Below are positions 1 to 32,267 of a stretch of 32,267 nucleotides of DNA, one piece after another; position 1 is the first letter of the stretch, and each line of letters opens with the position of its first letter. The stretch is taken from assembly GCF_000518885.1 (NCBI RefSeq), contig NZ_JAEL01000065.1, positions 1-32,267 on the forward strand, in the 5' to 3' direction. A program made the position numbers and the translations under genes. The DNA comes from Bacillus sp. J33. GTDB lineage: Bacteria > Bacillota > Bacilli > Bacillales > Cytobacillaceae. The notes below the pieces were generated by a model. The model had not been told where the DNA came from. It ran no database searches and saw only the letters and a list, made by a program, of their open reading frames with translations.

Positions 1-239
1 ACCTCTTGTTTCAAGTCTGTATTTTCTTTTTGAAGGTCCTTGTAGGGCTTTATTTCAGGGGACGTATTGCCACTCCCCACGAAACCCTTTTGACTCTTTT
101 TCTTGTATGCATCAACCCAGTTCCTAATGGTTCCGACTGGAATATCTAGGTCTCTCGCTAATTGAGTTGCTTTTTTACCATCTTCTACGACCATTTGTGC
201 AATCTGTATTTTGTATTCGAGATCAAAATGCTTCCCCAT
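1..239 (-). CDS. IS3-family transposase OrfA (partial, runs off the window)
   Basis: The minus-strand frame starts at an ATG (237-239) and stays open to the window edge, giving 79 complete codons. It begins MGKHFDLEYKIQIAQMVVED and has the HTH_8 transposase pattern of IS3-type OrfA: an N-terminal helix-turn-helix with LARDLDIPVGTIRNWV at about residues 27-42, then a Lys-rich linker and a start of coiled coil (KENTDLKQE). In the family OrfA binds the IS ends and is joined to the OrfB DDE domain by frameshifting; OrfB would lie left of the window. The IS end probably lies somewhere in 290-330, but I cannot fix it without the other end. The family call is good; whether the element is intact is unknown. 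Confidence 0.8.
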   Translation of the reverse strand, partial: MGKHFDLEYKIQIAQMVVEDGKKATQLARDLDIPVGTIRNWVDAYKKKSQKGFVGSGNTSPEIKPYKDLQKENTDLKQE

Positions 240-523
240 TTAGACACGTCCTTTAATTGTTCTTTGTTAATCATTATAACGAAAGTGTCAATTTACCGTG
301 TCCGTTTTTTAGTCTAGCATCAATATTGGTCAAATTTCCATATTTATCAGTCAAAATAATCATATATCGGTCAGTTCGCGTCCTATCAATATTACTGAAT
401 TTTTACGTTAATAATAGGATTAATGCAGCTGTTCAAAAAAATTTTAGAATTGGAAAGCTAGAGGTATAAGCGGTCATTTCAATTTCCTCGCCCAATTTTT
501 AATGAATAAATTTTCAAAAAATA
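240..523. other. Intergenic: IS flank and region before gntR
   Basis: This AT-rich stretch should contain the outer end of the IS3-type element (about 290-330) and then non-coding DNA. A 70-codon open frame exists on plus, but its predicted protein resembles no family I know, lacks a good ribosome site and overlaps the presumed IS end. I see no RNA gene. Confidence 0.4.
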
Positions 524-552
524 TTGACAACTATCTTGATTATCGTTAAATT
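524..552 (+). promoter_or_regulatory. Sigma-A-type promoter of gntR
   Basis: A perfect TTGACA (524-529) is followed after 17 bp by TAAATT (547-552). The expected transcription start is near 559, just before the dyad at 563-583. Confidence 0.6.
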
Positions 553-562
553 ATTAATAATT

Positions 563-583
563 ATAAAGTTATAACATTATATT
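563..583. promoter_or_regulatory. Putative GntR operator, site 1
   Basis: The core AAGTTATAACATTATATT recurs almost unchanged at 1361-1381 and 8298-8316. It lies between the predicted start of transcription and the gntR ribosome site, where a bound repressor would block its own transcription. Operator function is inferred from position, dyad character and recurrence. Confidence 0.55.
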
Positions 584-597
584 AAAGGGAGAAGAAA

Positions 598-1317
598 ATG
601 CAGATAGATAAAAGTTTACATATCCCTCTCTATAGACAAGTAGAGAAGATTTTAGAAGAAAAAATCATTGCCGGCCAGTGGGAAGTCGGAAGGCAGCTTC
701 CGACAGAACAGGAATTATCCGATCTTTTTGAAGTCAGCACTATTACGGTTAAAAGAGCAGTGATTGAGCTTGTAAATAAAGGCTACCTTTTTAGGCAAAG
801 AGGGAAGGGGACTTTTGTTTCAGGCGCTGCAAAGGAACAGGACCTTAATTCAATAATAGCCCTTTCCACCGGTTCAGATCAGGAGCATCCCCACGAGCTG
901 CTCAGTTTTAAATATGAAGCAGCAGGCGCTGAAATTGCCCAGAAACTCAAAATTGATTCTGCAGATGAAGTGATCAAAATTGAGAGATTAAAAATAGAAA
1001 ACAACGATCCATTAGCTTTGGAATATACGTACCTTCCTGCAGATAGGTGCCCGGGGCTCACACCTGATGATATTAATAATGACCTGATCTTTAACCTATT
1101 AAAAAACAGATTCCATATTTCACTGGTCAGAGCCAAGGTGTTTATTAGGCCGTATATCCTTCCAAAGAATCAATCCAAACTGCTTCAAGTGGAGCCGGGA
1201 ACCGCTGTATTTGAATGGGAACGGATTACCTATACGAAGCAAGAAGACATTATCGAATACTCAAAATTCTACATTCGAGATGATAAAGAGGTTTATTATA
1301 CGGAGGTCCAATTATAA
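598..1317 (+). CDS. GntR-family regulator with UTRA domain (HutC subfamily)
   Basis: This 239-aa protein has the two-domain plan of HutC-type GntR regulators. Residues about 8-72 form the winged HTH (IPLYRQVEKILEEKI, then LPTEQELSDLFEVSTITVKRA and a wing ending GKGTFVS). Residues about 95-235 form a UTRA ligand-binding domain. Such proteins usually repress a catabolic operon and are released by a pathway metabolite. The ATG follows AAAGGGAG at good spacing. The gene lies directly upstream of the importer-dehydrogenase cluster. A shared dyad at its own promoter, before the importer and before the DUF1904-DAO unit suggests it controls all three. The ligand cannot be read from sequence. Confidence 0.93.
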   Translation: MQIDKSLHIPLYRQVEKILEEKIIAGQWEVGRQLPTEQELSDLFEVSTITVKRAVIELVNKGYLFRQRGKGTFVSGAAKEQDLNSIIALSTGSDQEHPHELLSFKYEAAGAEIAQKLKIDSADEVIKIERLKIENNDPLALEYTYLPADRCPGLTPDDINNDLIFNLLKNRFHISLVRAKVFIRPYILPKNQSKLLQVEPGTAVFEWERITYTKQEDIIEYSKFYIRDDKEVYYTEVQL

Positions 1318-1324
1318 AAAAGGT

Positions 1325-1345
1325 CTCTTTAAAGAGGACCTCTTT
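1325..1345. terminator. Hairpin after gntR
   Basis: GGTCTCTTT and AAAGAGGACC pair with one bulge, and AAAGAGGACCTCTTT can form an alternative stem. Read on the minus strand the stem is followed by six T. On plus the tail is A-rich, so termination of gntR here is uncertain. Confidence 0.35.
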
Positions 1346-1360
1346 AAAAACATAAAAGAT

Positions 1361-1381
1361 ATAAAGTTATAATATTATATT
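1361..1381. promoter_or_regulatory. Putative GntR operator, site 2
   Basis: ATAAAGTTATAATATTATATT differs from site 1 at a single position. It lies about 150 bp before the binding-protein gene, so it could control the importer-dehydrogenase operon. Confidence 0.55.
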
Positions 1382-1411
1382 TTTAATTTTAAATTACTGA
1401 ATATTGTTAAT

Positions 1412-1436
1412 AATCAATCATTGAAATAGATTGATT
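1412..1436. repeat. Inverted repeat before the importer operon
   Basis: AATCAATC (1412-1419) and GATTGATT (1429-1436) form a perfect 8-bp dyad around a 9-nt spacer. It overlaps the likely promoter region, whose -10 candidate is TATAAA at 1442-1447. It may be a second regulator site. Confidence 0.35.
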
Positions 1437-1532
1437 CACTATATAAAGGGGGGATTCCTTTATTGTTGACTCTTCATCTTAGAACAGCTCCTTTTGTATA
1501 AGTATGAAAAAATAGCGAGGGGGAAATGGAGA

Positions 1533-2618
1533 ATGAAAAAGAAAGCTTATCTATTCGTATGGCTTTGTTTGTTGCTTGTCATTGCTGCGGGGTGCAGCGG
1601 CCAAACAGGAAGTTCTGCAGATGAAGAATCAGGAAACAGCGAAGGGAAAACACTTGTCCTTGCAGCATATGGAGGCAGCTATGAACAAAAAATGAAAGAA
1701 GTTTTGATACCGAAGTTCGAAAAAGAACATGGCGTGAAGGTGAAGTATATTACAGGCAGCTCTGTTGATACTCTATCAAAGCTCCAGGCACAGAAGGATA
1801 ACCCGCAAATTGATGTCGCATTCCTGGATGATGGCCCACAAGCACAGGCAAAAGCGTTTGGATTGCTGGCACCGCTTGATGAGAGTATTGTTACGAATCT
1901 AGAGAATGTATATGATATTGCGAAAGACAAAGACAACGTAGGTGTTGGATTTGGAATCATTTCAACAGGATTGGCCTACAACAAAGAAGTATTCGAACAG
2001 AATGGCTGGGAGCCGCTGACATCGTGGAATGATTTGGCTGATCCGAAGTTTAAAGGAAAGCTTGTACTGCCATCTATAGCGAATACGTACGGTGTTCATT
2101 TCCTTTTGATGACTGCGATTGCGAATGGAGGAAGTGAGGAAAACATTGAACCGGGCTTTGAAAAATTAAAAGAGATTGCACAGAATGCTGTAACTTTTGA
2201 TAAAACGGCAGATGTCTCCAACTATTTTATGCAAGGCCAGACAGTTGCAAGCGCCTGGGGAAGCAGCCGGGTATTCACGCTTCAAGATACCGGATTCCCA
2301 ATTGAGTATGTCATTCCGGAAGAAGGTGTGCCGGCATTAATGGCAACGGTAAGTGTTATAAAGGATGCCCCAAATGCCGAACTTGCCCAGGAGTTTGTTA
2401 ATTTTATTCTTGATGAAGAAGCACAGATTTTATTTGCAAATTCCCTTTTTGATGGCCCTGTTAATAAAAATGTAAAGCTTGAAGGTAACATTGCTGATAA
2501 GGTGGTTTATGGCGAAGACGAAATAGAAAAATTAATCAAAGTAAATTGGGAAGTCGTAAATGCCAAACGGGCAGAGTGGACAGAACGGGCCAATAAAGAA
2601 ATCGAAGTAGCCCATTAA
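1533..2618 (+). CDS. ABC transporter substrate-binding lipoprotein (PotD-like, COG0687)
   Basis: I place the start at ATG 1533, behind AGGGGG, giving 361 aa. An upstream in-frame TTG (1494) would spoil the signal peptide. The protein begins MKKKAYLFVWLCLLLVIAAGC, a lipoprotein signal with the lipid-bearing Cys at residue 21, so it should sit on the outer face of the membrane. The mature part has the PotD/SBP_bac_8 pattern (LVLAAYGGSYEQKMKEVLIP; later VAFLDDGPQAQAKAFGLLAP). Family members bind spermidine, putrescine, opines or similar amines. It is first in an operon with one ATPase and two permeases. Next to an amine/amino-acid dehydrogenase, an opine- or proline-like substrate is more likely than a polyamine, but this is inference. 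Confidence 0.92.
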   Translation: MKKKAYLFVWLCLLLVIAAGCSGQTGSSADEESGNSEGKTLVLAAYGGSYEQKMKEVLIPKFEKEHGVKVKYITGSSVDTLSKLQAQKDNPQIDVAFLDDGPQAQAKAFGLLAPLDESIVTNLENVYDIAKDKDNVGVGFGIISTGLAYNKEVFEQNGWEPLTSWNDLADPKFKGKLVLPSIANTYGVHFLLMTAIANGGSEENIEPGFEKLKEIAQNAVTFDKTADVSNYFMQGQTVASAWGSSRVFTLQDTGFPIEYVIPEEGVPALMATVSVIKDAPNAELAQEFVNFILDEEAQILFANSLFDGPVNKNVKLEGNIADKVVYGEDEIEKLIKVNWEVVNAKRAEWTERANKEIEVAH

Positions 2619-2633
2619 GGAAGAGGGGAAAAG

Positions 2634-3710
2634 ATGAGTTACTTAAGCCTTGAAAATGTCGTTAAAACCTTTAATAAAACAGAAGTAGTGAAAAAGCTCA
2701 GTCTCGATATTCAAAAAGGGGAACTGGTCTCCTTTCTCGGACCATCAGGCTGTGGAAAGACCACCACTTTGAATATGATCGCAGGATTTTTGGAAGTGGA
2801 TGGCGGGAAAATTGAGGTGGACGGCAAGCCCGTTCACCTGCTTCCTCCAAATAAAAGAGAAATGGGTATGGTTTTTCAAAACTATGCTTTGTTTCCGCAC
2901 ATGACGGTTTTCGAAAATGTAGCATACGGGCTTAAGCTGCGTAAGGTTCAGAGGAATGAAATAAACAAGCGGGTCCTTGAAGCCCTTGAGATGGTCCGTT
3001 TATCAGGCTATGAAAAACGTTATCCAAAGGAATTATCCGGCGGGCAGCAGCAGCGGGTATCACTTGCCAGGGCCCTTGTGATTAAGCCAAAAGTGCTGCT
3101 CCTGGATGAGCCATTGAGCAATCTTGATGCGAAGCTGCGCCAGGAAATGCGGGAAGAAATAGTAGAAATTCAAAAGCAAGTAGGCATTACGACCATTTTT
3201 GTCACGCATGACCAGGAAGAAGCACTCGCGATATCGGACCGGATTGCTGTTATGTATGAGGGAAGAATTGAGCAGGTGGATGATCCTGCAAGCATTTATA
3301 ATCATCCAAAGACAGACTTTGTTTCCCAGTTCATTGGCGAAGTAAATCATATTCAGGGAAAGGTATTGGAAGCTTATGATAATAAAAAGTGTAAAATGCA
3401 CTTTTTCGGTAAGGAACAAATTGTTTCAGTAGCCTCAGCAAACCATTCAGAAATGAACTTTTTTATCAGGCCAGAAAAAATACAAATCTCGTTAGCAGAA
3501 TCGAAAGAAAGGAATGAGGCTTTCCAAACGAAAGTGGAGCGGAAAATGTTCCTGGGTGCCAAGACAAGATATATTTTGAAGGTGCAGGATAAGCATCTTG
3601 TTGCAGATATCTCAAATACCGTCTTGAATCCGGCCCAAATTAAAGAAGGAAACAGCGTCTATACGTATTGGAATCCTGAAGATCTGCTGCCTTCTAGAAT
3701 GGTGAGGTGA
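2634..3710 (+). CDS. ABC transporter ATP-binding protein (PotA-like)
   Basis: This 358-aa ATPase energises the importer. All nucleotide-site motifs are present: Walker A GPSGCGKT (36-43), Q-loop Gln82 in FQNYALFPH, signature LSGGQ (134-138), Walker B LLLDE (155-159) and the switch His192 in THDQ. Residues about 235-358 form the C-terminal TOBE-type regulatory region usual in COG3842 proteins. It lies 15 bp after the binding-protein gene with GAAGAGGGG as ribosome site, and the first permease follows directly. Length and motifs are normal for the family. Confidence 0.95.
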   Translation: MSYLSLENVVKTFNKTEVVKKLSLDIQKGELVSFLGPSGCGKTTTLNMIAGFLEVDGGKIEVDGKPVHLLPPNKREMGMVFQNYALFPHMTVFENVAYGLKLRKVQRNEINKRVLEALEMVRLSGYEKRYPKELSGGQQQRVSLARALVIKPKVLLLDEPLSNLDAKLRQEMREEIVEIQKQVGITTIFVTHDQEEALAISDRIAVMYEGRIEQVDDPASIYNHPKTDFVSQFIGEVNHIQGKVLEAYDNKKCKMHFFGKEQIVSVASANHSEMNFFIRPEKIQISLAESKERNEAFQTKVERKMFLGAKTRYILKVQDKHLVADISNTVLNPAQIKEGNSVYTYWNPEDLLPSRMVR

Positions 3711-3716
3711 TAATGA

Positions 3717-4634
3717 ATGCAAGCCGGAATCGGTACAGAAGATGATTTGCTGCTTCAGCAGAAGAAAAAGAATTTAAAAAGGAAACGGCTTGACACTTGG
3801 CTGCTATTGCTGCCGACTCTTGGCATCTTTATCTTTTTCTTCATGCTTCCTTTGTTTTTTCTTTTCATGACCAGCTTTAAAACATTTGACGCCAGCACTG
3901 GGGTAGGGGAGGAGTGGACACTCCAAAACTACATTAAATTCATGTCAGACCCCTTTTACCTGGGAGTGGTTTGGCGGACTGTAAAAATCGCTCTATTAAC
4001 TACGCTGATTACGATTATTATTTCATATCCGGTAGCTTTTCAGATATCAAGATCTAAGGGGAGGGCTAGAAATTATCTAACGCTGCTAGTATTATCTCCA
4101 CTGTTGATCAGCATGGTCATCCGCTGCTATGGATGGGTGATTCTGTTATCCAATAACGGGGTAGTCAATAATGCTTTATTAAAGCTTGGCTGGATTGATC
4201 AGCCCTTAACCCTCTTATATACCGAATTAAGTGTTGTTATCGGCATGGTGCATGTCCTCTTTCCATACATGGTGCTAAGCATCATGGGCTCGCTGGAAAA
4301 AATAGATCCTTCTGTCATCAGAGCCTCGCAAAATCTCGGGGCCAGCTCCTTCAGAACTTTCTTTTCCATATTGCTTCCGCTAACTCTGCCAGGCGTCTTT
4401 GCCGGATCTGTCATGGTGTTCTCTTTAAGCGTCAGCTCCTTTGTCACACCGGCCATTTTGGGTGGTCCGCAGGTAAAAGTCATGTCCTATTTAACGTATG
4501 AACAGGTAGCCGTCATGCTGAACTGGCCGTATGGAGGAGCAATTGGATTCCTATTGATTTTGATTGCGACAATTACCATCATTGCTTACAGTAAAATACT
4601 TGCAAGGTCAGAGAAAGGAGTGGCAATACAATGA
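3717..4634 (+). CDS. ABC transporter permease (PotB-like)
   Basis: This 305-aa membrane protein has a cytoplasmic Lys/Arg-rich start, about six hydrophobic segments and the EAA-type cytoplasmic loop near 200-230 (ASQNLGASSFRTFFSILLPLTLPG) that docks on the ATPase. It pairs with the following permease to form the channel. The start ATG at 3717 follows GAGGTGA. An out-of-frame ATG at 3713 should be ignored. The gene overlaps its partner by 4 bp (ATGA), a sign of translational coupling. Confidence 0.93.
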   Translation: MQAGIGTEDDLLLQQKKKNLKRKRLDTWLLLLPTLGIFIFFFMLPLFFLFMTSFKTFDASTGVGEEWTLQNYIKFMSDPFYLGVVWRTVKIALLTTLITIIISYPVAFQISRSKGRARNYLTLLVLSPLLISMVIRCYGWVILLSNNGVVNNALLKLGWIDQPLTLLYTELSVVIGMVHVLFPYMVLSIMGSLEKIDPSVIRASQNLGASSFRTFFSILLPLTLPGVFAGSVMVFSLSVSSFVTPAILGGPQVKVMSYLTYEQVAVMLNWPYGGAIGFLLILIATITIIAYSKILARSEKGVAIQ

Positions 4635-5431
4635 GCAAAAGGCTGCCGAAATATTTCTTTAACTTTGTTTGTTTATTAGTCTATATCTTTTTGCTGGCAC
4701 CGATTGTTGTTGTATTGCTGTCTTCCTTAACCACAACAGAATACATTGTGTTTCCTCCAAAAGGACTGACTCTCAGATGGTATACAGAATTAATTGAACA
4801 CCCGGAATTTATGCAGTCTTTTTCGCTTAGTATTATGGTTGCGTTTGGAACTGCGATCATTGCAACTGCTATTGGCACCCTTGCTTCCATCGCTGTTGTC
4901 CGGCGCCAGTTTAAAGGGAAAACAGCCATAGTTCAACTAGTTGGATCACCGCTATTGATTCCTTCAGTCGTGTTTGGGGTTGCCCTTTTGCAGTTTTATT
5001 CATGGATTGGATTAGCGGCCAGCCCGCTTGCGTTAATCCTGGGGCATATTATTTTAACTGTGCCATTTGTGATGCGGCTGGTGGTTGCCAGCTTAGTAGG
5101 ATTTGACCGTTCGATTGAACAGGCAGCTATGAACCTGGGAGCGGACCCAATGAAAGTATTCTTTCAAATCACCCTCCCGATTATTAAATCAGGCGTTATC
5201 GCAGGTGCAATCTTTGCCTTTATTACTTCTTTTGATGATCTAACAGTCGCTCTATTTATTGTAAGTACGGACGTTGTGACCCTTCCGGTACGCATCTATA
5301 CTTACATGCAATATCAATATGATCCGATCATTACATCTGTATCAAGCATTATGATTCTATTTACCGTGGCCTTAATGATTGTGATTGAAAGAGTACTAGG
5401 CGTGGGAAAAGTGTTTTCCTCGAAAAATTAA
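4631..5431 (+). CDS. ABC transporter permease (PotC-like)
   Basis: This 266-aa second permease (COG1177 type) has about six membrane segments and the EAA loop AAMNLGADPMKVFFQITLP at about 180-198, for contact with the ATPase. It starts inside the stop of the preceding permease. The four genes 1533-5431 make a complete importer: lipoprotein receptor, ATPase and two permeases. The dehydrogenase genes follow 15 bp later, which ties import to oxidation of the same compound. Confidence 0.93.
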   Translation: MSKRLPKYFFNFVCLLVYIFLLAPIVVVLLSSLTTTEYIVFPPKGLTLRWYTELIEHPEFMQSFSLSIMVAFGTAIIATAIGTLASIAVVRRQFKGKTAIVQLVGSPLLIPSVVFGVALLQFYSWIGLAASPLALILGHIILTVPFVMRLVVASLVGFDRSIEQAAMNLGADPMKVFFQITLPIIKSGVIAGAIFAFITSFDDLTVALFIVSTDVVTLPVRIYTYMQYQYDPIITSVSSIMILFTVALMIVIERVLGVGKVFSSKN

Positions 5432-5446
5432 AGAAGAGGTGGGTTT

Positions 5447-5770
5447 ATGCATATTGAGAATCATCCCGTCCTCGGGAAGCAGCTGAAAGAATCTGTAACC
5501 TTCTACTTCAATGATGACCCCTATCAAGCCTATAAACAGCAGACAGTTGCTGCCGCTTTAATGGCGAATGGAGTAAAGAAATTTGGATTAAGCAGAAAGC
5601 TGGTCCAATCAAGAGGTTTGTTTTGCTCGCGCGGACGATGCTGCAGCTGCTATATGACGGTTGATGGAGAAGATCATGTACGCACCTGCATGACAAAGGT
5701 TGAAGAAGGAATGAGCGTTTATCCAAATCTGGAAGACCCTGAGGTAAGGAGGGAACAGCATGGAGACTGA
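5447..5770 (+). CDS. (2Fe-2S)-binding subunit of an HcnA/opine-oxidase-type dehydrogenase
   Basis: This 107-aa protein has the Fer2_4 fold pattern of HcnA and of small subunits of opine oxidases and D-hydroxyproline dehydrogenases. The iron-sulfur ligands are most likely Cys60, Cys65, Cys68 and Cys81 (C-x4-C-x2-C-x12-C). Cys66 is an extra neighbour. In this family the subunit passes electrons between the flavin subunits and the respiratory chain. The gene starts 15 bp after the importer and overlaps the next gene by 11 bp, so the products are probably made in step. Substrate is not determinable from this subunit. Confidence 0.88.
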   Translation: MHIENHPVLGKQLKESVTFYFNDDPYQAYKQQTVAAALMANGVKKFGLSRKLVQSRGLFCSRGRCCSCYMTVDGEDHVRTCMTKVEEGMSVYPNLEDPEVRREQHGD

Positions 5771-6839
5771 CGTTCTAATCATAGGTGGAGGACCTGCTGG
5801 CCTTGCCGCTGCAATAGAACCAGCATCTAGGGGATTAAATGTCACAATCGTCGATGAATCTTCCTCGCTTGGCGGACAGCTTTGCCAGCAAACACAGCTG
5901 ATTCGGCCTCTGCCTTCCATCTATCAGCCGATGCGCGGATTTGAATTGGCAAATGCATTAACTGAACAACTAAAAGAGTTTCCGGCAGGCATACTTTTAA
6001 ATCATCGCGTTATCGGGCTGTATGCAGATGGCAGTGCGGGCATTTCTGATGAAGAAAAGGTGTATCCAGTAAAAGCCAAAAAAATCATTGCTGCCACAGG
6101 TGCAGCTGAAAAGGCAGTTGCTTTTCCAAAATGGACCCTTCCAGGTGTAATGACAATTGGTGCTGCACAAACACTAATAAACCGGGACTTTGTGATGCCT
6201 GGCAAAGAAGCAGTGATTGCAGGTTCAAGCGATTTTGCCCTTGATGTTGCCTGTCAGCTATTGGCCGTTGGCGTAGAAGTTAAGGGAATCGTCGAGAAAA
6301 ACCCTCCGGCTGCTTCCAGAAATCGGGAAAAAGCAGATGTGTTGAAGGAACAAGGAATACCTTTTTATTTTAATAGCTTTATTAAAGAGGCAAGAGGGAA
6401 TGGACAGGTGGAGGAAGTCGATATTGAAGGGACTGGAAAAACCGTAACGATAAGGGCAGATGTGATATGCATTGATGGGGGAAGATCACCGATACTAGAT
6501 ATGTTTTACCAGCTTGGCTGTTCGTTTGGCTATCAGGAAGAGCTTGGCGGATGGGTTCCGCAATATAATCGCCAGTTTAAAACAGACAGGAAAGATGTAT
6601 TTTTAGCAGGCAATTCCGGCGGCATCAGTGATCAGGGTGCATTGCTTCTCACAGGCATGATAGCCGGCATCAGTGTTTGTGAAGAACTGCAGGCAGCCAG
6701 CGGAAGGGAAGCAGAGGAAATAAGAGAAGGCTTGTGGAAAGAGCTTGAGCTTCTGGAATCTGAGGATGTTTTCAAAGGAAGAACGAAGCATGTTGCGAAT
6801 TTTACAGCTCCAGTGCTGAAGGATCAATTTATCTCTTAG
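5760..6839 (+). CDS. FAD-dependent oxidoreductase, HcnB/OoxA-like alpha subunit lacking its BFD domain
   Basis: This 359-aa protein opens with a dinucleotide-binding fold: LIIGGGPAGLAAAIEPASRG with an acidic end of strand 2 (VDE). A second GxG-like segment (AVIAGSSDFALDVACQL) lies near 150. It has the layout of the pyridine-nucleotide-disulfide-oxidoreductase-like subunit of HcnB, opine oxidase A and D-hydroxyproline dehydrogenase. Those relatives are usually about 470 aa, with a C-terminal BFD [2Fe-2S] domain. Here the protein stops before that domain and a separate 112-aa BFD gene follows, for a sum of 471 aa. No CxxC redox disulfide is seen, so it is not a thioredoxin-reductase-type enzyme. 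Confidence 0.88.
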   Translation: METDVLIIGGGPAGLAAAIEPASRGLNVTIVDESSSLGGQLCQQTQLIRPLPSIYQPMRGFELANALTEQLKEFPAGILLNHRVIGLYADGSAGISDEEKVYPVKAKKIIAATGAAEKAVAFPKWTLPGVMTIGAAQTLINRDFVMPGKEAVIAGSSDFALDVACQLLAVGVEVKGIVEKNPPAASRNREKADVLKEQGIPFYFNSFIKEARGNGQVEEVDIEGTGKTVTIRADVICIDGGRSPILDMFYQLGCSFGYQEELGGWVPQYNRQFKTDRKDVFLAGNSGGISDQGALLLTGMIAGISVCEELQAASGREAEEIREGLWKELELLESEDVFKGRTKHVANFTAPVLKDQFIS

Positions 6840-6864
6840 TTTAAATAGAAAAAGAGGCTAGAAG

Positions 6865-7203
6865 GTGAACAAGGTGGATAAAACAACGATTATATGCCGA
6901 TGCGAAGAAATCAGCTATGAAGAGGTTGAAGAAGTCATAGGTCATGGCGGTAGAACTTTTGATGACGTTAAAAGGCTTACACGCTGCGGGATGGGGCCGT
7001 GCCAGGCAAAAATCTGCACGGGACTGGTGGCAGAGATCATTCGCAAACAAACAGGTTTACCCCTTTCCGAGATTCCATTGCCAAGGATGCGGATGCCGCT
7101 ATCACCGATCAAGCTTGAGACTTTAGCTACAAACAGCACAGCCTTTTCCACAGTCAAGTCGGTCTTGGATGAGGTGGAAATAGAGGATGGGAAGGTGAGA
7201 TAA
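6865..7203 (+). CDS. BFD-type [2Fe-2S]-binding protein (separate gamma subunit)
   Basis: This protein of up to 112 aa carries the BFD (Fer2_BFD) signature: the pair in IICRCEEIS near the N-terminus and the pair in TRCGMGPCQAKIC about 35 residues later. These are four Cys ligands in the family's CxC...CxxxxC pattern. It corresponds to the C-terminal domain normally fused to HcnB-like subunits. The start is ambiguous: GTG 6865 follows GAGG, while GTG 6874 (three codons later) follows GAAGGTGA at good spacing. Its stop abuts the GTG of the next gene. The likely role is electron transfer inside the dehydrogenase complex. Confidence 0.88.
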   Translation: MNKVDKTTIICRCEEISYEEVEEVIGHGGRTFDDVKRLTRCGMGPCQAKICTGLVAEIIRKQTGLPLSEIPLPRMRMPLSPIKLETLATNSTAFSTVKSVLDEVEIEDGKVR

Positions 7204-8277
7204 GTGGATACAAGCTATGAAACGATCGTGATAGGAGGAGGAGTAGTGGGCAACGGGATTGCCTATCACCTTTCCGAACGATACAAAGAGGGCGTGCTTG
7301 TGCTCGATAAAAAATACCCCATGTCAGGCACATCCGGATCGACCCAGGCCTGGGTGTGGGTACATAATAAAACCCCTTCCTGGTATGCGGAGTTCAATAT
7401 GTACAGCGCTGAACTCTATCCCTATTTATCTAAAAAAATTGGTGATGTTGAATACAAGCGTACAGGAGGTCTGTCGCCGTTTTTCAATGAAAGCGACCGG
7501 GAAAAAGCAAAGCAGCTTGCTGAATCCTATCGCAAAATCGGCATAAAGATTAAAGTGCTATCAAGGGAAGAGGTCCTCGAAAAAGAACCCTATATGAACC
7601 CGGAAGTCGCTGGAGCCACTTACAGCTCCATTGATGGCAATGTAAATCCCTTTCGGCTGATTGATATGTATATGAGGGCTTCAAAGAAAAATGCCGTTCA
7701 TTTTTCAACTTACAATAAAGTCACTGATATTAAGAAGCAGGAAGGTAAATATGTGGTTGTTTCTGATCAGGCGACCTATGTTTGCAAAAACCTCATACTG
7801 GCTGGCGGAACCTGGTCACGGGAATTAGGGGAAATGCTTGGGATTAAGATTCCGGTCAATCAGTTAAGAGGGCAGATTCTCGTATCGGAACCATTGAAGC
7901 CGTTTCTGAATTTTACTATCAGCGGGCTAAGGCAGGCGAACAATGGTGAAGTGCTAATGGGATACTCCATGGAGCAGGCAGGGTTTAACCGGGCGACAAC
8001 GCTCGATGTTATCCAGGAAACGGCTAATATGGCAGTTCACTATGTTCCTGCATTAAGAAAAGCCAAGATTGTCCGTGCTTTCTCAGGAATTCGTGCCATG
8101 CCAGAAGACGGGTTTCCGATTCTCGGGAGAGTGCCTGGCTTCGAAAATCTGTATGTGGCAGCAACACATAGCGGGGTTACACTTTCTCCGTTAATTGGAA
8201 CCCTATTAACGGAGTTAATACTGGATGGGGAAACATCCATCCCGATTGACCGGTATTCGCTGAGCAGGTTTGGATGA
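7204..8277 (+). CDS. FAD-dependent amine/amino-acid dehydrogenase, DAO family (HcnC/OoxB-like beta subunit)
   Basis: This 357-aa protein has the DAO/DadA fold. The N-terminal FAD motif is TIVIGGGVVGNGIAYHLSER, there is an internal LAGGTWSRELG segment, and the C-terminal part GIRAMPEDGFPILGRVPG / ATHSGVTLSPLIG closes the flavin site. In HcnC, opine oxidase B and D-hydroxyproline dehydrogenase the equivalent subunit oxidises the C-N bond of a secondary amine or imino acid. It starts with GTG straight after the BFD gene stop, behind GGAAGGTGAG. Together with the three upstream genes it makes a four-part complex. Opine, D-amino acid and hydroxyproline/proline are all possible substrates. Confidence 0.9.
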   Translation: MDTSYETIVIGGGVVGNGIAYHLSERYKEGVLVLDKKYPMSGTSGSTQAWVWVHNKTPSWYAEFNMYSAELYPYLSKKIGDVEYKRTGGLSPFFNESDREKAKQLAESYRKIGIKIKVLSREEVLEKEPYMNPEVAGATYSSIDGNVNPFRLIDMYMRASKKNAVHFSTYNKVTDIKKQEGKYVVVSDQATYVCKNLILAGGTWSRELGEMLGIKIPVNQLRGQILVSEPLKPFLNFTISGLRQANNGEVLMGYSMEQAGFNRATTLDVIQETANMAVHYVPALRKAKIVRAFSGIRAMPEDGFPILGRVPGFENLYVAATHSGVTLSPLIGTLLTELILDGETSIPIDRYSLSRFG

Positions 8278-8297
8278 TCTGCAAGAGAAACACTATT

Positions 8298-8316
8298 AAG
8301 TTATAATATTATAATT
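8298..8316. promoter_or_regulatory. Putative GntR operator, site 3
   Basis: AAGTTATAATATTATAATT contains the perfect 14-bp palindrome TTATAATATTATAA (8301-8314). It is the best dyad of the three related sites. It lies in front of the DUF1904-DAO unit and suggests a second transcription unit under the same regulator. Confidence 0.55.
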
Positions 8317-8375
8317 TTTATCAATTCATTTTGAGATCGGGCTAGAAGGAACAGCAACTCATTGGAGGAAGTAAA

Positions 8376-8710
8376 ATGCCGCATTTATTCTTTGAGGAAT
8401 TTCAATTAATCAGACAAAAGAGATAAGTGCCCCTTTAGTAAAAGACTTAGCTGAACTATGTCTCTGTGGGGAGGACAATTTCACATTGGAAGTGGTAAAC
8501 TCTACTTTCGTGTTTAACCAAAATGAAGTGTCAGCTTATCCATTTATAGAAGTTAAATGGTTTGACCGGGGAAAAGAGGTTCAAAATCAATTTGCGAAGA
8601 TTGTTGCCATCCACGTTCAGTCACTTGGGGTACCAGAGGTAGAAGTCGCATTTACTGCATTTAGGGAAACTGACTATTATTTAAATGGAAAGAGTTTTGC
8701 GGAAGAATAA
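8376..8710 (+). pseudogene. DUF1904-family protein, frameshifted near 8394
   Basis: A good ribosome site (GGAGG) precedes ATG 8376, which reads MPHLFF and then leaves the frame. From about 8396 the rest of the family continues in another frame: GISINQTKEISAPLVKDLAE, then the part from 8486 that starts with a TTG and ends KSFAEE. One missing base between TTT (8391-8393) and GGA (8396) explains this; an Arg codon is expected there. From memory, DUF1904 structures belong to the tautomerase/MIF fold, where the Pro after the initiator Met is catalytic. A product begun at the TTG would lack it. The gene precedes a DAO oxidase. It may be truly broken or a sequencing error. Confidence 0.75.
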
Positions 8711-8747
8711 AAGTTTCCGCCAAGCATAAAGAGGGGAGGAAAAAACA

Positions 8748-9866
8748 ATGAAGGTAGCAGTAATTGGCTCCGGCATTGCAGGTTCAAGTGCAGCTTATTA
8801 CCTCTCAAGAGAAGGTGCTGAGGTAGTTATTATAGATAAAGAACATGAGGGACAGGCAACCGCAGCTGGCGCAGGGATTGTCTGTCCGTGGATTTCCAGA
8901 GTGGAAAATGAAGACTGGTACACATTAGCCAGAAAAGGTGCCCTTTACTATCCTTCACTTATAGCCAATCTTAAAGAAGATGGAGAAGAGGGCTTTGGTT
9001 ACGGAATGGTAGGAGCCCTGGCAGTCAGCAGCCATGCAGAAGAACTAGATGCCATAGAGCAAAAAGTCCGTCAAAAAAAGGAAGAAACACCTGAAGTAGG
9101 GGAAGTTAGCAGATTGCAAGCAGAGGAAGCCCGAAAACTTTTCCCTCCTCTTCGTGAGGATTTGCAAGCAGTTCATGTAACCGGTGCAGCGAGAGTGGAT
9201 GGCAGGTTATTAAGGGACGCCATGCAAAAAGCAGCGCAAAAACATGGTGCAGTGACTCATTATGGGGAAGGGGAGCTTGTACTGCAGAATAATAAGGTTA
9301 CAGGAGTTAAAGTTAACGGTGACATTATTTCGGCTGATGCTGTAATTGTGACGGCTGGTGCATGGGCCAAAGAGCTGCTGGCTCCTGTAGGTGTAGACCT
9401 TAATATAGAGCCTCAGCGCGGCCAGATTGCCCACCTGGAAATGAAAAACGAGGATACCTCTAAATGGCCAGTGGTGCTCCCTCAAAGCAGTCATTACCTT
9501 GTAGCTTTTGACCATTCAAAAGTGGTTGTGGGAGCAACTAGAGAAACGGGTTCTGGATTTGACTATAGGCTAACGGCATATGGAGTAAAAGAAGTTCTAG
9601 AGGAAGCATTAGACGTGGCTCCCGGTTTAGCTGACAGTACATTAAAGGAAGTAAGAATCGGTTTCCGTCCGGCAGGTTCTGATATTTTGCCTTTGCTTGG
9701 CACAGTGGCAGGAGCAGATGGGCTGGTCATTGCTACAGGACTAGGAGCTTCTGGACTTACCATGGGGCCATATGTTGGTAGTGTTGCTGCAAAGCTAGCC
9801 TTAAATAATGAAACAGAAATAGACTTGTCTCCTTATAATCCGCTAAGAGGGGGATTGAAGGTCTAA
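8748..9866 (+). CDS. FAD-dependent oxidoreductase, DAO family (glycine/D-amino-acid oxidase-like)
   Basis: This 372-aa protein starts behind GAGGGGAGG. It begins MKVAVIGSGIAGSSAAYYLS, a GxGxxG FAD motif ending at Asp in VIIDKE, and has the usual DAO end (IGFRPAGSDILPLLGTVAGA, then TGLGASGLTMGPYVG). It is a stand-alone DadA-type enzyme (COG0665), probably cytosolic or membrane-associated, oxidising an amino acid or N-substituted amino acid. It is clearly different from the DAO subunit at 7204-8277. It follows the broken DUF1904 gene and a putative GntR operator, so a second step of the same pathway is likely. The substrate is unknown. Confidence 0.9.
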   Translation: MKVAVIGSGIAGSSAAYYLSREGAEVVIIDKEHEGQATAAGAGIVCPWISRVENEDWYTLARKGALYYPSLIANLKEDGEEGFGYGMVGALAVSSHAEELDAIEQKVRQKKEETPEVGEVSRLQAEEARKLFPPLREDLQAVHVTGAARVDGRLLRDAMQKAAQKHGAVTHYGEGELVLQNNKVTGVKVNGDIISADAVIVTAGAWAKELLAPVGVDLNIEPQRGQIAHLEMKNEDTSKWPVVLPQSSHYLVAFDHSKVVVGATRETGSGFDYRLTAYGVKEVLEEALDVAPGLADSTLKEVRIGFRPAGSDILPLLGTVAGADGLVIATGLGASGLTMGPYVGSVAAKLALNNETEIDLSPYNPLRGGLKV

Positions 9867-9931
9867 ATTTATGATTTTGGGCTGGGCTCATTTTCAAAGC
9901 AGGAAAAATAACGGTTAGCCGGTAAATGATG

Positions 9932-9958
9932 TTTCCGTCTTAAATTATGAGACGGAAA
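9932..9958. repeat. Hairpin downstream of the DAO gene
   Basis: TTTCCGTCT (9932-9940) and AGACGGAAA (9950-9958) form a perfect 9-bp stem with a 9-nt loop. There is no T tract. It may protect mRNA ends or act together with the terminator that follows. Confidence 0.45.
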
Positions 9959-9990
9959 GCAGCAAATTCGGTATTCAGCTTAGCCGAAAA

Positions 9991-10025
9991 AGCATCCTCT
10001 CAAAAAAACAGGGAGGATGCTTTTT
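9991..10025 (+). terminator. Rho-independent terminator
   Basis: AGCATCCTC (9991-9999) pairs perfectly with GAGGATGCT (10013-10021), followed by TTTT. It ends the catabolic cluster. The A-run in the loop and flank also allows termination of the convergent yvrJ transcript. Confidence 0.8.
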
Positions 10026-10031
10026 ATCTGC

Positions 10032-10169
10032 CTATTCCCTCAACCGATCCGGCAATCCCTGGATTGACGATACCACCACATCGAGCTTTGCTTCGATTCT
10101 GTTCAGCAGGAAAAGCGTGACAACAATCGGGAAGCCGAGCTCACTAATCAATGTGATCATCTGTTCCAT
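10032..10169 (-). CDS. yvrJ: YvrJ-family small protein
   Basis: This 45-aa protein begins MEQMITLISELGFPIVVTLF and then reads LLNRIEAKLDVVVSSIQGLP, the typical YvrJ pattern: a hydrophobic helix followed by an amphipathic one. It is probably a small membrane-associated protein. The ATG follows AAAGGAG at 9-nt spacing. YvrJ-like genes often travel with DUF1659 and DUF2922 genes, as here; the function is not known. A strong terminator separates it from the DUF2922 gene, so it may depend on read-through or its own promoter. Confidence 0.85.
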   Translation of the reverse strand: MEQMITLISELGFPIVVTLFLLNRIEAKLDVVVSSIQGLPDRLRE

Positions 10170-10231
10170 AGTATCTGCTCCTTTCCGGTGCCAGGTCATC
10201 TGGACTGGCATCCTATAAGTAAACTTCCTAT

Positions 10232-10261
10232 AAAAAAGGCCGGGTTCAAAAGAATCCGGCC
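10232..10261 (-). terminator. Rho-independent terminator of the DUF1659-DUF2922 unit
   Basis: On minus, GGCCGGATTC, a TTTT loop and GAACCCGGCC form a 10-bp stem with one G-U pair, followed by six T. It lies just after the DUF2922 stop. Confidence 0.85.
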
Positions 10262-10269
10262 TCTTGCCA

Positions 10270-10488
10270 TTATGCTAATTCATATTCGGTTACGTTGCGC
10301 TCAAGCAATCTGGCTTCTTTTGCTTGAACAAAGTCGCCGCCATTGCCGTCAAATGCATTGGCAGCAATAATTTGATCCATCGCCGCCTTTACAGCAGCTG
10401 GATTAATCGGTTCAACTGGATTATCAATGGTTAGTTTGGATGGCTTGCCCATTGTAGATAGGAAAGTCAATTCTAATGTTTTTGCCAT
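10270..10488 (-). CDS. DUF2922-family protein
   Basis: This 72-aa protein begins MAKTLELTFLSTMGKPSKLT and has the DUF2922 pattern of Firmicutes: N-terminal beta strands, a central VEPINPAAVKAAMDQIIAAN helix, then AKEARLLERNVTEYELA. Its function is unknown. The start follows AGGAGGTG. It lies downstream of a DUF1659 gene, the standard pairing, and ends at a terminator. Confidence 0.88.
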   Translation of the reverse strand: MAKTLELTFLSTMGKPSKLTIDNPVEPINPAAVKAAMDQIIAANAFDGNGGDFVQAKEARLLERNVTEYELA

Positions 10489-10531
10489 TCTGTTTCACCT
10501 CCTCATAAGATTAAGATTTTAATAGAATGTT

Positions 10532-10750
10532 TTAGCCGATAATCTCGAAGCTGTCGCTGCGGTTAAGCGCAACTAATGGATCATTGGAAAGAGATGCAAC
10601 TGCCTGCCCAACTGTGAAAAGCTGGTCTGCCGTTGCGGATTGCTTTACGCTGCTGTAAGTTTTGGACTTGTGTACCGGTTTGCCTTGCTCGTCCAATCCG
10701 GTTTCAAATACCAGGCGAAGCTTAGAATCGATGATGTTTGCAACTGCCAT
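10532..10750 (-). CDS. DUF1659-family protein
   Basis: From ATG 10750, which follows AGGAGGTGATC, the protein has 72 aa: MAVANIIDSKLRLVFETGLD, then TYSSVKQSATADQLFTVGQA and a C-terminus ending DSFEIIG. An upstream GTG belongs to the ribosome site and is not the start. DUF1659 proteins are small, of unknown function, and usually sit next to DUF2922 and YvrJ genes. Its promoter block is closely repeated before the gene at 18268-19080, which suggests shared control. Confidence 0.88.
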   Translation of the reverse strand: MAVANIIDSKLRLVFETGLDEQGKPVHKSKTYSSVKQSATADQLFTVGQAVASLSNDPLVALNRSDSFEIIG

Positions 10751-10773
10751 GCTGATCACCTCCTTTCACCTTC

Positions 10774-10812
10774 TATATACGTTTTTATTGGGCAATAGGA
10801 CAGGGTGAATTT
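10774..10812 (-). promoter_or_regulatory. Promoter of the DUF1659-DUF2922 unit, matching the one at 19105-19145
   Basis: Read on minus: AAATTCACCCTG, then TGTCCT as a -35-like element (10797-10802), a 17-bp spacer, TATATA (10774-10779) and AAGGTGAAAGG up to the ribosome site. The same order, spacing and most bases recur before the 18268-19080 gene. The -35 is unlike TTGACA. Confidence 0.6.
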
Positions 10813-10846
10813 ATAAAGTGATTTAAATTTTTGAAGAGACACTAAA

Positions 10847-10912
10847 TTCCGTAAATACGGAAAAAAGGGTAAAAATTTTTCCGGGAAAGCGGAAAATTCC
10901 GCATATACGGAA
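10847..10912. promoter_or_regulatory. Three upstream activator dyads for the sigma-54 promoter
   Basis: TTCCG-N6-CGGAA occurs three times: 10847-10862, 10879-10894 and 10897-10912. The first and third are almost fully palindromic across the centre (GTAAATAC and GCATATAC). They lie about 115-180 bp before the -24 element, a normal distance for enhancer sites of sigma-54 activators. The activator encoded at 16165 is the likely binder. Confidence 0.75.
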
Positions 10913-10920
10913 TAAAACTA

Positions 10921-10996
10921 GTAAAACGTTTTCATTCTTCAAGCCTTTAAAATAGTATTTTTAAATATTTTTTACCCGTTTAAGAAAACGTTTTCG
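10921..10996. promoter_or_regulatory. Two cre-like CcpA sites
   Basis: GTAAAACGTTTTCA (10921-10934) and AGAAAACGTTTTCG (10983-10996) each match the cre consensus TGWAANCGNTNWCA at 12 of 14 positions. Both lie between the enhancer dyads and the sigma-54 promoter. CcpA repression of ketone-body use in sugar-rich conditions would fit. Confidence 0.5.
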
Positions 10997-11025
10997 TAGT
11001 TTTAAAAGTTTATTTCATAAAAAGT

Positions 11026-11041
11026 TGGCACGTATCTTGCA
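11026..11041 (+). promoter_or_regulatory. Sigma-54 (-24/-12) promoter of the ato operon
   Basis: The sequence TGGCAC-N5-TTGCA, preceded by T and followed by AA, matches the sigma-54 consensus exactly, with the required GG-N10-GC spacing. It lies 46 bp before atoD. Transcription should need SigL and an AAA+ activator. Confidence 0.88.
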
Positions 11042-11086
11042 AAGTATCAATAGTGAGAACAGACAAATATTCTAGGGGTGCAATAA

Positions 11087-11743
11087 ATGAGTAAAATGAC
11101 ATCTTATGAGGAGCTCTTGCAAATATTTAAAGATGGCATGACCATCATGTCCGGAGGTTTTATGGGGATTGGAACTTCGGAATTATTAGTGTCAGCCCTT
11201 TTGGAATCAAATGTAAGCGGTTTAACGTTGATTGCCAGTGACACTGCGACTGAAGAAACAGGTGTTGGACCATTAATTGTCAATAAACGAGTAGATAAAT
11301 TGATAGCTTCCCATATTGGGACAAATCCGGAAACGGGCAGGCAGATGATTCAGGGAGATTTGGAAGTCGAGCTTGTTCCTCAGGGGACGCTTGCTGAGCG
11401 AGTTCGTGCCGGAGGGTCAGGTCTTGGCGGAATATTAACCCCGACTGGTGTCGGTACAGTTGTAGAAGAAGGAAAGCAGAAAATCGAGGTGGATGGACGC
11501 GAGTATCTGCTGGAAAAGCCGCTCCGTGCAGAAGTTGCCATCATAAAAGCGAAGAAGGCTGATAAGCTTGGCAATCTCGTTTATAACCAATCTGCCAGGA
11601 ACTTCAATCCAATGATGGTGATGGCAGCGGATTTAGTTATTGCGGAAGTAGAGGCGATCGTTGAAGTCGGCGAAATTGACCCGCATGATGTGGACACTCC
11701 GGGAATTATAGTAGATAAAGTGATTGTCAAAGGAGGCAAGTAA
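11087..11743 (+). CDS. atoD: Acetoacetate CoA-transferase, subunit A
   Basis: This 218-aa subunit of a family I CoA-transferase moves CoA from a donor acyl-CoA to acetoacetate or a short-chain acid. It closely follows E. coli AtoD through most of its length: [15 protein letters not shown] at about 17-31, [35 protein letters not shown] and NQSARNFNP. The Gly-rich GGFMGIG region belongs to the CoA/oxyanion site. It is the first gene after the sigma-54 promoter and lies one base before its partner subunit. It acts in the cytosol as an A2B2-type complex. Confidence 0.95.
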
Positions 11744-11744
11744 A

Positions 11745-12383
11745 ATGATCTTGACTAAAACAGCTAAAGAAATTATTGCTGAGCGGGCAGCAAAGGAATT
11801 GCATGATGGAGATGTTGTAAACCTTGGAATAGGGCTGCCGACTCTGATCCCTAATTATCTGGAAGCAGGGGTAAATGTTTTCCTGCAATCTGAGAACGGC
11901 TTCATTGGATTAGGTCCGGTTAGAGGGGAAGTCGAGCCGGATATCGTGAATGCCGGAGGGCAGCCTGCAGGGATTAATCCTGGCGGAGCTTTTTTTGATA
12001 GTACGTATTCATTCCAATTAATCCGAGGCGGACATGTGGATGTAACGGTTCTTGGGGGCCTTGAAGTTGACCAGCAAGGAAATCTTGCAAACTGGATGAT
12101 TCCTGGAAAAATGGTGCCTGGAATGGGCGGTGCCATGGACCTTGTGACAGGTGCGAAAAAAGTGATTGTGACCATGGAGCATTGTTCCAAAAAGGGAGCG
12201 CCTAAAATCTTGAAAGAATGCAGGCTGCCTCTTACTGGCAAGGGTGTTGTCGACTTAATCATTACAGAACTCGCAGTGTTCAAGGTGACAGAAGAAGGCC
12301 TTGTTTTGGTTGAACTCCAGGAGGGTGTTGACCTGCAAACCGTTATCGAGAAAACAGAAGCTGAATTTACATTACAAAACTAG
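11745..12383 (+). CDS. atoA: Acetoacetate CoA-transferase, subunit B
   Basis: The start is ATG 11745, just after the atoD stop, with AAAGGAGG inside the atoD end; this gives 212 aa. A TTG at 11724 lies upstream of that ribosome site and is not the start. The catalytic Glu is Glu50 in LQSENGFIGLGP, the residue that forms the glutamyl-CoA intermediate. NAGGQPAGI, RGGHVDVTVLGGLEVD and PGKMVPGMGGAMDLV match AtoA. With AtoD it activates acetoacetate to acetoacetyl-CoA, the substrate of the thiolase encoded next. Confidence 0.95.
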   Translation: MILTKTAKEIIAERAAKELHDGDVVNLGIGLPTLIPNYLEAGVNVFLQSENGFIGLGPVRGEVEPDIVNAGGQPAGINPGGAFFDSTYSFQLIRGGHVDVTVLGGLEVDQQGNLANWMIPGKMVPGMGGAMDLVTGAKKVIVTMEHCSKKGAPKILKECRLPLTGKGVVDLIITELAVFKVTEEGLVLVELQEGVDLQTVIEKTEAEFTLQN

Positions 12384-12403
12384 TTTTATAGGAGGAACTG
12401 AAT

Positions 12404-13588
12404 ATGCGTGAAGCAGTTATCGTAAGCGCTGTCAGAACAGCGATCGGAAGTTTTATGGGAACACTAAGCAAGACACCGGCAACGGAGCTGGGTGCTGTTG
12501 TTATAAAGGAAGCACTTAAACAAGCAGGAGTGAAGGAAAATCAGGTAGATGAAGTGATCATGGGAAATGTCCTTCAGGCGGGTTTGGGACAGGGGCCTGC
12601 CCGCCAGGCGGCTTTAAAGGCTGGCTTGCCTGAGGAAGTTCCTGCTGCGACAATTAACAAGCTATGCGGATCCGGATTGAAAGCGGTGCATTATGCAGCA
12701 CAGGCTATTCAGCTTCAAGAGGCAGATATCGTTGTTGCTGGCGGCATGGAAAATATGAGTCTCGCACCATACCTGCTAATGGATGGGCGTACAGGTTTCC
12801 GCATGGGTGACGGAAAAGTGATTGACAGCATGATTCATGATGGACTTCAATGTGCCATCAATAGCTGTCATATGGGTATTACCGCTGAAAATATAGCAGA
12901 TCAATATGAATTATCCCGTGAGTCACAGGATGAATTTGCAGCTTGGAGCCAGCAAAAAGCTGATGCTGCCATAAAAGAAGGCAAATTCAAGGATGAAATT
13001 GTTCCGGTTGCAATCCCGCAGCGCAAAGGGGATCCCATTGTCTTTGATACAGATGAATTCCCGCGTGCAGGGGTAACAGCAGAAAAGCTTAGCGGTTTAA
13101 AGCCGGCTTTCAAAAAAGAAGGCTCTGTGACAGCCGGCAACGCTTCAGGCATTAATGACGGAGCAGCGGCACTTGTCCTTATGAGCAGGGAAAAAGCAGA
13201 GGAATTGGGCATTAAGCCATTAGCTGTATTAAAAGGAAATGCATCAGTCGGGGTAGACCCTAAAATTATGGGAATCGGACCAATTCCTGCATCCAAAAAA
13301 GCGCTGGCAAAAGCAGGTCTTTCAATGGAAGACATGGATTTGGTTGAAGCAAATGAAGCGTTCGCAGCCCAGGCATTGGCGGTGGGACAAGACCTTGAGA
13401 TTCCAAGAGAGAAGCTCAATGTAAATGGCGGTGCGATTGCACTGGGACATCCAATTGGTGCAAGCGGCGCGAGAGTCCTTGTTACATTATTGCATGAAAT
13501 GAAACGCAGAAATTCCCGGTATGGCCTTGCTGCTCTATGTATCGGCGGGGGCATGGGTGTCGCAAGTGTTGTTGAATTGGAAAAATAA
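12404..13588 (+). CDS. atoB: Acetyl-CoA C-acetyltransferase (thiolase)
   Basis: This 394-aa thiolase cleaves acetoacetyl-CoA with CoA to two acetyl-CoA (reversible). Catalytic residues are visible: Cys88 in NKLCGSG, His349 in GHPIGASG and Cys379 in CIGGGMG. GGMENMS and NEAFAAQ are also typical. Length is standard. It follows atoA by 20 bp with a GGAGG site and ends the acetoacetate-to-acetyl-CoA route. The adjacent dehydrogenase shows that the operon works in the direction of 3-hydroxybutyrate breakdown. Confidence 0.95.
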
Positions 13589-13616
13589 TAGATTGATAGT
13601 TTAGGAGGAAGGGCAA

Positions 13617-14390
13617 ATGGTAAATCAAGTTGTTTTTGTGACAGGTGCAGCAAGCGGAATTGGCTACCAAATCGGAGAAGCCTTTTTAAATGAAGGGGCA
13701 AGAGTGGTTTTTACTGATATTAATGATGAAAAGATTCAGGAAGTTACAAAGTCTTTAAGAGATAAAGGCTTTGATTGCTTAGGAATCAAGGTGGATGTAA
13801 CAAGTGAAGAGGATATTAAGAATGCAATTAACCAGACGGTAGAGAAATATGGCAGACTCGACGTTCTATTAAATAATGCAGGTCTGCAGCATGTGTCACC
13901 AATCGAAGAATTCCCGACTGCGAAGTTTGAATTCATGATTAAAGTGATGCAGGTTGCACCTTTTGTGGCGATGAAGCATGCGATTCCTATTATGAAGAAA
14001 CAGGGATTTGGCCGTATTATCAACATGGCATCCATCAATGGGCTGATAGGGTTTGCCGGAAAAGCGGCATATAACAGCGCCAAGCATGGTGTAATAGGCT
14101 TAACTAAAGTGGCGGCGCTTGAAACCGCGGCCCATAATATCACCGTGAATGCAATTTGCCCTGGGTATGTTGATACTCCGCTGGTACGGGGACAGTTTGA
14201 AGATTTGGCTAAAACTCGCAATGTACCGGTCGAAAAGGTCAAAGAAGAAGTCCTTTACCCGCTTGTACCGCAAAAGCGCCTATTGGATGTACAGGAAATT
14301 GCTGATTATGCTTTATTCTTAGCGAGTGAAAAAGCAAAAGGCGTTACAGGACAGGCTGTTGTACTGGATGGCGGATACACAGCTCAATAG
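13617..14390 (+). CDS. bdhA: D-3-hydroxybutyrate dehydrogenase (SDR family)
   Basis: This 257-aa short-chain dehydrogenase oxidises 3-hydroxybutyrate to acetoacetate with NAD. The cofactor motif TGAASGIG is at 9-16, NNAG at 86-89, and the catalytic Ser139, Tyr152 and Lys156 are in place. Asp34 after strand 2 favours NAD over NADP. Features close to known 3-hydroxybutyrate dehydrogenases and YxjF of B. subtilis include LQHVSPIEEFP and the CPGYVDTPLV segment. It follows the thiolase by 28 bp behind AGGAGG. It supplies the acetoacetate that AtoDA activates. Other hydroxy-acid substrates are possible but less likely in this operon. Confidence 0.92.
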   Translation: MVNQVVFVTGAASGIGYQIGEAFLNEGARVVFTDINDEKIQEVTKSLRDKGFDCLGIKVDVTSEEDIKNAINQTVEKYGRLDVLLNNAGLQHVSPIEEFPTAKFEFMIKVMQVAPFVAMKHAIPIMKKQGFGRIINMASINGLIGFAGKAAYNSAKHGVIGLTKVAALETAAHNITVNAICPGYVDTPLVRGQFEDLAKTRNVPVEKVKEEVLYPLVPQKRLLDVQEIADYALFLASEKAKGVTGQAVVLDGGYTAQ

Positions 14391-14680
14391 AGTGAAACTT
14401 CCATCAGTGACGGTTTTTCACTGATGGTTAGCTGAACCAATCGGGCATTTACGGGCAGTTGATCCCCCATTTAGAACAATCTTTGGCACTCAAACTCTTA
14501 AACTGGGGTTCTTACTGCCCGTTAATGCGGGATAAAGTGAAACTTCCATCAGTGGCGGTTTTTCACTGATGGTTAGTTGAACCAATCGGGCATTTACGGG
14601 CAGTTGATCCCCCATTTTAGAACAATCTTTGGCATTCAAACTCTTAAACTGGGGTTCTTACTGCCCGTTAATGCGGGATA
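14391..14680 (+). repeat. Two tandem copies of a 145-bp structured repeat
   Basis: Copy 1 (14391-14535) and copy 2 (14536-14680) differ at only about four positions, including one extra T. Each has a perfect 10-bp hairpin (CCATCAGTGA with TCACTGATGG, 7-nt loop) and a larger arm pairing ACGGGCAGT with ACTGCCCGT around CCCCA/TGGGG. No reading frame explains the conservation. The copies fill most of the gap between bdhA and the permease. Confidence 0.9.
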
Positions 14681-14697
14681 TAACTACATGAGAATGA

Positions 14698-14757
14698 TAT
14701 GCAGGCATGTTGCATAGTCCGCGCTATAAGAATCAGTCTATGCAAATGCTCGCATAT
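14698..14757 (+). promoter_or_regulatory. Hairpin in the permease leader
   Basis: A 20-nt arm from 14698 and a complementary arm ending at 14757 (with CTATGCAA at 14738-14745) pair with few mismatches around a loop of about 20 nt. The structure ends some 13 nt before the ribosome site. It could act as an mRNA processing or translational control element. I see no terminator tail. Confidence 0.5.
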
Positions 14758-14782
14758 TAACTACTGCATAAGAGGTGAAATG

Positions 14783-16066
14783 ATGTTTGGAATCATATTA
14801 GGGTTAATTGTCTTGATGGTTTTGGCTTACTTTGGCTGGTCGATTATCTGGGTCGCGCCAATTGCAGCAGGCGTCGTGGCTTTAACAGGCGGACTTGATC
14901 TGCTTGATGCCTATACAAACACATATATGAGCGGGTTTGTTAATTTTGCGGAACAATGGTTTCCTGTCTTTATGCTGAGCGCCATTTTCGGTAAGTTGAT
15001 GGAAGACACAGGCATGGCTAAATCGATTGCTGTTGTTCTTTCCAAATGGATGGGGACGAAACGTGCGATACTTGGTGTCATTTTGTCCTGCGGTGTGCTG
15101 ACATATGGCGGCATCAGTTTGTTCGTTGTGGTCTTTGCGGTTTATCCGCTTGCTTTATCACTGTTCAGAGAAGCAAATATTAGCCGGAGAATCATGCCAG
15201 CTACGATTGCATTGGGTTCCTTTACGTTCACAATGACAGCGCTTCCGGGAACGCCGCAAATCCAGAACCTTATTCCAATGCCATATTTCCAGACAGATGC
15301 GATGGCAGCTCCCATTATGGGGATTGTGTCGGCGTTGATTATGGGTGCAGGCGGTTATTGGTATTTGCTTTATAGGCAAAAGCAGCTTGCGAAAAATGGC
15401 AAGGTGTTTACGGAGCCAAAAGATAACAGCCTGCTTGATGTCTCAGAACATGCACCAAATGTTTTTCTATCACTGCTTCCACTGTTAACGGTATTATTAA
15501 CGCTTAATCTATTGGATTGGCATATCGTGGTAGCATTGCTTTCAGGTATCATGTTGATCTTGTTATTGAACATTACGAAAATCAAAGGGTTTGTTAAAGC
15601 AATCAACGGCGGTGCAGCCGGGTCGATTACAGCCATCATCAATACAAGTGCTGCCGTTGGATTTGGCACAGTTGTACAGGCTGTTCCAGGTTTTAAAAAG
15701 ATTACAGAGCTATTGATGAATATACCAGGCAACCCGCTGATCTCTGAAGCTGTTGCGATCAACCTGCTGGCTGGTGCTACAGGTTCAGCATCAGGCGGAA
15801 TGGGAATTGCTCTTGAAGCATTAGGAAAACAATATTTTGAAATTTCACAAGCGACTGGCATTAATCCGGAAGCATTCCACCGCATTGCCTCTTTATCATC
15901 CGGCGGACTGGATGTTCTTCCGCATAATGGGGCTGTATTGACGCTATTAACCATCACAGGCTTATCGCATAAAGAGAGCTACCGTGATATTGCGGTTGTC
16001 GGGATTGTTATTCCGATTATTGCAACTGCTGCAGCGATTGTGCTTGCGGCAATGGGAATCTATTAA
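14783..16066 (+). CDS. GntP-family permease, probably for 3-hydroxybutyrate/acetoacetate
   Basis: I choose the second of two adjacent ATGs (14780 and 14783), placed well behind AGAGGTG; this gives 427 aa. An in-frame start at 14699 would add a soluble Cys-rich stretch without ribosome site. The protein is strongly hydrophobic with about 12 segments and GntP-type motifs (GGISLFVVVFAVYPLAL, MTALPGTPQIQNLIP, SGGLDVLPHNGAVLTLL). YxjC in the B. subtilis yxjC-scoAB-yxjF group is the parallel. GntP members carry gluconate and other organic acids by proton symport. The operon suggests uptake of 3-hydroxybutyrate or acetoacetate, which is an inference. Confidence 0.9.
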   Translation: MFGIILGLIVLMVLAYFGWSIIWVAPIAAGVVALTGGLDLLDAYTNTYMSGFVNFAEQWFPVFMLSAIFGKLMEDTGMAKSIAVVLSKWMGTKRAILGVILSCGVLTYGGISLFVVVFAVYPLALSLFREANISRRIMPATIALGSFTFTMTALPGTPQIQNLIPMPYFQTDAMAAPIMGIVSALIMGAGGYWYLLYRQKQLAKNGKVFTEPKDNSLLDVSEHAPNVFLSLLPLLTVLLTLNLLDWHIVVALLSGIMLILLLNITKIKGFVKAINGGAAGSITAIINTSAAVGFGTVVQAVPGFKKITELLMNIPGNPLISEAVAINLLAGATGSASGGMGIALEALGKQYFEISQATGINPEAFHRIASLSSGGLDVLPHNGAVLTLLTITGLSHKESYRDIAVVGIVIPIIATAAAIVLAAMGIY

Positions 16067-16077
16067 TGATGAATTGG

Positions 16078-16109
16078 AGGCTGTCGGAGAGGGCAGCTTC
16101 TTCTTTTTG
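16078..16109 (+). terminator. Weak Rho-independent terminator
   Basis: AGGCTGTC (16078-16085) and GGCAGCTT (16092-16099) pair with two G-U pairs, followed by CTTCTTTTT. It probably ends or weakens the ato transcript before the regulator gene. Confidence 0.55.
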
Positions 16110-16119
16110 AATGAAAATT

Positions 16120-16128
16120 TGATATAAT
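16120..16128 (+). promoter_or_regulatory. Extended -10 promoter of the sigma-54 activator gene
   Basis: TGATATAAT is a perfect extended -10 (TGnTATAAT). No good -35 lies upstream. It would give the activator gene a separate, constitutive sigma-A start. Confidence 0.5.
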
Positions 16129-16164
16129 GACTATTTAAGAGGCGTTGGAACGGGGTGTGATGGT

Positions 16165-17559
16165 ATGAAGCTTCCTTATGAGTGGTTAGAGGAGATTATT
16201 TCTTTATGTATCGAACGTATTGTCGTCGTTGACCATGAAGGGATCATTGTTTATATTGATTCAGCTTATTGTGAATTCATAGGAATCCCCTTCGAAGAAG
16301 CAGTTGGGCAGCCCGCTCAAGATGTAATTATGAATACGCGCATGCACATTGTCGCAAAAACAGGCGAAAAAGAATTGGAAGACCTTCAGCCCATTAACGG
16401 AAGTGTCATGATTGCAAACCGCTATCCCATTGTCATCGGCGGGGAGTTAGTCGGAGCTTTAGGGACGGTGATGTTTCCTGATCCGGATAACCTCAGGCAC
16501 TTTAAAAATAAAATGAATAACCTGATGGAAGAATTGAACTTTTATAAAAATAAAGCCATTAATGAGCTGAAAAGCAAGTATACATTTGATGATCTTGTTG
16601 GCAGAAGCCCTCTGTTTACTTCAGCAAAACGGATGGGTGAGAAGGTTGCCGGGGGTGATTCTTCTATTTTGATTACCGGAGAATCCGGCACGGGAAAAGA
16701 ATTATTTGCCCATGCCATTCATCACAGCAGCATGCGAAGCCATTTTCCGTTTGTTCCTGTAAACTGCGCTTCTATTCCGGAAGCTTTATTTGAATCCGAG
16801 TTTTTTGGATATGATGAAGGAGCTTTTACAGGGGCTGTAAAAGGCGGGAAAGAAGGCTTATTTAAAGTGGCTGACAAGGGAACGATTTTTTTGGACGAAA
16901 TTGGGGAAATGCCGCTTAGCATGCAAAGCAAGTTATTAAGAGCCCTGCAGGAAAAAGAAATTCAGCCGGTTGGCGGGCAGAAGGCGATTCCTGTTGATGT
17001 CAGAATCATCGCAGCAACAAACCGGGATTTACTCCAAATGGCTGAAGACGGCACATTCAGGCAGGATCTATACTACAGGCTAAATGTGATTAACATCGAA
17101 ATTCCTCCTTTAAGAAAAAGGAAAGAAGATATTGAAATGATTGCGAAAAATCTGTTGCATAAGCTGGAGAGGAAATTTTACCGGAGCGGAACAGCCATTT
17201 CCCCCGAAGCGATTGAAAAATTGACGGCACACAAATGGCCTGGAAATGTCCGTGAACTGGAGAATGTACTCGAAAGAGCCATCAATGTGGTCGATGGCTC
17301 CGAAATCGAGGTATCACACCTGCCGCTTTATATTGCAGATCAAGAGGTAAAGGGAAAAGTGCAGGATTCAAGAGTTTCTCCTTTACCTGATTCCTCGGCT
17401 GCAATAGTCGAGCCTTTGAAGGATACAATAGAAAAAGCTGAAAAAAAAGCGATCCTGCATGCCCTGCATGTCACGGAAGGGAATAAATTGGAAGCTGCTA
17501 AACTCCTGGGAATTGGAAAAACGAAATTTTACGATAAATGCAAGCTTTTTGGTATATGA
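16165..17559 (+). CDS. Sigma-54-dependent activator (PAS, AAA+, HTH_8)
   Basis: This 464-aa protein activates SigL RNA polymerase by ATP hydrolysis. A PAS-like sensor occupies about 15-105 and a short coiled coil about 110-135. In the AAA+ domain, Walker A is GESGTGKE (172-179), the sigma-54-contacting GAFTGA loop is at 219-224, Walker B IFLDE is at 241-245, and the R-finger region follows (AATNRDL, FRQDLYYRLNV). Residues about 430-464 form a Fis-type HTH ending KTKFYDKCKLFGI. It lies downstream of the ato operon, which carries the only clear sigma-54 promoter in the window, with three dyads upstream. The ligand is probably a ketone body or hydroxy acid. Confidence 0.95.
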   Translation: MKLPYEWLEEIISLCIERIVVVDHEGIIVYIDSAYCEFIGIPFEEAVGQPAQDVIMNTRMHIVAKTGEKELEDLQPINGSVMIANRYPIVIGGELVGALGTVMFPDPDNLRHFKNKMNNLMEELNFYKNKAINELKSKYTFDDLVGRSPLFTSAKRMGEKVAGGDSSILITGESGTGKELFAHAIHHSSMRSHFPFVPVNCASIPEALFESEFFGYDEGAFTGAVKGGKEGLFKVADKGTIFLDEIGEMPLSMQSKLLRALQEKEIQPVGGQKAIPVDVRIIAATNRDLLQMAEDGTFRQDLYYRLNVINIEIPPLRKRKEDIEMIAKNLLHKLERKFYRSGTAISPEAIEKLTAHKWPGNVRELENVLERAINVVDGSEIEVSHLPLYIADQEVKGKVQDSRVSPLPDSSAAIVEPLKDTIEKAEKKAILHALHVTEGNKLEAAKLLGIGKTKFYDKCKLFGI

Positions 17560-17566
17560 TTATTGT

Positions 17567-18073
17567 TTATGAAAAATGAGCATTTAAATAGCTGCTATAG
17601 ATGACTTTTAACTTCTCCCGGGCACCCTGTCGCCAGTTTTTCACTGCTGACAGGGTGACTTGTTCTTTATCGGCAATTTCCCTGACTGTCATTTGATCAC
17701 ACAACGTATACTCCAGCCATTTTCGCTGGTTGGCTGAAAGAGTTCCGCAGGTCGAAAGCAATTCCTGAAGCAGCTCAGTGCCGCTTAAATCTGAAGTTTC
17801 TGCGGTGATCTCCCAGAATTCTTCTTTCGGATAGACATACTGCGCCTTTTGGTTTGCTTCTTTTGTTAACTCGGTCATCATTTTCCCTTTTACAAAACTA
17901 TACGCATATGGTAAGAATGGCCCTTTCTCTGGATCATGCCGTTTCAAAGCTCTCCAGAGTGCAATCAGCCCCAGCTGATAGAACTCATCTCTGTTTTTAT
18001 AAATCCTCAGTCTGTTCATGATTTTATGGATCATCGGTTCATATTGTGCTGCAATTTGTTCAAAGCTCTCCAC
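17567..18073 (-). CDS. Small sigma-70-family RNA polymerase sigma factor
   Basis: This 168-aa protein starts at GTG 18073 behind AAAGG. It has region 2 (FYQLGLIALWRALKRHDPEK, residues about 30-50, then YAYSFVKGKMMTEL) and a C-terminal region 4 HTH (LCDQMTVREIADKEQVTLSAVKNWRQGAREKLK, about 125-158). Region 3 is short. The size is like SigO/ECF-like factors, and I cannot name the subgroup. It is convergent with the ato activator and follows the winged-helix-like gene, with repeat-rich DNA between. A shared atypical promoter at 10774 and 19105 may be its target. Confidence 0.85.
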   Translation of the reverse strand: MESFEQIAAQYEPMIHKIMNRLRIYKNRDEFYQLGLIALWRALKRHDPEKGPFLPYAYSFVKGKMMTELTKEANQKAQYVYPKEEFWEITAETSDLSGTELLQELLSTCGTLSANQRKWLEYTLCDQMTVREIADKEQVTLSAVKNWRQGAREKLKVIYSSYLNAHFS

Positions 18074-18167
18074 GTTAATAACCTTTCTGGAAAGCGCGCT
18101 CTCTTTGTATTCCCGGGTAGCTCTAACATAGCGGGAATAAGCAGTTTTTGCGAATCGAAAAAAAGTC

Positions 18168-18257
18168 GAGTTTCGGGGAGTTTACCCCCTAAACTCCCGG
18201 GTTTAGGTACCAAACTTCCGGATTAAGGGGGGTAAACTTGCCAACTTTCGGGGGAAA
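18168..18257. repeat. Iteron-like repeat cluster between the HTH gene and the sigma gene
   Basis: AAACTCCCGGGTTTAGG (18191) and AAACTTCCGGATTAAGG (18212) are direct copies 21 bp apart. A third related copy, CAACTTTCGGGGG, starts at 18242 and a fourth, GAGTTTCGGGG, at about 18168. GGGAGTTTA (18176-18184) and TAAACTCCC (18190-18198) also form a perfect 9-bp dyad with a CCCCC centre. The cluster lies upstream of the sigma gene and is a likely protein-binding array. Confidence 0.6.
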
Positions 18258-18267
18258 TTCACTTTTT

Positions 18268-19080
18268 TTATTTTTTGTAAAAAAAGTTGATGCATAAGTC
18301 ATCCTGATCTGCTGTAAAGCCCATTTCAAACAACTCTTCGAAGTAAAGCTCCTCCAATTTTTTATTCAAAATGCCGTAGAAGTATGCGATCGGTTTTGCT
18401 ACAGTGCTGGCTTTCATTTTGCGGATCAGCTGCTTAAAGGAATGAATGGCTATGTCGAGGAGTCCGGTTTTGTCTTGTTCCCGGTTGTTTTTGTAGCCTG
18501 CGATGGCCGTCATCCTCCAAAACTCTTCAATTTGTCTGGCTTCAGGAAAAAAGTACTTCACAGCGTCGGCAAATGGTTTTGGAACCCGATCACTAGTAAA
18601 AGTATGATCGAGCGCGGTTTTGCTACGTTTAGTATTCTCTTGACTTTTACTAGTTTTAGAAAGATTGATAGTTTTATTTGGGTGGTCCATTTTTTTCTCC
18701 TTAGGTGGTTCACTGTTAGGAAAACAATTGAAAATGTAGAGGTTGCTGGATTGCGAACCGTTTTTCCTTTCTGTTTCATAGACTGTAAAAATGCCTAGCT
18801 CAGCTGCTTTTACGATCATTCTTTTAAACGTGGAACGGGAAATTCCGTTGCCGCTGTATTCTTCGTGAATGGCTTTTAGAACGGTCCCGATCTTGGCATT
18901 GGACACTCCCGGAACCTTGGCTGCAAAACGGGCCAGCCGCTTTAACCCTATCAGTTCTCCTTTCGAAAACTTGTCCTTATTTACCGCAAGCCACATCTCC
19001 AAATGAGCATTAAACTCCTGCAGGTTTTTAAACTGCGAAAACTTATCAAACTGGTCAACACTGCCTGATTTTAAATTCAT
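18268..19080 (-). CDS. Winged-helix-like DNA-binding protein (function unknown)
   Basis: From ATG 19080 the protein has 270 aa; a GTG at 19101 lies in the promoter/ribosome region and is not the start. Residues about 40-115 look like a helix-turn-helix of the HTH_36/replication-initiator kind (GLKRLARFAAKVPG, AKIGTVLKAIHEEY, SRSTFKRMIVKAAELGI). A polar linker rich in Lys, Ser and Thr (about 130-165) follows, then a helical C-terminal part ending DLCINFFYKK. Its promoter block matches that of the DUF1659 gene. It precedes the sigma gene, with the iteron-like cluster between. It may bind those repeats. I do not recognise a named family beyond the HTH. Confidence 0.75.
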   Translation of the reverse strand: MNLKSGSVDQFDKFSQFKNLQEFNAHLEMWLAVNKDKFSKGELIGLKRLARFAAKVPGVSNAKIGTVLKAIHEEYSGNGISRSTFKRMIVKAAELGIFTVYETERKNGSQSSNLYIFNCFPNSEPPKEKKMDHPNKTINLSKTSKSQENTKRSKTALDHTFTSDRVPKPFADAVKYFFPEARQIEEFWRMTAIAGYKNNREQDKTGLLDIAIHSFKQLIRKMKASTVAKPIAYFYGILNKKLEELYFEELFEMGFTADQDDLCINFFYKK

Positions 19081-19104
19081 TTTAATGCACCGCCCTTTCA
19101 CCTT

Positions 19105-19145
19105 TATATATAGAAATGAAATGGGAAAAAGGGCAGGGTGAATTT
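19105..19145 (-). promoter_or_regulatory. Promoter matching that of the DUF1659 unit
   Basis: Read on minus: AAATTCACCCTG (19134-19145), TGCCCT as -35-like element (19130-19135), 17 bp, then TATATATA (19105-19112) and AAGGTGAAAGG. Element order and spacing equal those at 10774-10812. Confidence 0.6.
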
Positions 19146-19234
19146 CGGGAAGTTGTGACGAAATAGTGAACAGTTAGGGTATTACTAGGAACAGGAAAAG
19201 GTAGTTTTGGGTTATAAGATTTAGGCGATATGTG

Positions 19235-19849
19235 AGAGTGATGGATGAGTGGATGTCATGGGTGGTTCATGGGGACGATGATAGAGGTACAGGGAAGAAA
19301 AAGGTCGCCATAAAAGGATCATGGCGACGTTAAAAGAGGCGGAGGGAAGAAAAAGGTCGTCATAAGAGGTTCATGACGACGTAAATGGAAGCGGAGGGAA
19401 GAAAAAGGTCGCCATAAGAGGTTCATGGCGACTTTAAAAGAGGCGGAAGGAAGAAAAGGGTCGCCATAAAAGGATCATGGCGACGTAAATGGAAGCAGAG
19501 GGAAGAAAAAGGTCGCCATAAGAGGTTCATGGCGACTTTAAAAGAGGCGGAAGGAAGAAAAGGGTCGCCATAAAAGGATCATGGTGACGTTAATGGAAGC
19601 GGAGGGAAGAAAAAGGTCGTCATAAGAGGTTCATGGCGACGTAAATGGAAGCGCAGGGAAGAAAAAGGTCGCCATAAGAGTTTCATGGCGACGTAAATGG
19701 AAGCGCAGGTAAGAAAAAGGTCGCCATAAAAGGATCATGTCGACGTTAATGGAAGCGGAGGGAAGAAAAAGGTAGCTATAAAAGATTCATGTCGACATTA
19801 ATAGTGGCCCAGGGAAGAATAACGTCGATATAGAAGTTCACGGCAACCT
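19235..19849. repeat. Tandem repeat array, 52-bp period, about 12 units, hairpin in each
   Basis: The left arm GTCGCCAT recurs at 19304, 19356, 19408, 19460, 19512, 19564, 19616, 19668, 19720, 19772 and 19824, always 52 bp apart. A decayed unit lies in phase at 19252. Each unit reads GGAAGAAAAAG, GTCGCCAT, a 9-nt loop, ATGGCGAC, then a linker (TTAAAAGAGGCGGAG or TAAATGGAAGCGGAG). The outer units are the most diverged. The period is not a multiple of three and no long frame crosses it. Confidence 0.95.
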
Positions 19850-19969
19850 TGAAGGATAAGAAGCAGTGAAAAATATAGCCCATGATGAAAACAATCGCAA
19901 AGTCAGATTACCTGTTCGGGATTGGGATTCAAGCGGTCATAAACAAAAACAAATACTTAATCAACACCC

Positions 19970-20025
19970 TTGACAATGATAATCATTTTCACTTAAACTG
20001 TTCTTATTAGTGATAATCATTATCA
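19970..20025 (+). promoter_or_regulatory. Two Fur boxes and promoter
   Basis: GACAATGATAATCATTTTC (19972-19990) matches the 19-bp Fur consensus at 17 positions and overlaps a TTGACA (19970-19975). TGATAATCATTATCA (20011-20025) is a perfect 7-1-7 Fur box. Together they predict iron repression of the genes starting at 20087. Confidence 0.82.
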
Positions 20026-20086
20026 ATTATACAAGTCTACATAAAAAGTAAAACTTAATAAAAAATCAGCTGACCAAAGGGAGGGG

Positions 20087-20212
20087 ATGAAATCGCCTGC
20101 ACTCTATATGTGTGATTGGTGTGGTTTTATTGAAGAGAATGAGGATCAAGATCAGCATTTTCAATGCCCTTGCTGCGGGTTAGATGACATCGAAGCTGCT
20201 GAAAGCTCATAA
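20087..20212 (+). CDS. 41-aa CxxC zinc-ribbon-like protein
   Basis: This short protein, below common ORF cut-offs, starts at ATG 20087 directly behind AAAGGGAGGGG (tight spacing). It reads MKSPALYMCDWCGFIEENED, then QDQHFQCPCCGLDDIEAAESS. Two Cys pairs, C9-x2-C12 and C27-x2-C30, make a compact zinc- or iron-binding ribbon similar to a rubredoxin knuckle; C29 is an extra. Two Fur boxes lie 60-115 bp upstream, so expression should rise in iron starvation. A gene for an IDEAL-like protein follows 48 bp later. Function unknown; an iron-sparing or metal-sensing role is speculation. Confidence 0.65.
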   Translation: MKSPALYMCDWCGFIEENEDQDQHFQCPCCGLDDIEAAESS

Positions 20213-20260
20213 GGAAAAAAAATGCACGATCTATTAATTTTGTTAAAGGGAGAGAAGAAC

Positions 20261-20668
20261 ATGAATGAACATTATATTGCTATAAACACATTTCAACATG
20301 ATATTGATTGCTTTTGTCCTGATGATTATCATGCATTCTCGATCACGCTCCAAAAAGGAGATCTAATCGAAGTCACCCCTGAACGCAAATTTACGATGGC
20401 AAAGGGATGGTATACTTTCGTTGTCATTAATGAGCAACATGCCTTTTATATGGCCATGGAAGATTTGGAGCAGTATATATTAAATGAAAACATCAAATCA
20501 ATGCTGGACATAGACTTGAAAATAAACTATCTGCAATATAAGATCGATCAAGACCTTGAAAGCGGAGACAAAGCATCCTTTGCCAGGCACACTAACCTTC
20601 TAAGCGAAACACGAAAACTTAAAGAGGAACTGGAAAATTATTTTAATGATATAACTTTGTTAAATTAA
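20261..20668 (+). CDS. IDEAL-domain-like protein
   Basis: From ATG 20261, which follows AAAGGGAG, the protein has 135 aa. An in-frame ATG at 20222 lies upstream of that site and is less likely. The N-terminal part (about 1-75) is a beta-rich domain (MNEHYIAINTFQHDIDCFCP; KGDLIEVTPERKF). The C-terminal helices include YKIDQDLESGDKASFARHTN, which fits the I-D-x-x-L-x3-D pattern of the IDEAL motif found in Bacillus YpiB and ComK-related proteins. It then ends in KLKEELENYFND. It probably shares the Fur-controlled transcript with the 41-aa protein and ends before the terminator at 20809. Function unknown. Confidence 0.7.
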   Translation: MNEHYIAINTFQHDIDCFCPDDYHAFSITLQKGDLIEVTPERKFTMAKGWYTFVVINEQHAFYMAMEDLEQYILNENIKSMLDIDLKINYLQYKIDQDLESGDKASFARHTNLLSETRKLKEELENYFNDITLLN

Positions 20669-20808
20669 TTTATGAGGAATTTTCCAAAAGTGAGAAGTTC
20701 CCAAACCCTTTGAATTCATAAGGGGAGAAAACGTCGAGCCGTGCCGCCATTTATTTAGGGAAACTCCCTGTAAAAAATTTGGATGAATGATTGAATATTT
20801 TTTATGTT

Positions 20809-20843
20809 AAACCCTTTAAGTTTATCTTCTTAAAGGGTTTTTT
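20809..20843 (+). terminator. Rho-independent terminator
   Basis: AAACCCTTTAAG (20809-20820) and CTTAAAGGGTTT (20829-20840) form a perfect 12-bp stem with an 8-nt loop and a T tail. The rest of 20669-21032 shows no gene or further structure I can support. Confidence 0.85.
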
Positions 20844-21032
20844 GGCTGATAAAAGCTAGTCATAGTAAATAGCCCAATAGCCAGGAGCGGGATGCGCACT
20901 CCTCCAACTCGGTTAATCAACAATATAGATACTTGTAATTTTGTGTTAAAATCAAGTTGAAGCATGTTAAGCATTTAATGAACTATCGAGCAGGATATCA
21001 ATGAAAGATTATGGGAGCAGCTAGAATAAATC

Positions 21033-21215
21033 ATGAAGAGATATAAGCTAAAAAATCATTTTAAGGGTTTAAAAAAGGGAACACAATTCTATTTAATTGC
21101 TGAATCTGAATTTATAGGAATCAAAGATTTTGTTTTGCGAACGAAAGACTTATCGATCAGGATTTCCATTAATGAAAGGGAGCTTCGTAAGAATTTTACT
21201 TTATTGGATTCATAA
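21033..21215 (+). CDS. Small basic protein of unknown function
   Basis: This 60-aa protein begins MKRYKLKNHFKGLKKGTQFY and continues as a likely small beta barrel: LIAESEFIGIKDFVLRTKDL, ISINERELRKNFTLL. Sequence style and length resemble small hypothetical proteins of Bacillaceae. The ribosome site is weak: GGGAG lies about 15 nt before the ATG. It is isolated and unaffected by the upstream terminator only if it has its own promoter. I cannot assign a function, and it could be a relic. Confidence 0.5.
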   Translation: MKRYKLKNHFKGLKKGTQFYLIAESEFIGIKDFVLRTKDLSIRISINERELRKNFTLLDS

Positions 21216-21292
21216 AACAGGGAAATAGTATAGTGGCGATATTTAACAAGCTGTACTCCATTTAATGTGAAAATCGTCAATTTTCCCCGTAA

Positions 21293-21430
21293 TCTGCACG
21301 GGTTATGGCATTAACCATCAGGCTTGCAATTGATGGATTCACAATTGAATTAATGAGGAACCCCCAGTTAGATGTTAAGGAATATATTCAAGAGCTATTA
21401 ACCATTTTCGATAAGTCCGCTATAAGGTAA
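21293..21430 (+). pseudogene. C-terminal remnant of a TetR/AcrR-type regulator
   Basis: The only open part reads MALTIRLAIDGFTIELMRNP from ATG 21305, then QLDVKEYIQELLTIFDKSAIR and a TAA. This looks like the last helices of a TetR-family ligand domain. No HTH-bearing N-terminus is present upstream, where the frame is closed by a stop just before 21292. It is therefore a truncated relic, not a working regulator. Family assignment rests on pattern memory. Confidence 0.5.
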
Positions 21431-21468
21431 TGTGTCACTTATGGGGATAAATAATAATTTACTATGAG

Positions 21469-21600
21469 TTGCTTTGCTATAGCTGCAAAAAAATATTCAG
21501 ATTATACGAAGAAACCCTGGAGTATAAACTATTTAAGGAAAAAAGAGCAAAATATTTTGCTGCGAAGATTGCAGCCATAAGATACGCATTGAAGCAATAA
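21469..21600 (+). CDS. Possible small CxxC protein or relic
   Basis: An open frame from TTG 21469 gives 43 aa: LLCYSCKKIFRLYEETLEYK, then LFKEKRAKYFAAKIAAIRYA and LKQ. The CYSC pair and the basic amphipathic helix look protein-like. No convincing ribosome site or ATG start exists, so it may be a remnant. The surrounding 21216-22021 region otherwise holds the TetR relic, a terminator and bceA control elements. Confidence 0.3.
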   Translation: MLCYSCKKIFRLYEETLEYKLFKEKRAKYFAAKIAAIRYALKQ

Positions 21601-21691
21601 AAAATTTTTTTAGATAGGAATCATTCAGCAGAATAAAAGCTAACTTGGAAAAGAGAAATGCAAACTCAATAACGGAAGAAAATGACAAGTG

Positions 21692-21730
21692 AAAGGCACC
21701 ATCCAGATTCAGGATGGTGCCTTTTGATTT
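21692..21730 (+). terminator. Rho-independent terminator
   Basis: AAAGGCACCATCC (21692-21704) and GGATGGTGCCTTT (21712-21724) form a perfect 13-bp stem with a 7-nt loop, with T-rich sequence after it. The stem can terminate from both sides. It shields the bce promoter from upstream transcription. Confidence 0.85.
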
Positions 21731-21816
21731 TCCAAAAGTCTTATGAGGTTAGAAAGTGAGCATTCTATAATAAGATGGGAACTGTTTTCCGGACCATCCA
21801 TTTCGTCTTATCGAAA

Positions 21817-21832
21817 GTGACAAAACTGTCAC
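21817..21832. promoter_or_regulatory. BceR-type operator upstream of bceA
   Basis: GTGACA-AAAC-TGTCAC is a perfect 6-4-6 dyad, the shape of known BceR/PsdR sites (inverted arms around 4 bp). It lies about 190 bp before bceA. The promoter itself is not clear; TATAGT at 21876 is a candidate -10. Confidence 0.6.
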
Positions 21833-21941
21833 CTTACATCATGTTACTTCTATGGCTGGAAAGAGTGAGGCAGTTTATAGTTGTTACATAACGAAAATGT
21901 TTAGCACGAACGGCAAGGCCTTTGTTTTAACTCACACACCG

Positions 21942-21978
21942 CCCGTCAGGTAAAGTGGAAAATCATTTGCCAGACGGG
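21942..21978 (+). repeat. Leader hairpin of bceAB
   Basis: CCCGTCAGGTAAA (21942-21954) and TTTGCCAGACGGG (21966-21978) pair over 13 positions, with one G-U pair and one A-A mismatch, around an 11-nt loop. There is no T run. It lies about 30 nt before the bceA ribosome site and may affect mRNA stability or expression. Confidence 0.55.
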
Positions 21979-22021
21979 TCTATCATAGCCGTTTAGCTTT
22001 TCTTATGAGGAGGCAGAAAAA

Positions 22022-22768
22022 ATGAAAACCATTATACGCGCAAAAAATTTATCGAAACATTATGGAAAAGGGCTGGTATTAAAAAATATCGATTTAAATA
22101 TAGAACAAGGGGAATTTACTGCGATTATGGGTCCATCCGGTTCAGGAAAATCGACATTAATGAATGTATTGTCTACGATTGATCGCTTTACAGGCGGAGA
22201 AGTATGGCTGGAGGAACAATCCTTGCTGCAATTGAACAAGAAGAATTTACGTAAATTTCGTCAGGAGAATATGGGATTTATTTTTCAGGACTATAACTTA
22301 CTTGATACGTTAAACGTAAAAGAAAATATATTATTGCCGCTTTCTCTACGCAAGTTTGCTACAGAAGAAATGGAACAGCGATTAAAGAGAATTTCTGGAG
22401 CTTTACGAATTGAAGATATTCTTGATAAATATCCGCACGAAATTTCAGGGGGGCAAAAACAGCGGGCAGCAGCGGCAAGGGCCATCATTACTGAGCCGGC
22501 AATTGTTTTTGCAGATGAGCCGACAGGAGCACTTGACTCTCGTTCAGCCACACAATTATTAGAACAGTTAAATGGATTAAATGAAAAATTCCTGACAACC
22601 ATTTTAATGGTCACCCATGATCCTTATGCGGCAAGCTATTGTAAACGTGTTATCTTCTTGCGTGACGGGAAAATTGTCAACGAATTGTATAAAGGAGACC
22701 AAGCGCAAAAAAAGTTTTATGACAGGATCCTTCATACTCAAAGTGTGATGGGGGGCAGCGGGGAATGA
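22022..22768 (+). CDS. bceA: Bce-type ABC transporter ATP-binding protein
   Basis: This 248-aa ATPase of the peptide-resistance (Bce/MacB) type has Walker A GPSGSGKS (37-44), Q-loop in GFIFQDYNLLD, signature ISGGQKQR, Walker B VFADEPTGAL and the His of VTHDP. The Q-loop context and the DEPTGALD end are typical of BceA/YxdL. It partners the 652-aa permease encoded next, overlapping it by 4 bp. The pair frees cell-wall precursor targets from peptides such as bacitracin and signals to the kinase. The ATG follows GAGGAGG. BceR-type control is suggested by the dyad upstream. The exact peptide cannot be read. Confidence 0.93.
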   Translation: MKTIIRAKNLSKHYGKGLVLKNIDLNIEQGEFTAIMGPSGSGKSTLMNVLSTIDRFTGGEVWLEEQSLLQLNKKNLRKFRQENMGFIFQDYNLLDTLNVKENILLPLSLRKFATEEMEQRLKRISGALRIEDILDKYPHEISGGQKQRAAAARAIITEPAIVFADEPTGALDSRSATQLLEQLNGLNEKFLTTILMVTHDPYAASYCKRVIFLRDGKIVNELYKGDQAQKKFYDRILHTQSVMGGSGE

Positions 22769-24723
22769 ATCTGTTCCAATTAACGATCAGAAATGTACAA
22801 AGAAATTTTCGTTTGTATACCATTTACTTCCTTTCCATGATCATAGGCGTTATGATCCATTTTACTTTTTCTTCTCTTATGTATAATAAGGACATTTTGG
22901 CGGCAATCGAAAATAAAAGCAACTTTCAAACTGGTGTAACCATTTCATCTGTTGCCGTATTTTTGTTTATTATTTTCTTTATTTTATATTGCAACTCATT
23001 TTTTATGAAGCAGCGGAAAAAAGAGTTTGGGATGTATGTATTGTTTGGCATGAGTGAATGGCAAATTACTTTCATGATATTTTATGAAACGCTGATGCTT
23101 GGAGCGGTTTCATTAGTGGCTGGGATATTGCTTGGCGGGCTCTTATCGAAATTATTTGGGATGATCTTAATGAATTTAATGCAGTATGACAATGTGATCT
23201 CATTGTCATTTCCGATTGAAGCCATTGGTACGACGATCTTGCTATTTTTCCTGTTGGCCATCATTATTAGTGTACAAAGTTATTTCAATATTCGACGGGT
23301 ACAATTAATAGAGCTATTCCATGCCAAAGAAAAGATGGATAAACCATTTCAATCATCTCCATTATTAGCTTTCCTATCGATCTTTTTGATAGGACTTGCA
23401 ATCGTGCTGATTACCCGCGGAAAAGAGTCAAGTGTTTGGCAGGACTATACAACGATTAGCATGCTGGCAGCAACAGTTGGAATTATTTTAGGAACATACT
23501 TGTTTTTCCGCCAGTTTACGGGGTGGTTTTTAGAGGCGTTAAGAAAGAAAAAGCATTATCACGAAGGAAATTCGGTGCTATGGACATCTTCTTTACGTTT
23601 CCAAGTTAGAGGAAATACGCTAAATTTAACATTTATCGCTCTTTTTAGTGCGGTTATTATGATGTTAATATCGTTTGTGTTCATTAATTATAAAGTTCAA
23701 TTTGAATCAGTAGGAAGAAATATACCAAATCATATTGCCTTTCAGTCTTTAGATGAAACAACAAACAAGGAAATTGAACAAGCCATCAAAGAGTCCAAAC
23801 ATGAGATTGAATACCATGAAACAATCGAAACCATAAGGGCAACGCCAAAAACAGATATAAACGCAGCCTTTGATACACATAAAATAGCAGGTCTTCTGCT
23901 TGTTTCCAATACAGATTATAATGAAATCATTTCGCTGCGCGGGGATGATGAAAAAGTAAACTTAACCGGAACAGAAGCGGTTTCTTTAGCACAAGGGGCA
24001 GATTTTCCAAAGACATATGCAGAAAATCAGCGGCCTCACTTTACGGTGAACACAAAAGAGGAAACTACTTTTCAGATTGCGGAAATGAAGGATTATGCAT
24101 TATTAGGGTGGGCTACTGATCCAAACACCTCGATGATCGAAAAACCCGCTGTGCTGGTGATTTCTGATGAAGCTTATAAAGAGCTGGCAGCTGCTGGTGA
24201 TTCAAGATCCTTTGAAATTTATCATATTACTGATGCGAAAAATGCAGAGGAGCTGTCGGAAAAGGTACACGGAATGGTTTCAAAAACAGAAGGTGCATAC
24301 TACTCCTCTTTTGCCGATGTGTATTCAAGGCAAATAGAGAATTCTGCCTTAATGTTCTTTGCGGCCATGTTTCTTGCGGTAATTGCATTGTTTGCCTTAG
24401 CAAGTGTTATTTACTTTAAGCAATTACGTGAAGCAACAGAAGAGCAGGAGCAATACCAAATTCTTCGTAAATTGGGAGTAGGGAATAAGGAGATAAAAAG
24501 TGTCATTCGGAAGCAAATGCTATTTGTTTTCTTCCCGCCTCTGATTCTAGCCCTTCTCCATGGCTGGCTAGTGATAAAATACTATATTTTAGACTCTATA
24601 CAAGGCAACGATGGATTAACTGGCGCCACTCTCATTATATTTGCCGCATTCTTGATGATTTACGTATTGTTTTATGCATCAGCCACAAATATTTATTATA
24701 AAATTGTTCAGCAGAAATATTGA
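22765..24723 (+). CDS. bceB: Bce-type ABC transporter permease
   Basis: This 652-aa membrane protein has the BceB plan. An N-terminal transmembrane segment (about 15-38) is followed by an FtsX-like block (about 55-165), more helices near 195-315, and an extracellular domain of roughly 200 residues (about 310-520) with no hydrophobic stretch. A C-terminal FtsX block (about 528-648) completes the usual ten segments. The large outer domain is the peptide sensor in this family. It overlaps bceA by ATGA, and transcription ends at the terminator at 24737. It should work with the BceS kinase, which lacks its own sensor domain. Confidence 0.93.
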   Translation: MNLFQLTIRNVQRNFRLYTIYFLSMIIGVMIHFTFSSLMYNKDILAAIENKSNFQTGVTISSVAVFLFIIFFILYCNSFFMKQRKKEFGMYVLFGMSEWQITFMIFYETLMLGAVSLVAGILLGGLLSKLFGMILMNLMQYDNVISLSFPIEAIGTTILLFFLLAIIISVQSYFNIRRVQLIELFHAKEKMDKPFQSSPLLAFLSIFLIGLAIVLITRGKESSVWQDYTTISMLAATVGIILGTYLFFRQFTGWFLEALRKKKHYHEGNSVLWTSSLRFQVRGNTLNLTFIALFSAVIMMLISFVFINYKVQFESVGRNIPNHIAFQSLDETTNKEIEQAIKESKHEIEYHETIETIRATPKTDINAAFDTHKIAGLLLVSNTDYNEIISLRGDDEKVNLTGTEAVSLAQGADFPKTYAENQRPHFTVNTKEETTFQIAEMKDYALLGWATDPNTSMIEKPAVLVISDEAYKELAAAGDSRSFEIYHITDAKNAEELSEKVHGMVSKTEGAYYSSFADVYSRQIENSALMFFAAMFLAVIALFALASVIYFKQLREATEEQEQYQILRKLGVGNKEIKSVIRKQMLFVFFPPLILALLHGWLVIKYYILDSIQGNDGLTGATLIIFAAFLMIYVLFYASATNIYYKIVQQKY

Positions 24724-24736
24724 ATATGAAAAGCGG

Positions 24737-24783
24737 ATCAACCATCAGCGGGAGAGGTCATCCTCATTGATGGTTGATTTTTT
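24737..24783 (+). terminator. Terminator between convergent bceB and bceS
   Basis: ATCAACCATCA (24737-24747) pairs with TGATGGTTGAT (24768-24778), followed by TTTTTC. The right arm is also the last codons of bceS, so the end of that reading frame doubles as terminator sequence. Confidence 0.75.
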
Positions 24784-25774
24784 CATGGTTATGATTCCTA
24801 ATATGTAAATAAGGATCGTAATTTGTCGGGAAGTGGATGATAAATTCTGTATAAGAATTGACTTCAGATTGGCAGGTAATATAATGCCCCAGTTTATTGG
24901 ATAGCTCCTGGGCTAAATACAAGCCCATTCCGGTTGATTTTGTGTAAAGCCGTCCGTTATTGCCAGTAAAGCCGCGGTTAAAAATACGGGGAAGATCCTT
25001 CGATTCAATTCCAATTCCATTATCTCGAATGATCAGCTGCTTTTCCTCCGATGTCTCCTTTGTAGAAATTGATATTTCTCCATTTTCTTCTGTGTATTTC
25101 AAGCTATTGGTCATCAGCTGATTCAAGATAAATTGCAGCCATTTGGGGTCAGTTTGAACGGCCATGGGCTGTAAAGCCAATTGAATGCGAATTTTTTTAG
25201 AAATAAATGTCTTGGAATGACCTTTTACCAATTCCTTGATGATCCTCTCCACATGGCAATTTTTGATTTCATAATCTTGGCTAAAATTATCCAATTTTGC
25301 ATAATACAACGCTTGGTCTACATAGTGTTCAATTTTTTCTACCTCTTCCCGAAAGCTTTTCGGATCTATTTCTGTTTGTGACATTAAACGAAGGACTGAA
25401 ATGGGTGTTTTGATCTCATGGAACCAGGAGACTATGAAATCATAGTGTTCATTTTGCTTCTCCTGAACCTCATTAAGATGCTGAATATGCATCCTTTCCA
25501 TTTCTTCCATTAATTTTTGAAGTTCGTATCCTTCTAGTGAGACACTTACATGGTCTTCGTTATGCCTATTCTTTACAGCTTGGATGTTTTGATAATAGCG
25601 ATAAAGGAGAAAACCGCATAGAATCAAAAGGTTTAAAAACAAAGCATAGAAAAACGTTCTCCATTCCCAATCTGTGTAAGGATCCATTAAAAATATGAAA
25701 GCCACTGTAAAAAAAGAAATGGCATGTATAAAGAGATAAGGCTTTTCAAATGAAAGAAACCGCAAAAATCTCAT
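24764..25774 (-). CDS. bceS: Intramembrane-sensing histidine kinase (BceS-like)
   Basis: This 336-aa kinase has two closely spaced membrane helices (about 13-30 and 40-60) with only a short outside loop (DPYTDWEWRT), the mark of BceS-type kinases that sense through their transporter. The DHp box is SWFHEIKTPIS with His119. The ATPase domain has the N box (FILNQLMTNSLKYT), G1 (DNGIGI) and G2 (STGMGLYLAQEL). It overlaps bceR by 4 bp and is read after it. It should phosphorylate the regulator when the BceAB transporter is at work on a peptide. Confidence 0.93.
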   Translation of the reverse strand: MRFLRFLSFEKPYLFIHAISFFTVAFIFLMDPYTDWEWRTFFYALFLNLLILCGFLLYRYYQNIQAVKNRHNEDHVSVSLEGYELQKLMEEMERMHIQHLNEVQEKQNEHYDFIVSWFHEIKTPISVLRLMSQTEIDPKSFREEVEKIEHYVDQALYYAKLDNFSQDYEIKNCHVERIIKELVKGHSKTFISKKIRIQLALQPMAVQTDPKWLQFILNQLMTNSLKYTEENGEISISTKETSEEKQLIIRDNGIGIESKDLPRIFNRGFTGNNGRLYTKSTGMGLYLAQELSNKLGHYITCQSEVNSYTEFIIHFPTNYDPYLHIRNHNHEKINHQ

Positions 25775-26445
25775 GGAATTAGATACCCCATTCCTTTGCG
25801 GGTGACAATAAAATCTTCTAAACCGAGCGAGGCGATTTTACGTCGGAGACGATTCACATTCACTGTTAATGTATTATCATCAATAAATTGCTCATCATTC
25901 CATAAAGCTTCCATTAATGCCTCCCTGGAAACAATTTTGCCAATTTGCCGCATCATCCGCTGTAAAATGATAAACTCGTTGCGCGAAAGTTCTGTCGTCT
26001 GCCCTTGATATTCAATCGTGGAGTTTGCAACGCGAAATACGAGTTCACGGTGAGTCAATTCCAAACTCTCTTCATCTTGATAAGTATAATTCCGGCGCAG
26101 GAGCGCTGCGACTTTTGCTACTAATATATCCAAGTCAAAAGGTTTTTGCACAAAATCATCGCCGCCCATATTAATAGCCATAATAATATCCATATTTTGA
26201 TTTCTTGAAGATAGAAAGATAATTGGAACTTTGGAAACGGTTCGGATTTTTTGACACCAAAAAAAGCCATCCAGGACTGGCAAATTAATATCTAATAAAA
26301 CCAAATGAGGCTGGACTTTTTCAAATTCAGCTAGCACGTCATCAAAATTGATCACTTCAAATACATTATATTTCCATTTTTTTAAGGAATCGGCTACAAT
26401 ATTCCTAATTTTTTCATCATCTTCGACAATCATGATCTTAAACAT
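25771..26445 (-). CDS. bceR: OmpR-family response regulator (BceR-like)
   Basis: This 224-aa regulator has a receiver domain with the acidic pocket Glu8, Asp9, Asp10, phospho-acceptor Asp52 (LLDINLP) and the Lys of VQKPFDLD. A C-terminal winged helix (about 130-222) contains ELSRNEFIILQRMMRQIGKI and the recognition part NTLTVNVNRLRRKI. The gene is first in bceRS and convergent with bceAB. Phosphorylated BceR should bind the dyad at 21817 and switch on bceAB. Its ATG is followed by a normal receiver start. The upstream 26446-26629 region has no obvious BceR dyad, so bceRS may be constitutive. Confidence 0.93.
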   Translation of the reverse strand: MFKIMIVEDDEKIRNIVADSLKKWKYNVFEVINFDDVLAEFEKVQPHLVLLDINLPVLDGFFWCQKIRTVSKVPIIFLSSRNQNMDIIMAINMGGDDFVQKPFDLDILVAKVAALLRRNYTYQDEESLELTHRELVFRVANSTIEYQGQTTELSRNEFIILQRMMRQIGKIVSREALMEALWNDEQFIDDNTLTVNVNRLRRKIASLGLEDFIVTRKGMGYLIP

Positions 26446-26629
26446 TGGAACCCGCCTTTATTTTTTATGTATGGCACTTTATAAGGAATACATGAACAGA
26501 ATATCATAGGAAGTGATTATGGAATAGTAAATGCGATATTTTTATCATGCTCTGAAGGCCTTATTGCAAAATACATTTTGTTTGTTAATAACCTTATAAA
26601 AAAGGGGAAAAATCTATAGGAGGTATAAG

Positions 26630-27223
26630 TTGATCAACATACATAAAAGATCAAATACTGTAATCATTGTAGTTCATGAAATCTATGGGATTAACCGGCA
26701 TATGAAGAATGTTTGTCAATCATTATCAGAAAAGAAGTTTGATGTTATTTGTCCTAATTTATTAAAACAAGAAGAACCATTTAATTATTCCCAAGAGGAA
26801 GCTGCTTATCAGAATTTTATGGAGAACATAGGTTTTACGAATGCTTCTGACAAAATTAAAAGTGTAGTATTTGATATGAAAGATAAATATGAAAAAGTAT
26901 ATATTGCTGGGTTTAGTGTCGGGGCAACCATTGCTTGGCTGTGCAGTGAGGTAGATTGTCTCGATGGAATAGTCGGATACTATGGTTCACGAATTAGGAG
27001 CTATTTGGGAATAAACCCTTTATGTCCAACAATGCTATTCTTCCCGGAAAGAGAGCAATCTTTTCATGTTGACGAATTAATTTTAAGCTTAAAAGAAAAG
27101 AATATTGAGGTGTATAAATTTAGCGGACAACATGGGTTTAGTGATCCATATTCTCCAAAATATAATGTGAATTCAGAGTATGAAGCATATAACAGGATGG
27201 TTGATTTCTTTCTAAAACATTGA
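26630..27223 (+). CDS. Dienelactone hydrolase family protein
   Basis: This 197-aa alpha/beta hydrolase starts at TTG 26630 behind a strong AGGAGG. It has the DLH-family look: VIIVVHEIYGINRHMKNVCQ, the oxyanion strand with its EIYG, and a nucleophile elbow GFSVGATIA with Ser96. Classical dienelactone hydrolases have Cys there. The general-base His is likely His168 in GQHGFSDP. No neighbour encodes aromatic degradation, so the true substrate is probably another ester or lactone. It is divergent from bceR and apparently single. Confidence 0.85.
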   Translation: MINIHKRSNTVIIVVHEIYGINRHMKNVCQSLSEKKFDVICPNLLKQEEPFNYSQEEAAYQNFMENIGFTNASDKIKSVVFDMKDKYEKVYIAGFSVGATIAWLCSEVDCLDGIVGYYGSRIRSYLGINPLCPTMLFFPEREQSFHVDELILSLKEKNIEVYKFSGQHGFSDPYSPKYNVNSEYEAYNRMVDFFLKH

Positions 27224-27255
27224 TTATCTCAATAATATCCGGGATCTGCTTATTA

Positions 27256-27415
27256 AGGTTCTTGTTTTGCAGGATAAGTCAGATGGGACAATGGCTTTCA
27301 AATGGAATAATGCAATGGGAGTCTCCAAAGTTGGGGACTTCTTAGTGTTTTCAGAATTTTAAAGAGTAATTGGCAGAGCATATCAGGCAAGAAGGGTACA
27401 ATTAATAGTAGAAAT
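27256..27415. repeat. 160-bp direct repeat, copy 1
   Basis: Starts AGGTTCTTG and runs to about 27415. It is about 85% identical by eye to 29976-30132. It contains GGGAGTCTCCAAAGT followed by GGGGACTTC, which form a weak stem. It is not clearly coding. The two copies enclose the P450-PadR pair. Confidence 0.8.
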
Positions 27416-27433
27416 TGTAGGCTTAAAAGCAAA

Positions 27434-27520
27434 AGCTATCGTCCTGTTCCAGTAAGGAGAATGTATATTCCAATGCTCGACTCAAACTAGAAAAGACCAT
27501 TGGGAATACCTGAAGGCTGA
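27434..27520 (+). pseudogene. Remnant of a group II intron reverse transcriptase
   Basis: In one frame it reads SYRPVPVRRMYIPMLDSN, an in-frame TAG (27488-27490), then KRPLGIPEG and TGA. This matches the N-terminal RT block of LtrA-type proteins, usually YRPQPVRRV.IP..NGKKRPLGIP. No further RT or intron RNA parts are seen. The rest of 27224-27606 holds the direct repeat and nothing else I can support. Confidence 0.65.
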
Positions 27521-27606
27521 TTAAAATAGTTAGATATTTAACTAAAGAAATAATAAAAAGAGAACAACAGAAGTAATCTGGTGTTCCCGAATTCAAGTGA
27601 CATATC

Positions 27607-28854
27607 TTATTGACTTTTAAATCCTTCCCTATAAACCCTCAACGGCAGATAAGTTAAGGACTGTCCCGTAGCTGAAGCAGTTAAATTTTTTTCTAATTCA
27701 AACCCTTCTACTGGTTCGATACGAGAAAACTTTTGTACGAATGCCTCTAGTGCAATTTTCATTTCTAATCGTGCAAGAGGTGCACCTAAACAGAAATGCG
27801 GGCCATTTCCGAATGTGAGATGCTTTTTATTATTTGCACGATGAATGTCGATAGAGAAAGGATCGCTATACATGCTTTCATCCAAATTGGAGGCGCTCAT
27901 CCAGGCAATGACTACATCTCCTTTTTTTAAGTCAACCCCTAGCAAATTATTATCTTGTTTGACCGTACGATCTCTTTTGGAAATATGGAAACGATATCGA
28001 AGCATTTCTTCAACAGCTTTCGGGACTAATTGCAAATTATTTCTTAGTTCTCCATATAATGACTTGTCATCATAGAGCAAGGAATAGAATGTATTGGCAA
28101 TCGCATGGCTGGTTGTTTCGACCCCAGCACCTAAAAGCATCATGGTGGTGTGGACAATCTCTTCATCCGTCAGCCTTTCGCCTTCTACTTCAGCTTGGAT
28201 TAAGTCAGAGATAATATCATCGGAAAGGTTTGAACGTTTTTGAACAACAATCGGGTAGAGAAATTGGAAATATTCTTTGGCAGCATTTTGTTTGGCCAGC
28301 TCTATGTCTTCCAGCTTTTCTTTGTCATAAGGCTGGAAAAGGATATCAATCCATTTTTTGAACTGATCCCTGTCTTGTACCGACACCCCAAATAAATCTG
28401 CTATCACCAGGCTGGGCAAAGGGGCAGCCAAGGCTTCAACAATATTGACAGTAGAGTTTTCTTGTATGCCGTCTACAAGTTCAGTTGCAATCTGTTGAAT
28501 ACGAGGTTCCCAGATCTTCAAACTGCGGGGAGTGAAAGCTGCCGATAACAAGGAGCGTACCTTCCGATGTTGAGGTGGATCTAATAATGTAATTTTCACA
28601 ATAGGAGAAGTTTTTTCTTGTTTGTTATCCCCTACAAAAATGGTTGTTCTAGGGCCTTCACTTGAAAAGAATTCATAGTTGCTTAACACCTGTTTACAAT
28701 CTTCATATTTAAATACATTCCATGTATTCGTTTTTTCATGAAAATAAACAGGATGATTGTGAAGCATTTCCTTATACCAATCCATCGGAAAAAATTCTTC
28801 TGTACGTGTTTGGAAATTAGGGATTTCGTTAAGTGGAATTACTTCTTGATTCAT
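27607..28854 (-). CDS. Cytochrome P450 (CYP109-like)
   Basis: This 415-aa soluble bacterial P450 has the haem-ligand loop FGNGPHFCLG with Cys355, the I-helix oxygen-activation motif AGVETT and the K-helix ExxR (EEMLR). The helix C region has DPPQHRKVRSLLSAAFTPR. It resembles CYP109 proteins such as B. subtilis YjiB, enzymes that hydroxylate fatty acids, terpenoids or steroids with separate ferredoxin partners. None is encoded nearby. The I-helix Val in place of the usual Asn/His/Gly is within the family range. The ATG follows AAAGGAGG. Divergent PadR gene 29210 suggests substrate-responsive control. Confidence 0.93.
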   Translation of the reverse strand: MNQEVIPLNEIPNFQTRTEEFFPMDWYKEMLHNHPVYFHEKTNTWNVFKYEDCKQVLSNYEFFSSEGPRTTIFVGDNKQEKTSPIVKITLLDPPQHRKVRSLLSAAFTPRSLKIWEPRIQQIATELVDGIQENSTVNIVEALAAPLPSLVIADLFGVSVQDRDQFKKWIDILFQPYDKEKLEDIELAKQNAAKEYFQFLYPIVVQKRSNLSDDIISDLIQAEVEGERLTDEEIVHTTMMLLGAGVETTSHAIANTFYSLLYDDKSLYGELRNNLQLVPKAVEEMLRYRFHISKRDRTVKQDNNLLGVDLKKGDVVIAWMSASNLDESMYSDPFSIDIHRANNKKHLTFGNGPHFCLGAPLARLEMKIALEAFVQKFSRIEPVEGFELEKNLTASATGQSLTYLPLRVYREGFKSQ

Positions 28855-29209
28855 AATATTCTTATTCCTCCTTTAAATGGAATACAAAACTTACTTAGAT
28901 AAATGGTTTTAAGAATAATACGATTAGCTTCTTAATTTTGTTGAAAAGTGTGATCCTTCCCTGAACACTTTCTATATTCATACTATTCTAATCAGAGTAA
29001 TTTTTATAGAGTAAGATGTAATAGGACCTTGAGCCTGTATATAAATGGCATTTATTTTTATGGCGTAATGGCTTTTTGAAAAAAATTTGACTTATAGGAA
29101 AAGTAACAATTAGCTGGGGAGAAAAAAGAGTCTTTGAAGTATGTTGAGGCTTAATATGATAAAATTTAAGGGTTAAAGAATAGATTCATGATCAGAAAGG
29201 AGAATCCCC
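28855..29209. promoter_or_regulatory. Divergent P450-padR control region
   Basis: This 355-bp AT-rich gap has the ribosome site of the P450 at its left end and of padR (AAAGGAG) at its right. Inside lies the perfect 7-1-7 dyad ATAAATGGCATTTAT (29041-29055), a good operator candidate for PadR or another dimeric regulator. I see no other strong structure. Confidence 0.5.
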
Positions 29210-29788
29210 TTGTCTCTTTCACTATTTATACTCGGCAGTTTAGCTGATGAAAATAGCCATCCATATAAACTAAAGAAAATTTTACAAGATGCGCTGCCTA
29301 TAAATAAAATAAGCGAAGGAAAATTTTACTATAATTTTGAGGCACTGCAGAAAAAAGGGCTGATTGAACCTGTCGAAACCATTCAAAAAGAAAATCGTCC
29401 AAACAAAACCCTGTACAGGATTACTCAGGGTGGAAGACAATTTCTTGAACAAGAGATTTACGACAGTTTTAAAAATGTTTCAAAATTGGAAGATCTATAC
29501 ATCTCCATTTATCTTCTGAAATATATTGATCCAATTAAAGCAGCTTATTTCCTGGAGGATGCGATAAAACAAGAAAAGAGACGTTGGGCTGAATATAGAG
29601 AGGCTAAGAATAAACAAGAATTCAAAAAACGACTTGAATTACTAGATGATAAACAGCAGATGGCCCTGCAATTTATTAGTGAACATGCATTCAGCCAGTC
29701 AGACCAAAATATTCTCTGGATGGAAAAGCTCTTAACTTTTTTAAAGCAGATTGAGATTGAAATAGATAGAGGGGTGCCAAAAGCCTAG
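29210..29788 (+). CDS. PadR-family transcriptional regulator
   Basis: This 192-aa protein starts at TTG 29210 behind AAAGGAG. Its N-terminal winged helix follows PadR: SLFILGSLADENSHPYKLKK, the helix with KFYYNFEALQKKGLIEPVET, and a wing NRPNKTLYRITQGGRQFLEQ. The C-terminal part (about 95-190) is a long helical dimerisation and ligand domain of the Vir_act_alpha_C type. PadR proteins usually repress an adjacent detoxification gene and are released by a small aromatic or drug. The divergent P450 is the natural target. Its last codons form half of a strong hairpin. Confidence 0.9.
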   Translation: MSLSLFILGSLADENSHPYKLKKILQDALPINKISEGKFYYNFEALQKKGLIEPVETIQKENRPNKTLYRITQGGRQFLEQEIYDSFKNVSKLEDLYISIYLLKYIDPIKAAYFLEDAIKQEKRRWAEYREAKNKQEFKKRLELLDDKQQMALQFISEHAFSQSDQNILWMEKLLTFLKQIEIEIDRGVPKA

Positions 29789-29807
29789 CTTTTGGCACCC
29801 CTCTATC
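29765..29807. terminator. Perfect 20-bp hairpin at the end of padR
   Basis: Arm 29765-29784 (GATAGAGGGGTGCCAAAAGC) and arm 29788-29807 are exact reverse complements around a CTA loop. The stem includes the last padR codons and the stop. The tail is only T-rich (TCATTCTTTATT), so it may terminate or protect the mRNA. Confidence 0.65.
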
Positions 29808-29975
29808 TCATTCTTTATTCAATGACAGGTTTACTTTAACGTTCATCGTTTCACCTTTAACAAAACACCATTCCCTTAAATGGAATGAGTGCAGTAACAG
29901 AGCAAATTCTGCCTCATGCATTGCTCTATTGTTTAATATAGGACATGGTTAGTAATCTAAGGCATCTATATATTT

Positions 29976-30132
29976 AGGTTCTTGCTTGCGGGATAAGTCA
30001 GATGGGACAAATGCTTTCAAATGGAGTAATGCACTGGGAGTCTCCAAAGTTAGGGACTCCTTTATATTTTCAGAATTTTAAGTGGAATTGGTAGAGCATA
30101 TCAGGCAAGAAGGGTAAAATTAATAGTAGAAA
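29976..30132. repeat. 160-bp direct repeat, copy 2
   Basis: Begins AGGTTCTTG like copy 1 and keeps the same order through GGGAGTCTCCAAAGTTAGGG to TTAATAGTAGAAA. It ends about 20 nt before the aminotransferase ribosome site. The remaining 29808-29975 gap shows nothing else I can support. Confidence 0.8.
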
Positions 30133-30162
30133 CTAACACAATGTGAAAGGTGATGGATTGTA

Positions 30163-31358
30163 GTGAATGTAGCATCTTTTTTTCCTGAAAACATCAAGCA
30201 GCACTTAAGAATACCCCGCCTGGCGAGTGGATTCCCGATCTTCCAGACGATTGCATTCGTCTGCATTCCGGATATCCGCCACCATCTCTTGTTCCAGTTG
30301 AGGAGCTAAAGGAAGCAGTTGTCAGTCTATTGGATGTAGAGAAGGATTTACCGCTCCATTATATTGGAAGTCCGGGAATTGCAATGCTGAAGGAACAGAT
30401 TCAAGAAAGATTGGAAGAGCGCGGCATTTCGGTTTCAGGAGAAGAGCTGTTAATAACCTCCGGCGCTTGTCAGGCAATCGATTTGATTGCCCGCATTTTC
30501 CTTGATGAGGATACAATCGTGGCGGTAGAGTCTCCCACTTATATGGAGGCTTTGGAAATTTTTCAGAATTATACGAAGCAAATTATCAGTATTCCGGTAG
30601 ATGAGCATGGACTTCAAACCGATGTATTAGAAGAGGTTTTAGCCAAAAGGAAACGAAGCGGGCTAGCCCAGCCGCGTTTTCTATATATCATTCCAACCTT
30701 TCAAAATCCTACAGGGACGACTATGACAGCAGAGCGGAGGCAGCATGTATTGGAACTAGCCGACAGCTATAATTTTTTCATTGTGGAGGATGATGCGTAC
30801 GGGGAATTATCATTTTATAAGAATCCGCCAACACTGAAAGGAATGGATAAAAAGTCCAGAGTTCTGCATGTCGGATCGTTATCCAAGGTAGTGGCACCAG
30901 GAATGCGCATTGGGTGGATAGCTGCTTCAAGTGAAATCATTCATGCATCCGCATGGTTTAAAAAGGACCAGGGCCACCCATTTGCTCAAGCCACCATGGC
31001 TGCATACTTAGCAAACATCGATTTTAAGGAAAAACTCGTAACCTTGAGAGACACGTACCGAGCCAAATGTACCGTGATGCTCTCGGCACTGGAACAGTAC
31101 CTTCCAAAATCGGTTACATGGTATTTACCAAAAGGGGGTTACTTCGTATGGGTGAAAATTCCTGGTGTCGACACATCGAAAATGCTAAAGGAGGCGATAT
31201 CGGAGGGAGTATCTTTTATCCCGGGTAAATACTTTTTCCTGGACCAAATAGATGGAACCGAGTTTCTGCGCCTTTCGTTCAGTTATGAGGGTGAAAAGGA
31301 AATAGTAGAGGGAATTCAAAGGCTGGGGAGAGTCGCAGAAGCTAATCTTAGAAAATAA
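30163..31358 (+). pseudogene. PLP-dependent aminotransferase (MocR/LysN-like), frameshifted near 30200
   Basis: The main frame (342 aa from TTG 30330) is a fold type I aminotransferase: SGACQAIDLIA, NPTGTTMTAERR, VEDDAYGELSF and the PLP lysine Lys186 in GSLSKVVAPGMRIGW (codon at 30885). But homology continues upstream of 30330 in the same frame, ALKNTPPGEWIPDLPDDCIR and LHSGYPPPSLVPVEEL, with no start codon before a TGA at 30186. A better start is GTG 30163 (after AAAGGTGA), reading MNVASFFPENIKQ in the next frame. One missing base near 30197-30201 would join them to about 398 aa, the normal size. Whether this is real inactivation or a sequence error is unknown. Confidence 0.75.
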
Positions 31359-31499
31359 ATAGATCTATTGATTACTGAAACTTTCATTTTTGGGTGTGGT
31401 GATGCCAAGTAAAGAAGATGAATTTATAATTTCACCATCATGCATAAGAATATAAGAAAAATTTACAAAAAAATCTACTTTAAATAGGGGGATATTTAA

Positions 31500-31793
31500 A
31501 TGATATTAGAAGCTGTAATGTTAAAAGTTAAGGAAGGTATGGAAGAGGAATATGAAGAAGCATTTTGTGAAGCATCAAAAATTATTTCTTCAATGAAAGG
31601 GTACATATCTCACGAATTACAACGTTGTATGGAAGTTAAGGGAAAATATTTATTGCTGGTGAAGTGGGAATCATTAGAAGACCATACAGTTGGATTTAGA
31701 CAATCGAAAGAGTATCAAGAATGGAAAAAACAGCTGCATCATTTCTATGAGCCATTTCCAACAGTTGAACATTTTGAAAATGTTCCTCTTTAA
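31500..31793 (+). CDS. Antibiotic biosynthesis monooxygenase (ABM)-domain protein
   Basis: This 97-aa protein is a single ABM ferredoxin-like fold: MILEAVMLKVKEGMEEEYEE, then AFCEASKIISSMKGYISHEL, LLVKWESLEDHTVGFRQSKE, ending in FPTVEHFENV. The order beta-alpha-beta-beta-alpha-beta and the ISHELQRC / VKWES strands are typical of the family, which includes small oxygenases and haem-degrading enzymes. The ATG follows a GGGGGA site. It is alone between the aminotransferase and a terminator. Its substrate is unknown. Confidence 0.85.
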   Translation: MILEAVMLKVKEGMEEEYEEAFCEASKIISSMKGYISHELQRCMEVKGKYLLLVKWESLEDHTVGFRQSKEYQEWKKQLHHFYEPFPTVEHFENVPL

Positions 31794-31869
31794 AAGGTTA
31801 TCCGAAATCAATATTTGATTAATTCAAAAAACGCGATAATATTTACGTATAAAAGAATCGATAGGCAAT

Positions 31870-31917
31870 GACGCCTGTTTCAATAGCTTATTATGAGCTA
31901 TTGGGCAGGCGTCTTTT
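31870..31917 (+). terminator. Rho-independent terminator
   Basis: GACGCCTG (31870-31877) pairs with CAGGCGTC (31906-31913) and the inner CAATAGCT with AGCTATTG, followed by TTTTA. It ends the ABM transcript. Confidence 0.85.
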
Positions 31918-31996
31918 ACATTTGGTAGTGTCAAAAGATTTATGAAAACTACCTAAAGGGTTAGTTTCTCTCCTATTTACTGGATGGAGATGCGCC

Positions 31997-32146
31997 GCAA
32001 TCGCTCTTGACAAACACGCCAATGGTTTGAGGATTGTTTAACAAGGGCGAAGGGAACAAAAGAAGGCATACCAAATAAGCCCTTGGTTGTTTCCATTTTA
32101 AACCATTGGCAAGTTCGGTTTGTCAAGAGTTCGCTCCGCCGATTGC
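31997..32146. repeat. Large 150-bp interrupted palindrome
   Basis: Four nested arm pairs are exact: GCAATCG (31997-32003) with CGATTGC (32140-32146), CTCTTGACAAA (32004-32014) with TTTGTCAAGAG (32119-32129), CCAATGGTTT (32019-32028) with AAACCATTGG (32100-32109), and CAAGGGC (32042-32048) with GCCCTTG (32079-32085). It lies just outside the ORF tail at 32180, so it may be the end or a hairpin of a mobile element. The rest of 31918-32179 is otherwise blank. Confidence 0.75.
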
Positions 32147-32179
32147 TGAATTAGCTTAAGGGCTCAGCTAAACAAAAAG

Positions 32180-32267
32180 TTAGGCTTGTCTTTGTTCTAC
32201 TATCCATTGTTGTGCTAATCCAATGAGCTTTGTCCAACGTGCTGGCATTGTTGGAAGCCCCTTGAGT
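32180..32267 (-). CDS. C-terminal end of an unidentified ORF, probably a transposase (partial)
   Basis: On minus the window edge enters an open frame reading LKGLPTMPARWTKLIGLAQQ then WIVEQRQA and a TAA (32180-32182). Only the last 28 residues are visible. Position beside the large palindrome suggests an insertion-sequence transposase, but I do not recognise the family, so this is a guess. Confidence 0.35.
   Translation of the reverse strand, partial: LKGLPTMPARWTKLIGLAQQWIVEQRQA

Follow-up and report, generated by a model that had tools for sequence, protein, structure and literature searches.

In Clostridium, a small sigma factor stands beside a holin-like small membrane protein in the pairs UviA-UviB and TcdR-TcdE, and these systems differ from the one described here in that the latter has no toxin gene. 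In Bacillus subtilis, the alternative sigma factor SigO-RsoA starts yvrJ, as described in PMC8103513, and controls yvrJ together with its own operon (PMC8103513 and PMC10028694). In Staphylococcus aureus, SigS, a small sigma factor with regions 2 and 4 (PMC2585143), is reported to activate sroAB directly, and SroA and SroB are reported to act back on sigS in turn (PMC13192611); CymR and KdpE are described as binding the sigS promoter (PMC4265319).

The window considered here, the whole 32,267-nucleotide stretch of Bacillus sp. J33 DNA, carries the following genes at two separate loci:

10032..10211, minus strand: YvrJ gene (PF12841), holin-like
10270..10488, minus strand: DUF2922 gene (PF11148), same Pfam family as the gene after staphylococcal sroA
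10532..10750, minus strand: DUF1659 gene (PF07872), same Pfam family as staphylococcal SroA
17567..18073, minus strand: gene of the sigma factor (168 aa, with regions 2 and 4 on a single polypeptide)
18268..19080, minus strand: helix-turn-helix (HTH) gene, replication-initiator-like (PHROG 1835, E 8e-35)

The sigma factor matches PF04542 (39.1 bits) and PF08281 (26.2 bits), both above the cut-offs, as well as the NCBIfam model TIGR02937 of the sigma70-ECF superfamily (68.1 bits, cut-off 42.9), which places it in the sigma-70 family as an ECF-like protein. SigO-RsoA, by comparison, is split into two proteins, whereas the window sigma factor has regions 2 and 4 in a single short chain. The HTH gene, which ends 194 bp before the sigma gene, encodes a 270-aa protein that matches an HTH DNA-binding protein family (PHROG 1835) and no Pfam family at E 0.01. 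The YvrJ protein matches the holin family phrog_4898 at E 2e-6 and may have a pore function. About 6.75 kb of plus-strand genes separate the sigma gene from the DUF1659 gene; these include a sigma-54 activator (by Pfam) and, by eye, a CoA transferase, a thiolase, a dehydrogenase, and a permease. Among named records, those nearest to the DUF1659 gene are from Cytobacillus, and the host is accordingly Cytobacillus-like. Structure models of DUF1659 and DUF2922 are both beta-beta-alpha-beta, profile comparison gave no significant homology between the two, and DUF2922 had no match at E 0.001 in a viral structure search.

The pair PF07872 and PF11148 comprises the families of the SroA/SroB target pair. 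The window DUF1659 protein scores 15.3 bits against the NCBIfam SroA model (cut-off 80) and is a member of the same Pfam family, not an SroA equivalog. That model has matches in 17 of 200 class genomes, eight of them above the cut-off, and in all four SroA-type loci considered (two above the cut-off) PF07872 is followed by PF11148. When 10 Staphylococcus-type genomes were searched with a profile built from 20 window-type sigma factors, every one gave a single full-length sigma factor (E values from 2.7e-8 to 1.6e-20); the labels SigS and Staphylococcus rest here on the SroA model. One start region of the Staphylococcus type reads CGATATATAGTATGAAAGGAGG and shares TATATA and GAAAGGAGG with the window; the −35 element CMTGTCC is clear in the window type and by eye evident in one Staphylococcus-type locus (L139). 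The window system differs in having YvrJ as a third gene and an HTH gene before the sigma gene, neither of which was matched in 3-kb stretches around 12 SroA-type loci, and in an array that is contiguous in relatives. Feedback of targets on the sigma factor, reported for SigS (PMC13192611), is proposed for the window system by analogy. A link of SroA/SroB to DUF1659/DUF2922 was not found in the literature searched, where the one paper mentioning DUF1659 or DUF2922 deals with trait prediction from domain frequencies; Al Ali 2023, on which PMC13192611 draws, may state such a link. Our literature searches found no published study of a window-type sigma factor.

The promoter block and its conservation

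The two loci share a block on the minus strand, and a third element lies upstream of one copy:

10762..10812, minus strand: P2, promoter block of the DUF1659 unit (CCTGTCC 10798-10804; N18; TATATA 10774-10779; AAGGTGAAAGG 10762-10772)
19094..19145, minus strand: P1, promoter block of the HTH gene and probably the sigma gene (CCTGCCC 19131-19137; N18; TATATA 19107-19112 inside TATATATA; AAGGTGAAAGG 19094-19104)
19154..19170, minus strand: TTCACTATTTCGTCACA, an element upstream of P1 promoters and absent upstream of P2 promoters

The block is a genuine non-standard promoter signal common to both loci and most likely belongs to a SigS-like sigma factor and its targets. From directly observed sequence facts, conservation, concerted change, and family links, we infer binding of P1 and P2 by the window sigma factor, the start sites, and the feedback. 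With a probability of about 0.7, P1 and P2 are promoters of the SigS-like sigma factor encoded at 17567-18073, which would drive its own array and the DUF1659-DUF2922-YvrJ unit.

A sequence-only reading of the window had pointed out the same block at both loci with exactly 17 bp between CCT and TATATA, and both features are exact: AAATTCACCCTG occurs at 10801-10812 (P2) and 19134-19145 (P1), and CCT-N17-TATATA is followed by AAGGTGAAAGG in each case. That reading also suggested searching the genome for the block. In the 5.56 Mb searched, TTCACCCTG-N0-12-CCT-N15-19-TATATA occurs at the positions of P1 and P2 only, a third match being the second register of TATATATA at 19105-19112, the same place as P1. 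By itself, AAATTCACCCTG occurs four times in the genome, and the two additional copies lie inside long reading frames that by eye resemble those of RNase J and FtsE. If up to two mismatches are allowed, this 12-mer is found seven times in the window against 4.24 expected, no excess over chance; the evidence is therefore the whole block and its conservation. The proposed dyad of TTCACC and GGTGAA with a 33-bp centre did not survive comparison with relatives, which have CCACC, TTTACC, CCCCC, and others in place of TTCACC. An ordinary TTGACA-type promoter at P1 was considered and rejected, as three sigma-70-type sites are listed in 17400-19400 and none is at P1.

Aligned upstream regions of relatives read CMTGTCC, N18, TATATA, about three bases, and GGTGA, so that the upstream element conserved across the family is CMTGTCC at 18 nt from TATATA, of which the P1 copy in the window is the form CCTGCCC. 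The layout of P2 is repeated before DUF1659 genes of relatives, and P1 likewise follows the relatives' layout. The N18 spacing is present in 52 of 54 DUF1659 regions, with one N17 and one N19; the 8-base TATATATA and KATTAT forms were read in the N18 register from the printed rows. This count excludes 12 loci of the Staphylococcus family, two duplicates, and one locus whose start had been set wrongly. Of 80 named loci, 38 fit the strict pattern and 12 a relaxed form of it; the remaining 30 fit neither, and in many of these TGTCC or something close to it can be seen by eye at a spacing nearby. Eight additional strict sites in these loci comprise seven before an HTH or replication-type gene and one antisense at a DUF1659 start, against zero sites for the reversed pattern in 1.56 Mb (both strands counted). 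The GGTGA that soon follows TATATA overlaps the ribosome-binding region and is also kept where no Shine-Dalgarno sequence directly follows. The upstream element TTCACTATTTCGTCACA is present in 25 of 30 P1 regions and 0 of 55 DUF1659 regions, with a pattern that was composed after the P1 regions were viewed. A phage origin of the promoter was considered and set aside: the pattern plus GGTGA gave six viral loci, five of which are one near-identical sequence, and both kinds are coding by eye.

One array and its paralogous sets

On another contig of the same genome (C124), the genes for HTH, sigma factor, DUF1659, DUF2922, and YvrJ stand in one row and one direction, the sigma factor being 47% identical to that of the window. 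Of 151 genomes in the taxonomic family, 142 have a sigma factor match at E 1e-15. We compared 62 sigma loci, namely 60 regions fetched around sigma homologues of relatives (of many matches), the window, and C124. The complete contiguous array HTH-sigma-DUF1659-DUF2922-YvrJ is found in 24 of these, C124 included. Given this contiguity, the two distant loci of the window represent a single array that has been split in two, and each part has a promoter copy. The suggestion that yvrJ might belong to the regulon agrees with its position as third gene of the target unit.

A tree of 25 sigma factors with linked P1 and P2 has two clades, clade I (n = 16), which includes the window, and clade II (n = 9), which includes C124. 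Their promoters differ as follows:

P2, −10 element: TATATA in 16/16 of clade I, KATTAT in 9/9 of clade II
P1, KATTAT as −10 element: 0/16 of clade I, 6/9 of clade II
P1, last base of −35 not C: 2/16 of clade I, 8/9 of clade II
P2, last base of −35 not C: 2/16 of clade I, 9/9 of clade II

Because an array passes down as a unit, agreement with the sigma tree is by itself a weak argument and is expected in part without function. The stronger point is that the same letters have changed in two separate promoters. The best explanation, to judge from these letters, is that the array of the window and that of C124 are paralogous sets, with the promoters of each matched to their own sigma factor.

An alternative to which we assign a small chance is that a regulator, such as the HTH protein, binds the upstream element and thereby switches on a common SigA promoter with TATATA as its −10. 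TATATA is near to the SigA −10 consensus, and the HTH protein, DNA-binding by family, is encoded by the first gene after P1. The fixed N18 and the joint change of −35 and −10 with the sigma paralogue nonetheless fit a sigma factor better, and 36 of the 62 sigma loci have no HTH gene near the sigma gene (counted in the vicinity of sigma only). Moreover, the activator reported for staphylococcal sroAB is SigS itself (PMC13192611).

Genomes in which the window-type sigma factor was not found bear on a second alternative. DUF1659 is retained in eight of the nine genomes that lack a sigma match at E 1e-15; among these eight, the sigma gene of G001 seems to be truncated by the end of its contig, and three genomes have a completeness of 66-88%. 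Four genomes labelled 94-99% complete have no full sigma match and carry the DUF1659 motif with 13/13 (G041), 12/13 (G022), 11/13 (G013), and 7/13 (G021) letters in assemblies of 280, 220, 40, and 10 contigs, respectively. Loss of the motif together with the sigma factor was not found in these four genomes. Gaps in the fragmented drafts G041 and G022 may be the cause of the absence of sigma beside a near-perfect motif. The motif scores of these four genomes, like the 30 of 80 named loci that fit neither pattern, count against the SigS-like reading. Another sigma system of the SigO-RsoA type could instead read P1 and P2, as the motif kept in those two drafts would allow and as the start of yvrJ by SigO-RsoA in B. 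subtilis (PMC8103513) might suggest, but the promoter variants are tracked by paralogous sigma clades and the array joins the window-type sigma gene to both promoters in the 24 contiguous loci, which makes this reading very improbable. Equally improbable is a mere old duplication of leader and ribosome-binding region with no common regulator: AAGGTGAAAGG does overlap the ribosome-binding region and P1 and P2 do belong to one ancestral array, but the letters are kept at a fixed distance across genera while the intervening sequence varies, and at other places in relatives this signal precedes genes of unrelated kinds.

If P1 and P2 are indeed read by the SigS-like sigma factor, its holoenzyme would recognize CMTGTCC as −35 and TATATA as −10 across the 18-nt spacer, with the GGTGA box close to the start. 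P1 would start the HTH gene and then the sigma gene, with presumed read-through into sigma and positive autoregulation, and P2 would start the DUF1659-DUF2922-YvrJ unit. DUF1659 and DUF2922 may feed back on sigma expression, perhaps via the conserved sigma leader, as an analogy with SroA/SroB would have it.

The leader of the sigma gene

The region between the HTH gene and the sigma gene holds two further features:

18074..18120, minus strand: conserved sigma leader, with TACCCGGGAATA at 18108-18119 and the palindrome AGCGCGCT at 18093-18100
18150..18267, minus strand: hairpin-forming region between HTH gene and sigma leader (fold −38.5 kcal/mol, z −2.62), a possible attenuator or terminator

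The sequence-only reading had the second block lead into a small sigma factor gene. Such a gene is present, but the HTH gene comes first and the sigma gene follows with a leader of its own. The sequence CCCGGGAA or a near form precedes the sigma gene in 60 of 62 loci, and the longest palindrome after it has a half-length of at least 4 in 55 of 62, usually around GCGCGC. Seven of 12 Staphylococcus-family loci have TCCGGAAA/T followed by different but well-formed palindromes; the other five have ACCGGTCA instead, without a marked palindrome. The leader core TACCCGGGAATA occurs at 36 sites in 25 genomes, 14 of them away from a sigma gene, and among 12 of these 14 that were viewed, 11 lie in reading frames of at least 100 codons and one does not. 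A covarying RNA structure in the leader was rejected, as none of five pairs predicted on 23 Bacillaceae sequences had both sides changed. An Rfam search of 17400-19400 gave a single match, far below the gathering score, and a terminator scan listed none of the scanned type within 18150..18267.

Where no HTH gene adjoins the sigma gene, the 220 nt preceding sigma yielded no TGTCC-TATA site; autoregulation through a P1-type promoter therefore cannot be general, and by this measure the sigma gene in such loci is not directly under a P1-type promoter. The conservation of its upstream region indicates that the sigma gene also has a separate leader or promoter of its own. The proposal that the sigma factor reads the block as its own promoter and has DUF1659, DUF2922, and YvrJ for its regulon thus holds in part: the array, the concerted change, and the SigS-sroAB precedent (PMC13192611) speak for it, whereas the separate conserved leader or promoter and the additional targets in relatives modify it. 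By analogy with staphylococci, the leader is a candidate site of the feedback attributed to SroA and SroB.

Targets in relatives and a phage-like gene set

In the source genome, CMTGTCC-N18-TATATA has one exact site, P2, with P1 at one mismatch; the promoter pair of C124 is of the KATTAT kind, and a one-mismatch site at C124:38956 is antisense inside a reading frame. When as many as two mismatches are tolerated, the count is 28, compared with 27 for the reversed pattern; weaker sites are therefore indistinguishable from chance, and the wider regulon, as far as these patterns go, is a result for relatives and not for the source genome.

Across 52 family genomes, seven of which have no site, the same pattern occurs at 139 sites against 33 for the reversed pattern. 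Target genes were typed at 111 of the 139 sites, and 93 of these precede DUF1659 (41), the HTH gene (21), other phage-type replication initiators or helicase loaders (28, one of which sits inside such a gene), or wall hydrolases (3), leaving 18 before something else or nothing. GGTGA-like letters follow the site in 40/41, 18/21, 22/28, and 3/3 of these classes, respectively, and in 6/18 of the remainder. Among the 28 untyped sites, six immediately precede DUF1659 matches, and nine are variants of a single string that has no GGTGA in four typed genomes.

Ten target proteins that were scanned include Phg_2220_C, DnaB_2, DnaD-like, and replication-initiation PHROG matches, as well as Amidase_3 with SPOR and a glycoside-hydrolase-like domain with LysM. 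In 11 target flanks of 2-3 kb, no phage structural genes were recognised by eye; the next gene in four flanks is the same tRNA-dihydrouridine-synthase-like frame, and a DnaB-helicase-like frame follows the target at two loci, both by eye. These target types suggest that the regulon is phage-like in family genomes, and a phage-like gene set under this promoter in relatives was unexpected. It is possible, though we hold this only tentatively, that a scattered phage-like programme has become fixed in Bacillaceae chromosomes under the command of the SigS-like sigma factor. It would comprise small nucleoprotein-like DUF1659/DUF2922 pairs, a holin-like protein, and replication initiators and helicase loaders of phage type that stand as orphans, joined in some species by wall hydrolases resembling endolysins; staphylococcal SigS would be a reduced relative.

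The comparison yields a specific promoter consensus, together with a set of genes, for a sigma factor of wide distribution and ties it to the staphylococcal stress sigma factor SigS. It offers a testable role for DUF1659, DUF2922, and YvrJ, small families of unknown or poorly known function, and the TATATA and KATTAT paralogous sets in one genome permit direct specificity-swap tests. If the tentative reading is true, a phage-like programme, once switched on, could alter replication and open the cell without any phage being there, for example as a way of letting out DNA or protein.

Separation of the array halves

Genes separating the halves of the HTH–sigma–DUF1659–DUF2922–YvrJ array (named by eye, except for the sigma-54 activator, named by Pfam):
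11087-17559, plus strand, CoA-transferase, thiolase, dehydrogenase, permease and sigma-54 activator genes

These genes split the array in the window. DUF2922, DUF1659, sigma and HTH genes are contiguous in a relative (locus L011). Within the interval, two stretches that look near-identical by eye adjoin at 14391-14680, flanked by a dehydrogenase-like gene on one side and a permease-like gene on the other; the pair is absent from the tandem arrays listed by the tandem-repeat scan.

Among the named records that carry this array, several have a questionable genus assignment: Pseudomonas sp. ISL-84, Paenibacillus sp. FSL R5-0490 and Sporosarcina globispora all look like Cytobacillus relatives, judged by the array locus.

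Sequence features near P1 and the sigma gene

18093-18119, conserved leader of the sigma gene, TACCCGGGAATA together with a GCGCGC palindrome
19154-19170, TTCAC-N-TCACA element, 5′ of P1 (the promoter before the HTH gene)
19291-19827, tandem array, 10.3 copies of a 52-bp unit, close upstream of P1

Each 52-bp unit contains a short inverted repeat, and hairpins are listed there. A related form of the leader also occurs 5′ of sigma genes in Staphylococcus-type genomes. In one relative (genome G141, L189:1501-1881), the promoter motif CMTGTCC-N18-TATATA is kept, but no longer stands before a DnaD-like gene as it does in sister genomes; that gene is missing.

A candidate activator site at P1

The TTCAC-N-TCACA pattern, composed after P1 regions had been viewed, precedes P1 in 25 of the 30 relatives and none of 55 DUF1659 promoters. 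It may be an activator site private to P1.
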